Source: Parietichytrium sp. I65-24A (lineage: Eukaryota > Sar > Bigyra > Thraustochytrida > Thraustochytriidae). Taken from it: a stretch of DNA of 64,000 bases. Location of the stretch: contig BLSF01000101.1 in NCBI GenBank assembly GCA_012862575.1, forward strand, positions 1-64,000. The letters run 5' to 3'. Each line of letters opens with the position of its first letter. Position 1 is the first letter of the stretch. Positions 1-64,000 of the stretch are shown in pieces. The notes beneath the pieces are model-generated. The model searched no databases and had not been told where the DNA came from. It saw only the letters and a list, made by a program, of their open reading frames with translations. The translations under genes and the position numbers were made by a program.

Positions 1-476
1 CGGATCGCTCTAATGTTTCCGTGTGAAGAGTGTGGGATTTTGGATCTTTGGCGGACGAGGGATCACGGCTTGCTGGCGAGCCGGTTGTGGCGGCGCGAGT
101 GGCGATGCCCTTATCTAATACTTCTGTCCTCGAGTGGCGAGAACTAACCATCTTCTACTTGGAAGGCATGCAAGTGCTGCCTCTTGGGTGATGCAAGGTC
201 ATGCCACCAGCAAGTTTCTGTGACCAGAACGGCATACGTTTTCGGTGGTCGACTGTGAGTTCACTGAGAAACTGAGAAACTCTCTCGCAGCTTCTGCGAG
301 AGCTGCGAGTCGGACTCTCTACACACAAAACACACAACATCACACAACCCATCAACGTTTCGTTTAGGCCGAGCATAAGATGAACACCGCCTGAGTTTTT
401 TGCCAGGTCTAGTTGCTCACCTATCCCAGAACCAAATTGAGTGCGGCAGACTCGAATAAGACAGTAGCAAGCAAAA
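1..476. other. intergenic / 5' flank of the RCC1-like gene
   Basis: No convincing coding frame on either strand. The stretch just before the first gene holds a perfect short hairpin (282-302, listed separately) and a purine/pyrimidine-skewed stretch. It presumably carries the promoter and 5' UTR of the gene at 477. Confidence 0.5.
282..302. repeat. perfect 9-bp inverted repeat with 3-nt loop
   Basis: ctctcgcag, loop ctt, then ctgcgagag. It lies about 175 nt before the start codon at 477, so it could be a promoter palindrome or a 5' UTR hairpin. The sequence shows only the symmetry. Confidence 0.5.
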
Positions 477-3107
477 ATGAGTGCACTTCGCGCCTTAAGT
501 ATTGTCGCGGCAGCAGCGCTCGCCGGGACCTGCAACGGGGAATGTTCCCACTGGCCAGTTACAAGCACCGCATCATTCACGGAGGGGATTGCGGGTGCCA
601 TGAACGAGTTTGCTCTGCTCGCGAAAGATAGCGAAGGGTATTGGACGGTGCTCGCCGAGGAGGAAAAAGTTAGTTATTGGACCACGGCTTCCATGTTCGA
701 AAGGTCTACGGCACTGCAGGTGAAGACTTCGAACAGATTTCAGCTTTCTGCCACCCCTAAGACGTTCACGAGCACAGATTACACACACGCCATCCTGCTT
801 TCGGACAACACAGTCTCCTTTTGGCCGGTTCTGGAGTCCCAGGCGGCAACACTCCAGAGCGTGACCACTCTGGTGGGTGGTCACACCTACGGAGTTGCCT
901 TGGCGGGCGGAACTCTTTACAAATGGGGAGCATTGACGGATGCTTCAACCATGCCGACTTACATAACAAGTAAAAGTGCATCCTCTCTCTTCGGCGGAAG
1001 CGGAGCGTTTGCGGTCAACTTTGCGGACGGGACGAGCGCTGTGTGGTCGGAGTACCGCGGAGGTTACTGGGGCGCCAACGTGATCACTGGAGTCTTCTCC
1101 AACAAGTTATGCAGCGCCTTCATTAGCAGCTCCAAGGTCTACGTTTATAGCACCCTCGAAAATGAGTTGTATGAGTTCACCTTGAGTCTGAACGGGAAAA
1201 CTATCTCCAAGCTTGAATTTCAGGGTTGCGGTCGTGACTTGAATGCAATCATGGTGCTCAGCGATGGCTCGCTCGATACTTTGTATAGCACCTATCTTCC
1301 GTCGGTGCAAACGAGTGTTTCCAAAATTGCTTCTTGCAGGAATTGCGACTGCTCTGCTGTACTAGAGTCTTCCGGAACGCTACATGTCTGGGGTTTCGAC
1401 TGTACTCTGGACACCACAGGAACCTTTTCAGATGTTGCGATTGACGAAAACTCGGAGCGTCTGCTAGCACTGCGTACAACAGGCACAGTCGAGCAATACA
1501 ACATGAACTCCAGAGCAGCAACTTCTTTGATCTTTGGGGCTGGAAAGGTCACTGAGCTTTACCGCGCCCCGGAGAAGGTGAGGATGCTGCTTGACAACGG
1601 AGCTATATACCGAACCGTAGATGACGAAGCTCCCATGCCGGCCTCCACAAAGGCAGTGATAGGCAATGGAGTCGCTCGCATATATGATAATGGCTCTCTC
1701 CGCTTTGGCGAGGATTCCTGTACCACCTCGGCGGTAAATAGCACAGCAAAAATTTCCCGCGCTATTGCAAACGACGTCTACACTTCGGACTTTGGAATTG
1801 CAGCATTCGACTCCAGTGATAAAACCGTTGTCATGTTCCCCGCAATGAACGGTATCTCTACACTGACAAACGTTGAAAAGGTGTTTTCTTCCCCACTTGG
1901 TTTCGTGGTCAACTTTGCAAATGGCACCACCCAGTCCTATCTGCCTTCTGTGGATCCATTGAGAACGACCGTGTGGAGCGGAAAGCTGAAAAAGGCGTAC
2001 TCCGCTGTAAACTGTATGGTCGGCCTGCTTGAGAGCGGTGCAGTCCAGTTTGTAGGCAGTTGCGAATACTCTGACTCGCTTTCGGCATTTGTGTACACCG
2101 ATATGTTTATGACCAAATATTCCACCGAGACGTCGACGGATACTTTCGTGTACCTCTTGCGCAAGGACGGAGTTATCGTTGAATACTATCCATTGGAGAG
2201 CCCCAATTATTCATCGGCAACAGGATTCTCCGCATCTGTTCAAAGCATTGTTTGCTCTACTAACAGTTGGCGTGTGTGCCTTGCCAGACTCGAAGGTGGC
2301 ATTTGCAGACACTTTGAAATCAGCGATGCTCGCCTCCCCTCGCTTCCTTTCGCAGATACAGTAAATATCACATCGATTCAAGTCGCTGGCAGTCTGTTCT
2401 ACGCGCTCGCAGCGGACGGCACACTTTACCGCTGGGACGAATTCGGCGCCACTCTCGAATCATTAAATGGCGTTGCATCCGTGGAAGCTGTAATCGGATC
2501 AAACGTCGTATTTGTAAAGTGGACCAACGGCGCAGTGTCAATGTACTCTGGCAGCACTTCGTCGACCACTGTGACGTCCGTGAGCTCGTACTCCATGGTT
2601 GGTAACATGGCTACTTTTGTCCTTTCGGACGGCACGGCTCGCTATATCGATACCGAATTGAACGAGTCGGTATTTTCCGCCTACACATCTGGAATCAGCC
2701 AGGTGCTTATGCCAGAGACCTCAGACTTGGGATTCGCCGCCCTGGCCAAAAATGGCAGTCTCCTCGTGTTTGGGGAGCCATATGTCAAGAATCTCATCGA
2801 GAACGGCCAGCGAGTTGCCTCTGTGACCGCTTCATCGGCTTACCTTTCTGGAGCAAATGCCATCACGCTTTTAGACTCCGCTCGAACCACCGGCGTCTTC
2901 ATCACCAAGTCAGGGATCTACAAATTCTCCACCACCGGAACCAGCTCGTCGCCAAATGTGGCTTTGATTGTAGGCGCAACTCTCGGCGGTGTGGCTGGCC
3001 TCGGGCTACTTACAGCAGCGGCAATTCTCGTTCGCCGCAAGCTCAAGGCAAAGCAACAATCTTCCGAGCTGGCCCCGGTGGAGGACAAGGTGGAAGACAA
3101 AGTTTAA
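477..3107 (+). CDS. RCC1-like beta-propeller type I membrane protein
   Basis: 876 aa, single exon, ATG start. Residues 1-21 form a hydrophobic signal peptide ending near a Gly-Glu-Cys. The ectodomain is a long run of about 45-60-residue units of the form 'alxxdGtlyxWg' (for example LAGGTLYKWG, SSGTLHVWG, ALAADGTLYRW). This is the signature of RCC1-type propeller blades, though degenerate. A glycine-rich TM helix lies at about residues 831-853 and is followed by a basic stop (RRKLKAK) and a short acidic tail. RCC1 repeats are normally found in nuclear or cytosolic proteins, so a secreted, membrane-anchored version is unusual. N-glycosylation sequons occur in the ectodomain. The fold call rests on pattern only; the function is unknown, with a receptor or adhesin being plausible. 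Confidence 0.75.
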   Translation: MSALRALSIVAAAALAGTCNGECSHWPVTSTASFTEGIAGAMNEFALLAKDSEGYWTVLAEEEKVSYWTTASMFERSTALQVKTSNRFQLSATPKTFTSTDYTHAILLSDNTVSFWPVLESQAATLQSVTTLVGGHTYGVALAGGTLYKWGALTDASTMPTYITSKSASSLFGGSGAFAVNFADGTSAVWSEYRGGYWGANVITGVFSNKLCSAFISSSKVYVYSTLENELYEFTLSLNGKTISKLEFQGCGRDLNAIMVLSDGSLDTLYSTYLPSVQTSVSKIASCRNCDCSAVLESSGTLHVWGFDCTLDTTGTFSDVAIDENSERLLALRTTGTVEQYNMNSRAATSLIFGAGKVTELYRAPEKVRMLLDNGAIYRTVDDEAPMPASTKAVIGNGVARIYDNGSLRFGEDSCTTSAVNSTAKISRAIANDVYTSDFGIAAFDSSDKTVVMFPAMNGISTLTNVEKVFSSPLGFVVNFANGTTQSYLPSVDPLRTTVWSGKLKKAYSAVNCMVGLLESGAVQFVGSCEYSDSLSAFVYTDMFMTKYSTETSTDTFVYLLRKDGVIVEYYPLESPNYSSATGFSASVQSIVCSTNSWRVCLARLEGGICRHFEISDARLPSLPFADTVNITSIQVAGSLFYALAADGTLYRWDEFGATLESLNGVASVEAVIGSNVVFVKWTNGAVSMYSGSTSSTTVTSVSSYSMVGNMATFVLSDGTARYIDTELNESVFSAYTSGISQVLMPETSDLGFAALAKNGSLLVFGEPYVKNLIENGQRVASVTASSAYLSGANAITLLDSARTTGVFITKSGIYKFSTTGTSSSPNVALIVGATLGGVAGLGLLTAAAILVRRKLKAKQQSSELAPVEDKVEDKV

Positions 3108-3804
3108 GCAATTTGGGTCCGCGTCTCCCGCTCATAAACACACAATTTTCCCACGTGCATTTCCAAACGCAGAAGCGAAACTTTACTGGGCTTCCTTTCT
3201 TTCTATATATTCGAAACGAAACCAAAGCCAACAATTTTGTACTCACATCTCACTTTCAACTAAAGATGAACATGAACATATGAACATGATTCACATGTCA
3301 ATCTCAACTGATTCAGCACTTCGTCTCTTTCTTTGGCCATTCATCATTCACAACACTGACAGTCAGAACATCTATTGACAGAAAACTTAAATCGTAGAGT
3401 ATAGCTACTACATACGGTGAAGTCGGTGAAGTGTCCTCGCGCAGCTCGAAAGCGACTGTTTCATGTCCGCCCAGAGGCCAATCCGCCGCTCTGATCTGCG
3501 CCTCACAATAGGAGACTGGGCTTATGAGAAGGGCCTTGTACGAAAGAAAGCGCTGTTGTTGTTGCGTGCGAGATAGTTCACATACCTGTAGTCGAGTATT
3601 CGTGAAAGTTGTGCGTGAAACTGACCTCGCAGGTCTCGGAGGCGACTGCAAGAAGGTGGTCGGCTTTTGATTTGGGGGTGTGGAGTTGAAAAGCGGCTAT
3701 TTGGGCAGTGCTTTACTTTGCCTACTCGGCATTCTTCTGACACTCCAAGTCGAGGGTTGGGAGGTGCGGACCGTCAAGGCACCTGCGTTCTCGCGAAGAA
3801 AGAA
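3108..3804. other. intergenic between RCC1-like gene and ESS2
   Basis: 3' UTR of the upstream gene and 5' flank of ESS2. The ESS2 frame stays open upstream of the ATG at 3805 as far as about 3667, but contains no earlier ATG and does not resemble the family. An upstream non-coding leader is the simplest reading. Confidence 0.4.
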
Positions 3805-4560
3805 ATGTGTTCGAGGGATAAAGAATCGAACAGTGAACGGCGCAAGGTGCTCCCGGAAGACGCATACGTTCGCGCCCTGACTCACATTATCAGGAGAGAC
3901 TACTTTCCGTCGCTTGCCGACGGTGAAACTGCGCCAGAAGAGTGCCTCGTTGAAGACGCCAAGAAATGTGATTCCATAAAAGCACGCACACTTGGCGCAG
4001 CCGAAAAGACTGCCAGCGACCTCGTTGCCACGTGGAATAAAGATTCAAATTCAAATTCTCGCAGTCCGAAGAGCCACTCTCTTGGCAGCTTTCAAGCGAG
4101 GTTCACCTCCGAGGACAATGCTTCATTCGAAAAGTCTCAAGCGGCTCGCTCGCGAGCCTTGGGGAAGAGAGAAATGCCGCCGCCTAGTCACATGCTTCTG
4201 GGCAACAGAGATGTTGGGGAAAGGCTCTTGGCGAGTGACAGTTCCAAAGACGAGCAAGCCCGATCGCTGAAGAGGAAGAGGGCTAGAATTCAGCACGAAA
4301 GCACGAGATTTGCACCCGCCCAGCAGCGGCCTCGAGCGGCATCAGTTGCCAGTTCGCATGTCACGGAACAGACGGTTAGTGACGATGGGTCCCGAACTTT
4401 TCAAATTGTGTCGAGGAGCTATCGAGACGAGGTTGCTTTCCGCCTTGGAAGTAGTGTGGCTTCCAGCTCCATGTCTGGTTTCTCGAAGAAGTCCAGTAGA
4501 AAATTGTCGCCAGCAGCGGAGAAGCTTCGGCGCAAACTGCTGAAGCACGAGCACCGTTGA
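3805..4560 (+). CDS. ESS2: ESS2 / DGCR14 (Es2 family) nuclear splicing factor, short form
   Basis: 251 aa from the first in-frame ATG. Two family hallmarks are visible. Near the N terminus (about residues 12-37) is the 'vLpEdaYvraLthIIrRDyFP' block that begins Es2 proteins. At about 101-108 is the diagnostic TSEDNASF, preceded by a leucine-rich 'SLGSFqaRf'. The C terminus (SPAAEKLRRKLL) resembles the family's terminal 'SPAAqkLL' region. Es2 proteins associate with late spliceosomes. Animal and yeast members are considerably longer, so most of the middle is missing here; no intron is obvious to account for it. The Lys/Arg-rich stretch KRKRAR looks like a nuclear localisation signal. The identity is well supported; whether the start is complete is less certain. 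Confidence 0.8.
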   Translation: MCSRDKESNSERRKVLPEDAYVRALTHIIRRDYFPSLADGETAPEECLVEDAKKCDSIKARTLGAAEKTASDLVATWNKDSNSNSRSPKSHSLGSFQARFTSEDNASFEKSQAARSRALGKREMPPPSHMLLGNRDVGERLLASDSSKDEQARSLKRKRARIQHESTRFAPAQQRPRAASVASSHVTEQTVSDDGSRTFQIVSRSYRDEVAFRLGSSVASSSMSGFSKKSSRKLSPAAEKLRRKLLKHEHR

Positions 4561-5558
4561 GCTGGAGTTATTTTCAGAGCTACTCATCCACGACTAGAAG
4601 GTCAAACTGCGGGCTTGTCGCAAAACAGATAGACTCGTTGAAGAAGTTTTTCCGGCGATCGTGTTGAATGACCACCTCAAGCCTTTTAGAATAGAGCCAA
4701 GAAAGTGCCCGCACCTCCGTGAGCTAGCGATTACGGCATACAGTCCTTGCCATTGTGCATTTTGCATTTTTGACTATTTCAAAAAGGCTCAAACACCTCA
4801 AACTCACTTCCGGGGAACGACTCTCTCCCGCGCAACAATTGAAAGTCTTCACAAGTCGCGTCACGCAGAGGCCCATACTATCCCATTCTTCTTCGTGCGC
4901 AACAACCTGGAGGCCAGTGAGAAGCCGTATGTGCATCATTAGGGCATGGACGACATTGGACGACCTTTGAACTTGGCATGAATGCTCACACCCTCACAGA
5001 TCTCACAAATCTCACAGATGTGGTGAATGAAACTATTCCCTACTGTTAGTAGTTGTTACTAAGATTTTGTAGTGAAGCCTGTTTACAAAAACAGTCAAAT
5101 TGCCCACATGCACAAGGCAATGGTGAGGTGCAGACTCTGTTCCTAGTACCGGTACTATACTAGTAGAGCTACCGCCAGCAGTAGCGACCTATGCTTCGGG
5201 GTGTTGGCAGCGATATGGTAAGATTTGCGCCTCTGAAATCGTCTTCGTTTGGGCGAGTCTCCCTCTCTGAAGTTGAGCTTTGAGGGAAGTATAGTACGTG
5301 CCTGCTGCGCCGTCTCAGGTTCATATTCACAAGCGCATAAGTTTCATTTGCATGAAAGCAGGATTTTTCCGTTGGCAAAGCAGCATTCAAGTTCAATGTT
5401 CGACAATTTCATAGGCAAAAATGACTCATGCTCGCTGGAAGCTAAAGGCTTACAAAACGGGGCGCTGACCCGACGAATGTTTGGACTTCAAGCTGCAGAC
5501 CCACAACTGGTGGCCCCAGAAAAGCATCTGTGGTTTAGTTCGAAGAAACCAATTCAAG
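4561..5558. other. intergenic spacer
   Basis: About 1 kb with no coding frame that resembles a protein family. It contains a GTAC palindrome cluster (agtaccggtact, 5145-5156) of a kind that recurs in other spacers of this window. It probably holds the promoter of the rhodopsin gene. Confidence 0.4.
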
Positions 5559-7208
5559 ATGGACACTTGGGAGACGACGCTCTTCGGCTCAAGGCTCTGC
5601 GTGGCTGGAAGCAGCCTGGTTCTGAGTATCTTTTACATCGCACAGGCGTACATTTGGAAACGGCCCGCCAACCTGCTGCTTTACGTCCAGGTTGTCACAT
5701 TTGTTGTTTACGTGATGGCCACCTTTGGGACCGACGGATTTCTGGGCGTGGTCACCAATTGCGCCGACAGCGGCTTGTCTCGTATTGAGTTCGGAAGGTA
5801 TCTGTTTTGGATCATCACTTCCCCGTGCATTTTGGTGAGCTACTTGTCTCTCGCCACGAAGCTTAATCCTTGTGGAACCCCACTCACTGTGGTGGTGAGC
5901 GAGATGACAAAAGACATTGTTATGATCGGGCTTGGTGCCATCGCTGTTTTTCAGACCAGCGTAATCCTCAAAACATTACTGATCTTGGCATCCTGCGTGA
6001 TTTTCATTTGGCTTGGGCTTGACATGAAAAAGCTCTGGAAAGAAAACCGCGATTTCGTTCCCCAGGATCTCGGCAAATACGTTCTTCTACTCAAAATCGC
6101 AATCTGCTCAACCTGGTGCGTGTACCCACTTCTATACTTCATTGGTCCTCCCGTTCTCAACTTGATCTCTCCGAACGTAGATCTCTTGTTGCATGCTATC
6201 GGAGACCTACTCGCTAAAAACGCATGTGGTTTGGCAATGTTCTATGTGCGCTTTTTCCAGATCCAGCCCTACTATGCCGCGCGGGAGCTCAAGATACTCA
6301 GAAAAATGGCCAACAAAAAACATTACCGCATGGAGGTTGAGCGCGTCACTCGGCTAAGATCAAAGGAGAAGGGCGGTCGCTTTGCGGTGTTGCTCGTGGA
6401 GCCTCGGGAAGAGCTACAGACTCTCGTCTCTTGCCTTTGTCAAACGCTCGATATTCGTCTCACGTTTGCAGACAACCTCGAGGAAGCCGGTTTATTCGTT
6501 CAGAGAGACGAGGTAGACTTTTACGATGTCTGCCTTGTGTCCATGGACTCAGGCTTCGGGGGTAGAGATATTGTCGCGATGCGAAAAGACGTACAAGTCG
6601 AGCCGTACCATCTCCCAGTGCTAGGCTACAGCTTCAAAGTCAAAGTTGCTGAGAGCCACCCATCAGCAAAGTACTTTCACGGGACCATGCAAAATCTGTT
6701 GGATGAAAAGAGAATTCCTCTTCAAATCAAATTTTGGGAGCAGATTCATAAACGCTGGAAGGCGCTCTACAAGACCACCGTCGCTCGCGAAGATTTTGTA
6801 GTCAAGACTCCCACATCTGGTGACAATGACAATCACTCCCGTAACATGATGACAAATTATGCTCCACAAGGCGACTACATTTATGATCAGGACTACTACT
6901 ACGAGGACGACGGATACATAGAAGACCGTCAACATTCTCGCGACAACAATTTAGCTCCGTCTCGGAAGGCTGTCATAATGCCCCGATTCTCCGATGAGTA
7001 CGAAGGGGAGGTAGCGTGGCCGGCGCAATCAGGGGAATCTTCGTCGGCTGATGAGCGTCTGCAAGACCGGACAGACCACACGTCCGACATCCCTCGTTCG
7101 CGTGAAAATCGCGGGCAGCTCGCTGATATGACCTCTCAGGACATGGCGAATCGCGGGATCCTTTCGGATCTTGGAGGCCACAATACTTCTATGCGCTCCA
7201 TCCGTTAG
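5559..7208 (+). CDS. channelrhodopsin-like 7TM retinal protein with receiver-like C-terminal domain
   Basis: 549 aa from ATG 5559. Seven TM helices occupy about residues 8-232. Helix 3 has GRYLFWIITSPCIL (79-92), matching the channelrhodopsin helix-C block RYxEWxxTCPxIL. Helix 4 has DIVMIGLGA (D119), matching DIGTIVWGA. Helix 6 has YPLLYFIGP. Helix 7 has HAIGDLLAKNACGL, with K220 the retinal Schiff-base lysine and D216 the conserved Asp. Relative to Chlamydomonas ChR2: R80=R120, F83=E123 (counterion carboxylate lost), T87=T127, S88=C128 and D119=D156. E90 becomes T47 and E97 becomes A54. After a basic linker, residues about 274-400 look like a two-component receiver (FAVLLVEP...DFYDVCLVSM), but S328 stands where the phospho-acceptor Asp should be. 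The tail is acidic and low-complexity. Loss of the cation-path glutamates suggests an anion channel or a sensory rather than cation-conducting role; that is an inference. Confidence 0.85.
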   Translation: MDTWETTLFGSRLCVAGSSLVLSIFYIAQAYIWKRPANLLLYVQVVTFVVYVMATFGTDGFLGVVTNCADSGLSRIEFGRYLFWIITSPCILVSYLSLATKLNPCGTPLTVVVSEMTKDIVMIGLGAIAVFQTSVILKTLLILASCVIFIWLGLDMKKLWKENRDFVPQDLGKYVLLLKIAICSTWCVYPLLYFIGPPVLNLISPNVDLLLHAIGDLLAKNACGLAMFYVRFFQIQPYYAARELKILRKMANKKHYRMEVERVTRLRSKEKGGRFAVLLVEPREELQTLVSCLCQTLDIRLTFADNLEEAGLFVQRDEVDFYDVCLVSMDSGFGGRDIVAMRKDVQVEPYHLPVLGYSFKVKVAESHPSAKYFHGTMQNLLDEKRIPLQIKFWEQIHKRWKALYKTTVAREDFVVKTPTSGDNDNHSRNMMTNYAPQGDYIYDQDYYYEDDGYIEDRQHSRDNNLAPSRKAVIMPRFSDEYEGEVAWPAQSGESSSADERLQDRTDHTSDIPRSRENRGQLADMTSQDMANRGILSDLGGHNTSMRSIR

Positions 7209-8079
7209 GCCATAGTTTCATTATCCTTATGATAAGAGACCTTTTTATCTTCCAAATTCTCTCTGCGGCGATCGCTTCAGAGCGACAAAATTGAGACACC
7301 TATTTAAGTTATTCAGAATGGAGTTGGAATCTTTTCTTTCCTCTTCTGGGGAAAGCTCGGTTATCAACGCTTCTTTCCACTGAGCCTTTGTCTCAGGGTT
7401 ATGCCACATGTCAATCTATGCAGCTCCGTGTTCACCAGTCTTCCAAGGACTTCGCTCTCAAGCTTTCATCACGTTTGCACAAAGTATGTTTTGCCAACAC
7501 CGTTTGGAATAGACTGTTTGCACGGATCTTGACAGCGAACGTCTGCGTTCTTCCAGAGTTCTCAGTCTAACAGAATATTTTCTCTTTGCTTTCGTTTATT
7601 CCTCTAGTTTTTATTGAATATTGCTTTCATTCGCTTTCAAAATTAGTAAAATATAAACTAACAAAGAACGAAAGACATCTACGAAGTCAAGGTGGAGGCG
7701 CTGGAATTGGATCCTTCAGACCCATATGTGCACTACGAGCTTGCAGAGATGAATGAAGCAAAGAGCCTTTGATGATTTACATATTAAAAACATTTCTTGA
7801 TTCATCTGCGCTCGAAGACCATAACCACAGATTGAGTGTCCGTTGCGCCTTTCAAAAGCCTTCAGCCTTAGCTAAGCCACCATACAAAATCGCTTGGTGC
7901 ACAGAATTCAAATCAAGATTGACGATTGCTACCGACTCGTTACTCGTGCGCACCAGCAACCAGCACCTCTTCGACGATGAGACTAATAAAAGGCCACTAC
8001 CACTGACCGTTGCAGCTGCTACCGTGCATGGTAGGAGTAGAGGTGTTCTCGCTGTGAATGTATATATACATACACATAC

Positions 8080-8111
8080 GCTCGAGTACACAGAGACTGG
8101 TGTACTCGAGC
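8080..8111. repeat. perfect 12-bp inverted repeat, 8-nt loop
   Basis: gctcgagtacac, loop agagactg, then gtgtactcgagc. It lies about 270 nt upstream of the TTLL4-like start codon. It contains an XhoI-like CTCGAG and a GTAC core like the palindromes in other spacers. It may be a transcription factor site or a structured leader. Confidence 0.6.
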
Positions 8112-8192
8112 ACGGAACGGTACTCTCAATTTGAGTTCCCGCGTCGTCTTCAACCGTAAGAGGTTTGAAAGTCGAAGGTATCTGTGGCTTTT

Positions 8193-8295
8193 TGTGTGTG
8201 TATGTGTGTGTGTATGTGTGTGTCAAGAGTTGGACCAATTGAGGTAGTTTGGTGTTTGCAGTGTTTGCAACGTTTGCAGTGTTTGCAGTGTTTGC
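8193..8295. repeat. TG microsatellite and 9-nt GTTTGCA tandem repeats
   Basis: An interrupted (TG)n tract at 8193-8223 is followed after a short spacer by about five near-identical 9-nt units with the core GTTTGCA (8252-8295). This is low-complexity leader sequence of the downstream gene. Confidence 0.7.
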
Positions 8296-8378
8296 GCGAA
8301 AGTTGAAGGATATAGAGTGGTCCGCGATCGGTTGGTTGGTTGGTTGGTTTCAGTCGTTCGTTGGGTGCTGTTGCCAGA

Positions 8379-10331
8379 ATGCCGACATTCGATGCACTTT
8401 TACGGCGTGGTAAAGTTGCCCCGCTCAACGGGCAGAAAGAGCAGCTCACGTTGGATCAGCTAAAGCAACTCAAAATTGCGCCAACGACGACAGCGCGTTC
8501 GGAAGAGTGCGAGGACGACCAAGACGGTCAGGACGATGAAGACAATTTGGAGAATGGGGAGTTGGATGAAGACGATTTGGAGGACCAGGAAGGCGAAATC
8601 GGATCGGGAGACGATGACAACGATGTCGAGGATGACGATGTGGATGGCAATGGCGGGCTGGTGGAGCTGGCCCAGCCCGAGATTGACGTGAATCAGGTAG
8701 AAAGTTTTAGCTATTTGAGGCTGGAAGGAGACAGTGAGTCAAATCCCAAGCCGTCGAAACGGAAAACCGCAGGTACAATCGCACTATCAAATCCATTCGG
8801 GCATGAGCCGACGGTTTGGTTCGAATACCCAGCATGGCTTGGCCTCTCCAGAGACAAAACCTCGGTGGATGTGCTGGAGGAAGTGGCCAACGGGCGTATG
8901 TATTGGAGGTGCTATTGGGAACGCAACTGTCTAAAGGATTGTCTTGTGCAAGCTGGTTTTTCCGGAGGGAAAGGTGGCAAAGTGGAAGGCGAAGAAAAGA
9001 AAGCAATATCCGCGAAGAAGTGCCAACTCATTTGGACCAAGCACATGAAAAATTGGCGAGAGCTCGGTCCGAATCAGAAACACAACCATTTTCCCGGGTC
9101 GTGGTGTGTTGGTCGCAAGGACCGCCTCGCCATGACCCTCATGAAGAAGGCAAGAACACATGGCGTGGCGTTCAAATTCCACCCAGAGTCATACATACTT
9201 CCCGCCCATTCTGGCAGGCTTCGCCAGACCCTAAAGCAGGAGAAGGGGAAGGAAGCATGGATCAAAAAGCCTCTTGCGTCTTCCCAGGGCCGCGGCATCA
9301 AAGTAATCAGCCACAAGGCGGCTGTGATTCTTGCGGAAAAGAAACCAGTCGCGGGACGGGGTTGTGTGCTGCAGAGGTACATTCACCGCCCGTTACTCAT
9401 CAATGGGTACAAATTTGACATCCGCATTTACGTGGCCGTGACGAGCGTAAACCCACTCCGAATATACATGTTCCCGGAAGGCCTCGCTCGGTTTTGTACG
9501 GCCAAGTATTCGAACAAGCACCACAAGGATCAGTTTCGACATTTGACCAACTACAGTATCAACAAAAATAGCGCGGACTTTCAGCACAATACGGATGCAA
9601 ACGATGATTCGGTAGGATCCAAGTGGTCATTGAGTGCGCTCCTTAGATACATGGAGCAGCGCTACGGGGCGGAAGTAAAGTCGAAGATGTTGCACGATAT
9701 GGAGAAAGTCGTGGTGAAGACGATTATTGGGGCGGAGGAAGACATTAACTCGAAGATGGGAGGCGTCCCTAATCAGGAAGGGTGTTTTGAGCTGTTTGGC
9801 TTTGACCTAATGTTCGACCGGAAACTCCGTTGCTGGCTTGTGGAGGTCAACATATCCCCATCATTGATGACTGCTTCGCCCTTGGACAAAAAGGTTAAAA
9901 CGATCATGATTTGCGATACACTCCATCTGGTTGGCATTCCGGTGAAATCAGCCCCTCAGATGTCTAGCAGTGCGTCGGTCTCCTCTCGTCGAACCAGCTC
10001 ATCAGACAAGAGTACTAAAAAGAGCGCTATAGCTGTGCCAAAGTCCAAAACCGTGGATAGAAGCCGCAATGTCTTGTCGATCCCGTCCAAGTCTTGGGCT
10101 GGATTGTCTCCAGAGGACCGGCGCGTTGTGGAGGTGGTGGCTGCTGAGAATCTTCGCAAGGGTAATTTTAAGCGCCTCTTCCCTCCCGAAGACGACGACG
10201 AGCTGCATGCGGAGTACATGCAGCTATTTTCGGCCCAGAGATACAACAATGTGCTGGTGCAAAGATTCGAGAAGGACGTGATGAAACAGCTCTTCCCCCC
10301 TCCCTCCGTTCCAAAGCCATCTAAACCTTGA
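8379..10331 (+). CDS. TTLL4: tubulin-tyrosine-ligase-like polyglutamylase, TTLL4 type
   Basis: 650 aa from ATG 8379, single exon. It starts with an acidic, low-complexity head (about 45-95). The TTL ATP-grasp domain follows, with WIKKPLASSQGRGI (about 293-306), the FDIRIYV strand (about 346-352), FRHLTNYSINKNS, and the metal/ATP strand LVEVNISPSL (about 487-496). The C-terminal block (LSPEDRRVVEVV...NFKRLFP...YMQLFSAQRYNNVL) resembles the region that follows the core in TTLL4. Such enzymes add glutamate side chains to tubulin and other acidic proteins using ATP. The presence of this subfamily fits an organism with a ciliated stage, such as zoospores. All visible core motifs are intact. Subfamily assignment is from the C-terminal block and is less certain than the family. 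Confidence 0.88.
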   Translation: MPTFDALLRRGKVAPLNGQKEQLTLDQLKQLKIAPTTTARSEECEDDQDGQDDEDNLENGELDEDDLEDQEGEIGSGDDDNDVEDDDVDGNGGLVELAQPEIDVNQVESFSYLRLEGDSESNPKPSKRKTAGTIALSNPFGHEPTVWFEYPAWLGLSRDKTSVDVLEEVANGRMYWRCYWERNCLKDCLVQAGFSGGKGGKVEGEEKKAISAKKCQLIWTKHMKNWRELGPNQKHNHFPGSWCVGRKDRLAMTLMKKARTHGVAFKFHPESYILPAHSGRLRQTLKQEKGKEAWIKKPLASSQGRGIKVISHKAAVILAEKKPVAGRGCVLQRYIHRPLLINGYKFDIRIYVAVTSVNPLRIYMFPEGLARFCTAKYSNKHHKDQFRHLTNYSINKNSADFQHNTDANDDSVGSKWSLSALLRYMEQRYGAEVKSKMLHDMEKVVVKTIIGAEEDINSKMGGVPNQEGCFELFGFDLMFDRKLRCWLVEVNISPSLMTASPLDKKVKTIMICDTLHLVGIPVKSAPQMSSSASVSSRRTSSSDKSTKKSAIAVPKSKTVDRSRNVLSIPSKSWAGLSPEDRRVVEVVAAENLRKGNFKRLFPPEDDDELHAEYMQLFSAQRYNNVLVQRFEKDVMKQLFPPPSVPKPSKP

Positions 10332-10727
10332 TTGACTCTGAGATATGCTTGTTTGCTCCTACGCGCCCGCTTGCATGGCGAAAAGAGGGAAAGGGAGGAG
10401 AGAGAGCAGCTGCACGAATCTGTGTGTGTTTGCGCAATAATTTTGCGCCGGCCGTCTCCCCCTGTTCGACCATTTGCGTGCGCTCCTTCGGTACAGAGGT
10501 ATCCTCCTTGGACGCAAACCTTTTACATTGCATCCAACAGGGTCCGGTGATAGCTTTCTGTAGTGAACAATTTTGAATTCAATTGACTTATTAACGGAAA
10601 CGGAAAACCAATTCTCTTTTCAACCAAGCCGTGCGATTTTGCGAGAATAGAGTCCGGGATGAAAAGATCAAGAGGCGTGAGTGGCGCATAGTCTTTGAGT
10701 TACTGCCAAAGCATGATATTCTTGGTT
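10332..10727. other. convergent intergenic region
   Basis: About 400 nt between the convergent TTLL4-like and subtilase genes. It holds their 3' UTRs; no further feature was recognised. Confidence 0.5.
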
Positions 10728-13454
10728 CTAAAGAATTTCTCTTTTCCGATCAATTGATGTCTTGGACGACTTGTATAGTTTGACTCCACCAAACAGCGCT
10801 AACAAGGTCAGTGCGACAGCCCCAAATACTCCTCCGACAATGACGCCGACTCGATTCGATGTGTGCGACTCGTTTTCTGCTAGCGCGTTCGTCGGCAGGA
10901 TTGTAGGTACCGAGGCAGAGACAGTCGGCTGCTGAATGGGGCCAGTGTTCGGATTCAAGGTCGACGAGGGCGCCGGGCTTGGTGTCCAGGTGCCAATCTC
11001 AACATTTCCCGAAATGACAATGGCAAAAGGCTGGTTGCTGTAATGAAGCTTGTTCGCGGAAACAGTCACGATATACGTGTCCCCCGCTTTTAATTCTGCC
11101 TTTGGCACCACGACCTTCTCCACGGTATTGAGCTCATCTGCACTCGAGAGGCCATTCGGGTAATAAAGTTTGCCGCCCGGTGACTCTATTGTGACATCGA
11201 GATTATTGACGACGGCCTTCACGGCAAATTCTGAGCAAGATGGCTCGAACCATGCCAAAGTAGCTTGAAGGTCAAACTCAACCTTCATCCCAATCCTCAC
11301 AAGGTACTGCCGACTGGCGTTTGCACGCGTGAGCTTGGGCATCTGAGCAATATCCCCATCAACAAAAATATTTTTGGTCCCTGGGACACCTTCGAGCGGT
11401 ATATTGCTGTCGAGGTGCACGCGTCCGAATCCCTGCGCACTGTTAGGGGAACCTCGAGGGATGGGCTCTACGACACCCGCCCGACTACCTCTGTAGAACC
11501 CAGTGAGGTGCTCTGCACCGTCAACGAGGACAGCCTTTATAAGGGCCCCCATTGGCTGGAATTTGTTGGCCTCGACAGCCTTTCCACTGGGATAGAAACC
11601 ATCCGTAAAGTATTGGCGAACAAGAGCTGCGTGACCAGCCACAACTGGCGTCGCCATCGAAGTTCCTGTCATGGAATTTACCATGCAAGTCTCAAGAGAA
11701 CTTGAATCCGTTTCGTCGAACGCGCCACTCCACGCGCTTGTGATAATGAACCCAGGGGCAACCACATCTGGCGCGATACGATTGTCAAAAGTAGGGCCTT
11801 GGCTGCTGAAAGCTGCCAAACACTCTGATATGTCTGGCTTTTCTGTGTCAACATCTGTTGCAAAATTGGAGTAACCTACTCGCTCCTGGAGATAATACGA
11901 GGCTGCTGTCTCGTCGTGATTTGAAGGATCGGCGGCTGCTGCTTCGCTGGCTGAGAATGAACGCCCAGTGCTCATTGACGCTCCAACACTAAGGGAATTT
12001 TTAGACTGAGCGTGGGCGCCAAGAGTGAGCTCGTACTGCTTGTTTCCTGCAGCAAAGAGAATGAGCATGTCCTGGTGCGCCCAAGTGAAGTCGTCAATGC
12101 TGCCAGCCTCAGATCGTGTATAAACAGACCATGCTCCTCCCCAGGAGTTGGTGTAAATTCTGGCACCGGCTTGGTAGGCTGGAGCGAACATGTCTGCCAG
12201 ATCGTTTGGAGGAAATAATGATGTGACCGCTCCGTGCCCAATGTCATAGAATGCAATTCTGGCGCCCGGAGCGATGCCTTCGTAGTCCCTCGCATCGGCA
12301 TCCTTGGTTCTCCAAAATTGAACACGAGTCGTGTCGTTACCTATGCTCCCAGCTATCGTTCCAGATACGTGCGTACCATGGCCGCCGTACCCACCTTCGA
12401 CACCATTCACGTGTGTGACATATTGCACGACTTTACGATGATTTGGGTACGAGTGCACTGTGTCAGCCGGAGACCCCTCGCGCAGTAACATATTTTGAAA
12501 CTCGTCGACATCTGGGTCTCTAAAATAGCAGCTTCCCAAGTCGAGCCCGGTGTCGCTCACACCGATGATTTGTCCTTCTCCATTGATGCCCGCTTTGGCA
12601 AATATAGTCTCATTGCGCTTGATGGTGTCAAAGCTCATAAGATTTTCAAAGTCCGCCTTAAGCGTCACGACAGGATTGGCGAGGTTTTGTTGCACAAGAA
12701 GAGTAGCCTCTCCGTTCTCTGGTTCCACGCGAACCCGTCTGGAGATGGATGCAACTTCTCGCATCGAAGCTACTTCTCTGAGGTCATCAAATGTCGCACC
12801 AGTTACCTCGAGGAATCTGTCTCTGGAGCGGTTGCCACGGGGAAGAGTGAACTTGACCGCAGCTTGGGTCCGGCCGAGACGGCGTCGCATTTCATGTTTT
12901 TCGGCGAGTGACTTTACGAGGACAGAAGGCTTTGTGGTAGCGGCCTTGGAAAGAAATATATTGTAGGTCTCGTCAATGCGGTGACTGCCTTGTGCATCAC
13001 TCGCAAAGTCAGTCGGGTGCATCTTAAGCTCTGGTGTGAGCCAAATTTCGAAGTCGACGAGTGAGTTGTTCAGGGACTCTCCAGAGATTGCATAGGTCCC
13101 CGTGTCGCAGAAGAGGAAAGAGTCCACTTGCACATCTCCTGCAGTGACGTCTTCCACGGTGACAGAGTTCTGCAAGCGCGACAAGTATCCTGGGGCAGCG
13201 CTGCTTTCAACCGCAGCTTTAAACGCTGCTCCGGACTTGTAGAGCTGGACATAGGTCATGTTTCTCACAAGCGGGTCTCCAATGCAATCTTCCTTCGCCA
13301 CATTCGGGATGATGCCTTCCTGTTGGGAAAGGCAGGAGCCAAATGAGAGGTGGCAGCCAACGAGCTCAGAGACGGCCTGGTCATACTTGGACGCAGCTCC
13401 CAAGGCGCCCGTCACGCCAATTGCTGCTGCGGACACGCTGGAAAAGAGCCTCAT
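10728..13454 (-). CDS. membrane-anchored subtilisin-like serine protease (S8)
   Basis: 908 aa, ATG at 13454, single exon. The signal peptide covers residues 1-20. A prodomain-like N-terminal region with paired cysteines extends to about 285. The catalytic triad is intact: D301 in GVSDTGLDLG, H359 in GGHGTHVSGT and S599 in MTGTSMATP. The oxyanion Asn is N471 in FAAGN. The arrangement resembles secreted eukaryotic S8A enzymes. A beta-rich C-terminal domain (about 700-840) and a Ser/Thr/Pro stalk lead to one TM helix (about 868-890) and a basic tail. The product is likely a cell-surface or endosomal protease with its active site outside. The TM segment (VGVIVGGVFGAVALTLL) resembles those of the other type I proteins in this window. 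The catalytic assignment is firm; the substrate is unknown. Confidence 0.9.
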   Translation of the reverse strand: MRLFSSVSAAAIGVTGALGAASKYDQAVSELVGCHLSFGSCLSQQEGIIPNVAKEDCIGDPLVRNMTYVQLYKSGAAFKAAVESSAAPGYLSRLQNSVTVEDVTAGDVQVDSFLFCDTGTYAISGESLNNSLVDFEIWLTPELKMHPTDFASDAQGSHRIDETYNIFLSKAATTKPSVLVKSLAEKHEMRRRLGRTQAAVKFTLPRGNRSRDRFLEVTGATFDDLREVASMREVASISRRVRVEPENGEATLLVQQNLANPVVTLKADFENLMSFDTIKRNETIFAKAGINGEGQIIGVSDTGLDLGSCYFRDPDVDEFQNMLLREGSPADTVHSYPNHRKVVQYVTHVNGVEGGYGGHGTHVSGTIAGSIGNDTTRVQFWRTKDADARDYEGIAPGARIAFYDIGHGAVTSLFPPNDLADMFAPAYQAGARIYTNSWGGAWSVYTRSEAGSIDDFTWAHQDMLILFAAGNKQYELTLGAHAQSKNSLSVGASMSTGRSFSASEAAAADPSNHDETAASYYLQERVGYSNFATDVDTEKPDISECLAAFSSQGPTFDNRIAPDVVAPGFIITSAWSGAFDETDSSSLETCMVNSMTGTSMATPVVAGHAALVRQYFTDGFYPSGKAVEANKFQPMGALIKAVLVDGAEHLTGFYRGSRAGVVEPIPRGSPNSAQGFGRVHLDSNIPLEGVPGTKNIFVDGDIAQMPKLTRANASRQYLVRIGMKVEFDLQATLAWFEPSCSEFAVKAVVNNLDVTIESPGGKLYYPNGLSSADELNTVEKVVVPKAELKAGDTYIVTVSANKLHYSNQPFAIVISGNVEIGTWTPSPAPSSTLNPNTGPIQQPTVSASVPTILPTNALAENESHTSNRVGVIVGGVFGAVALTLLALFGGVKLYKSSKTSIDRKREIL

Positions 13455-14193
13455 TCTAGCTGGCTCTGGCAGCTGTGCTGGGAACGGACTCTACCGTTGA
13501 TGACCTTCGCCGCAGCGTTCAAGCCTGAGGCGGTGAATCGCAACTGATGCTCGGATCAGAGCACGTTGAGAAGCGACAATTCCAACGATTCCCACTGTCA
13601 GCAGGCTTGTCCAACCCCACCATTGCCCTCTTTCGTTGCTTCACGGCCTTTTGCGGTCCCATGATGAGCAAGAATATGAGTGACTCTTTAGGACACTTCC
13701 TTCTGGCTCTCTATCTGGACACTGGACGTCATAATGCTGGGATGAGCGCTTTACCTGATTTACCTGACCCTCTCGTCCTCCTTTGCAGAGAATCTGACAA
13801 TCTGTAGCGCGCACACCGCTGAGGAGGGAGCGCACTCACTGTCAGTACCAGCGTAAAAGTGCCACCGTAGGAAGACCCATACGGATGGGCGAGGATGCAA
13901 AGAATGCAAAGAATGCAAAACTTATGATCAGCCATTTTCTACTATTGTGGACGACGGGATTCGCCATCATCTTATCCATCATCGCACACCAATTCGAGAT
14001 TCTTAGCCCGTGTCCCAACGCTGCAACACTCCTCTTCTCCATTCTTCATTCTCCATTCTCCATTCTTCATTGGAGCATTCGGACTATTCGGACGAGGCAT
14101 GTGAGGCAACCTGCTTTAAACACAATTTTCCATACCAGCCAGTATCCGCTTCGCTCCCTTTACATTTCTTTCCATCCTTCTTAGCTCGGCCCA

Positions 14194-14194
14194 G

Positions 14195-14230
<36 letters not shown>

Positions 14231-14416
14231 GTTCTGGCTCTCTCCACCAACTTGAAACGGAGAAGAGAGAGAGGGGTGTTAGAGGGGATAAGAGGGGTTC
14301 ATTTTCACCACACAAACCACGAAAGGACCTTGTCACTGCAACCGCAGCTCTTCTCTCTCTCTTTCTTTGTTTCTTTCTTTGTTTCTTCCTTTCTTTCTTT
14401 CTCTCCCTCTCTTTCA
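14194..14416. repeat. CT and CTTT low-complexity tracts
   Basis: A (CT)n run at 14194-14230, and interrupted CTTT/CTTC runs at about 14349-14416. These are polypyrimidine spacer sequences upstream of the large helical protein gene. Confidence 0.7.
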
Positions 14417-14660
14417 CACTCACTCACTCTCTCCACATGCGCACACCTCCGCGGGTTCCTGCCCGCAGAACCCGTCCGTCCACGCTCCAAGAACCCTCCG
14501 CGGAACGCAATTCAAAAACTCATTACTGGTATTAATAGTCATTACATTGATTAATAGTCCCAGAACGTTAGGTCCTACTACGCGAGCCTTTGTTAGCGAG
14601 GCGTGTAGCTAGTGTTAAGGAGAGTCTGAACGAAAAAGAATGAAAAGGCTTTGTGCGAAA

Positions 14661-14703
14661 GGAGAGAGAGAGAGAGAGAGAGAGAAAAGAGAGAGAGAGA
14701 GAG
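14661..14703. repeat. GA microsatellite at the 5' end of a gene
   Basis: Interrupted (GA)n. If translation began at the upstream ATG (14640) it would encode an Arg-Glu alternating run. It more likely lies in the 5' UTR. Confidence 0.75.
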
Positions 14704-14762
14704 AAGGGGGAAAGAGAGGGACAGAGAGGGAAGCGCACGGAGGAGAAGGCCCTCTCTCTAAG

Positions 14763-17700
14763 ATGGCCCACGCAGTCGAGGAGAACCCAGTATTACAAGC
14801 GCTCCGGTTCTTATCCTCAGAAGAACCAACCCCAGCGCACGATCCCTCTCCCACTTCCCACTCATCCTCCACACCCGCCCAGTCTCCGCCACAGCCACCC
14901 TCACAAGAACCGCGCGCTCCTCACAAGACGCCGCTGCCTGCCGCTGTTCTCTGCGGAACATTCCCGCAACGTTGCTGCGCCTCTGTGCTGTGTGGGCACA
15001 AAAGTTGCGCACGGAGACGCGCGTGGCAGACGCTGCGCGCGGCAGACGCGGAGACCCTGCGAACAGTTCACGAAGCGGCGCAAGAACTCCGGCTGGCGCA
15101 CGAATACTTGGCAGCAGACCGCGGCGCACGGCGCGATGAGAGGGCAATGGCGGTGGCAGTCGCGCACCTTAGCGTGGCGGTAGACGCGGACGGTAGCACC
15201 GAGGCGCTCGACCTTGGCCGCAAACTGTGCAACGTGTTCGAGAATGCGGAGAATTTGGAGAACGCAAATAATGCAAAGAATGCGGAGAATGTGGAGAATG
15301 TGGAGAATGCGGAGAGAGGAAATGGCGGCGACAAGCACCTGGTGCGATTTGCGGAACGGTTTGTGCAGGTGTTCCGCGAAGATGCGGCGATGTTGGCGAA
15401 AATGCGCAAGTTTCTGTTGGCAGCGATTGCGACTTGCGCTACATGGACTGACGAGAACGAGCTCGCCGAGGCCGCAGCATTGTGCTATACGGAGAGGAAT
15501 TCGCCGTTTGAATTGGCTCAAGTATGCGATCGGTTGAATGATTTTCAGCTTCTTTGTCTTGTGCTTCTGGCGGCGCGAGTCGGCTGGCCATGGGAGTCGG
15601 AGCAGTTGTTAGAAGCAATGCTCAGTGGAAGATCGGCCCGTTGGGTCGATTTTATTGTGCGTGATAATGTTGCATCTGTGGAGCTGGTAGATGCCGTGTG
15701 CAGACTGCTGGATTTTAGCGAGACGGTGACTCGCGGAGGGCTGGAAGGGCTGGTGGCACTTTGCACACGCGCAAGAAATCCGGAGGTGAGGCGAGCCGCC
15801 GCTGAAGCGCTAATTTACGAAGGCTGTATTAGCCAAGATCATCTTGATCGTGTTTGTATTTACCTGGAAATGCTCTGCTGTGAGGCGAAAGATCAGGATC
15901 TTTGTGCGGATGGACTGCTGCTTATCTTTGAACACCTGTGCTGGACGATGAATTCCTGTGTTTGCAAAGATGACTCGCGCGAAATATGGTTGAACTATTG
16001 CTTTGATTTCAAGAGCTGCTCACTGGTATTTCCATTGCATACGATTTTAAGAGCCCTCGTGTCGATGTCTGCGAGGCTCGGGGCAACTAATTTGCAAAGC
16101 ACGAGGTGGGCCGAAATCCTGTCTTTCTTTGAGAAGTGGGCCTGCCTACTCCGCTATCCAGATGAGACCCAACAGTTAGACTCTGGTGCGGAAGATTTTC
16201 AAATTAAGCTTTGCACGCCACCAATGCTAGACAGCTCTTTTTTCGCTGAACTTACAGGGGGCTCGGAAGAGATCATCGAAAGTGTTAAAGTACCTTCTTT
16301 GGCAAGGATTTTGTCTCTGAGCCGGGATACTTACTTTAGTTTAGTCTGCGATCTCCTCGGCAGCTTATCAGCATACTATATAGAGCAGGGGAATGATGAT
16401 TTGGCCATGCGCACCATAACGAAATCTTCTCAATTCATAAGAAAAGGAGGCGATGGCGAATGTTCGATCAGGCGGATTGGTAGATGCCAGCTTGACTTTA
16501 TCCTGCAACAGATCGCTAAGGGGCCATTTGAGGTGAGCAAATTTGCTCAAGTCGCCGTGGCAATCTACGTTGAAACACACGCGCGCACCGCTGGTGACTC
16601 GGTTGTCTTGTGGAAATGGCTTAGCGAGGGCGAGATCGATGATCGCACTTCACAAGAGGCGATCACGGCAAAGTCCGCTTTGATAAAGCATCTCATCTTG
16701 CAGTTGGATGGCGAACGAGGGGAAGGAGACCAGGAGCTGGATAAATCACTACAAGAATTATTTCAACTTGTGTCAAATGATTTGCTCGCACAAGTCAAAG
16801 GCGGTAGAAGCTGTGCCCAGGTACCTGTGGAGGAGTACTTCCGTGGGGTGGTTGCAATTAGCGGAGCGTTAGGAGCAGGCGGAACTCCTTTGCGCGCTCT
16901 CATTTCTAAAGAGTTCAGTGAGACTCTGAAAGATCAAAGGTGCACCTCGAGACTTCTCGCAAAGATTTCTTTCAACATGGCCTTGTTGGCAACATTTGAT
17001 GGGGGTAATTGTGAGGATTCGATTCTAGTCATTGAGAACATCTTTCGAGGCGTTCGAGAGGGGCCGGCATTGCGATGGGAGCCCGAACTAGTTCAGTGTG
17101 TCTCCAGAGCAGTAAGAAGAGTCATGGACTCTGTTGCAACTGGAGTTGAGATGTCTAACCAACTAGTTTATATCACCATCGCGTTTGCAAGAATGTTGTC
17201 GAGCTGCAAGGACGAGGATAGGTCTAGGGAGTTTGAGAGGCAAGTACAATCTGCAACAGAGTCACTTCTGAGGTGGAATGTTGAATATTTGTCTCAAGCA
17301 GCGCAGAACTCCACTGCGCAGTCTCCTCTCGACGTCAAAGGACTTGCAGCATGTTTTGCTCTCTTTCAGCGAAGTAAATATGCTGGTTCCCAGTTTAAAA
17401 ACCTTTGGCGGCGTTTGTCGAAGCAGGTACAATATGAAGGGGCCCCGGATTTGGAGAAACTCTTTGAGGCTGTTCTCACAAAGTCAGGAAATGTGAAAAA
17501 TGTCCAGGGAATCTTATCCCAAGCTCTTGATGAAAGCAGGTCGTTATCGGTCCATCCCTGGACAGAACCTAGCTCTGTGTCAGATCCTAGGGGGGACAAT
17601 AGAACAAGGGCTTATCGTGTATCCAAGCGTCGAGCAGAGGAAACGAGCACTTTCAGCAGAGTTCTTCGGCACTCGCATCGCGCAAGTGCGCCACAGCGTC

Positions 17701-17822
17701 GCAGCAACAACGACTTCATTGACGAAGGTCTCATGGAAAGCGCTCAAGCTGGAGATAGCGATGGCTATGAAGACCTGGAAGATTTTATTGTTTGCAAAGG
17801 AGATCCTGAATACTACGAATAA
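14763..17822 (+). CDS. large alpha-helical protein of unknown function
   Basis: 1019 aa from ATG 14763. An in-frame ATG at 14640 would add 41 residues, mostly a Glu-Arg run encoded by a GA microsatellite, and was judged less likely. Not recognised. After a Pro/Ser-rich head, most of the chain looks like amphipathic helices with frequent Leu/Ala pairs, compatible with an ARM/HEAT- or TPR-like solenoid. An Asn/Glu-rich insert (ENAENLENANN...) at about 159-185 is encoded by short tandem units. The C-terminal about 100 residues are basic and Ser-rich, then strongly acidic with aromatic residues (YEDLEDFIVC), which looks like a short peptide-binding tail. No signal peptide or TM helix, so nuclear or cytosolic. 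The long uninterrupted frame makes it a real gene; the role is unknown. Confidence 0.75.
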   Translation: MAHAVEENPVLQALRFLSSEEPTPAHDPSPTSHSSSTPAQSPPQPPSQEPRAPHKTPLPAAVLCGTFPQRCCASVLCGHKSCARRRAWQTLRAADAETLRTVHEAAQELRLAHEYLAADRGARRDERAMAVAVAHLSVAVDADGSTEALDLGRKLCNVFENAENLENANNAKNAENVENVENAERGNGGDKHLVRFAERFVQVFREDAAMLAKMRKFLLAAIATCATWTDENELAEAAALCYTERNSPFELAQVCDRLNDFQLLCLVLLAARVGWPWESEQLLEAMLSGRSARWVDFIVRDNVASVELVDAVCRLLDFSETVTRGGLEGLVALCTRARNPEVRRAAAEALIYEGCISQDHLDRVCIYLEMLCCEAKDQDLCADGLLLIFEHLCWTMNSCVCKDDSREIWLNYCFDFKSCSLVFPLHTILRALVSMSARLGATNLQSTRWAEILSFFEKWACLLRYPDETQQLDSGAEDFQIKLCTPPMLDSSFFAELTGGSEEIIESVKVPSLARILSLSRDTYFSLVCDLLGSLSAYYIEQGNDDLAMRTITKSSQFIRKGGDGECSIRRIGRCQLDFILQQIAKGPFEVSKFAQVAVAIYVETHARTAGDSVVLWKWLSEGEIDDRTSQEAITAKSALIKHLILQLDGERGEGDQELDKSLQELFQLVSNDLLAQVKGGRSCAQVPVEEYFRGVVAISGALGAGGTPLRALISKEFSETLKDQRCTSRLLAKISFNMALLATFDGGNCEDSILVIENIFRGVREGPALRWEPELVQCVSRAVRRVMDSVATGVEMSNQLVYITIAFARMLSSCKDEDRSREFERQVQSATESLLRWNVEYLSQAAQNSTAQSPLDVKGLAACFALFQRSKYAGSQFKNLWRRLSKQVQYEGAPDLEKLFEAVLTKSGNVKNVQGILSQALDESRSLSVHPWTEPSSVSDPRGDNRTRAYRVSKRRAEETSTFSRVLRHSHRASAPQRRSNNDFIDEGLMESAQAGDSDGYEDLEDFIVCKGDPEYYE
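15236..15320 (+). repeat. in-frame short tandem repeats coding for an Asn/Glu-rich insert
   Basis: Repeated aatgcggag / aatgtggag units inside the large helical protein gene. They give an ENAEN-type low-complexity insert. The unit length keeps the frame open. Confidence 0.75.
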
Positions 17823-18779
17823 AAGGCATTTCCCAGCTTAGCCGTTACACGAGGCAAAGAAAAGAGCGCGAGGTTCTGCGTGGCGCTCTAGCTAGAGTTA
17901 AATCTCTCAGACAGTCCAAATTGTATCCTTTCTTCTTCTTTTTTTTTTCTTCGCAGTATCGTGTTTTTCACTTTAGATAGGTCGTTTCTAACATTTTCTA
18001 ACAGGGCAAACCATCAGACAGTAGATTCAGCACTAGTAGTGGTCGAGCGAGTGCAGAAATCACTGCAAGAAGAAAATTCCGAGTCTAGAATTCTTCTTCG
18101 CTTTGGTTGAACTGAGGTGCAAGGACACACTTTGTACTGATAGAAATCCAAGCTATGAGATTCTTTCTGGGCAGGAAAAGGTCGCTGTGGTACGAGTGCT
18201 GTATGCAAATTCCATTTCAGGCGTTGATGGTTTGTCCCAACCCGAACTCTTTGAAAAACCAGTTCCAGCACGAATGCCTGAGTCTGAAATCTGAAAGGGC
18301 CTATTGGCATCCCACTTCTCTAGTAGCCAGAAACGGTACCGTACTCAGTATCACCCAAAAGCCAGCGAAGCCAGCTCAAGGCCCTCACAGCATCCGTGTT
18401 CTCGCTCATAGCTTGAAACGCAAAGAAAGCTTACTGACTGTGAGTGCTTGGTGTGAGTCACTGACGCAAGAGACGCAAGAGACGCACGGACGCATGGACG
18501 CATGGACAAATGGTCGCACGGGTTGGTTAGTTATTCCGCGCAAACTCAACTCCCACTATTTTCTGTAGAACTGCTCATCGAGGACGAGGATATTGTTTCG
18601 ACTCTCGGGGTGTGCGCCCGAAGGCGTCTGCCAGCTAGCTCCTATAATTTGATTCAGCCGAGGCATAGCGTGGCCGGGAAAAAGGGCAGGCTTCTAGTGT
18701 ACTGCATTGGCTGCATTAGTGCACGTGTTTCTCGACTTGTGACTTGTAGAATAGTTATGACTTGTGCCATTCATCCAAT

Positions 18780-18849
18780 TCATTCATTCATTCATTCATT
18801 CGCTCACTCTTCTTCGCCCATTTGAAGCTCGAGGCACTTGTTGTCGTTG

Positions 18850-18887
<38 letters not shown>
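18780..18887. repeat. CATT and GATT tetranucleotide repeats
   Basis: Two separate microsatellites, (CATT)n at 18780-18800 and (GATT)n at 18851-18887. Confidence 0.8.
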
Positions 18888-19070
18888 TTGTAAAGTAGAT
18901 GTCAAAAGCGGAGGCGATTTCGTAGGCGTAGAGCCTCTGTGGTCATTTCCAAAACCTTCTCATCAGAGGAGTATGCTGGACAACTCGAGGAGTGTTGGTT
19001 GGAGCTTATGAATTTATAGCAAAACGCATGGCGGATTTGGTTGTTTTTCGGGTGGTGAACACTTGCGAAA

Positions 19071-19097
19071 AGTACCGTACCAGGTACCGGTACTCAG
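19071..19097. promoter_or_regulatory. GTAC palindrome cluster
   Basis: agtaccgtac followed by caggtaccggtactcag. Three overlapping GTACC/GGTAC palindromes lie about 250 nt upstream of the membrane protein gene. The same motif appears at 5145, 18334, 38527, 41307 and 42364, always outside genes. A regulatory role is a guess. Confidence 0.35.
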
Positions 19098-19348
19098 TTT
19101 GAATGTCAGTGCACAACACCACGGTCAATAAGTAAAAGTTTTCTGTATGTTGTCTGACAATCGGAATTTTGTGCCGTAATCTAGTGCGAGTTGGATGCCT
19201 GCAATCCCATTACCTGCCCAACGCGACGGGTGCGTGGCGTGGATGCTTCAAAAGAGAAGCATCGGTCAGTGCGAAGAGGTCCGCCTCTGAGTGTAAGGGA
19301 CGCGCCGTCAAGACAAGTGACCCGCGACACGAGACAAGACGAGACGAG

Positions 19349-20278
19349 ATGTTGCTCACAAACGAGGCCGGGCTCGGGGCTGAGTATGAGTGGGTTTATA
19401 TGGACTCGCAAGTCGTCATGAAAGGGTTCATGGGCAACGCGATGTGCTTTCAGACCGGGCCGAGCTCCAGCGTCGCGCACTACGTCTCTGGCCTCGAAGA
19501 TGGCAGCCATAGCTATGGGGAGTTGATCTACCCTGCCTCGACCAATTGCGAAGGAGAATACCAGATAGCATCCGCAGTATCTCTTCCATCCGCTCGCTTC
19601 AAAAGCACCGAGACGTCTGTTTACACGGAGAGAACTTATAAAAATGTGACCGAGTACAACACCACCAAGCTCACGGCTCTGACTTCTGTTGCCGGCGCAA
19701 GCTGTTCGGAGCTAGTGGGATTGACCTTGAAAGATATTGTCGCGAAATACAATGTTGGTGTGAGCGAATCTGGCCAAGGTAATGTGTACGGATTCAACGG
19801 CATCTCCCTTTGGGAAGCTGGTTCTTGTGTTGACGTCTGGTACAACGTTCCTCTAAAAATTGGAGCCAACAACCAGTTTACGGGGCCGACTCGCTCGAGT
19901 TCGAGTTGGAAAGGAATGCTGTGCCAGTCCGATTACTTTCCTGATACTTCCGAGACGGTCTCATGTGTAGACGCATTGTCAATTCAAGGAATGGTCGCCC
20001 AGGAGGAATATAAAGCTGCAATCGTGAGCGGCGCATTTGAAGATATTTATGTTGGTTCCGCCAAAGACTCATATTTGTTCACAGTCAGTGTTCCGACGTC
20101 CCCAACTTCTACCGAGAGTCAAAACGATGGATTATTGGGAATCATTCTGGCGACTGTCTTCGTGGTTGTTATTCTGGGTTTAGTTGTGTTGAAAGTTGTG
20201 GTGGGCTCGGGGGAGAAACCGCCAAGAAATCGGAAAGCAAAGAAGGGAAGCCAACTTGCCATAAGAAGTGTAGTATAA
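19349..20278 (+). CDS. type I-like single-pass membrane protein, unknown function
   Basis: 309 aa from ATG 19349; the frame is open further upstream without another ATG. Not recognised. The ectodomain has several spaced cysteines (for example GNAMCF, STNCEG, GASCSEL, GSCVDVWY, MLCQSD, VSCVDAL) and N-glycosylation sequons, as expected for a disulphide-bonded extracellular domain. One TM helix (about 264-287, GLLGIILATVFVVVILGLVVLKVVV) precedes a basic cytosolic tail. No signal peptide follows the ATG, so a short upstream exon is suspected. It shares the end architecture (stalk, TM, basic tail) with the other surface proteins in this window. Confidence 0.6.
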   Translation: MLLTNEAGLGAEYEWVYMDSQVVMKGFMGNAMCFQTGPSSSVAHYVSGLEDGSHSYGELIYPASTNCEGEYQIASAVSLPSARFKSTETSVYTERTYKNVTEYNTTKLTALTSVAGASCSELVGLTLKDIVAKYNVGVSESGQGNVYGFNGISLWEAGSCVDVWYNVPLKIGANNQFTGPTRSSSSWKGMLCQSDYFPDTSETVSCVDALSIQGMVAQEEYKAAIVSGAFEDIYVGSAKDSYLFTVSVPTSPTSTESQNDGLLGIILATVFVVVILGLVVLKVVVGSGEKPPRNRKAKKGSQLAIRSVV

Positions 20279-21506
20279 TGTAGCTTTAGTTTCACTTGAG
20301 GCTTGTTTCCCTGCATCTCCCTTGTCTTCCTTCGACCTCTTCGTTCACCAGGGAGCACCGGGCTTGTCTTTTGACCGCTTCTTCACCTCGTATTCCAAAT
20401 CAGCAACCAAGTGATAACTCCAACATTCGTGATGACGCAGTGCTGACGGCATCGAGAGTTGAAATTCACAGCAGCATCTCGTTCTCCCATTCACAGAGCA
20501 CGTTTACTTGCTGACCATGATTACAGTCACGTGTACTTTTCCTAGTAGTGCTCGGGTAGGGTAGGTGTGCGACGCTGCGAGGAAAGCAAATGAGTGTCAG
20601 TCAGTCTTCCTATGTTTTCCTTGAACACCTTTTGTGGCCAGGAAACGAAAAAGCTATTCGTTTACCCCATCAGTCAGTAAGAGCCCTCCGCCAAATTGCC
20701 ACACACCGATTCGAGATCAAAGGAGACTGTCTTTCTTTGACTAACAGTAAAGATAATTTCACATGTCAAATGACTTTTGTGCTTGAAAAGTATTTTATAC
20801 CAGCTCCAGCTGCTCCAGCCTGAGCCCAGAGGTATAAGAGATCCAAAAACCAGACTTCAGAATTCAGAGCCGGGCAGAGCAGGAAGGAAATCAAATTCCA
20901 AGCTCGGAATGGTGGATCAGGTTATAATCTCACCTAGTTGCAAGGTGTTTTGCAAGGCGTTGCAAGACAGTGACCAAGACCGAAAGCCACTTTCTTTGTT
21001 TCACTCGCAGTCAGTGAACATAGACAGTTCAGTCATGATGGCCACCACCGTGACCGGAGAGCCAGCCAGCTGTGCAACAAACCAAACAAACAAACAAACA
21101 AACACAACAAAACGTGTCGAGGATGGGCGGGCGGGTGCTGGTGTGTCTTTGCACTCTCCGCACACTTTGTCCTCCGGTGGATCATGGTGGATCCATGACT
21201 CATGATCCATGATCGATCCATGATGCTGGTTCATCCGCGTAAAGTGGCTACTCGGACTGCCTCTCTAGCCTCTCTTCTCTCTTCTCTCTATCTTTGCGAT
21301 CTTTCCTTACTTTCCTTCCATCAATCGTCACTGCCGTGGAGGTTTGACTGGCAGAGAGTACTGTACGTGTACGTGTACGTCCTGCTTTGGTCCATTCTAG
21401 CTGCTCTAGCCTCGAGTTTGAGCGCAGCGTGGAGGCGGCGTGCAGATCCATATCAGATAACACAACGAGCGGCAAAGAGACAAAGTCGGAGCGAGAGACA
21501 GACAAG
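20279..21506. other. intergenic spacer upstream of metallothionein gene
   Basis: About 1.2 kb. It contains an (AAAC)n run (about 21085-21107) and a cluster of overlapping ATCCATGAT/GGATCATG direct and inverted repeats (about 21179-21225). No convincing gene was seen. Confidence 0.45.
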
Positions 21507-21707
21507 ATGCCTTGCAAGAACTGCGGAGACAAGTGCAAGTGTGCAGGAAACTGCAGCTGCGACAAGGGGTGCCAGGTAAGTTGAGCTTTGGCTCGGAGGC
21601 GCGAGGATTCTGCGGGTTTGGAAAGCTCACGGCGAAAGGTTTATGTGACGCAGTGCACTTCCGGCAAGAGCTCCCACGGAGGGGATTGCTGCTCGGGCAA
21701 GAAATAA
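21507..21707 (+). CDS. metallothionein-like small Cys-rich protein (two exons)
   Basis: Exon 1 21507-21575, intron 21576-21653 (78 nt, GTAAGT...ACGCAG, phase 0), exon 2 21654-21707. The product is 40 aa with 10 cysteines: MPCKNCGDKCKCAGNCSC, then C22 and C24, and a terminal CC (35-36) before SGKK. The spacing is CxxC, three CxC pairs, then CC. That is the pattern of a metallothionein binding Zn/Cu/Cd as a thiolate cluster, with no aromatic residues. The intron has consensus ends, and both exons are Cys-rich in the same frame, which supports the model. It lies alone between spacers. Expression is expected to respond to metals, but I cannot point to a metal-response element. The family name is from composition, not a homology search. 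Confidence 0.8.
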
Positions 21708-22896
21708 GCGCCTGAGCAACCAACTCGCGTGCGTGAGGCATGTCACCTTGGAGCGCCTTGCAGCGTGCTGGGTGAGGTGACCGATGGCACAGAGTTGCAC
21801 CAGCTCGGACGCAAGCTCGAACCTCAAAAGAAACAGTAAATCCTGAACCAGAGGCGAAATAATACAAATCAATTGTTGCCCTCTTCCACTTTCTTTGGCT
21901 CCCATGTTCCACTCGCCTGTCCCCGTCTCTTGCAAAAGAATCAACCTGCTGCTTCTTCCGTCAATCGTTCAATGAATTGACGGTGACGGTGACACTTCAA
22001 AGTTCATCCATCGATCAAAAAGTTCATCCATTGATTGATCGAGATTGATTGATTGATTGACTGTGAACATAGTGTTGTAACGTGAACTGCTCTTGAACTG
22101 ACTAAAGTAACGTGAATTGAAGGGATTGAAGGGTTGATTATGGTTGATTGGAAAGTTATGGATGTTCTTGTTATGGAAATGTAGAAAACAGTGAGTCTTG
22201 AGAGTCTTGAGCGCTCTTGAAACTTTGCATCCAGCCAACAATCGTAGGGCTGCCTATTCGATCGCTACTTTGTCGTGAAAGTCGTGAAAGTGTCCTCGGT
22301 GTGGCGTTGTTGCCCCGGAACGAAACCGGAACACGCGGATCTCTCCGCGACACAGTGAGGCTGATAACGCCAGATCTTGTGCGCACAGCACCGCCGCCCT
22401 CGCCTTTGGCAGCCAAGATTATTGCCAAGATACTCAGAGTTGGTCTTTCGTCTTTCGTCTTTCGCCGTCCCACTTTCACTGCGTCAGTGTGTTGACTTGC
22501 GCAGTTGGCTCTGGTTTTGATGCTCATTCTTTCTTTCTTTCTTTCTATCTGTCTCTCTATTTCGCAGAGGCTCTCTCTCTCGCCGGTGCGTTGATGGGAT
22601 TGGCATTGACTCGACGAAAGTAAAAGCTGCCAAGCGTTTGCGAGATAGGTTGCGCGCTGGAAGAAGAAACGGGAAGAAGTTATACCTCTCTGTTTGTCTC
22701 TCTGTTTGTCTCTTTGTCTCCGCGGTCGGAGAAGATTGCGCGCGATCCCGACGGAGATTCGGGCTGCGAATTTCGTGGGTTCTGGGACTTGACGGTCTTC
22801 GTTGGAGTTCCGTTCCAGCAGTCCTGAGGACGTGCTGAACCGCGTGCGACAGAGTGTTGGAGCTGCTTTGGTTCGTCGATTGAAGGGATCTGCGAG
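21708..22896. other. intergenic spacer
   Basis: About 1.2 kb with TTGATTGA runs (about 22020-22060), a TTTC run (about 22531-22545) and TCTCTGTTTG repeats (about 22688-22718). The last of these lie in the leader of the next gene. No gene recognised. Confidence 0.45.
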
Positions 22897-23850
22897 ATGG
22901 CCAAGCTCGAAGCGCAGCTGCGCAAGGACGCAGCGAAATGCAAAGAGAGCGACTTGAACCCTGCTCGACGGAAGGAGTTGACCGTGTTGAAGGAAGCCTT
23001 GCGAAATTCTTCGCTGCCGGTCATGGAGATGGGTTTACTATGTTTCACCAGGGCCCCGACGGCGTCAGTTGAGAAGATTGTACGAGAGATACTGCATCCC
23101 GACCGGGTTCTCCGCAGTAGCCCTGACTTTCCGAAGAACGTTCTCGTCGAGCTCGAAGAGTATCTTTTGGATGGAAAAACGTTTGGCGAAATTGCAGAAA
23201 TTTTAACCGCCAGCTTCCCCGCATCAAAGAAAGCGATCGCTAAGGTTTTAACAAACAAGAACAGCGGCGCAAATTTATGTGCACAAAATGCTTCAACAGA
23301 ATATCAAGCAAGATTTCTGGAGCTTCAGGAGCAGCTGCAGCGCGTTTCCAGGCAAATGCGTGAACTCGACCGCGATGCCGACAACGGGAACAAAAGCACG
23401 CATAGACGTCATAGCCTGGGCAAGGCAAATTCTGACTCAAACGGCAAGCGAAGTGCTCTGAAAACTACTAAAGAGCGTGCTGTGCCTGCTTCAAGCGAAG
23501 AGGATGAATTTTTTAAAGCACTGGAAGAGTGTGGAGATCGTACTAAAAAGGTGCAGTTCTCGCGTCAGACTGGGTTGAACCGGAGGTTTGTGTTCAGCTT
23601 CAAGCCAAGAAATAAGACTAAGACGGTGGCCACCGAAGAAGAGGCGCAAAGAGTAGCTAAGCGCATTGCTGATCTTGGGTTCTCAACGACACGAACCGTT
23701 GAGCAGGTCATGGCGACTTGGGAAAAAAAGATGTCTGAGAGCGAGAGCGCTCTTGCAGGTAGCGGCACGCTTACTGTCAAGCTTCCGAGTGTGACAGCCA
23801 AGCGGACCAAACCTCCACCAGCCTCCAAAAAGAAGAAACAAAAATCATGA
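22897..23850 (+). CDS. basic coiled-coil protein, unknown, probably nuclear
   Basis: 317 aa, ATG 22897. Not recognised. The N-terminal about 125 residues are helical and Leu-rich (VEKIVREILHPDRVL, NVLVELEEYLLDGKTFGEIAEIL). A probable coiled coil follows at about 134-160 (ARFLELQEQLQRVSRQMRELDRD). A Ser/Lys/Arg linker leads to a second block at about 205-275 (EDEFFKALEECGDRTKKVQF ... RVAKRIADLGFSTTRTVEQV). The C terminus is very Lys-rich (KKKKQK), a likely nuclear localisation signal. No signal peptide or TM helix. A chromatin or RNA-related role is possible, but nothing here proves it. Confidence 0.65.
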   Translation: MAKLEAQLRKDAAKCKESDLNPARRKELTVLKEALRNSSLPVMEMGLLCFTRAPTASVEKIVREILHPDRVLRSSPDFPKNVLVELEEYLLDGKTFGEIAEILTASFPASKKAIAKVLTNKNSGANLCAQNASTEYQARFLELQEQLQRVSRQMRELDRDADNGNKSTHRRHSLGKANSDSNGKRSALKTTKERAVPASSEEDEFFKALEECGDRTKKVQFSRQTGLNRRFVFSFKPRNKTKTVATEEEAQRVAKRIADLGFSTTRTVEQVMATWEKKMSESESALAGSGTLTVKLPSVTAKRTKPPPASKKKKQKS

Positions 23851-24703
23851 ATAGCCCCCGGCGCGCACACTTCGAATAGCAAAAACGAGGTCTCGAGATG
23901 CCTCAGCCACAGCCACCTTGGACTTGCAATCTGCTATCAAATCCTGTATTGGCGCACTATCGTGCACCTAAAATCTCGCACACTATTCGAATCCTCTAAT
24001 TGGTCTCGTGCACACTCGAGCAACTCGGAAGGAGTCAAGAGACTCTTTGAAAGTCACGATTTCCTGTACTGATGCACAGTCTCAACGCTGGACTTTGGCA
24101 CTCGAGAGTCTCGAGAGCGTCTTTCTCAACGCTGGACTTTGGCACTCGAGAGTCTCGAGAGCGTCTTTCCAGTCCGAAAGTCAACCCATGAAAATAGATG
24201 TGAAAACATCACGCCAGCTGCTGGCTGACCAGAAAGATTAGCTAGCTTCTTCGGTTATTGTTTTAAGAGAGAGTGTAGTCTGGAATACCAATTTAGCGAG
24301 GGAAAGTCCAGTTCGAAATAGACGAGGTAGGTGAATTTGCCTAAGTCATCTGTGCACGCACACCCAATAGGATACCTTAATATCTACCACAGATCACATT
24401 CGCGCACTTTTAACTACCAGCGAGCAATTGAGAGGTTTGGAGCGGGGAAGCCATGGGAGTTTAACTTTCACGCGATCTTTGTGGACAATTTGGACAAAAT
24501 TGGAAGAGCGCTTTCGGGCCACGGCTTGGCAACTCTCTTTCTTTCTTAAATGAAGTTAACCACCTTAGTTGCTAGTATGTGAAGGTGTCCACTGGCATCT
24601 TGATCCTGAAAGTAATGGAGACTTACCCCAACTAGATGCATTGGGTCGTCCGTTCGGTGAAAGTAAGTCAAGCAAGGAGACAGCAGATCCCAAACCCAAG
24701 AAG
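23851..24703. other. intergenic spacer
   Basis: About 850 nt. The one clear feature is a 44-bp tandem duplication (24081-24168). The frame of the next gene is open upstream of its ATG to about 24569, but that part has no ATG and no signal peptide. Confidence 0.5.
24081..24168. repeat. 44-bp tandem duplication
   Basis: Two directly adjacent copies of a unit beginning ctcaacgctggactttggca. Each has internal CTCGAGAG symmetry. The copies look identical over their full length, so the duplication is recent. Confidence 0.85.
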
Positions 24704-27700
24704 ATGAGGTTCCGTTTTGCAGCGTTATCCGGCGCGATTGCAGTGGTGATTGCAGATGTGGTCCATGCTCAGGTCAGGTCAACTGATGGGCTTCAGGCTT
24801 TGTACTGGTTTCACCAGAAGGACTGCCTGATCGGCACCTTCGCCGACGAGCTCGGGGACCAAAGCCTTTTGGGCCCATTGTTCTACAACACCACGCACTT
24901 TCCAGCGGCGCGCGACGGGGACAATGCTTTCAAGTGCCCTGAAATAACCAAATCTTACAAGCCGACACCTTTTGAAAGCATTCCTCTACGCTTTGATGTT
25001 GCACACAATGGCATTCATTTTTCTGGAGAGCGACAGTCAACCACAAACGCGGCTGCAAGTGTGGCTGCCGGGTACAAGGAATACGCCGAGACCATAGGAT
25101 CCATCGCTCCCTTGATGATCTCTGACAAGATCGCCTTTGAGCTTTGGTTCAAGCCGGTTTATACAACGTCTGGTGCTTCGAAGGAGTACATTTTGTTCGA
25201 AATCGGCGGTCAAAGCATGAGTGGGGAGACCTGGGAGTGCTCCTCCACCGGACGCGACTTCTCTGCCCAGCTGCTCTACCAATATGATGCTCACTCGCTC
25301 GTCCTTACCTACCGTAGAGACGATGCCGATTGCGTAACTGCGAGCGCGACCGTCGAGTCTCTCGCTAAAGACACTCTTTATCATCTCGTGCTTCAAAACA
25401 CAGTCACAAATGAGTGGGAGTTCTTCCTTACTCCGCATTCACAAGCTGAGGCCACCGATTCAGTAACAGTCTCTGGAGAGAGTCCGGCACTTGAGTCTTG
25501 GGACAACAGCCACACAGTAAGTTCGTTTGGTTTTGGAGGTTATGAAAACAGTGAATGTGTTCCTCACAAAATTTCTGACACCCAATTGTACAGCTTAAAT
25601 TGGGCGCAAATCCCTTTACAGCATCGGCTTTCAACACAGGTTCGAGCAAACAGCACGCCTTTGACGGGGACATCCTTGCGTTTGCTTTCTATAACAAGTC
25701 TTTGGAGAAAACCCAAATTCAAAATCATTTCAAGGCACGACTTGCAAATAGCGCCCCAGCTGTCCGATTTGCTAGCACCTTTAAAATGAAAGAGGATGGG
25801 GTAGGATCAATTGATATGGAATCTTTCTCATTCGACCTGGAAAGAGAATACTTTGGAGCTTCCGATGAAGATTATGTCTTATCAATAGATACCGACCTCA
25901 CCGACAGTGTTGGGCATGGGAGCACGCTTGTATTAAACACCAACTTTTCCGAAAAGGTTTCTGCACCTTATCTTGGGAGACTCGACAGCGTAGCTTATAT
26001 TCCCAAAGTCCTGAACGCCTACAGTTCGAACTCATCGGATGTTGATTCGTTTACGTTCCATGTAATCGACGGCGACAATGAAAGCTCGGGCTCGGGCATT
26101 CTGAACGTATACATCACCAACGTCAATGACCCTCCCGAGTTCGTCAGTCCGTACTACATGTCGGTTGAACCCGGCGAATCTCGTTTGATAAAGATCAGCG
26201 TCTATGACAATGACTGCATGAGTGAGACCGACCTTCAGAGTGGATCGTGCTCTAGCTTTGGGGTCCCAAGCATTGATGTGTCAACCTCAACGAGTTTCTC
26301 ACTGGGCAGGCTTTATGTTCCGGCAGAGGGGCTTAGTGAGAGCTCCACCAGTTGCCCACCTTACGACCCGGCATCATCAACCAATATCACCCACCCCAAA
26401 TCTATGCCGTACAAGATACAGACATCTGCGACCACGCTTGGGGTTCAGAACTTCTTCTTGTGTTTTGAGGCGTGCACTTCAGCGAGTGCAACGAACAAGT
26501 GCGAAAGTGCGGTCGTCGCAAGAGAAACCAGCGAGCCGGAACAGAGTGAGTTTGCCACATTGGGAGAGTACACCATCGATGTGTCCATGACGTATTACCT
26601 CAATGGAGCCACATTTGTGAGAAATATGCCAGTGAAGCTCCAAGTCGTCTCAAACAGGACAAATATTCTTTCTGCTGGGGACGTGGGATTTGTTTATGAG
26701 AACGAACCCTCAACGATCGCCCTAAGAGGCACCGACGAGCTGTGCAAATCTTGGGTTCAGAGTTGCACGGGTCGCATCAGATCATTCTACCTCGAGGGCC
26801 TCCCCCCTGCAGAGCAAGGAACTTTATACACGGACGAGAGCATGACAGAGGCGATTTCTGCAATCCCAGATGGAGGTCTCCTCGTGCCGGAAGGGGTTCT
26901 TTACTTCCTCCCGGCTAAAAATTATTCCAATCAAGATATTTGGCCACTGTGTAGTCCTGAGCAAGGGCTAGGCAAGTCCACCTGTCTTCATGGCAGAAAT
27001 CCGCTGGAGGTGGACGCTTACAAATGCGCTGGTCCATCTGCCGCCGGGAACCCATCTTCTTGCCGCCAGCTGGTAAACGACTCCATGCCGACATACTATG
27101 ACATTTTTGTAACTGTTCAGGATCTTGACGGGAACATCATGGGCACGCACCCAGGATGCTCTGGATCAAAGGTTGCCTCCGCGAACGGATATGCTTTTGA
27201 TTCAGAAGGCTGCCCAGTGACGCTGCCTTATAGATTTGAGATCGAAGGCGAATACCCGGCGTCTGGCGTGGCGACTATCTGGGTCAAGGCAGTGCAGGAC
27301 GACGTCTCGCTAAGTGTACCTCAATCAAGCAGCGTGGCCACAAAAGTCTCCTCGACAGATTCTATTTCTTTGGAGTCTGTATTGGGAGGCTGCGTCGCCC
27401 TTTCTTTTACTGAAGCCGAATCGGCATCGCGCTTCGTCATGCTTCAAGTCTCAGCGAAGAATGGTCTCCTATACCTGAACGCGGAGAGCAGTGCGACTCT
27501 CGAGCTAACGAGCTTCAACGACAAGGGCCAAGTCGCCGCTCAGAATTCGTCTCAAGGAATGCTCAATATCACTCTCCGCGGAACGCCAGGCCACCTGGCC
27601 AGTCTCCTGTGTGGTCTAGAGGTTGGACTGGCGGAGTTGGGGGAGGAGGTCGTTGAGATAAGCTTCGACTTATACGACACCTCCTTTGTGAAAATAAATG

Positions 27701-28065
27701 CGGATGAGTACACCACTTATGCAGAAGAAACTGTGAGCGAGTATATGCTGGTGGATGCAAAGAATGTCAGCATGAAGCTCTCTAACACTGTAGAAGACCC
27801 TGGGGATGATGACGATGGTGATGACGATGATGGTGGTGATTCTGGCGGCGATGGCACTGACACCGGCTCCGAAGGTGCTACACAATCAGACGAGTCAAAG
27901 ACATCTGCCGGAACCTATGTTGGAGCAGTTTTTGGTGTCCTCATAGCGCTGGGTGTTGCAGCCGGAGCTGTCTACTATTTCAAGTTCAAGAAGCCTTCCT
28001 CCGTACCCGCGGGAAAAGAGGCCTCGGACCTACAGATGGCCGCAAAGGTAGACGAGATGGCCTAA
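24704..28065 (+). CDS. LamG/cadherin-like type I surface protein, paralogue A (two exons)
   Basis: Exon 1 24704-25516, intron 25517-25593 (77 nt, GTAAGT...TACAG, phase 0), exon 2 25594-28065; 1094 aa. The signal peptide is residues 1-21. Residues about 27-320 resemble a concanavalin/laminin-G fold, with DGLQALYWF near the start and FDGDILAFAFYNKSL where LamG_3 domains carry 'fnGdIaevriYnraLs'. The next part includes VNDPPEFVSP, a cadherin-type linker. A Cys-rich block follows (NQDIWPLCS, CAGP, SCRQL, NIMGTH). A Gly/Asp-rich stalk precedes the TM helix (about 1043-1066) and a short tail ending in DEMA. The neighbour at 32718 is a clear paralogue with the same exon structure. Probably a cell-surface adhesin or matrix protein; ligand unknown. 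Confidence 0.88.
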
Positions 28066-28538
28066 ACTTCGGCCAAGGGAGCAGGAAGTAGTCACTCCCC
28101 AAACAAATCACTTCTTCCAACTTCACGATAATTTAAAAAATATTAATTTAACTAGATTCTCGAAATGAGAGCGGTAGCTTGGAAACGAGAAAGGCTTTTG
28201 TAAGTTCAGCCACAGAAGCGAATCAAGCTCCTGTCTCCTCCTTTGACACTTTTTACACCTCCAAGAGCTCATTTTAGTCTACCCGAGAAAGCTAGGGTCG
28301 CCATTCCACATATTCAGCCTCATTTGCATCAAAATTGGAAACCGGTGGGTGGAGGCGCAAAAAAGATTTTTCTTCAATGTTTGCTTTTCTGTTATATGTA
28401 CACCTGCAAAGTGAAACATGCCAGCCACAATCTGAGAGAGCGAAGCATTCCTTTTACCCCGAAGCACCTCACAAATATGTTTAACAGTTTAACGTTTAGG
28501 ATCAAACATCTAAAGTAAACCTGAAAACTCCAGACCTC
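28066..28538. other. convergent intergenic region
   Basis: About 470 nt between convergent genes; 3' UTRs only, nothing else recognised. Confidence 0.5.
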
Positions 28539-29669
28539 CTAGCCAATGTGTGAATTTGGGCTTTTGGAAGCTTTCGCACTTGTATGAATGGGCGTGGAAG
28601 AAGTGGCGCCGTTAATAGATTCCACACCAACACTTTTGCAAACAGTTGTGCGTGGTTGCACATGTGAACTTGAGCTTTGTATAGCCATACCAAAAATACG
28701 GAAACGACGTTGCACTTGAGCAGGCGCAAGGAGGTTTGAAACGAAGAACCCTAGTCCAGTAGCCGCAAGTCCCGGGCTGACATAAAGAAAAGACGGAAAT
28801 GGGATGCTCATGCTCAACAGTCTAAAGATGAGAGCAAGTGGAGTGGTGCTTCCCACCAGCATCATGGACACCCGATAATTTCGCCGCAAATTATTCAGCC
28901 TTCTGCGAAAGTGAATTAGTCGCGCTCGCACTTTTGCATCTGCAGTCACAGTTGTAATATTCTGCTCCAACAAACCCATCATCTCTGAGCAAATTACCTG
29001 AAGTTTGTACGAGAACGCCACAAACTCCACTCCTAGCCACATCACAAAGATGGCTTCCAGCCACGTGAATGGGTCAGAGTCTTGCGTCCCAAAGGATTCT
29101 CTCTCCAAGTCCCCAAGCGTAAGAGAAAGAACGCTGAACGGGACGCGTGCTACGGCTACAAGGACGAGAGTACCTTTGAGCCTCCGCTTTGCGATCTTGC
29201 CTGAAGAAGTACCGATCATACTGTCTATCGGCTTGAGCAAAGCAAGAATCACGTTCGAAAACTGGAATGCGAGGACTCCAGTCATCAAGATAAACCACAC
29301 AAATACACTCCCAGTGCATGCCATGTTGATCACGAAGGTGAGGTGAAAGATTCCGTGGAGCATGTTCGCCACGGCCCCAAGCGAACTCGCGTAAAGCGCG
29401 TTCGTGTCTGCCTGCCGCGTTCGGTTGTATATGCGATAAAGTATGTAAGCCACGACGAGAAAGTTGAGCGCGGCCATGATGCCCATGACCACCTGAAAAC
29501 CTTTCTCGTGAACCGAACAAGCAGAGTTGGAGAGGAGCATGGGATCATAAATGAAGCCATCCCTGCATACGCAGGTCCCGTCAACGCACTCCCCGAACAT
29601 GCAGTCAAGCCACGACCATGTTCCATTCACGGTACACGTAAACCTTGCAGTTACGTTCTCCCGCGCCAT
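28539..29669 (-). CDS. EGF-like 7TM membrane protein (GPCR-like)
   Basis: 376 aa, ATG at 29669. The N-terminal 52 residues carry six cysteines in an EGF-like spacing, with the typical GTCVCRDGFIYD ending. Seven hydrophobic helices follow, at about 57-82, 92-118, 121-145, 163-186, 200-226, 265-290 and 293-315, then a polar Ser/Thr-rich tail. The layout (EGF-like ectodomain, 7TM, cytosolic tail) is receptor-like, but no conserved motif of a named GPCR family is visible. There is no signal peptide before the EGF module; either TM1 inserts N-out or a 5' exon is missing. It lies between the two LamG/cadherin-like paralogues on the opposite strand. Function unknown. Confidence 0.7.
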   Translation of the reverse strand: MARENVTARFTCTVNGTWSWLDCMFGECVDGTCVCRDGFIYDPMLLSNSACSVHEKGFQVVMGIMAALNFLVVAYILYRIYNRTRQADTNALYASSLGAVANMLHGIFHLTFVINMACTGSVFVWFILMTGVLAFQFSNVILALLKPIDSMIGTSSGKIAKRRLKGTLVLVAVARVPFSVLSLTLGDLERESFGTQDSDPFTWLEAIFVMWLGVEFVAFSYKLQVICSEMMGLLEQNITTVTADAKVRARLIHFRRRLNNLRRNYRVSMMLVGSTTPLALIFRLLSMSIPFPSFLYVSPGLAATGLGFFVSNLLAPAQVQRRFRIFGMAIQSSSSHVQPRTTVCKSVGVESINGATSSTPIHTSAKASKSPNSHIG

Positions 29670-32600
29670 GGCTCGGCCCCCGAGCCAAACGAATTCCCGC
29701 CGCGCCTCGCCGCAAGGAGACTCTTGATCTCTAGCTCGATTGGTGGTGAAGTTTTCTGGAGGACATCCCCCTCGTCCTTTCCGGTCTCACTGTGTTTGTG
29801 TGTGTCACCAAAAGCACTTGAAGCCTTCTCGAGCTTGATGGAACGAACATTCAAGATCCCGACGTCGTGAGAGGAGAATGTGTTCTCGTTAAACTGTTAG
29901 GTATCGTGTCTAAAACAAGCTCAAGAACGCGGGCTTTTGCTGCTCTGAACCTCACTTGAAAGCCTTCTTTCTGATGGCTCCGTGTGAGGGAGAATTCGAA
30001 GTCGGTCAAGAGAAGCCTTTGCCGGCGGAACTTGTGCCCTCAGTTCATCAGGTTGTGTACAACAATTCTCAGCGAAACCATAGTCCACATTTTTCGCGTG
30101 ATCTCCACAAGCTTTCGCGCCACGAATGGCAATCAAAGGCGCCCACTACGGATGCACTTCTACAGCGCATCTTGGTTTCTCGTTGCCACCATTTTTAAGG
30201 CATTCTCTACCAGTCAGTTCACTGACACCAACCAAAAGCTCCCTGTCTTTCAGATCAGAATACGCAGTCCGTTAGTTCTTCTCCCGAGAGTTTGTCCTTT
30301 TCGGCCGGAATTTGGCTCGAGGGCGTCGGGATGTCCGTCGAACAGGTTCGCTTATGACCGCTCTTCTCCTAGCTAAGGTGATAAGGGTGAGTGCTTTTCA
30401 TCCATTCACTCATTCATTGAACAACGCTCTTCCTTCTCACTATCAGGCTGCCGCCACGGGAACTGAGAAGCCAACGGACAAAATTACAGTATATCCTAAC
30501 CAGCGTTAGCTCCCAAGAATGGCTGATTGATTCGATGAGAGGAACAGAATCAGAAATCTACTGACGAAGAAAATAAGTTCGCAGCTGCTGGAGGGTGTTG
30601 AATGAAGCTGATCCGGGGAAATCAAAATCAAGATGGCAATTAGGGCGGATGTCTAATTTAGCGGTGATGGGAAATGCTTCTTTTGCGATGCCTCGCACAT
30701 CCGACCAGACTCTTGACTCTGCATTTGGCTCTTGAACGCAAACGCCCTCTCTTGGCGATCACTTGGAACGCCGTTCCCAAGATGCTCAACGCTTAAGTCC
30801 AAAGACTGTTTTTGCACGAAATGATGATGCGCTGTGTCCTCAGTCAGAATTCGGCGAGGCTTTAGTCGTTCTCGATGTTGACAATTCTTCCACAAGAGCA
30901 TGATCGCCGCGTCATCGCAGCCCTAGTTGAGAAGTTTGTGGTTTCACGTTCGGCATTTTACGCCCATTGAATTAAAAAAAAAATGGAATGAATGCTTGTC
31001 ATCACATGTTCATTCAATGAACATTGAAAGTAATAAAAATGGAAAATTTGAACAAGGTTGGGCTGGTTGGGCAGTCACACATGAGGGAACAAAACGTACT
31101 GTTTTTGTTCGCTACTTATCGAGATTACAGGTGCTATTCGCTTTCATCACGTCAAGTTTTGAGTAGAAGAGTCCGACTTTATTATTGACCAAGGTACAGT
31201 TTGTATGCACACCCCATCTTCTAGCTGTAGAGTCTACGCGTAAATGTAATAATGTCTGAAAGGCTGGATGGTCCTATAGGTTCCTAAAGCGCGAACGAAG
31301 AAAAAATGGACGTGCTCACATTTTTGACAATAGACTTTGTCCAGATATGCTTAGCTTTTGAAGACGTCAAACCCTCTCGAGAGTGATCAATCAAGTTACT
31401 GTAAGCTCTTTGTTGCTTAGATGATGAGGGATGATGAGTGGGCGTTCTCTGGCGTTGCGCTAGTCACAAGAGGGTGCGATCCAACAACCGAATATTCGTT
31501 CCATTTCATTGTACTAGGTACAGCGTCCCGACGATCTGTGACATCTGTGACATCCTAGAGCTCACCGAAACACGGGGTTTCATTTCTTTCCTTTTCTTTA
31601 TTTCGACTCCTTTTTCTTTTTCGGGATAGCCACTGTACATTTTGGATTTTGGGTGCTTCAAGTTGGCCTAACGGAAAGCAAGTGCACATGGTACTAGTAC
31701 ACAACCAAAAAAATCTCGCTAGGAGTGCTACCGCCTCTTCTACCGCGAGATAGCGAGCGACTAGTGAAGCGCTCATTACAGTATGTCAGGTGGTGTGCAC
31801 AGTAGCAATAGTTACTTGGACCATAAGACACCCGCACAAAAAGACCCGCGCTTGGACGTTTAGATCATTTGGCAATGCGGGTTTCGATGTAATGTGTTTG
31901 AAAGATTGAAGTTTAAGGATGTGTGGAAGATGCGAACGCCAAAGAACTCAGAGACAGTCAGCATGTCGAGCACTGTTGATCTTTGTTGAAAAGGTTTGAA
32001 AGTGCGACAGACGTGAAAGAAATAATCCAAGGTTTGACTCGCGCCAAGCCCCGTCGTCGCGGGTGACCTTGGACAAATTGCATTGGTCAGCGGTATTGGC
32101 GGTAAAAGCTTATACGCAAGAGCTGGGACGAAGTTGTTTGTCGGCCGCCAGAGGAAACTAACCCTCGATGTTTATGTGCTTGCCTGACCGTGAGTTTGTG
32201 GGTTAGATCGGCGACAAACTTGCACCTCATCACTCATGGAGGTCTCTCTCCTCTGTGCTCTATGTGCTCAGTGGTCAAAACTACCAGAAAGGGGGAAGGG
32301 GGGAGGGAAGCTGTAGAGGAGAGGGAGAGGGGGGTTCAGTCTGCGTTCAAGCTGGCAAGTCTCGAAGCCCGAACAGCCTCAAAGCCCAGGTGTGTAACTA
32401 ACAGCAGTGGGCTATAGCTATGCATGGCAATGCAATGGCAAAATAGGAAAAAGATCAGCAAAGTTTCGCCCGCCCAGTGAGCCCAGTGAACCCATTGAGG
32501 TGGTGTCCAGTGGATTGAGAGGGTGTTTTCCGTCTTTCTTGCAATATATGCCAGGCGGAACTATTCTCGATCCATCCAGATCCTTGAGGAGCTCACTGTA

Positions 32601-32717
32601 GTGACGAATTGCCCTGCGTCCTGCGCGATCTAGCAAGCGGAGCAGGTTGGCGTCGAGAGCGGGCCGCAAGGGTCGGGGAGTGCGCGAACCTCGTCTATTC
32701 GCGTAGCGGTGCTGAAC
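29670..32717. other. long spacer, no firm gene
   Basis: About 3 kb. Short frames occur on both strands, but none resembles a family. One candidate tiny spliced frame (30354-30509) has a very intron-like 60-nt insert and is listed separately. The rest looks non-coding, with AT-rich stretches and scattered GTAC motifs (31511, 31690). Confidence 0.4.
30354..30509 (+). CDS. candidate tiny spliced gene (31 aa)
   Basis: ATG 30354, exon 1 to 30386, intron-like 30387-30446 (GTGAGT...CTCACTATCAG with a clear pyrimidine tract), exon 2 30447-30509. The product would be 31 residues (MTALLLAKVIR joined to AAATGTEK...). The intron is 60 nt, so the frame is open with or without splicing. Another pyrimidine-rich CTTTCAG at about 30250 hints at further upstream exons. 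Product not recognised. Only the splice-like signals support it. Confidence 0.25.
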   Translation: MTALLLAKVIRVSAFHPFTHSLNNALPSHYQAAATGTEKPTDKITVYPNQR

Positions 32718-35700
32718 ATGAAGGTCGTGGCACTGCTGAGTCTGACTTTGGCTCCGACGGCCGCCCAAGAAAGAGTCACCGATGGTCTCATGGCCTTGTA
32801 CTGGTTCAAGCAGACCGAGTGCTTGACTGGAGGCTTCCTGCCCGAGAGCGAAGGCGAGTCATTGGGGGTGATGAAATACGATCTAATAAACTTTGGCGCA
32901 TCGTCTGCAATCGCTGGCGGAGAGTGGTTTAAGTGCCCCGAAGTGCCTGCGAGCGGTTCTGTATACGAGAGCGCGCACAACGGCCTGCATTTCTCCGGCT
33001 TGCGCCAAGCGGACGGCATTGGTAAAGTGGGAGCTGGATACAAAGAGTATGCGCGCTCCTCCGGTGGGGTCGCGGCGCTTGGCTTGAGCAACTCTCTCGC
33101 CTTGGAGATGTGGATAAAACCGGTGGTGGACACGACTCCTACGGATAAAAATCAAATATTATTCGAAATTGGAGAAGACGCAGTTTCGGCGACGGGCAAT
33201 TGGGAATGTGATTTAGGGAAAACTGACTTCTCTGCTCAGGTTACTTATAACAGCCTTGCGTCGAGTGTGTCATATCGATACCGGGAGAGCGCTGCTGGCT
33301 GCCACAGTGGATCCATCGCGGTGGAGAGCCTGAGTAATGACGCTGTGTATCACATGGTCCTCCAGAACAGCCCTGAAGGTGGCGGACAGCTTTTTTTCAC
33401 CAAGCACAGTTCAGAGACGGTTGGCTACGGAGCAAACGAGACCGCCCCACAATTGGATATGACAACTTGGACACCATCACACACTGTAAGTACCGTCTCG
33501 CTTTATCCTTTTCAGTGAAGAGGGTTTGGTCTCGCTAACATCTTGGAAATGGTATCATGATTGACAGATTAAAATTGGTTCGAACCCATTCGTGGCATCG
33601 CCTGCTAACGCACTTTCGGCGGGCGGATACAACGCGTTCTCGGGGGATATTCTGTCCTTCTCTTTGTACAATAGAAAACTGTCGAGAAGCGAAATTCAGC
33701 AAAACTTCAGAGCTCGTCTTGCAAACAGCGGTCCAGCTGTCCCTCTTAAAAGCACATTCGAGCGAAAGGAGGACAGCTCTTTGGAAGTCGATCTAACAGC
33801 GTACGACTTTGAGGCAAAGTACTTTGGCGGAGATCCCCCAACTACTTTCCTGGTAGACACCAATATTACTGACGAATGGGGGCTTGGCAGCAAGCTCTAC
33901 TCCCTGGATGAGACGACTCGCCTTTTTGCGCCGTTTGAGACGAGGGAAAACGTTGTCTACGTGGGAAGCACCAAAGACGCCAACAATGGAACTGATTCCT
34001 TCTCCCACCGAGCCGTAGATTCAAGTGGAGCAAGGAGCCTGAGGTCTGGAGTGATCAATGTAAAGACTGTGCCAAGGAATGACGACCCAGAAGTTGTTTC
34101 GCCTGTCCCAACGTACTTGGGTGTAAGTCAGGGCCAAAGGCGGCTGATTACCCTGGAGGCTAAGGACGTCGATTGTATGACGGAGACCGACTTAGCAGTA
34201 GACTCGTGCAGCATGGGATTACAGTCCTCGCAAATATCACAGTCGTCCTCGCAGACTTCTCTAGGTAAGCTTTATATTCCTGCGAGTGGCCTCTCGGCAG
34301 ATAGTACAGAGTGCCCATCCTACGATGCATCGACAAGCACGACAATAGGTACGTCATACAGCTTTCCAGGTTTCAATCAGGCTCCCGGAATTCAAGCCAG
34401 ATATGTGTGCTTTGAAGCATGCTCACGAGAGAGTACTGCAAACCCGTGTCCTGCATCGGTGAAGGAACCATCGGCAGGGGAGGATCCCATTTTAGGAAAG
34501 CACTCCTTCACGTGGAAAGTGGAGGACAGCTCTCAATCAAGCTCCAAAACAATCACATTTGCTCTCCTTCCAGAGTCACTCAGTAGCCTGCAAATTGAAT
34601 CAGAGCGAATAACTTTAACGGAAGACGCTGAGGACTACATGGAAATCGGATTTGGAGGCTATGACGTGCTATGCGAAACAGATGTCGACACCCCCAGAAC
34701 GTCCCCCGACGTGAAGTGTCAAGATCGACTTCAAGCAATGTACCTTACTGGTCTGCCTCCCGTTGAACAAGGATATCTGTACACGACAAAAGACGATCCG
34801 GAGAGTGTGCTTTTGGAGATTCCCGAAGATGGGCTCGATTTGACGCCCTACGACAATGTCCTCTATTTTCGGCCGGCTTTGAACTACTTTAATCAAGATA
34901 TCTGGCCCCTTTGCAGTGAGAACGCCACGATGGGAAAGTCCAAGTGCCCGCATGGAAAGCAGCCATGGGAAATTAACTCATTCATGTGCGCTGGCCCAGA
35001 TGTATCGGAAAATCCAAACTCGTGCCGACAACTGGACAGCGAAGCCTTTCCGGAGACGTTTGGAAAAGTGACCACAGTGCAAGACATGGCCGGAAATATA
35101 ATGGGGACGCACAAAGCCTGCTCTGGCACCAAGACCCTCGCAAGCGGTGGAACTGAATTCGATGCGAGTGGTTGTCCAGTCGAAGTCTCTTTTGCTTTCC
35201 ATGTTGACGGAGAAGATGCCGTCACCGGATCGCATAAGATTTGGGTTACCAACGAGCAGGACCCGATAGAAGTAGAACTGCCCGCAACCGAGCTCACCGA
35301 GACCGACGGGAAAGTTGACCTACTGGAGGCTTTTAGCGGTTGTATGTCTATACAGTCCTTCGGAAATGAGCCAGCATCGTCTGTTGTGCAAATCGTTTTG
35401 GAGACTGTTGGTGGAGAGCTCAAACTCGGAGCATCGTCCGAGATAGAGACCGTTCAGGTTTTCACAAAAAAGCAAGCTACCGACACCAATGTCCTTGCCC
35501 TCGCCGGGCCTATCGAGCCAATCAACGACATGCTTTGCACCTTGCATCTGGTCTCAACTTCAAATGCGAATGGGCAGATAAATGTATTACTCTACGATGT
35601 CATTCGCGTAGATGAAAGTTTCACTTACAAGGCAAGAATTGTTGACAACCGTACAGTGGCGATCAACAGAGTGAGCACTGGCGGGACCGAAAACGCATTG

Positions 35701-35886
35701 ACAGGAGAAGAGGCATCGTCCACACCAGTGGTTGTGTGGGTTTTCGCTTCGTTGGTGTTGATTGGTATGATAACTTCTGCAGCTTTCCTTCTCCATAGAT
35801 TCAAGGGGCCCCTGGTCAAAGACCCCACAACCGAAGTACACCACTTTTCAAGCGTTGATGCCAGCAACTTTGATAATCACTTATAG
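32718..35886 (+). CDS. LamG/cadherin-like type I surface protein, paralogue B (two exons)
   Basis: Exon 1 32718-33485, intron 33486-33567 (82 nt, GTAAGT...GACAG, phase 0), exon 2 33568-35886; 1028 aa. The signal peptide is residues 1-18. It is collinear with the gene at 24704 throughout: DGLMALYWFKQTECL, FSGDILSFSLYNRKLS, RNDDPEVVSP, NQDIWPLCS, CAGP, SCRQL, NIMGTH. The intron interrupts the same codon boundary, after the shared Ser-His-Thr. The TM helix lies at about 973-997 and the tail ends in NFDNHL. It lacks the long Gly/Asp stalk of paralogue A. Identity between the two is moderate, with cysteines and glycines kept, so the duplication is old. Likely surface adhesin or matrix protein; function inferred only. 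Confidence 0.88.
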
Positions 35887-36125
35887 GACTGACAGAGCCT
35901 TCGGCACTCGAAACTTTGGAAAAGTCACCCGTGCATTTGTATTCCAAGTTTGGAACGCGGCGGAATATCTTTTAACACTCTTTCTGCCCCAAACCAAAGC
36001 GATATGTGGTCACTCTTTAACGTGCTAAAAATATAAAAAGCTACTGTGTCAAATTTTAAATAGAATTGCAGTTATTCAGATTCGATGATCGTGAAGATCG
36101 CCGAAATGGCCGGGCTTTTGGCAGG

Positions 36126-37484
36126 CTAAGCGTTGTAGTATCTTGGATTGGACGATTGGTAGGCTCCTTTGTCTGCATAGTCGGGAATTGTTGCAACGGG
36201 CCCCACAGCGAGCGAAGGCTCTTGTTGCTTCTTGCGGCGAGCGATGAAAGCGATTCCGAGAATTGCTGCTGCGACACCAGCAACGCTGCCGATGATGACC
36301 CCAGTGTTGCTTGAATCAGAAGCATCTGCTAAGGTAACATTCCCATCAATTGACTCCACGTTGGTGACACTGCTACACGACTGGACGCAACGGTACCAGC
36401 CTTGTCCTGTCAAGCACTTTTGGAGGCCGGTGCAGCATCTTTTGCCATACCATTCAGCATTCTTGGGGTAATATGGGTCGGCATTCTCAGGTGTGCATTC
36501 TCCAGGACAATCTGTCATGCATCGAAGCCAGCCCCTTGGATCCACCACGCAGCGCTTTGTCCCGCTGCAACAAGCCTGGCCGTACCACGGTGCTTGAGCT
36601 GGGTAGTAAGGGTCGTTGCCTTCAGGAGTGCACTGCCCGCCTTGAGCTGGAGGATCCGAGGTATCGTTTTCCGGAGAGTACCTCACATCGGCAAACACCG
36701 CATTGTGGTCCGTCCCGGTCTCCTGCTGGCCATTGACGATGGCGGAGTTGGTAACGCTAAAAACTGGCGGATTTGTCTGCTCTACATAGATGTGGTCGAT
36801 TTTGTCTTTGGAATACTTTGAAGTTCCGGAGTTTGGCTTGCCCCCCCAACTGTCTGCGAAAGTCACAGGGACAGAAAAGCTCTTGCCGAAGGCGTCAATG
36901 GACCCCTGCTTGAGCAGAAGTTGTGAAGGGCAGTTTTCGCAACTGTTGAAGTCGCCCATGAAAACGCTTCCCTTGGCATTCGGAAACTGGCTGCGGAGTG
37001 TGAGCACATGCTTGGTAGCCATGATCATATCATCCATGCGCACAGAGTCGTCTTGACAGCAGAGCGGATGGATGCCCATGGCGATGATTTGCCCTTTGGT
37101 GGCAATATGCTCCAACACTGCCCACGACAGTCCACGGTCGCCGTCAAATACAATCACTCCATTAGAAAGTGGTTTCCAGATGTCAGCACGAATGAGGATA
37201 TCCCCGTCCCAGGATTTTTCCGTGTTTACCGTGTTTGCCCAGGCGTAGTCCTTGCCAGACTTGGACCGGATTTCGTTGAGTACTGCGTTTTTCTCCCCCC
37301 ACATTTCCTGGATGGACGCGATGTCTGGGCCGTAGCGGGCAATAAATCCTCCAATCCTTGAGGCGCGCTGGTAGATTGTCTGGTAGTAGATGTTGTTGGT
37401 CATCAGCTTTATTTCGATCGTCGCGTCGACGAGCTGCAGAGCTGACCCGCAGATGATTGCGAGAAATGCAGCTAGCCTTGTCAT
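36126..37484 (-). CDS. membrane-anchored endonuclease/exonuclease/phosphatase-fold protein with two Cys-rich repeats
   Basis: 452 aa from ATG 37484. The signal peptide is residues 1-21. The EEP (DNase I-like) fold covers about 23-270, with the expected motifs: N31 (MTNNIYY), E60 (SIQEMWG), H139 (MGIHP), D178/N180 (MGDFNS), D230/H231 (KIDHIY) and the terminal TDH (D259/H260). EEP enzymes are metal-dependent phosphodiesterases: DNases, sphingomyelinases, inositol phosphatases. The substrate cannot be told here. Two tandem repeats follow, at about 284-326 and 330-370, each CTPE-x4-DPYYPxxAxWYGxxCC...GWxRCxxxC with six or more cysteines. A TM helix (about 394-416) with a basic stop and a short tail ends the protein. 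The catalytic site is predicted to be extracellular or luminal. Fold firm; specificity unknown. Confidence 0.85.
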   Translation of the reverse strand: MTRLAAFLAIICGSALQLVDATIEIKLMTNNIYYQTIYQRASRIGGFIARYGPDIASIQEMWGEKNAVLNEIRSKSGKDYAWANTVNTEKSWDGDILIRADIWKPLSNGVIVFDGDRGLSWAVLEHIATKGQIIAMGIHPLCCQDDSVRMDDMIMATKHVLTLRSQFPNAKGSVFMGDFNSCENCPSQLLLKQGSIDAFGKSFSVPVTFADSWGGKPNSGTSKYSKDKIDHIYVEQTNPPVFSVTNSAIVNGQQETGTDHNAVFADVRYSPENDTSDPPAQGGQCTPEGNDPYYPAQAPWYGQACCSGTKRCVVDPRGWLRCMTDCPGECTPENADPYYPKNAEWYGKRCCTGLQKCLTGQGWYRCVQSCSSVTNVESIDGNVTLADASDSSNTGVIIGSVAGVAAAILGIAFIARRKKQQEPSLAVGPVATIPDYADKGAYQSSNPRYYNA

Positions 37485-39193
37485 CTTGCTTGGCAAACTT
37501 CTTCGAGTCGTCGATTGCTTTAATTATTCGAGCGTGTTTGGTGTTTGATGAACCTTTTCGGGTCACCCTGATCCTGACTCGAGTCAATGCTCTTTCAAAG
37601 TTGACGAGAGGGGTTCTTCGGATGGTAGATTCGTGTCAACATGCGAAACTGGGGACGATAACTAGGGGTTTAGGGGGTTGCGTGGTGCTCTGCTTGGAAC
37701 CGCCGCCACACGAATCTTTCACGGCATCTTGGCAAGGTTCATGACAACCTTTCCGGCACACGTGGTTTGCACGCGTTTAACAGGAAAGTATCTTGGCCTT
37801 CGCACCTTGTGCCGATTTATTGCATCTTGGCCAACGCTCCACGGTCACAAAACTCTCTGCCGATTCGTAAGTCACTCATTTTCTGATAACGATAACTTTG
37901 GTTGCAAAAGAGCAAGGACAAGTGAAACTTGCCGTGAACTTGGCAAAGCTGTGCCACTAAGGCGTTGCAGACGAGTGCAAAAGCGCCGACTCACTTGCCT
38001 CTTCGACTGCTCCAATCAACTCGATTAATCAACGTGCTGGGAGTGAGAGAGTGGCGCCAATCACACGATTCTTAGCAGAGCAAGCAGAGGTATCTGGCAC
38101 TGTACCCGGCAACACCGAACCATCGCGCGCTGACTCAAACGTAAAGTAGTGCCTGAGCTTTGCGATTGTTTCTTCGATCACAGTCAGAACACTTCTTATT
38201 TGACTGTCCAACAGCTCCAACAGCCATTGTTGGTCTTCGCATCACTATGCATCACTCTGCACTTTACTGTTAATCCCGAGAGCAAAGCGTTAGAACAGCG
38301 CTAGCGTACGTGCTTCTTTTTGCAAATACTTGACGTGTGCACCTAGGCGCGAACAGCGCGAAGCAAAAGGACTCACCAATCCACCTACCATCTCCTAGGC
38401 TACAAGTCGCTGTGGAGGGCAAGAGCGATTGGAGCAGTTGGATGTGCTTTGATTGCGAGAAGATTCGCGTGGCACCGCCGAGCATTGCGTCTGGCGTGCG
38501 AGTGCGCAGCTCTCTTGAGAGTCTTCGGTACTGAGTACTAGTACCGTGGATCAATCTGTGCGACTGTGGCACTGGTACTGACAGACATGTGAGTACAGTA
38601 CAGCTGAGCGAGTGCAAGCATCCGAATTCCGTACTCCGTGCAGTATCACACGAAACACGGAACGCATTGAGCCAAAACCATGTTCCTGTGTTTGACTGTG
38701 AGCTCAGGCATGCTCAGGCATGCTTAGGCAGCCTCAGCCGTAAAGATTGAAGTCCGTGGGAAAGATATCGATGGAAGCTTTGTGATGTCCGGACTGGCTT
38801 TTGAACAGGCAAAGGAGAGGTGGCCGGACTGAGGGGGAACTGGACTGTAGAAAAGGGAGACGTTCCTGCACGTGGCGAGTATGGCGGGGAAATGACTTGA
38901 CCAAATACATATTCATATTTTACCATTACAGTAACTTCGCGTCGATTGACACATTCATCGAGCAGAGCAGAGCGCACTTCTGAACTCACGCGCTCACGTG
39001 CCGTTTCGCGAAAAGATTGAAGCGCCGCCCGGAACCGCCCACTCTTCGAGTTGAGTTCGCCCCCTTAGCTTTGCTAATCATATTCTGAGGTGAAGAAGGC
39101 GAAGATTAGGGGCTTGACGACCTGGAACCAGAGGCGCAAACAAAAAACATCAAACGAACGAAAACAAAAACGAAAACCCCTGTGGGTGGCACT
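37485..39193. other. intergenic spacer
   Basis: About 1.7 kb; no convincing gene. It contains a dense GTAC cluster (38527-38549, with further GTAC sites to about 38645). Confidence 0.4.
38527..38549. promoter_or_regulatory. GTAC palindrome cluster
   Basis: ggtactgagtactagtaccg, with three GTAC cores and dyad symmetry. More GTAC sites follow within about 100 nt. Same motif type as at 5145, 19071, 41307 and 42364. Role unknown. Confidence 0.3.
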
Positions 39194-40348
39194 TTATGGA
39201 TACTTGTGCTCCCCTTCTGGGCGATGTGAAAACTCGTAGTCCAAGTGCACATAGGCGCGCTCGATGTCGCCAAGAGACTCGAGCTTGTGCTGCAAAGACT
39301 CGCCAATGTCGTGCGCGTCCCTCAGGGGCATGTCTGGTGGCAACACAATGTCGACCTCCGCCAGCAAGTTTTGACCAATGTAATAGGCACGCACGGTGTC
39401 CACAAATTGTATCCGCGGATCGTGATTGAACGTAAGGTATGTAAGCTTGGAAAGCAGCTCCGGGCTCGCTGATTTCCCGGATAACTGGCGGGTATATTCC
39501 AAGCCCGTGGCGGCCCAAGTCAGAAAAATCAGCACCGCAAACCCTATGGCTGCAACAGGATCAAGGAACCAGAGATGGTTGTACTTGGAGGCGACAATAA
39601 CTGCGGCAACGGTGCTCCCGTTTGTCAAGACATCGTTTCGGTGGTCCATGTAGAGCGCATCAACACTTGGGCTGCTGTCGCGAAGCCTATAGCACAAAAC
39701 CATCAGGCCAAGCTTGACTGCGATAACCGCCACCAAGAGGCCGAGCACCAAAGGATCAATAAAGATGTGAGGCACCTCAACGGTAAGTCCGTCGACGATC
39801 ACCTGGAGTGCTTCACGAAGGAGCTGCAGCGCAGCCATTGCCATTACCGAAGCAAAGATGATGACGCTTAGCGGCTCCAAACGAGTCCTTCCGACCGGGT
39901 ATTTGTGCTTGTTCTTCTTGCGCGCAACGTGGGAGGCGAAGAAAATGATCGAGCCGGAGACGATGTCCAAGCTGCTGTCGATGGCGCTTGCGATGATACC
40001 GAGGGAGCCACTCATGACAGCGGCGACAATTTTTGTCACAAGTAGGATGCAATTGCCCGCAAAACTCAGGTTGATGGCGAAGGCGACGGCGCGCTCTTCC
40101 TTTCTGGCTGCCAGCTCCTCCTCCTCTGCCATCTCCCCGATCCTCTCTGCCTCCGCGAAGCTATCGATCAGTCTGTTCTGCTTCCTGTAAAAGCCCCGCA
40201 GTGCGCGACGCACACTTGACTCGTCCACCCTTTTCCCCTCAAAGTCGTTGATGTCCAATTTCCATTCTTGCGGCGCGCCGCTCATGAGGTGCTCCGTCGT
40301 CTCATGTTTACTGCTCTCGTGCGCCACCCAAACCTCGTGTCTGTTCAT
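39194..40348 (-). CDS. cation diffusion facilitator, Mn-CDF type
   Basis: 384 aa from ATG 40348. Frame read-through upstream encodes only a hydrophobic run from the microsatellite and was rejected as the start. A cytosolic N-terminal about 88 residues is followed by six TM helices (about 89-320). The two CDF metal sites are DxxxD: D124-SSL-D128 in helix 2 and D235-HRN-D239 in helix 5. DxxxD at both sites is the known signature of the Mn-transporting CDF branch (plant MTP8-11 type), in contrast to the HxxxD of Zn-CDFs. The C-terminal cytosolic domain (about 305-384, RAYYIGQNLLAEVDIVLPPDMPLRDAHDI) is typical. The protein likely exports Mn from the cytosol into an organelle or out of the cell. 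A (GACAAT)n array sits immediately upstream. Confidence 0.9.
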   Translation of the reverse strand: MNRHEVWVAHESSKHETTEHLMSGAPQEWKLDINDFEGKRVDESSVRRALRGFYRKQNRLIDSFAEAERIGEMAEEEELAARKEERAVAFAINLSFAGNCILLVTKIVAAVMSGSLGIIASAIDSSLDIVSGSIIFFASHVARKKNKHKYPVGRTRLEPLSVIIFASVMAMAALQLLREALQVIVDGLTVEVPHIFIDPLVLGLLVAVIAVKLGLMVLCYRLRDSSPSVDALYMDHRNDVLTNGSTVAAVIVASKYNHLWFLDPVAAIGFAVLIFLTWAATGLEYTRQLSGKSASPELLSKLTYLTFNHDPRIQFVDTVRAYYIGQNLLAEVDIVLPPDMPLRDAHDIGESLQHKLESLGDIERAYVHLDYEFSHRPEGEHKYP

Positions 40349-40467
40349 CTTTGCCGATCCAGCAGGTGCGTTCACCAACACCCACTCTTGCTTGCGCTCT
40401 CCGCTCTCTGCTCTCTGCTCCGACACTCGAGCACCAACCTGCCCCAACGCTTTCGAGCTCGACAACG

Positions 40468-40658
40468 ACAGTGACAACGACAGTGACAACGACAACGACA
40501 ATGACAATGACAACGATAACAACAACAATGACAATGACAATGACAATGAATGACAATGACAATGACAATGAATGACAATGACAATGACAACGACAATGAC
40601 AACGACAATGACAATGACAATGACAATGACAATGACAATGACAGTGACAATGACAGCA
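40468..40658. repeat. GACAAT/GACAAC microsatellite array
   Basis: About 190 nt of GACAAT, GACAAC and GACAGT hexamers immediately upstream of the CDF gene. A second, shorter array occurs at 41688-41737, next to the N. Confidence 0.9.
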
Positions 40659-41686
40659 CCGACGCCGCGCACCACGCACCTTTCCAGCCAACAAACTCAG
40701 ACTCAGTCAACTTGGCCGACAGTGCGAAGACCAAGTTCAACTTCAACAAGTTCAAGTTGTAACATTTTGTAACCCTTTCATCCAGAATCTTGACACTCTC
40801 TCCTCTCCTCTCTCTCCGTCGCAATTAAGCTAATTATCTATTAAGCGCCTTTTGTTATCCAACTAACAGAGCTAACAGAGCCAACCTCTCGCTTACTAGG
40901 AGGTGTGTAGCAGAGGCTAGCCTTTACTCGAGTGCCTCTTTTCTTTTGCGCCATGGCGATCATTACCGATAAGGTCTAGATAAGGTTAGGTGCTACTGTA
41001 CTACGCCGTGCCTTTAGAATTTGGAATAACCCCACAGCTTCCATTAGCCGTAGCCGATGGCATAGGGAAATGCTAGTGTACGAAGGGGATTTGGCGGAGC
41101 AATTGTGCCGAGGGTAAGAGTGGTAGTAGAAGTATGTAGAGGGGGTGGTAGTAAGCTCCCTGCTCGGGGGAACAATACGAGTGGAGGCCTCAGAATTCTC
41201 ACAAGCCACACAAAGGTTTTGAAACGACATGTTTGGACTGCAAAACCTGGTGTGAGGAAGAGATACGGAGTGAGGGCCGATCAGCCCGATTGCCGTGTCG
41301 ACCTTCCGGTACTTTGGTACTGTACCGGTACTAAGCTTACTCAATGTCTGATGGACGATTGAGTTGTGTTTGGTTATGTCTGTCCAGTCTATGTCTGTCC
41401 TGTTGTATCGTAGTGACTCCACGGAGAGACTAGCCCCGGCAAAACCGATCATTGATCCGGACTGTCAAGATATATTCAATACACTTCAATATAAGTCAAT
41501 AGTCATTTACAGCATGGCGTTAACGCTACATAATACCCCCTTAACCAAATAACTAAACAATATTCTAATCAACTGAAGGTGACACTTCCTGAAACGTTGC
41601 GACTGAGCTGTGCCAGTGCTCTGTAATCATCTGTAATCATCTGTAATCATCTGTAATCCTCTAAATTGTAACATTGATTTGAGATA
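40654..41686. repeat. direct repeat copy A (about 1.03 kb)
   Basis: Begins cagcaccgacgccgcgcacc after the microsatellite and ends gatttgagata at the N. Nearly identical to copy B, with scattered substitutions and several small indels (net about 37 nt longer). Confidence 0.9.
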
Positions 41687-41687
41687 N
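41687..41687. other. single ambiguous base (N) at a repeat junction
   Basis: The only non-ACGT character noticed. It lies exactly where copy A ends and a second GACAAT array begins, which suggests an assembly join. Confidence 0.95.
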
Positions 41688-41737
41688 GACAACGACAATG
41701 ACAATGACAACGACAACGACAACGACAATGACAATGA

Positions 41738-42733
41738 CAGCACCGACGCCGCGCACCACGCACCTTTCCAGCCAACAAACTCAGACTCAGTCAACTTGGC
41801 CGACAGTGCGAAGACCAAGTTCAACTTCAACAAGTTCAAGTTGTAACATTTTGTAACCCTTTCATCCAGAATCTCCTCTCTCTCTGTCGCAATTAAGCTA
41901 ATTATCTAAGCGCCTTTTGTTATCCAACTAACAGAGCTAACAGAGCCAACCTCTCGCTTACTAGGAGGTGTGTAGCAGAGGCTAGCCTTTACTCGAGTGC
42001 CTCTTTTCTTTTGCGCCATGGCGATCATTACCGATAAGGTCTAGATAAGGTATGACCAGTGCTACTGTACTACGCCGTGCCTATAGAATTTGGAATAACA
42101 CCCCACAGCTTCCAGTAGCCGTAGTCGATGGCATAGGGAAATGCTAGTGTACGAAGGGGATTTGGCGGAGCAATTGTGCCGAGGGTAAGAGTGGTAGTAG
42201 AAGTATGTAGAGGGGGTGGTAGTAAGCTCCCTGCTCGGGGGAACAATACGAGTGGAGGCCTCAGAATTCTTAGAAGCCACACTGTGGCACAAAGGTTTTG
42301 AAACGACATGTTTGAACTGCAAAACCTGGTGTGAGAAAGGGATACGGAGTGAGGGCGACCTTCCGGTACTTTGGTACTGTACCGGTACTAAGCTTACTCA
42401 ATGTCTGATGGACGATTGAGTTGTGTTTGGTTATGTCTGTCCAGTCTATGTCTGTCCTGTTGTATCGTAGTGACTCCACGGAGAGACTAGCCCAGGCAAA
42501 ACCGATCATTGATCCGGACTGTCAAGATATATTCAATACACTTCAATATAAGTCAATAGTCATTTACAGCATGGCGTTAACGCTACATAATACCCCCTTA
42601 ACCAAATAATTAAACAATATTCTAATCAACTGAAGGTGACACTTCCTGAAACGTTGCGACTGAGCTGTGCCAGTGCTCTGTAATCATCTGTAATCATCTG
42701 TAATCCTGTAAATTGTAACATTGATTTGAGATA
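41738..42733. repeat. direct repeat copy B (about 1.0 kb)
   Basis: Same sequence as 40654-41686 and in the same orientation. It ends with gatttgagata and then continues into unique sequence. Differences include a shorter segment before the GTAC cluster at about 42355. Confidence 0.9.
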
Positions 42734-43216
42734 CTGAGTTTGGATTCTCCAAAGTGATATGCATCAAGCTCATCGCTGCGGCCGCATCAAAGCCATTCGA
42801 TTCGCAGTCCATTCAGTGAACACAATAATCAATTCAGAGTCAGAACAGAACGCAGATGACATGACATAGCAGGATCATCTCTAGCTAGTCGCAGCAAGAG
42901 GGATTCGGGAGATTCGAGGGCCGTCTCAAAGCGCTAGTAGATTTTGGGTAGCGAGCCTCGCAAATCTCGCAAAAGCGCGAGTGTAAGTGCAGTCAGTACA
43001 ACGAACGACAAATCGCGTGACTAAACTGCCGTCGACCACATCCCTTGGCAATCTCGCATAGCTGCCTTCCTCTCTTTCTCTTTCTCTAGAGTTGGAGTGA
43101 GCTGGCGGCAGACCCCCAACCGGGAAGCGGCGTAGCTGATTGTTTGGTTGTTTGAGTGTTTGTTTGCTTGATTGGTACTTGACGAGTTGCTGCTATCTTT
43201 TCACTGCACGGGCGAG

Positions 43217-44002
43217 ATGAGCGACGATCATTCTCATTCGCATGCACACTCGCATGCGCATTCCCACTCGCACGGACATGGGCATGGGCATGGACATGGA
43301 CATGGGCACGACCACCACAAACTTCATCAGGGTGGCCAAGGAGAAGACGGGATGGGGGAAAAGTTTGCGCATACTCAGCACGGCTTTGATGACCTGGAGA
43401 CGGCTCGGGCGCACGACCTTGTTCCGGAGTGGGCGGCCATGGCTGAGACCCAGACTGCCTTCGTCAAAGGACAGCCATGGTGGCAGGACGCAGTGGAATC
43501 CAAGGTGAGAATGGTCGACTTTGGATGCGGGACCTGCAGGCTCCTGTGCGGCCTGAAAGACGCGATGGCACCAGGAAGTCTCGGCTTTGACGTGGCCGAT
43601 GGGATGCTCACTGTTGGAAAAGAGCGCGTAGAGTCGTCGGGCCTCAGCGACCGCCTCGAGTTGGTCAAAATTGATGCGGATAAGGAAGCCGAGGAGTTGA
43701 AGGAATACGAAGAGTCCATCGACCTGGCCATGTGCTGCGTGGTGCTGCACCACGTGATGAAGCCCAAGCTTACCGCGCAGCGCTTGTGCAAGACGCTCAA
43801 GCCCGGCGGCTACATTTACATCAGCGACTTTGAGGGAAACATCCCTTTGAAAATTCTCGGTGAGTGGTTCGAAGAAGAAGGGTGCGAAATTCTGGATACC
43901 AAGCTCGACACCATTACTTTTCCGGCAAAGTACGCCGGGGAAAACGGGGAGCCACTCAAGCTAGACCTGTTCATGGCAATTGCTCAAAAGAAGAAACTGT
44001 GA
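43217..44002 (+). CDS. SAM-dependent methyltransferase with polyhistidine N terminus
   Basis: 261 aa from ATG 43217. Residues 5-34 are an almost pure His-X alternation (SHSHAHSHAHSH, then GHGHGHGH), with 17 His in the first 37 residues. A Rossmann methyltransferase follows: motif I VDFGCGTC (100-107), an acidic end of beta 2 (GFDVADGM), a motif for cofactor binding around KIDADKE, AMCCVVLHHVM as motif IV, and LKPGGYIYISDFE as motif V/VI. This resembles class I ubiE/Methyltransf_11-type enzymes. Substrate unknown. The His tract could bind Ni, Zn or Cu; such tracts are known in metallochaperones and ZIP/CDF loops but are odd on a methyltransferase. It lies 2.9 kb from the Mn-CDF gene, head to head. 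Confidence 0.85.
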   Translation: MSDDHSHSHAHSHAHSHSHGHGHGHGHGHGHDHHKLHQGGQGEDGMGEKFAHTQHGFDDLETARAHDLVPEWAAMAETQTAFVKGQPWWQDAVESKVRMVDFGCGTCRLLCGLKDAMAPGSLGFDVADGMLTVGKERVESSGLSDRLELVKIDADKEAEELKEYEESIDLAMCCVVLHHVMKPKLTAQRLCKTLKPGGYIYISDFEGNIPLKILGEWFEEEGCEILDTKLDTITFPAKYAGENGEPLKLDLFMAIAQKKKL

Positions 44003-44421
44003 TGGGTTGACAGAGCGAAGATTGATCTGATCACGAGAGAGAGACCTCGCATATTTATAATTTCTTTCAATGCAGGAAAAGGCAACAAAAAATTAATGTT
44101 CGTTTAACTTGAATCAGAGAGAGCAATGTTTTCATAGTCACCAACTTCACAATTTTAGCTGTAAACTAAACAGGGATAGTCCTTGGAGGTGTGAAATCGT
44201 GTCTGACGGACAAATCAAGGCACCATACCTTCTAATAGGCTTTGTTTGCGCTGCATTGGTGACCTCGTGGCTCCACTTCAATGCCTTGAAGGTAGAGTGT
44301 TTTTTGGTAAGTCGTCAGAACAAAGGAACCAGAAGAATGAAAACAGGGGAGAGAGATGATCGCAATGTAAAAAGGAACAATCATCTATTGGAGCGGAACA
44401 ATGCCTATTCTCTTTCTTATT
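44003..44421. other. convergent intergenic region
   Basis: About 420 nt between the convergent methyltransferase and multi-pass protein genes. 3' UTRs; nothing further seen. Confidence 0.5.
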
Positions 44422-46104
44422 TCAGTCCAGGTTGCGCAGATGGGCGCAATACATTTCGTATACGGTGTGATTGGTCAGGGTATCTCCGAAGCAGAAGCAT
44501 GCGTCTTGGTTGAAGCATTCCGATGTTAGTCCGGCGGAAACTTGAACCATGGCCATAAATTGCAAGCCAGAAAAAGCTCCCGCGAGGAATATGCAAGCGG
44601 TTTGCATCCCGCCCATGTCATGAAAGATCTCCAGGAGGTCATAACCGTTCGAAGTCTCGTACAGAATGCAGGGCACGTCTACAGCCAGCTCAAATGCCAA
44701 CTGAACTAAGACGAGCCGGGCGATTTGCAAAGGCGGGATATACGGTTCAAAAGGCTCGTCCAAATGAATGTAAAACTCCATGGGCAGCTGGAGTCTGGCG
44801 TCGGAAAACAGAATCAGGATGCTGCAGAAGGAGTCAAGAGAAGGTACAATTGTTGTTAGTCAGAAAGTGTGGCTCCTCTTCAACTCCTGATGTACCACTT
44901 TTCTTGTTGTGAAGCGAAACTCCACAGCAGACATCAAACCAGCAACTTACATAGGAATGAACAGGATAGCAGTGTACTCCGCCATGAGCTCCATGCAGAT
45001 TAACAATGAGAAGAACTTTTTGCGAGAAGGAGATGATGAGAATCGCATGTCATCAGAGTGTCTGGCTGATGACGCTGAGCCAGTTTTCAAATCGGATATT
45101 CTACTTTCTTTTGGGGTGTGAAAGACTACACTTGATACAGTCTCAACATGACCGGATTTGAATAATTTCTCTTGAATGATGCGATCCCTCCAAGGCAGAG
45201 TCAGACGTAAAGCTAACTCCATCGCACTCTGCAGAGTGGAGGCCACAATCAATGTGCTCTCGCTGTCGAACGTGGTGAACAACATTCGTAGCACAAGGGA
45301 GAAAGAAAAGATAGGCCAAGCATAAAAAAGGCCTAATGCTTTCCTGTTCACATGCTGATTCGCACCAAGTTCAGGGTCCAGGGCTATTCCTCTCGCGCTG
45401 TGACGAGTTGTTACATATATGATCTCGCGAATGAATGGGAAAACGCAGATACTACAGGCCATCCTGGAAAGGTCGTTGTTGGTGGGGATGTAAACAAACG
45501 CAATAAATAGGACCGCGGCTAAAATGACTGCAGAAAGCTGACTTAGGAGCTGGATTCTTATAACGCGATCGTTCCAAAAAGCCAGCTGCGTTGCCAGCCC
45601 AGTGCCAAAGAACGGAATGACTATTCCCTCTGTCTCAATTGATCCCAATTGGACGAATCTGATATAAAAAGCAAACCCGATCCCGGAAAATCCCAGGAGC
45701 AGAGCGCGTTGCTTTCTGCTCATTCCCGGCAAGACTAAGAGCATCGAGACTGGAAGATAGAGAAAGTACAATGCATCTTCGAGGAAGTCTTCGGTTATAT
45801 AATCTTCAAAAGATCCGTATGGACCATACACATTGAACGTATTATTGACGCGCTCATTGAGCCAGAACTTGACCCGCTTGTTCGCCCCAACTGGATTGTA
45901 CCGATCAAACAATGGCATGACAAGACAGCCAAGCGTTCCTACAACAGCGAACGCCATCGAGTTGCCGAGAACCTTCATCGCGTTCAAAAAAATGGAGTCG
46001 TTCGGCTGCTTTTGCGGAGCGAAACGGGTACTCCTTCGCACATTCAAGGACTCTCTGGGCACCATGGACTCCAAAGATTCCGTGGGGGCTACAGGCGCCG
46101 CCAT
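44422..46104 (-). CDS. multi-pass membrane protein, unknown function (two exons)
   Basis: Exon 1 46104-44951, intron 44950-44822 (129 nt, GTAAGT...TTCTGCAG, phase 2), exon 2 44821-44422; 517 aa. The junction restores an Ile codon and continues a hydrophobic helix (AILFIP joined to IILILF), which supports the model. About nine to ten hydrophobic segments are visible. A polar loop with Ser/Arg (about 345-368) precedes the helix that spans the splice site. The N terminus is cytosolic-looking with Arg/Ser. The C-terminal part has a Cys pair (ACFCFGD) and an N-glycosylation sequon. No family motif recognised. It could be a transporter or channel; nothing in the sequence decides this. Confidence 0.7.
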
Positions 46105-47268
46105 CCCGCAAATCGGCCCAAGGAGTTGCCGCGCGCAATGCCCCTGCCTTTGTGCTTTTGCCGGTGCGGTCTCTCAGCGCAGTCATCACTGAGAGCATCT
46201 TGCTTCTCTCATCTCCTCCACATACTCAGCCGGGAGAACAATCATATTTCCTGCCGGTAAGATCACAAAGTGTACAAAGATGTACAAAGTGTTTTGTGTG
46301 ATAATGGCGAGTAGCACATGCTGTGGCAGCAGGGGAAACCCCCATAGTGGGGTGATTCTGTGGTCTCACAGTCAAGAACGAGAAGAACATTTGAAAGCCC
46401 TGGAACTTGTGTATGAAAGTTTGCCCAAATTGCCCACCTCGCACTCGACTCGAGCTACCTACTAGAGTTCCCTGGTATTTAGCCCCGGCCGGCGCTGGGG
46501 GCGGCGGCGGCGGCGGGCCTGTGCTCAACGGATCTGGCCAGAGCTACTGCCTATCACGTGACGTACTGCAACCATAACTCCGTTTCAGTAGTGAAAGCGA
46601 GTAGACCGGCTCAAAGAATAACTCGCGTGCTCCATCATTCAGCAGTTTTGTTGTGAAAACAAACTAAAATCTGAGTTTCGAGTTCTGGTGACCCGGTTCA
46701 CGAGATCTGCATGTAGAGCATCGGTTGCCCGTCTGGTTTTACGTTCAGGTGTCTGTCATAGGGGAAGGAGAAGGTAGAGTTATAGTCGTTTTAATGAACT
46801 GTAAATTCAATCGTTCCTCCCCTTTCTTTTGATTTTGAAGATGTCAAGCCGCTTTTCCCTCCCCTCATTGCTGTTGAATATAGCTTATAGCTCGAGCTTT
46901 TTTCTTCCTTGCGCGGATAGAAAGCTGCTTGCTGCTTCGCTAGCCGTTCTCGTGCTCTCAAAGAGCGCACCAAACTCTGCAAAGGCAAGCTGAAAACCTC
47001 GACTCAACGACAAGCTCACATGCCGGATTGCCGTCAAGGAAAATCGGAACGGGTTGGCGATGTCCTTGTAGCGTAAAGCGGCTTAGCAAGGGGTTCAGTT
47101 AATCACTTCCCTGCGGCTCTCGAATCGTGAGTCCAGCCTCAGTCTGCAGCCTAATGCATTGACAGCAGCGGGCAGGAGAAGCCGTCGTGCACAATTGTGT
47201 TTGCAACTTGACCAAAGCTGATTGGTGAGTTTTCAAGAATAAGAAAAGAGCACCAAAGTTTATTTATT
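46105..47268. other. intergenic spacer
   Basis: About 1.2 kb. Contains a GC-rich (GGC)n patch (46485-46515). A Pro-rich frame on the minus strand over it (about 46226-46528) lacks any family feature and was not accepted. No gene supported. Confidence 0.4.
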
Positions 47269-48616
47269 TCAGTAGAGCTTGATGTTCTCTGAGGTGTCAA
47301 TGTGAAGTTCCTTTGCAGAGGAAGCATCTCCGATGTGAGTTCGAACAAGCTCCAAAAATAGAGCTTCTTCCTCGGCAGAGATTTTGTAAGGTGAATATTC
47401 GTCGCTTGGAAAGACTCGAGTTTCGACGTCCTTCTTGTATTCAGCCAGTCCTTCTTGAATCGCATATCCAACAGACGCGTACTGCTTGCAAAATTGCGGG
47501 GTAAACTCGGCATGATGATAGTGCTGCATCATTCCCAACATATCGTGATACACCAGGACCTGACCGTCAGTATGCGGCCCTGCACCAATTCCAATCGTAG
47601 GGATGTTGACTATCCTCGTGATTTCTTGGGCCACAACAGGAGGAACACACTCGATGACAAATGCAAAACAGCCAGCTTCTTCGAGAGCAAGGGCGTCCTC
47701 GATCAAACTAAACGCTTGCTTTGCAGTTCTGCCTTGCGCTCTATTGTTTCAGGCCAAGTCGGACGGTCAGAAAATCAAGTTTCACCAAACAAGCTACATG
47801 TAATTGGGAAAAAAAAGGGGGAAACGACGATCGACTTACTTGAATCCGCCAAGGCCACTGAACGACTGTGGTGTAAGACCGATGTGCCCCATCACTGCAA
47901 TTCCTGCGTCAACGATTGCGCGGATGTTCTCCACTCTCTTTCTTCCACCCTCCACTTTCACACAGTCCATGGTTGTCTCTTTCATGACGCGCACGGCGCT
48001 CTCCACAGCCTTTTGCGGCGAGCTTCTCAACCAAAGCAAGTAATAGTCAGCTCCGAACTGCTTCACATCAGCTGATCAACGTGAGATAAGACGCTTCAAC
48101 TTACGACTCGTAGCTTCCGAAAGGAAGGTCCGCAACCAACAGCGGTCTTCTGCACCCCCTCGTGACTGCTTTGCAATGATGAATGATGTCATCCAGGGTC
48201 ACCGGCAGCGTGGTGTCATAACCCAGCTCCACCATGCCCACAGAATCTCCCACCAGCAGGATATCAATTCCAGCCTTGTCAACATGCACCGCGGATGGAA
48301 AGTCGTACGCCGTCACCATCGAGATGGGCACACCCTTCTTCTTCTTGAGCGACAGCGAGTGAATGGTAATGTTCTTGTGCGGAGGTGCTGGCGCGGCCGT
48401 AATTTTTGCCCCAGCTTTACCAGACGTCGACGACGACAGCTGCCTTCGTCCACTCCAGTTCACTGCTTGGCGCAGCAGCCTCGAGCCAGCGTACATCCCG
48501 CGTCCTTGCATGTTTTCCGACCTTTCAAGCGCACGTGGGCTTCTTGCAGAGCAGCGGCGCGCAAAGTCCGCGACGCGAGGGCTGAATTGGATACACTTGG
48601 ATGGGGCGGCAGACAT
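47269..48616 (-). CDS. panB: 3-methyl-2-oxobutanoate hydroxymethyltransferase (ketopantoate hydroxymethyltransferase), three exons
   Basis: Exons 48616-48105, 48022-47840 and 47740-47269; introns of 82 and 99 nt, both GT-AG and phase 2. 388 aa. Residues 1 to about 80 are Arg/Ser/Ala-rich and look like a mitochondrial presequence. The core matches bacterial PanB throughout: [30 protein letters not shown] (metal Asp), [35 protein letters not shown] across the second junction, LALEEAG, IECVPP (catalytic Glu), IGIGAG. The enzyme transfers a hydroxymethyl group from methylene-tetrahydrofolate to alpha-ketoisovalerate, the first committed step to pantothenate and CoA. Both splice junctions fall inside conserved blocks and restore them, so the model is firm. 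The organism should make its own vitamin B5. Confidence 0.95.
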
Positions 48617-49084
48617 CGGCAGACTGTGAGCGCTTTGCTTTGTACAGATTCCGCGATAAACCTGCTAGTAGCTTCACGCCAACCTCAACGATGGCACGAT
48701 GGCACGATGGCGACACGAAGCGAAGTTGAGACTGGCAACACTCGAATACAGTACGCTCACAGCGTGAGGCGAAATGCAGTGAGATGCGCCCTGGCAAGTG
48801 TGAACTAGTAACTAGACTCTCTTTCTTTCCTAGCTTGAGCAACTTTCTTTTCTTCTTTCTCTCTTTTTAGTCTTTTTAGTCTTTTTAGAGCGAGAGACGG
48901 GAGCTCACAAGGAGCGTTGGGATTTGCGAAATTACATTCTCGACTTTTAATTCTATCAGCGTTGTAGCTGCTCGTCTAGTAGCTCTTCAAGCTGGGAGAC
49001 AGTGGTCTCTCAAATTTGGAGAGGAACAGAAGAGCGGAGTAAAAAAATTTAGAATTTAGATTATGTGATAAACTCAGCTCACCA
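48617..49084. other. short spacer
   Basis: About 470 nt holding the panB promoter and the 3' UTR of the LRR gene. There is a TTTTAGTC triplicate repeat at about 48866-48890. Nothing else recognised. Confidence 0.5.
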
Positions 49085-51991
49085 TCAGTTCCCGGATAAG
49101 TTTGCGGAAAGCTTGGAGCTAAGCTTGGCTTGCATGCTCTCGGAAAGGTGGTCAAAGTATGGCCTGGCCAAAACAACAAGACACAAAATTAGCCCTTTGG
49201 CTACAACGTGGATGATGATATTTGTTTGTATCTATGGAACTTACTGGATACAGGACAGTGACGCGTTGAACTCCAAAGCCGACATCAAAACTTGCGCTTC
49301 CTCGTCCCCATAGGTCGCATCCAATCTGATCCAAGTGGGGCATTCGGATCGACTGTACGGTTAGCTCGGTTTTGTGCTTGACCTAAATACTGTTTAACTT
49401 ACTCGAGAAGCTCCAATGCTAGATTTGTCTCGAGCGCCTGGAAAATGGCGCGGACGCCTTTCTCCGTTAAATTGTTGTTGAGCAAACTGCAAGATTGGGA
49501 CAGGTCAGGGACATTGTCTGCAAAGGTTTACAATCCTTTTCCCGGAAACTCACTATAATTCTTCTAAAGTTGTGTTCTCTTTCAGGCAGTTTGCAAGCGC
49601 TTCAGCTCCGACCACACCAAACTGGTTTTCCGCCAAACTGTACAGTCAAAGCGTTCGTTAACTGACCGAAATCAGTTTGGAAGCAGCATGCACAATCGTA
49701 CTTACTTTAGCGCCTTCAGCGACTTATTTCCAGATAGTGCTTCTGCAAGAACCACGATGTGTTCATCGGTCAGGCAAGTAGACCAGAGGCTGTGTTTTGG
49801 CACGAAAGACGCACGAAAGACAAACTTGTTAGCAGCTCCCGCAGTCAACTAGCTCGATCATTCTATCAGCGCAAAACTCACCCCAAAAACGAGAGTGAAG
49901 AATCCTTCAACCACTTGAAAAACGACAATACATTTTGCTCTTGCCCGAGAGGATTTTCCATGAGACTAAAGTTTCTTCCAGTTAATTCGATGTCCACATC
50001 CATGTCTTGGAAGATATTTACTTCGCGCAACTCACTCAAGACTAGATAGCGAAACTCCCTTACCCAACATGTTCTCGAAAGAGGGAGAGAGTTGGATATC
50101 ATTACACGATAGACTGGACAGCGTTTCAGTGTCAGTCAGCAGCGCACCAATAGCGACGGTCTCGCACCGTCCATCTGAAACAAGCAACTCACTCGAGATC
50201 TTCTATGTTGTCATTGGATGCCAAAATTTTCGCCAAGTCAAAGGATATCATATTACAACTCAGTCTGGTCCGAAGGTCAGGGAATTTCGTTTCCAGGATG
50301 CAGTGAAAGCGGGGAACTTACTCAGCCTTTTTAAGAGCTGTATTTGCGCAGAAAGCAGCCTCGAGGGGACCGCTTTCTGCTTCTGAAATCTGGCAATCTT
50401 TGAGACTGTGCCAGGAATGTACAGGTAAGCAAGGACATCAAAACATGTGATGGTGATTAATCCACGAAATGGTCACGACTTCTTACTTTATGACCTGCAA
50501 GGCAGTATTTGCTTGGAGCCCGTTCGAAAAGCCGGCGAGGTCGTTGGGGCAATTGTTTTCGAGACTGGCATTGCGAAAAACATTAGGTACTCCGACCTCC
50601 GACTTGTGATTACAGGTTTCAACTTACTCCAAGCTCGTCAAAGAGGCATTCACTGCAAGTGCGTCACCGAGCGCTCGAAAGCCATGGCCGGAGATCTCGT
50701 TGGCTTCCAGTGACAAAGTCTTTAAACTAGTGCAAGTTTTTAGCCATTCGGAAATTGTGGCTGTCTTCGAGCATCGAAGCGTGTTGTGGGAGAGACTTTG
50801 TGTGCATCAGGACATACATTAGGGAAATATCTTCGGCAAAGACCAAGAATAGGTAGGTATCTGAATCTGAACACTTACTCCAATGTGACAAGGCAACAGC
50901 TCGAAATCGGATCTTCCGAGAGACGGAAGACGTTTGCCATGAGGGTGCAGGAGAGCAATTCTCGCAGGCTAATTCTCCGTTAGATGCCCGTTTTCCAGCA
51001 AAATCGCATCACAAGCCAAGGAACTATCGCGTACCTACCTCAAATACGTCAGAGTTTTGCTTCGCCAGAAACCCTCACCGAGGGTCAGAGGCGGGGTCGA
51101 GTGAAGGAAGATTCCATTCAGCCTGCTTACACCATTCATGATTAGCTAAAGCCTCGCCGATTGCTCCCGATGCGAACAGTCTGCAAAAACGTACGATAGG
51201 ATTTTCAGACGTGGATGCTCTTCGACAGCGTTTTGAAGCAGAGCGACACTCTGTGACGACAAGTTGTTTGAGGAGATGCTACAAACAGTGTCGCGTTAGC
51301 AACTTTTTCTCTCTGAAGGGAACAAAGGCAGCCCTTGTGTGCATAGTCTTACTTGAGCTCAGTCAAAGACTGGTTTCCCTTGACGGCATGCCCAAGTTTG
51401 GGAATAGACTTGAGCATGTTTCTTCGTAGACTGTTCGCGAAAAACTCAACAACAAAAGTTAGGCTTCCAAACATGCCAGGGCAGAAGCCAGACTTTGCTT
51501 ACTCGAGAATTTCCAAGGCAACGCACTCGCCCAAGATATTTGCTAACGGCCCATCCGCCTGATCAGGGATCGCACCGTTTAACAAGCGAAGAATGCGCAG
51601 CCCCACTCGCCCCTTCAGAGCGCATGCCAATTGCTCGACATGGTGCTTTGCAAGCGTCGGCCCCTCGATCCTTCAAAACAGCCCTCATACACCGTGCGTC
51701 AGTGGCCCTGCCTGCCTCCTGTTGCCAAAAACAAAAACGATCTCAAGGCTTCCATAGACACCGAAACAAACAAACTTTGCCTACAAAGTGTAAGGTAGAG
51801 CCAGCCTTCCCCAAACGCGAGGTCACTCACTCCATCTCGCAAAGCCACGTGTCCAGCTTGACTGCATACATCACCTCCCTCCATTGACCTTCGTCAAACA
51901 GCTTCCGCTTCGGGGTCGTCAGCTCCGCTCTCATAAACTCCACATCGCAGACCAGACTACGACGCACAACCTCGAAACCAACGTTAGTCAT
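49085..51991 (-). CDS. ribonuclease-inhibitor-type LRR protein, 17 exons
   Basis: Exons (complement): 51831-51991, 51503-51670, 51353-51430, 51195-51278, 51039-51122, 50879-50968, 50628-50795, 50487-50564, 50322-50405, 50193-50264, 50036-50113, 49882-49965, 49706-49789, 49554-49637, 49403-49486, 49245-49352, 49085-49163. They sum to 1668 nt, 555 aa. Every intron is GT-AG, 50-160 nt and phase 2; seven exons are exactly 84 nt. After a unique head (about 1-90), each exon adds one 24-36-residue LRR, or two in the 168-nt exon 7. Units have the pattern LxxLxLxxNxl...ll...l..n.sL, for example LKALNLAENQFG, LEELYLLNNNLT, LKTLSLEANEIS. No signal peptide, TM, kinase or NACHT domain is seen. Several repeats are irregular at the Asn ladder. 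Probably a protein-interaction scaffold; partner unknown. Confidence 0.88.
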
Positions 51992-52920
51992 CTCCAATTC
52001 TTGCTCCTTGCTCCTTGCTTCGCTCACGAACGGAAAGAAGGTCTGGTCACCTACCGAACAGTGCGTGCGAGTCTTTGCATGGCCGCACACGCCAGCCTAA
52101 CGCTTTCATTTGCTCGTGTTCGCTCTGACATATCCACGATTCTCTCTCTCTCTCTCTGTCTGTCTGTCTGTCTTTGTCTCTCTCTGTCTCTCTGTGTCTT
52201 CGTCTCTCTCTGTCTCTCTGTGAATGACGCAAGTCCGATAAAGTGTGAAATGAGTGAAATGTAAAACCTTTCTTTTTTAAAGTACGGCTCCCTCCGTCGT
52301 TATTTACTTTATTAGTTTAAGGTAGTGGTTTCATGTGGTGCACGGCCATTGAAAATTTCCGGGTTTAAGAATGGAGTCCAACAAATTTGCTTTGGCCGTT
52401 TTGTTCCGTGCCAACGCAGAGCAGCAAATGTAACGACTGCACGTTGGCCGGAAGGCAAGCGAAACAAGAAGAGTTGCCCAAACGCGGAGTTCGGTCTTGA
52501 CTTTTGGTGTAAAGAAGAAACTATTGCTCTGAGATGCTCTGGGTTTGGAAGGGAATCGCTTTTTACAGTTCACCAAAAGCTGGAAAACGGCGGCCCACGA
52601 TTTGAGCATCGCGAATGCACACTGCAGATGGCCCCGTCGACGAAAGCAGAGCACGTGCCTGAGGAGATCGCTCCGGGTCGCAGCAAGTTGCATGATAAGC
52701 CCGCGTTTGTGCACCAAAAGGAGGGCTGTCGAATCCTCTGAACGAACGCGTGGTTGGCAGAGGAGGCAGAATGGCCAGCCAAGAGTCGGGGGACGGACGA
52801 ACTTTAATTGAAGCTAAAACGCTTGAGTCTCGCTCCTTTTCGCCGCCGATTCCAGGAGGAGCGCTCCAGCAATCTCCTGAAGCTCGGTTTCCAAGTCCTC
52901 CGAAAACGTACAGCAACCAA
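51992..52920. other. intergenic spacer
   Basis: About 930 nt. Contains a TCTC/TGTC microsatellite (about 52140-52225). A frame of about 138 codons on plus (52325-52741) begins without ATG and has no recognisable feature; it was not accepted. The 5' leader of the LRR gene lies here: a possible upstream mini-exon (ATG 52080, MQRLARTVR before a GTAGGT) was seen but not used. Confidence 0.4.
52140..52225. repeat. TCTC / TGTC microsatellite
   Basis: (TC)n followed by (TGTC)n and TCTCTG runs upstream of the LRR gene. Confidence 0.75.
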
Positions 52921-53352
52921 TCACTCGCTCCCGCTCTCTTCCTCCTCCTCGCTCTCCCCTTCTTCGCTGCTGCTTTCACCATCTTCCTCTTTGCGTCTCG
53001 CCCGCTCCTGCTCAGCGAGCTTCTCCACCGCTCTCTGCGTGGCCCTCGCCAGCTTCTTCATCCTCTTACTCGCGTCCCTTTTCAGGTCCCAGTCCACTTT
53101 CCTTGGCGCACTTTTCGAGGTCTTCGCCAGCTCGCTCGCTCTGCCGAGGCGCTCTTCCAGCTGCTGCACGAGCTTCTCCGCGTCGGCCAGCAGCCGCGCG
53201 CCGCCTTTGCTCCTGCCGAGGCTAATTGCATCGGGCTCGCCGCTCTTCGAAGCGGCATGCTGCGGGGCGTCTTCCACGGCGAGCAAGGAAACGAGCGAGG
53301 CGTCGAGAGGGGTGTAGTTGCGGAAACGCAGCGTCGGCTGCTCTTGAGGCAT
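52921..53352 (-). CDS. CCDC12: CCDC12 / Cwf18 pre-mRNA splicing factor
   Basis: 143 aa, ATG at 53352, single exon. Two family blocks are plain. LRFRNYTPLD at 8-17 matches the 'lkfRNYxP.d' block of CCDC12/cwf18. APRKVDWDLKRDASKRMKKLARATQRAVEKLAEQ (about 83-116, read here as the family's 'pkkpdWDLKRdvakkLekLerrTqrAI.eLire' block) is the hallmark. The C terminus is a Ser/Glu acidic tail. The protein belongs to the spliceosome (NTC-associated, seen in activated complexes). The length fits the family. Its 5' leader contains a GCAAA pentanucleotide array and a CAA array immediately before the start codon, which is unusual. It pairs in function with the ESS2 gene at the other end of the window. Confidence 0.92.
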   Translation of the reverse strand: MPQEQPTLRFRNYTPLDASLVSLLAVEDAPQHAASKSGEPDAISLGRSKGGARLLADAEKLVQQLEERLGRASELAKTSKSAPRKVDWDLKRDASKRMKKLARATQRAVEKLAEQERARRKEEDGESSSEEGESEEEEESGSE

Positions 53353-53354
53353 CT

Positions 53355-53443
53355 TTGCTTTGCTTTGCTCTGCTTTGCTTTGCTTTGCTTTGCTTTGCTT
53401 TGCTTTGCTTTGCGTTGCGCCACGTGCACTTTGTGGGCGTTGA

Positions 53444-53489
<46 letters not shown>

Positions 53490-53490
53490 G
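53355..53490. repeat. TTTGC pentanucleotide and TTG trinucleotide arrays
   Basis: (TTTGC)n at about 53355-53412 and (TTG)n at about 53445-53490, both in the leader of the minus-strand CCDC12 gene (read there as GCAAA and CAA). Confidence 0.9.
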
Positions 53491-53732
53491 ATGGTTTTAA
53501 TGTTGGTCGATGTGGTTGATTCTCGTCTGCTCGCCGCTCGTGTCCTTGGTCTGCATAGTTCTGCATTGTCTGAATTCAATGTCAATGTCTATGAAGACTA
53601 TGAAGTCTATGATGATCTATGTCTGATTTGACATTACATCTTCTGATTTGGGTTGATTTGGTGGGGAAGAGTGAGTCACTGAGGGGGGTCCATGACGTGA
53701 CACTGGCTTTTGGGACCGTGTTGTGACGGAAG

Positions 53733-53891
53733 ATGACGGAAGTGAGCGAAGTGAGAAAGGACGTCTCGGCAAGGATTGCGGTGGATGATGAGGTAGAAGT
53801 GTGGTGGGAGAGCGACGGGATTTGTAGTGAGACGTTTATTCCGGGTGCCGAAATGAATGGAGCGGTGGTGGAGAGATGGGCGTACTCTGTG
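53733..53891 (+). CDS. possible 53-codon 5' exon of an unknown gene
   Basis: An ATG at 53733 opens a 53-codon frame (contains VDDEVEVWWESDG) that runs into a consensus donor (gtg/GTAAGT at 53892). Acceptors downstream give only short continuations. No family recognised. It could equally be chance; kept as a low-confidence exon. Confidence 0.2.
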
Positions 53892-54285
53892 GTAAGTACT
53901 TGTTTTTGATCTTGAAATCAATCAAGAGCGAGCATCAACCAACACCAATCTCGCCATATCTCTCGGCCTATCTCTGCATCTCTGCCTGGCCAATCAAAAA
54001 CTCAAAGACTAAATCTCAAAATAGAGTCAATCAATCACTCACAGTCACAATCAGACATAATCAGACACTCTTTGGTCTTTGTGTTTATAGAGTTTATAGG
54101 CCAGGCAGGCATTGGCCAGGCACTGGTCTAACTAAATCCTGACCTTGTACTCCTTGTACTCTTCAACCTTGATTGATGCGTCGTGATCTTTAACTCTAGG
54201 CTAGATTCACCAGACTCAGCTGAGCTGTTGCCAACGACTTGCATTGCGGAGCGGCGTCGTCCGTTGACACTTGAGAAGACTCTGC

Positions 54286-54338
54286 GACTGCAACTACAAC
54301 TACAACTGCGACTGCGACTGCGACTGCGACTGCGACTG
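54286..54338. repeat. ACTGCG / ACTACA hexanucleotide repeats
   Basis: gactgcaactacaactacaac followed by repeated gactgc units in the leader of the RMD1-like gene. Confidence 0.85.
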
Positions 54339-54489
54339 GGAGGACAGGTCAATTGGAGCGCCCGTCGGCCGACAGCGTTGGTTTCAAGTATACGAAACCC
54401 CTCACGCCACAGAACTAGGTTGGCGACGAGCGAGAAGAGGCGCGGCTCGTGCGTTGTTGCGATTGATCGGTGGTCGGTGAGCGGCGAGA

Positions 54490-56025
54490 ATGCAAGGGAA
54501 AGAAGAAGCGGAAAAGCCGCTGCTGGGCTCTAAAAGTGGCAGGGCCTCTCGATACGACGGAGTGGTGGCTTCGCGAGGCAATAGTAGTAAGCAAACTATG
54601 CTGAATTCGCAAGGCGAGGAACTTGACTCACACGATGTGGCTGAGGGATTCCTCTCCGAGAGCTCTGATCGTGGTTTGCGGAGGCGGAAGCAGTATCAGA
54701 GCGACGGAATGTACAGCGATGATGGGCGCGGCACTGCTTCGAAGGTGCAGAAGAATCAGTTCGTGTCTTCCAACGCGCGGTTTTCGGCTGCGGCTACGAA
54801 GCGCGGCGCCGCCAACAAGCTCCCGAGGAAGACACCGCGCAGAGTGAAGGGACATTTCCGTAGGATTGCAGCTAATCAGGAAGAAGCCCAAACACGGCGT
54901 GTGGCGATGTACTGTCCTTGTAACGAGATCGACCTCGATGATGTTTACGCGCACATGGTGAAAGCAAGGAAGCAAACCGGCAACTCTACATCGCTGATGC
55001 CCGTAGCAGAAGATATGTTCAGCTTTGAGAACAACCGAACGATGATTGTTCCGACTGTTCACACTGAATTTCAAAGCCCTGTGTCAGCTTCAAAGACCAT
55101 AAATACCATCGACAGCCCACTGTGGCTGCCTTCTATATACTTTGATGTATTGCATCTTCGGCAGCAGACACCGTTTCGCAGCCCGCGAGGCGCCGAGCAT
55201 CGCCGCAAGTCGATGTCGGACAAGGCGGAGATTCAGCGTTCAGCCGTTGGACGGAGCACCTCCGACTACGAAGAAGATGATGATTACTACGAACATGAAG
55301 ACGAGTGGGAATACACGCGTGAGGTATTCTTATTCGGTTTTGGATGCCTCGTCTTCTGGAATTGGGACGGTCCCGAGTCAGAGCGTCTTTTCCTTGCGTC
55401 TGTTTTACCGTACGCGAAGCAGGTGTATGACAGCGAAGCTGCCGAATCTGCGACCGATGATCTTGACTTCTTCCAGGGACAGAAATCGTCTGTGAAGCAC
55501 GACACGGTCGAATTGGGCACGTCCGACCCTATTGAACGTCTCGCTGTCTCCTACGCCCTCGCTCAGTCGAGTTTGATGTCTTTGTACGAGTACAGACTGG
55601 ACGAGATTATTGAGCGCAATGAGCACATACCCATCGCTCTCGCCAAATATGGCAAGATACACATGCCCCAGGAAGAGGTCTCTAAGGAAATGGGCCGTCT
55701 GTTTTTGGAGCGAAACATGATCAATCTGGAGGCAGACCTCATCATGACTCCGGAATTTTTTTGGGAGAACGACGAATTTGAGCCGACATACAAGAAGATT
55801 TCGCGATACATGGAGCAAGATGAGCGGCACGAGATTATCAACAAGAGGCTGGACTGCATCCGGGAGTTGTTGGACGTTTTGTCCAGTCAAGTTGAGAGCC
55901 AGCACGGGACCAAGCTGGAATGGATCATCATTTGGCTGATTTTGATTGAGGTCGTCGTGCAGATTGTGTGGAATGTGATCATCAAGGATATCTTGGGATT
56001 CTTCTCGCACTGCGGTTCCGATTAA
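54490..56025 (+). CDS. RMD1/RMND1 family (DUF155) membrane protein
   Basis: 511 aa, ATG 54490, single exon. The N-terminal about 130 residues are Ser/Arg-rich and disordered. The DUF155 domain runs from about 135 to 480, with the diagnostic VFLFGFGCLVFWNW (about 279-292), AVSYALAQSSLMSLYE (about 352-367) and RYMEQDERHEIINKRLDCIRELLDVLSSQ...HGTKLEWIIIWLI near the end. A single TM helix (about 479-500) follows, and the tail is short. Family members include yeast RMD1, RMD8 and YDR282C and human RMND1 (needed for mitochondrial translation). The layout with a C-terminal TM anchor is typical of the RMD1-like branch. Long disordered heads are common there. Function in this organism is inferred only: mitochondrial or vesicular membrane. 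Confidence 0.92.
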   Translation: MQGKEEAEKPLLGSKSGRASRYDGVVASRGNSSKQTMLNSQGEELDSHDVAEGFLSESSDRGLRRRKQYQSDGMYSDDGRGTASKVQKNQFVSSNARFSAAATKRGAANKLPRKTPRRVKGHFRRIAANQEEAQTRRVAMYCPCNEIDLDDVYAHMVKARKQTGNSTSLMPVAEDMFSFENNRTMIVPTVHTEFQSPVSASKTINTIDSPLWLPSIYFDVLHLRQQTPFRSPRGAEHRRKSMSDKAEIQRSAVGRSTSDYEEDDDYYEHEDEWEYTREVFLFGFGCLVFWNWDGPESERLFLASVLPYAKQVYDSEAAESATDDLDFFQGQKSSVKHDTVELGTSDPIERLAVSYALAQSSLMSLYEYRLDEIIERNEHIPIALAKYGKIHMPQEEVSKEMGRLFLERNMINLEADLIMTPEFFWENDEFEPTYKKISRYMEQDERHEIINKRLDCIRELLDVLSSQVESQHGTKLEWIIIWLILIEVVVQIVWNVIIKDILGFFSHCGSD

Positions 56026-56419
56026 CCGTAAATCACTGCAATGTGTTGTTGGGCTGGTTGGTCTTTTTCTTCGTCGTCTTTAATAAACAAAAGCTATTGT
56101 TGGTGACGAATGGTGCCTCTGCTCTCGCTATCGCTACATGCTGAACGCGTCTTGTAACGGCGCTCCCTTCTGCTGTGAAGCTCATCAATCATCATGAACG
56201 AGAGTCTCTTTAGTGTTCAAATTTTTAGTACTTTTGCGGTGAGAGCGAGCACAGTACCATCTGCGAGTTTTGCACTTCGTTCACAGTCAATCACTTCAAA
56301 AAAAAAAAAAGGACCTGACTTGACAGTGAGTTTTTGGTTTAGTTTTTTCCACACCGTGAACGTAAATAAATTTCTATGGCATAAAATAAAATATGAAACA
56401 GCAGATGCACGAAAGAGAT
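56026..56419. other. convergent intergenic region
   Basis: About 390 nt. Contains an AATAAA-type signal near 56089 that may serve the RMD1-like transcript, and a poly(A) tract (56298-56310). Nothing else recognised. Confidence 0.5.
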
Positions 56420-58636
56420 TCATCGCTCAAAAAATGCGACCGAATGACCTGTATTCGCGGCTCGCGACGAGGGAGTACACAAGGCGGAACTGAATCCGAA
56501 AATCTCGAGCTCAGATATACGAAAGTCTTCGTTGACAGTGAGGGGCTCAGTGAGGCCGAAGGTTTTGCATGAACTTGACGACCCACCATCCAAATCTGCA
56601 TCAAAACAAAAAGCGAAGCCGCCAGATCCTGCTCCCATCCCGAGATGGGTAGAACTACTCGACTGGAAGCAATCGTTGGAGTTATTCCACTTGAAGACCT
56701 TCAAATCAGGCTTGAAGGTGAAGACAAAGCTTTCTCCGGTGCCATAAAACTCTCTCGGCCGAGTTGGGACCCACTGCTCGGTAGCAAATGCTCCGAAACG
56801 TTCGCCCTTTCGAGTTTTGACAAAAATGAGGGTTTCATCGTACCCCTGGACCTTCTCGTACAAGGTTCGTAGCGACGCGCCATACTCCATGAAATCATAG
56901 AGCAGTAACCATGCCTTGTTCTGGTAGGTGTCCGGAAGTTCCATGTGAATCTCTACAAGCTCTGACTGAGTCTCGAAAATGCGAGAGTCCCGTCCCGCAA
57001 ATTTCGGCGGGATTCGAGGATGGGCAGTTCGATAGGGGTTCACAATCGCAGAGTGCTCTGCGGCTGACCGCTCGCGCAAGATGTTGGACGCCCCTCCACC
57101 GTCGTTGGCGCCGTTCCCAGTGAACGGGATCTTCCATGACATCTCTTGCTGCTGCTGAGTAGCAAGCAACTCCTGCTGTGCTTGCTCCAAAACCTCCATC
57201 TTCTCAATCACTTCCTCATTCTTCTTTCTGAGTTCGCGTGCCTCCTCCTCAGTAATTTCCCCATTCATCAGTGCCTGCTGCACCAAGTCTGCGCCAAACG
57301 CAGATGGCGATCGTCCCCGTGGAGTAGCTGGGCTCAGAGGCTCCTCTTCGTCTATGGATACGAAGCGGTCGGGCTTGAAGAGCAGACCGGACACGACAGC
57401 TCCAGAGGTGACGCTCTCCGCCTCCTTGCGATTGAGCTGGGCAAAGCGTTTCGACTTTTCTCTTTCGCGCAGAATGTGAGCCTGGATTCTCTCCACCAAC
57501 GTGCTGCAGACCTCGCGAGATGGGCACCCGAACGTCACTGGTCTCGGGCGGGTGTAGCCGCGCTTTGGGCAAGTCCAGAAGAGCTGAATCACAAACGAAT
57601 GCTCTTGCACACCTCGCTCCACGTCTGCGAGGGCTAATTCACGACTAGACATCTTGGAAAGTATTCCTGGCGGTCGTGGCGGGTTTGTTCGCTCCTGTTC
57701 GTTCTCTCCATTGCCGTCTCTTGCGCCCGAAGCCTCGCCATGAGCATGCAAGCCTTCCCTAGAGTCGCCGGAGGATCCCACTTCCTCGTGCTCTGGTAAA
57801 GGCTCCTTCGCAAGCACAAGAGAACTGCGCTCGCCACCGTTGACGCCATCAATATCCCGCCAGTCAACACGGAAGGCATAGTGTTTGAGCAAAGCTTCAG
57901 ACTCACGCTTGTTTAACGGGGTCTCAAGAGAGATGGCCGACCTTTCGAACTTTTCAGGAAAAAAACGGAGATACATGGCGTTCACTTCCACATAACCACG
58001 CACTTGAATTTTCCTGTCGACTACTATGAGGCCATTCAGCGTCTCGCTGTCCAAATCAGACTTGCGTCTGCCCAACTGCGGGGTGGACGGGGACAGGGAA
58101 GCGGCTACACGGCCGTCTTTAAACATCTTTTCCGCATCCTCCCGCTTCAAAGTCACGTACACGGACTGCCCGAGAAAGAGATCATTGCCGTACAATTTGT
58201 TGAGTTTCCGAAACTTGACTTCACTCATTCCATGTCTCATGGCGACGGCAGAGGAAGTGTCTCCACTCTCCACGGTGTATGGCATGATCACCATACCCTC
58301 CGGAAGATCGATCAGACTGTCGGAGCTCTGCGACTTGTTTACCAGCACCTTGTCGCTGCCCGAATCCAAGGCTTGGTTCCCATCCTTCTGCGCACTTTGC
58401 ACGTTTTGAGAGACACCTTGCACATTTTGTACATTCTTCTGTAGCTGCTCTTTTCCGTAGCGCTTCTCTCCGGCCAGATGCTCACTGCTTCTGTTTCTCG
58501 CAGTTCCCGTGGCCCCGGCGCTGCCAGTAGAATCACTGCCGAGCCACGCATTGCCTGCAGACTTGAGTCCGTGAACGAAAGCTGCCAGCTTCTTAAGGCC
58601 CCTGCGTTTCGGGGACTTTGAGCCCGACTCAGCCAT
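56420..58636 (-). CDS. LysM-TLDc protein (OXR1/NCOA7-like)
   Basis: 738 aa, ATG at 58636, single exon. Head is basic and disordered. A LysM module at about 118-161 (MPYTVESGDTSSAVAMRHGMSEVKF...LFLGQSVYV) is followed by a GRAM/PH-like region (about 205-420, with GLIVVDRKIQVRGYVEVN and FVIQLFWTC). A helical Glu-rich linker follows. A TLDc domain ends the protein (about 570-725), with WLLLYDFMEYGASLRTLY, GERFGAF, FYGTGESFVFTF, KVFKWNNSNDCFQ and a GGFAFCFDADLDGGSS...CKTFG core. LysM-GRAM-TLDc is the order of animal OXR1/NCOA7, proteins linked to oxidative-stress resistance and V-ATPase regulation. All TLDc landmarks are intact. The LysM is probably cytosolic here, as in OXR1, since there is no signal peptide. 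Confidence 0.9.
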   Translation of the reverse strand: MAESGSKSPKRRGLKKLAAFVHGLKSAGNAWLGSDSTGSAGATGTARNRSSEHLAGEKRYGKEQLQKNVQNVQGVSQNVQSAQKDGNQALDSGSDKVLVNKSQSSDSLIDLPEGMVIMPYTVESGDTSSAVAMRHGMSEVKFRKLNKLYGNDLFLGQSVYVTLKREDAEKMFKDGRVAASLSPSTPQLGRRKSDLDSETLNGLIVVDRKIQVRGYVEVNAMYLRFFPEKFERSAISLETPLNKRESEALLKHYAFRVDWRDIDGVNGGERSSLVLAKEPLPEHEEVGSSGDSREGLHAHGEASGARDGNGENEQERTNPPRPPGILSKMSSRELALADVERGVQEHSFVIQLFWTCPKRGYTRPRPVTFGCPSREVCSTLVERIQAHILREREKSKRFAQLNRKEAESVTSGAVVSGLLFKPDRFVSIDEEEPLSPATPRGRSPSAFGADLVQQALMNGEITEEEARELRKKNEEVIEKMEVLEQAQQELLATQQQQEMSWKIPFTGNGANDGGGASNILRERSAAEHSAIVNPYRTAHPRIPPKFAGRDSRIFETQSELVEIHMELPDTYQNKAWLLLYDFMEYGASLRTLYEKVQGYDETLIFVKTRKGERFGAFATEQWVPTRPREFYGTGESFVFTFKPDLKVFKWNNSNDCFQSSSSTHLGMGAGSGGFAFCFDADLDGGSSSSCKTFGLTEPLTVNEDFRISELEIFGFSSALCTPSSRAANTGHSVAFFER

Positions 58637-59130
58637 GCTTTCAACCGTATCTCTGAGAGAATAATCCAGAGATAGAATAAATACAACTGCGCCGAATACT
58701 CACAACCAGTGGCGACGCCAGCAGCGTCTTCCAAACCCGATCTCTCCGTGTTTGGTTTTAGTTTTTAGTTTTTGGCCTTGACGTTCCTGACGTTCCCAAT
58801 GAATTTCGCTCACCTTCCCGCAGCACTGCGTCCTCGGTTCATGCGTGGCCCCCACAGCCGCTGCGCAATGTTACGCCGGCTCTATAACGGTGGCTACGAG
58901 GGACGCAACGGATAGATGCACACATGCACGAGACGAGTGCGCGCACTGGGTGGCATACTCATTGTTTATTCTGTAGTTGGGGTAGTTGCGGGGTGGAACG
59001 GTCCAAGGAGCAGGGAATGATCGCCGAGGAATCGGGTGAAGCGAATATTGTTCGTCGCCCAAGTGAGGCTCAGCCAGCGGGTACCTGGTAGTGCGTGTAG
59101 TGGAGAACAGTTTTGCTACCAATCAATCAA

Positions 59131-59174
59131 TTAATCGATCGATCATGATCGATCGATCGATCGAGATCGATTAA
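59131..59174. repeat. GATC-rich palindrome
   Basis: 44 nt made of GATC/ATCGATCG units, bounded by ttaatcgatc and its exact reverse complement gatcgattaa. It can fold as a long hairpin. Its 10-bp arms are perfect. Confidence 0.7.
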
Positions 59175-62100
59175 TGGGCAAAACATGACTTGGAAATCAT
59201 CAAAGCATAACCTAGCGGAAATTCGGAGCTGGAAAGGTTCGTCCTTGAGGACTTTGCTCGCACTTGCGCCGTCTTTGAAGACTGATTCTCCCTTCAAATT
59301 GTTGTGCTTATGAAATCTTGCTCCAGATTCCCCCCGAACTTGAGAACTTGGCGTGTAGATTGTGTAGATGGGGTAGATGGGTCTCCATTTGGTTCTCTGC
59401 GAATGAAAATCGCTTGCGGCTAGGATAAGAGAGGAAGGGGGCACACTGGGCTGAGTTATTCCCTCGCTGGAAGGTGGTGCCTTTCAGGTCCCCGCTTTCG
59501 GTCCTGGCTCAACATCAGTTCACGAGTTCGCGCAAGGGTGAATGGGGATCTTTGTGGCTATCGATCAGGCCGGCTCTGGTTCGGGGCTGACGGTCATGAG
59601 AGCAATTCGCTCAACAGGACACCGTAAGACATGCTGCGAAAAAGTGCACGCTATAGCAGATCCAAAAGTCTCCGTGGTTGAAAGTTTATAGCAAGAGTCC
59701 GATCCCAATCAAAACAAAGCAGGATTCTTCTTGAAACATTCAATTCTTTGAGCAAAAATCCGCGAAAACGTTCTTTATTCTCAAATTTCGCCTCTCCTTC
59801 CGCCCAACTCGTTTCCCACACTTCCTTCGAAGTTCGTAAGGTCCGGAAGACTCGCTTTTTGACGGGGCTTGTGGACTAGTAGGTTTGAACGTCACACGAA
59901 GATGTCGCCCATCAAGACACGACTTTCTCGGGTCTCACTTCAATTATCCTTTCTAACTGTAAATTCCAATTCCACTCCGCACTGACCGCTTGCCAAATTT
60001 CAACCCTGCCCAAACATCACATGGTTCATTCATTCACCCTTCTCCAAGAGTTTCTTTCTCATACATTCGCACACCCGACACCCTTGATGTGCATACAATA
60101 CAAGACATCGCTCTTTTGCACGTAATTATCTAATGAACTCTCGTGTTCCGTTGATTGAAGCACGGGGGAGGGACTAAAGTAGCCAACTCGTAGTCAGGAC
60201 ACTTCTCATGGACTATTAGAGAAGGTAGTAGCTATTCTTAATAGTTGGTCTTGAATGACTTGAATGAATGCAAAGAAGGAGATCGCACGTCAAATTACAA
60301 TGGAACACACAGCCATGTCAAGCTTTTCAGGTGCACCCTGCGCTCTACATTCAATGTTTCCACTTATTTCGACATATGCATTCTGCTTCTGGCCATCTGG
60401 CCCATGGTATCGCGTTGTGTACTTGTGCTAGGAATCCCTCTCTCCACCAGGAGAGACGGTGTGTGAGGCAAGCCACAGCTGATGGTAAGAAAACGAAAAT
60501 AAAGCAAGTTCGAGCGATGCGCAAGGTTGTGCGGGCGTCCTACGTCGGCCATACGGAGTTCTGTGAGTAGCTTGGTGACCATGTGACGAAGGCAAGCGAG
60601 CACCCATCTCTCTCTCGCATCTCCGACCTTTACTGAAGTCTGCAAAACACTTCTTGTCAGACTCGCTCTTTCTGAGTCAAAACGTGGTGTGAGATCTATA
60701 ACGTTTTAAGTGGAAGCGAGCTCCAAGTGAGTTCGTTGGTGGGAGGGAGCGAAGAGGGTGATGCTCTTTTGCGATCTTGCTGCACACTGACGACGTGAGA
60801 GAAAACGTGCGAGGTTATACAAGCTTGCTCCAAGCTCTCAGTTTCCAGTGTTTGTTAGTTCATTTCGTTGGCTCTCTACCCGTATTGGCGATGGCAACTT
60901 AGACCGAGGAGGAGAGAGGCTTCTCACCTTCGGTCTCTATCACAGGCAGATTTGCTCGCAGGTATTTCATACCAACCTGCATAAAAAATAACTCGGGTGT
61001 GCTCGGGTGATAACAAATGCTGATTTTGATTGAAAAAGTCACCACAAGGGTTGGTTGACAAAAAGACAGCCTGCACGGCCACCACCGACTGGTATTCCCC
61101 GCATCAATGACCGCTCAGCACTTGGGACGCCGGCGGTAATGTGCAATGAATATTATAGTTTTAAAATCAATAGGGTAAAACAAACAAAACACGAAAAAGA
61201 ACGGTCCAGATCTTTCGGTTGTGGTCATAAAAAGATATGTACTGCTCGAAACTTTGGGCTTTTCTCTAGAGCTCTGGACGACAGACTAACTGTAAACCAG
61301 CTATACGAGAGTGGTGACTTGCTGCGTTTTTTAAGATGAGGTCTCGGTGACGATGGTGATGGTGCCGCAGCATATATACTCCGCTTCGCATCGGCAATGT
61401 AGCTGGGATGTTTAAAAAAAAAGACGAGGTTTTTTTCTTAATGAGCAGTTTGTTGGTCACAGTCACAGCTCTTGCCCGCCACGCTTTCAAAGCCTCCGAC
61501 TGCAGATTTCAAGGACCGCTGAAAACGCCAACTCCCGTTGTGAGTCCTTGCATCAGAGTTTTCGATGTAAGTTCATTCTCTGGCTCATTCAATTCTTCGC
61601 TTGAGGGAGCGATTCATACAGACAATACGTAGCTCGCTTTGCCTCTCCTTCGGCGAACTGCCCGCAGGCCTTCTGGCCTACTACTGTCCACTCTGAGCAG
61701 CCGGAGACACAAACGAGACCTTTTTTTTCACAACAACTCTGAAATTCTCCTGCCTACAAAGCCTACAAGCTTGAACTTTCACGTAGCTACGAGCAAGCTA
61801 GCTAGCACGCACAACGCAGCCGACTCTACCTTCCCTCTCGACGAGTTTGCGTTATCGTAGCTGGCCCACCGGACGTGTGTATTGTGATACTGAGCTGTTG
61901 GCGATTGCTATGAGGTCCAAAACACGTCGCAACTTTTCTCTCTCTCTCGTTTTCTCTCTTTCCTTGTTTCTTTGATTTGTTTCATTTGAAATGGTTTGAC
62001 TTGATAGATTGGTTGGTTGATTGTTTGTTTCCGCTGATTGTGACGGGGAATTGACAATTGACAGTGAGTGCGCAATTTGCAAATGATGAACATCTGCTCT

Positions 62101-62895
62101 ACATCTAGAGTTTCCATTTTAGAATTTACAGTGTGGATTTAGAATTTAGAATGTCGTATCAGCAGAAAGAACGAAAAGAAAGAAAGGGAGTATCATTTTG
62201 CTGAATGCTGGTTTTCAGCCAAGGCGGGGCTCCGGGGGCCCTTTTTAGTCATGACCAGTAATCAGCAACGCCCTTACGCTCTCCGGGATTGATTTGAAGA
62301 TGTAAAAGAAAGCTCGGAGACCGAGGAGACAGTCAGACGGAGAGTCAGAGACTCTGGAACATTCCAGCCGAGGTAGAGAGTTGATGTCAGTGACGCTTAG
62401 CCCCAACAAGAACGTAACCACAACGGACGGTGCGAACCGCGCCATCTCTCGAAAACTGTTGAAATTCTGATTGATCGACTGACTCATCAATCGTTAATGA
62501 CTCTGCGGTACGGTATCCGTGGAGGGAGCGAATGAAAAGCGATGAAAGTAACAGGGTAACAAAGGAATGGAAAATTAAAAGAAACAAAAAGTGCTGCACT
62601 TTCGCGTTTTCACCCCTCCCGCGCCTTTCACCCTCGCAGAATTAACAGTTGAGCGGGTGCGGCTACCTTGACTAGCAAGTCAATACCAGCTCGGCAAAGT
62701 ACACACACTATGGAGCTAACTGTAAAATAACTATGTATTTTTCACTGCCACCATTTTCAAGAATTCAATTGATTGAAAGCAAAAAGAAAAAGACTGCTTT
62801 GATGCTCCGATCGCGATGACCCATCCTTCGCACACGCACAGTGAGCGAGAAATCGACCGCTCAAGATCCGAGGACTATTGTAGCGAGAGGGAGGG

Positions 62896-62921
62896 AGCAA
62901 GGAGCAAGGAGCAAGGAGCAA
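62896..62921. repeat. GAGCAAG tandem repeats
   Basis: Short tandem copies of gagcaag in the spacer before the bZIP gene. Confidence 0.7.
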
Positions 62922-63446
62922 ATTTCAAGATCAGTTGAACATTTTGTGTTTTTTCCTCTCAGGTCCACCTGAGCAGCCTCCGGTGTGCTCAGAATCGCAA
63001 GAGTTTGTTGCTCTCTTCCGCGTATCGTGGTTAGTGAAATCCCATCACAAGTCGTCTCGTTGGTGGTGGCGGAAATGAATGGCAGGCTTGCTCGCACATC
63101 GTAGGAAATATGTCCACTCAGATGAACTTGCGGAGACCGCGATTGCGATCCCACTTCTACGAAAGAAGGCTCAGGAAAGGGAAGAGAAGAATAATAGCAC
63201 TTATGGCTGGCGACAAAGCGGTCTCTGTGGACCTTCGCTTTCAACATCCAGGGAAATTTCATCCCAGAGTGTGTGCGCTAGCGTTCACTCCCAGGGATGG
63301 AGCTAATCGACACTTCGAGTTTTGAGCCGGTTGTGTCAACCCAAACCGACGATTGACGATTGATCAGAGTCGGTCGTTCGGGTCGATGAGCCAGCTCTTC
63401 AAATACCATTCTCCAAGTGAACTTGCGCCAGCACCTCGATCCCACG

Positions 63447-64000
63447 ATGGTTTGCGACTCGGTAACAATGGACCAGGGATTCGACCTTTCCAAGTTTACA
63501 GCTGTCCCGATCAAGCTCGAAAAGCATGCACTGTCGCCTCGCTCGTCGGGGCTTACGTCTCAGGACTTTGATGACGAAGAGTGGTTCGCGACAGGGCAGG
63601 ACGGATCCAAGCGAAAGAAAAGAGACCGCGATCGCAACAAGCTAGCATGTAAGCAGTTTCGCGAGAAGCGCAAGCGGGAGATGTCTAGTCTCATGGAGCG
63701 AAACGAGATATTGGAGCAGGAGCAAGAGATTCTCAGAGCGAGGATAGCAGAACTTCAGAACGAGATGCAAATGTTCCGGCACAAAACATTGGAGGACCTC
63801 GAAACTGAAAACACTCTCCTGAGTGCCAGAGTCCGGAAGCATCGCAAATGCACAGCAGAAATTCAAAAGATTGTACAAACACTCGACGAAGATCTTGCCG
63901 TCACACCAGAAGAGAAATCACATGTGCTTACTTCCGCCGTAGATGAATCTGTGAGTCGTGTGATTGGTCTCGGATACGCGAGTTCAGACTGGCGGTGCGG
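63447..64000 (+). CDS. bZIP transcription factor (partial, runs off window end)
   Basis: At least 184 residues from ATG 63447, open to the last base. The basic region and zipper are clear at about 54-115: SKRKKRDRDRNKLACKQFRE has the invariant N-x7-R (NKLACKQFR), followed by heptads starting at about MSSLMERNEILEQEQEIL. A second coiled stretch (LEDLETENTLLSARVRKH) extends the dimer helix. The C-terminal part begins a new region (EKSHVLTSAVDESVSRVIG) cut by the window, which could be a PAS-like or other sensor domain. Nuclear DNA-binding regulator; target unknown. Stramenopiles are known for bZIP-PAS proteins such as aureochromes (LOV), but nothing here shows a LOV domain. Confidence 0.85.
   Translation, partial: MVCDSVTMDQGFDLSKFTAVPIKLEKHALSPRSSGLTSQDFDDEEWFATGQDGSKRKKRDRDRNKLACKQFREKRKREMSSLMERNEILEQEQEILRARIAELQNEMQMFRHKTLEDLETENTLLSARVRKHRKCTAEIQKIVQTLDEDLAVTPEEKSHVLTSAVDESVSRVIGLGYASSDWRC

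Follow-up and report, generated by a model that had tools for sequence, protein, structure and literature searches.

The rhodopsin gene found in the window, i.e. the whole 64-kb stretch of DNA analysed here, probably encodes an anion channelrhodopsin (ACR) of the labyrinthulean type, a further member of an already known group. This family placement is based on key residues, domain layout, genomic context and published work rather than on a tree that includes close references. The two oddities of the protein, Phe at the counterion site and the loss of Glu90, are family traits already published. Phe at the Asp85 site of BR occurs in RubyACRs from Labyrinthulea (passages of PMC12448745), so that an earlier note on this DNA is to be amended where it called this residue unusual. 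As to Glu90, the available passages of PMC8406140 describe it as not conserved in Labyrinthulea ACRs, a loss shared by prasinophyte ACRs.

Reading frame, paralogs and neighbouring genes

The frame is complete, with 549 codons followed by a stop (7206-7208), and requires no intron (Table 1). No other in-frame ATG separates its start codon, which lies in the context CAAG-ATG-G, from the preceding stop in the same frame. The frame is considered real because it matches Pfam Bac_rhodopsin (E = 1.2e-19, 71.1 bits for a cut-off of 24.6) and because two paralogs from the same genome match it. Seven helices and a retinal lysine in TM7 (K220) identify the product as a type I (microbial) rhodopsin. Hydropathy after residue 240 reaches a maximum of 1.02, below the 1.2 cut-off. 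The earlier note had ended the gene at 6260, which is wrong. It described the first 234 codons only and overlooked the two paralogs as well as the receiver-like domain towards the C terminus.

Table 1. Coordinates of the rhodopsin gene and its parts in the window.
Feature	Position	Strand	Basis
Complete frame	5559..7208	+	549 aa; ATG after stop 5466; paralog matches to residues 8-418 and 7-403
Seven-helix rhodopsin domain, residues 10-235	5586..6263	+	Pfam residues 10-231; hydropathy peaks 14-227
TM2, residues 39-58: L39, L40, T47, A54, T58	5673..5732	+	alignment
TM3 motif RYLFWIITSP, residues 80-89: F83, S88	5796..5825	+	alignment
TM4 DIVM, residues 119-122: D119 (ChR2 D156), M122 (BR Met118)	5913..5924	+	alignment
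TM6 WCVYP, residues 186-190: W186, P190 at BR Trp182, Pro186	6114..6128	+	alignment
TM7 DLLAK, residues 216-220: D216 (BR Asp212), A219 (BR Ala215), K220 (retinal lysine)	6204..6218	+	
Receiver-like (pseudo-response-regulator) domain, core residues 277-364	6387..6650	+	hhalign
Polar C-terminal tail, residues 420-549	6816..7205	+	sequence; weakly conserved among paralogs

In the assembly to which the window belongs (42,540,916 bases in 172 contigs), a family search revealed at least three rhodopsin genes: that of the window, L001 (contig C22, 574 aa) and L002 (contig C16, 634 aa). The protein search of the assembly returned the same three. Identity to the window protein over the rhodopsin domain is 40.0% for L001 and 28.9% for L002, and all three share a layout of a rhodopsin followed by a C-terminal domain. 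L002, encoded at 319-2223 (-) and the most divergent of the paralogs, has a MYND zinc finger at its C terminus (Pfam, 1e-06), thus combining rhodopsin, receiver-like domain and MYND in one protein.

The window has a G+C content of 49.95%. Close to the rhodopsin gene lie genes for an ES2-like nuclear protein (3667-4560 (+), 1.7e-17) and a tubulin-tyrosine ligase family protein (8340-10331 (+), 6.7e-78). Farther along, the window encodes a Subtilase (10728-13454 (-), 5e-40), a zinc-transporter-type cation efflux protein (39194-40675 (-), 7.8e-30), a DUF155/RMND1 protein (54490-56025 (+), 3.1e-43) and a LysM and TLDc protein (56420-58636 (-)), a layout known from OXR1/NCOA7-type proteins. Nothing useful came from scans for Rfam families, tRNAs or bacterial-type promoters.

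Key residues and ion selectivity

Residues were mapped by alignment of 12 rhodopsins. All five channel glutamates of ChR2 are replaced in the window rhodopsin (E82 by L39, E83 by L40, E90 by T47, E97 by A54 and E101 by T58). The site of BR Asp85, i.e. ChR2 E123, holds F83, the DC pair is represented by S88 for C128 and D119 for D156, and D253 and K257 correspond to D216 and K220. The alignment thereby bears out the residue assignments of the earlier note, namely K220, D216, F83, S88, D119, T47 and A54. Its list of lost glutamates stopped at the last two, T47 and A54, and was too short by L39, L40 and T58. A non-carboxylate residue at BR Asp85 with Asp212 retained is one criterion for an ACR, and F83 and D216 are found at these sites; all ACRs then known have a non-carboxylate at Asp85, according to the passages of PMC8406140.

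D216 and K220 are invariant across the three paralogs, and the Thr at the Glu90 site is found in both other paralogs also. At the E123 and C128 sites L001 has Phe and Cys, and L002 has Ser and Cys, so that Phe occupies the counterion site in two of the three proteins and Ser the C128 site in the window protein alone. The TM3 motif RYLFWIITSP reads RYLFWIMTCP and RYLSWLITCP in the paralogs, i.e. the TCP motif kept by both of them is TSP in the window protein. This is not disqualifying for channelrhodopsin status, because the motif is described as conserved in most, not all, known ChRs (passages of PMC8406140). Judged among the three paralogs, S88 at the Cys of the TCP motif is the clearest departure of the window rhodopsin.

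Residues alone do not settle ion selectivity, because NlCCR likewise has Phe at the counterion position and lacks carboxylates in TM2, but conducts Na+ rather than anions (passages of PMC12448745). A light-gated cation channel of the NlCCR kind, which would have lost the TM2 carboxylates in the same way, has thus to be weighed. The rhodopsin domains of all three paralogs were combined into a profile and compared with the PDB, and the best 60 of 172 matches were considered. Among these, each of the top nine distinct sequences is a channelrhodopsin or an engineered variant of one (E from 9.1e-25 to 4.9e-20), mostly cation channelrhodopsins besides engineered iC++ entries. The next matches among the same 60 are 3am6, labelled 'rhodopsin-2' (4.7e-16), GtACR1 (3e-10) and BR (from 1.9e-9). 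We take 3am6 to be a pump, as we do 5awz and 6kfq in the trees described below. GtACR1 thus ranks, among these best 60 of 172, well behind the channelrhodopsins of chlorophytes and KnChR, which, as far as overall sequence is a guide, tells against a simple ACR reading. Nevertheless, we consider a cation channel unlikely: the labyrinthulean channelrhodopsins named in the passages of PMC8818676 and PMC12221091 are ACRs, and the ancyromonad ChRs lie on a separate branch (passages of PMC12448745).

C-terminal domain and tree placement

The C-terminal region of the window protein is a degenerate receiver-like domain rather than a full receiver, judging from the missing phospho-acceptor Asp. Pfam scans of the single C-terminal sequences gave no Response_reg even at E <= 10. 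A profile built from the C-terminal regions of all three proteins, when compared by hhalign with the best 10 of 16 Response_reg matches in the same genome, matched receiver domains with a probability of 89.6% (P 1.9e-6), versus 0.3% for the rhodopsin profile used as control. Against the PDB the C-terminal profile gave no significant match; seven sequences appeared at E <= 5 (best 0.024), four of them labelled histidine kinase or response regulator. The acceptor site is occupied by Ser in the window protein and by Ser and Asn in the paralogs, because of which phosphorylation at this site would not be expected. For the same reason the domain would probably serve localisation or protein binding and not a phosphorelay. 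A literature search for a channelrhodopsin with a receiver domain found nothing, which does not show that the domain is new to the literature.

The presence of this receiver-like profile in all three paralogs could also indicate a non-conducting sensory rhodopsin that signals via its C-terminal domain, and some ChR homologs, e.g. PymeChR, are indeed described as giving no current when tested (passages of PMC8406140). We regard this as quite unlikely given the absent acceptor Asp, the overall best scores of the rhodopsin domain against channelrhodopsins and the anion channel activity reported for the labyrinthulean relatives named in the passages of PMC8818676 and PMC12221091. The earlier note had considered both a channelrhodopsin-type anion conductor and a non-conducting sensory protein. 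The former has the strongest support, and the latter is retained at the low likelihood just given.

Trees were computed with IQ-TREE from the same 12 sequences under Q.yeast+F+G4 (supports given as SH-aLRT/bootstrap) and LG+C20+F+G4 (bootstrap/SH-aLRT), and these runs are not independent. The sample included three pump-type rows that are partial, GtACR1 and HcKCR1 on long branches, and no labyrinthulean ACR. The paralogs form one group (98.4/96 and 96/93 under the two models), which is placed with GtACR1, ChR2, C1C2 and Chrimson apart from the pumps (88/84 and 86/91). HcKCR1, a K+ channelrhodopsin, sits with the pumps in both trees, so that channels and pumps are not cleanly split, and GtACR1 is joined to the chlorophyte ChRs without support (0/47 in the Q.yeast run). 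AU tests rejected none of the alternatives: the paralogs with pumps (p 0.115 and 0.129), with HcKCR1 (0.117), with chlorophyte ChRs (0.238) or with GtACR1 (0.594). The trees thus set the paralogs beside GtACR1 and the chlorophyte ChRs, but the AU tests leave a grouping with pumps (0.115 and 0.129) unrejected. A light-driven ion pump, with which these two p values and the breadth of the Pfam Bac_rhodopsin family, covering pumps too, would be compatible, is highly improbable, since the proton acceptor D85 is replaced by Phe and the donor D96 by Ser and since no pump is among the nine best profile matches (of the best 60 of 172).

Relatives were also sought in IMG/VR with the three-paralog alignment, the window domain and L001, and none was found in this viral collection, which is silent on labyrinthulid genomes. 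A prokaryote genome scan and tblastn on phage records likewise returned none, which says nothing about labyrinthulid genomes.

Proposed function and known systems

In the labyrinthulean anion channel that we favour, all-trans retinal would form a protonated Schiff base with K220, leaving D216 as the only nearby carboxylate counterion, because F83 replaces the TM3 carboxylate. Light would isomerise the retinal and open a pore along TM1-3 and TM7 that is built without the five channel glutamates. Cl- passing through this pore would change the membrane potential of a flagellated zoospore and thereby its steering. Closing is predicted to be slow because S88 makes the S88/D119 couple a natural C128S-like DC pair.

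The genome setting makes a retinal supply and a flagellated stage of the host plausible, because RPE65-family and IFT57 matches were found. The same assembly encodes a 1399-aa CrtI-CrtB-lycopene cyclase fusion (phytoene desaturase, phytoene synthase and lycopene cyclase domain) and has seven matches to RPE65-family oxygenases at five places. One further observation concerns the RPE65-family match L011 (C31:176351-177949), which contains two TGA and one TAA; these suggest either introns or a decayed copy. IFT57 is matched at 4.2e-100, whereas none of the 14 prokaryote controls exceeds the cut-off. With the size of the assembly, the fusion and the IFT57 match make the host look thraustochytrid-like. 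PfaA (PUFA synthase), with a best score of 143.8 bits for a cut-off of 1010.1, is uninformative as a thraustochytrid marker; its model also matches in 11 of the 14 control genomes, above the cut-off in none. Separately, a 5583-aa open frame at C66:8562-22499 carries seven PfaA-model matches, four of them to model positions 176-516, and is perhaps a giant intronless polyketide synthase.

Zoospore light sensing is the likely role of the window rhodopsin. Thraustochytrid zoospores are described as phototactic, and AlACR1-3 of A. limacinum are all lower once the zoospores have settled, the decrease being significant for AlACR1 and not for the other two (passages of PMC12221091). The zoospore role is weakened by Aplanochytrium stocchinoi, which has ChR homologs despite having no flagellate zoospores (passages of PMC8818676). 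More speculatively, and with considerable doubt, S88/D119, the Phe at the counterion site and the sole D216 could together make a natural step-function anion channel that stays open for seconds to minutes, is closable by a second colour and lets the zoospore integrate light over time.

What these genes add is a trio of channelrhodopsins from a thraustochytrid-like genome. If S88 slows closing, the window gene would provide an unengineered long-lived anion channel, useful for optogenetic silencing, and would allow tests of how gating depends on the DC pair and on a single Asp212-type counterion; if it does not, the gene is simply a regular member of its family. In the RubyACR study, the three ACRs of A. 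limacinum reportedly peak in the blue, green and red. At the sites of BR Met118, Ala215, Trp182 and Pro186 the window protein has M, A, W and P, L001 has M, A, W and V, and L002 has L, S, W and P. The changes S97F, C133M and C237A in GtACR1 led to a red shift and the reverse changes in HfACR1 to a blue shift (passages of PMC12448745). The window protein may thus be red-shifted relative to L002. We only infer this, because according to the same passages the equivalent substitutions shifted NlCCR the other way. With Phe, Met and Ala present but the ring residues of RubyACRs absent, the window protein would allow two contributions to red tuning to be told apart.

Among known systems, the RubyACR HfACR1 has Phe, Met and Ala at BR Asp85, Met118 and Ala215 (F104, M143, A242; passages of PMC12448745), as the window protein does with F83, M122 and A219. 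In RubyACRs, however, Gln and Ile replace BR Trp182 and Pro186. This is deduced from the MsACR1 mutants W142Y, W182Q and G186I, which mirror residues close to the retinal ring that are unique to RubyACRs (passages of PMC11473104); G186 corresponds to BR Pro186, and the Trp182 match is inferred from numbering. With the ordinary W186 and P190 at these two safely mapped sites, the window rhodopsin is no canonical RubyACR. Three ACRs are named for A. limacinum in the passages of PMC12221091, and the window genome holds at least three rhodopsin genes. GpACR1 of Goniomonas pacifica, putatively related to labyrinthulean ACRs, closes slowly (~400 ms) and shows a further current peak when the light goes off, which its authors likened to ChR2 C128S among others (passages of PMC11473104). 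GtACR1 shares with the window protein the non-carboxylate at Asp85 and the retained Asp212 but keeps the Glu82 and Glu90 equivalents and the Cys of TCP, and is only 15.5% identical over the rhodopsin domain. The ancyromonad NlCCR resembles the window protein in TM2 and at the counterion site, and differs from our main reading in its conductance and its branch in the tree of its paper (passages of PMC12448745). Finally, the CrChR2 C128S mutant has the same DC pair, with Asp retained and Ser for Cys, whereas ChR2 itself possesses the five channel glutamates and E123, all of which are replaced in the window rhodopsin.
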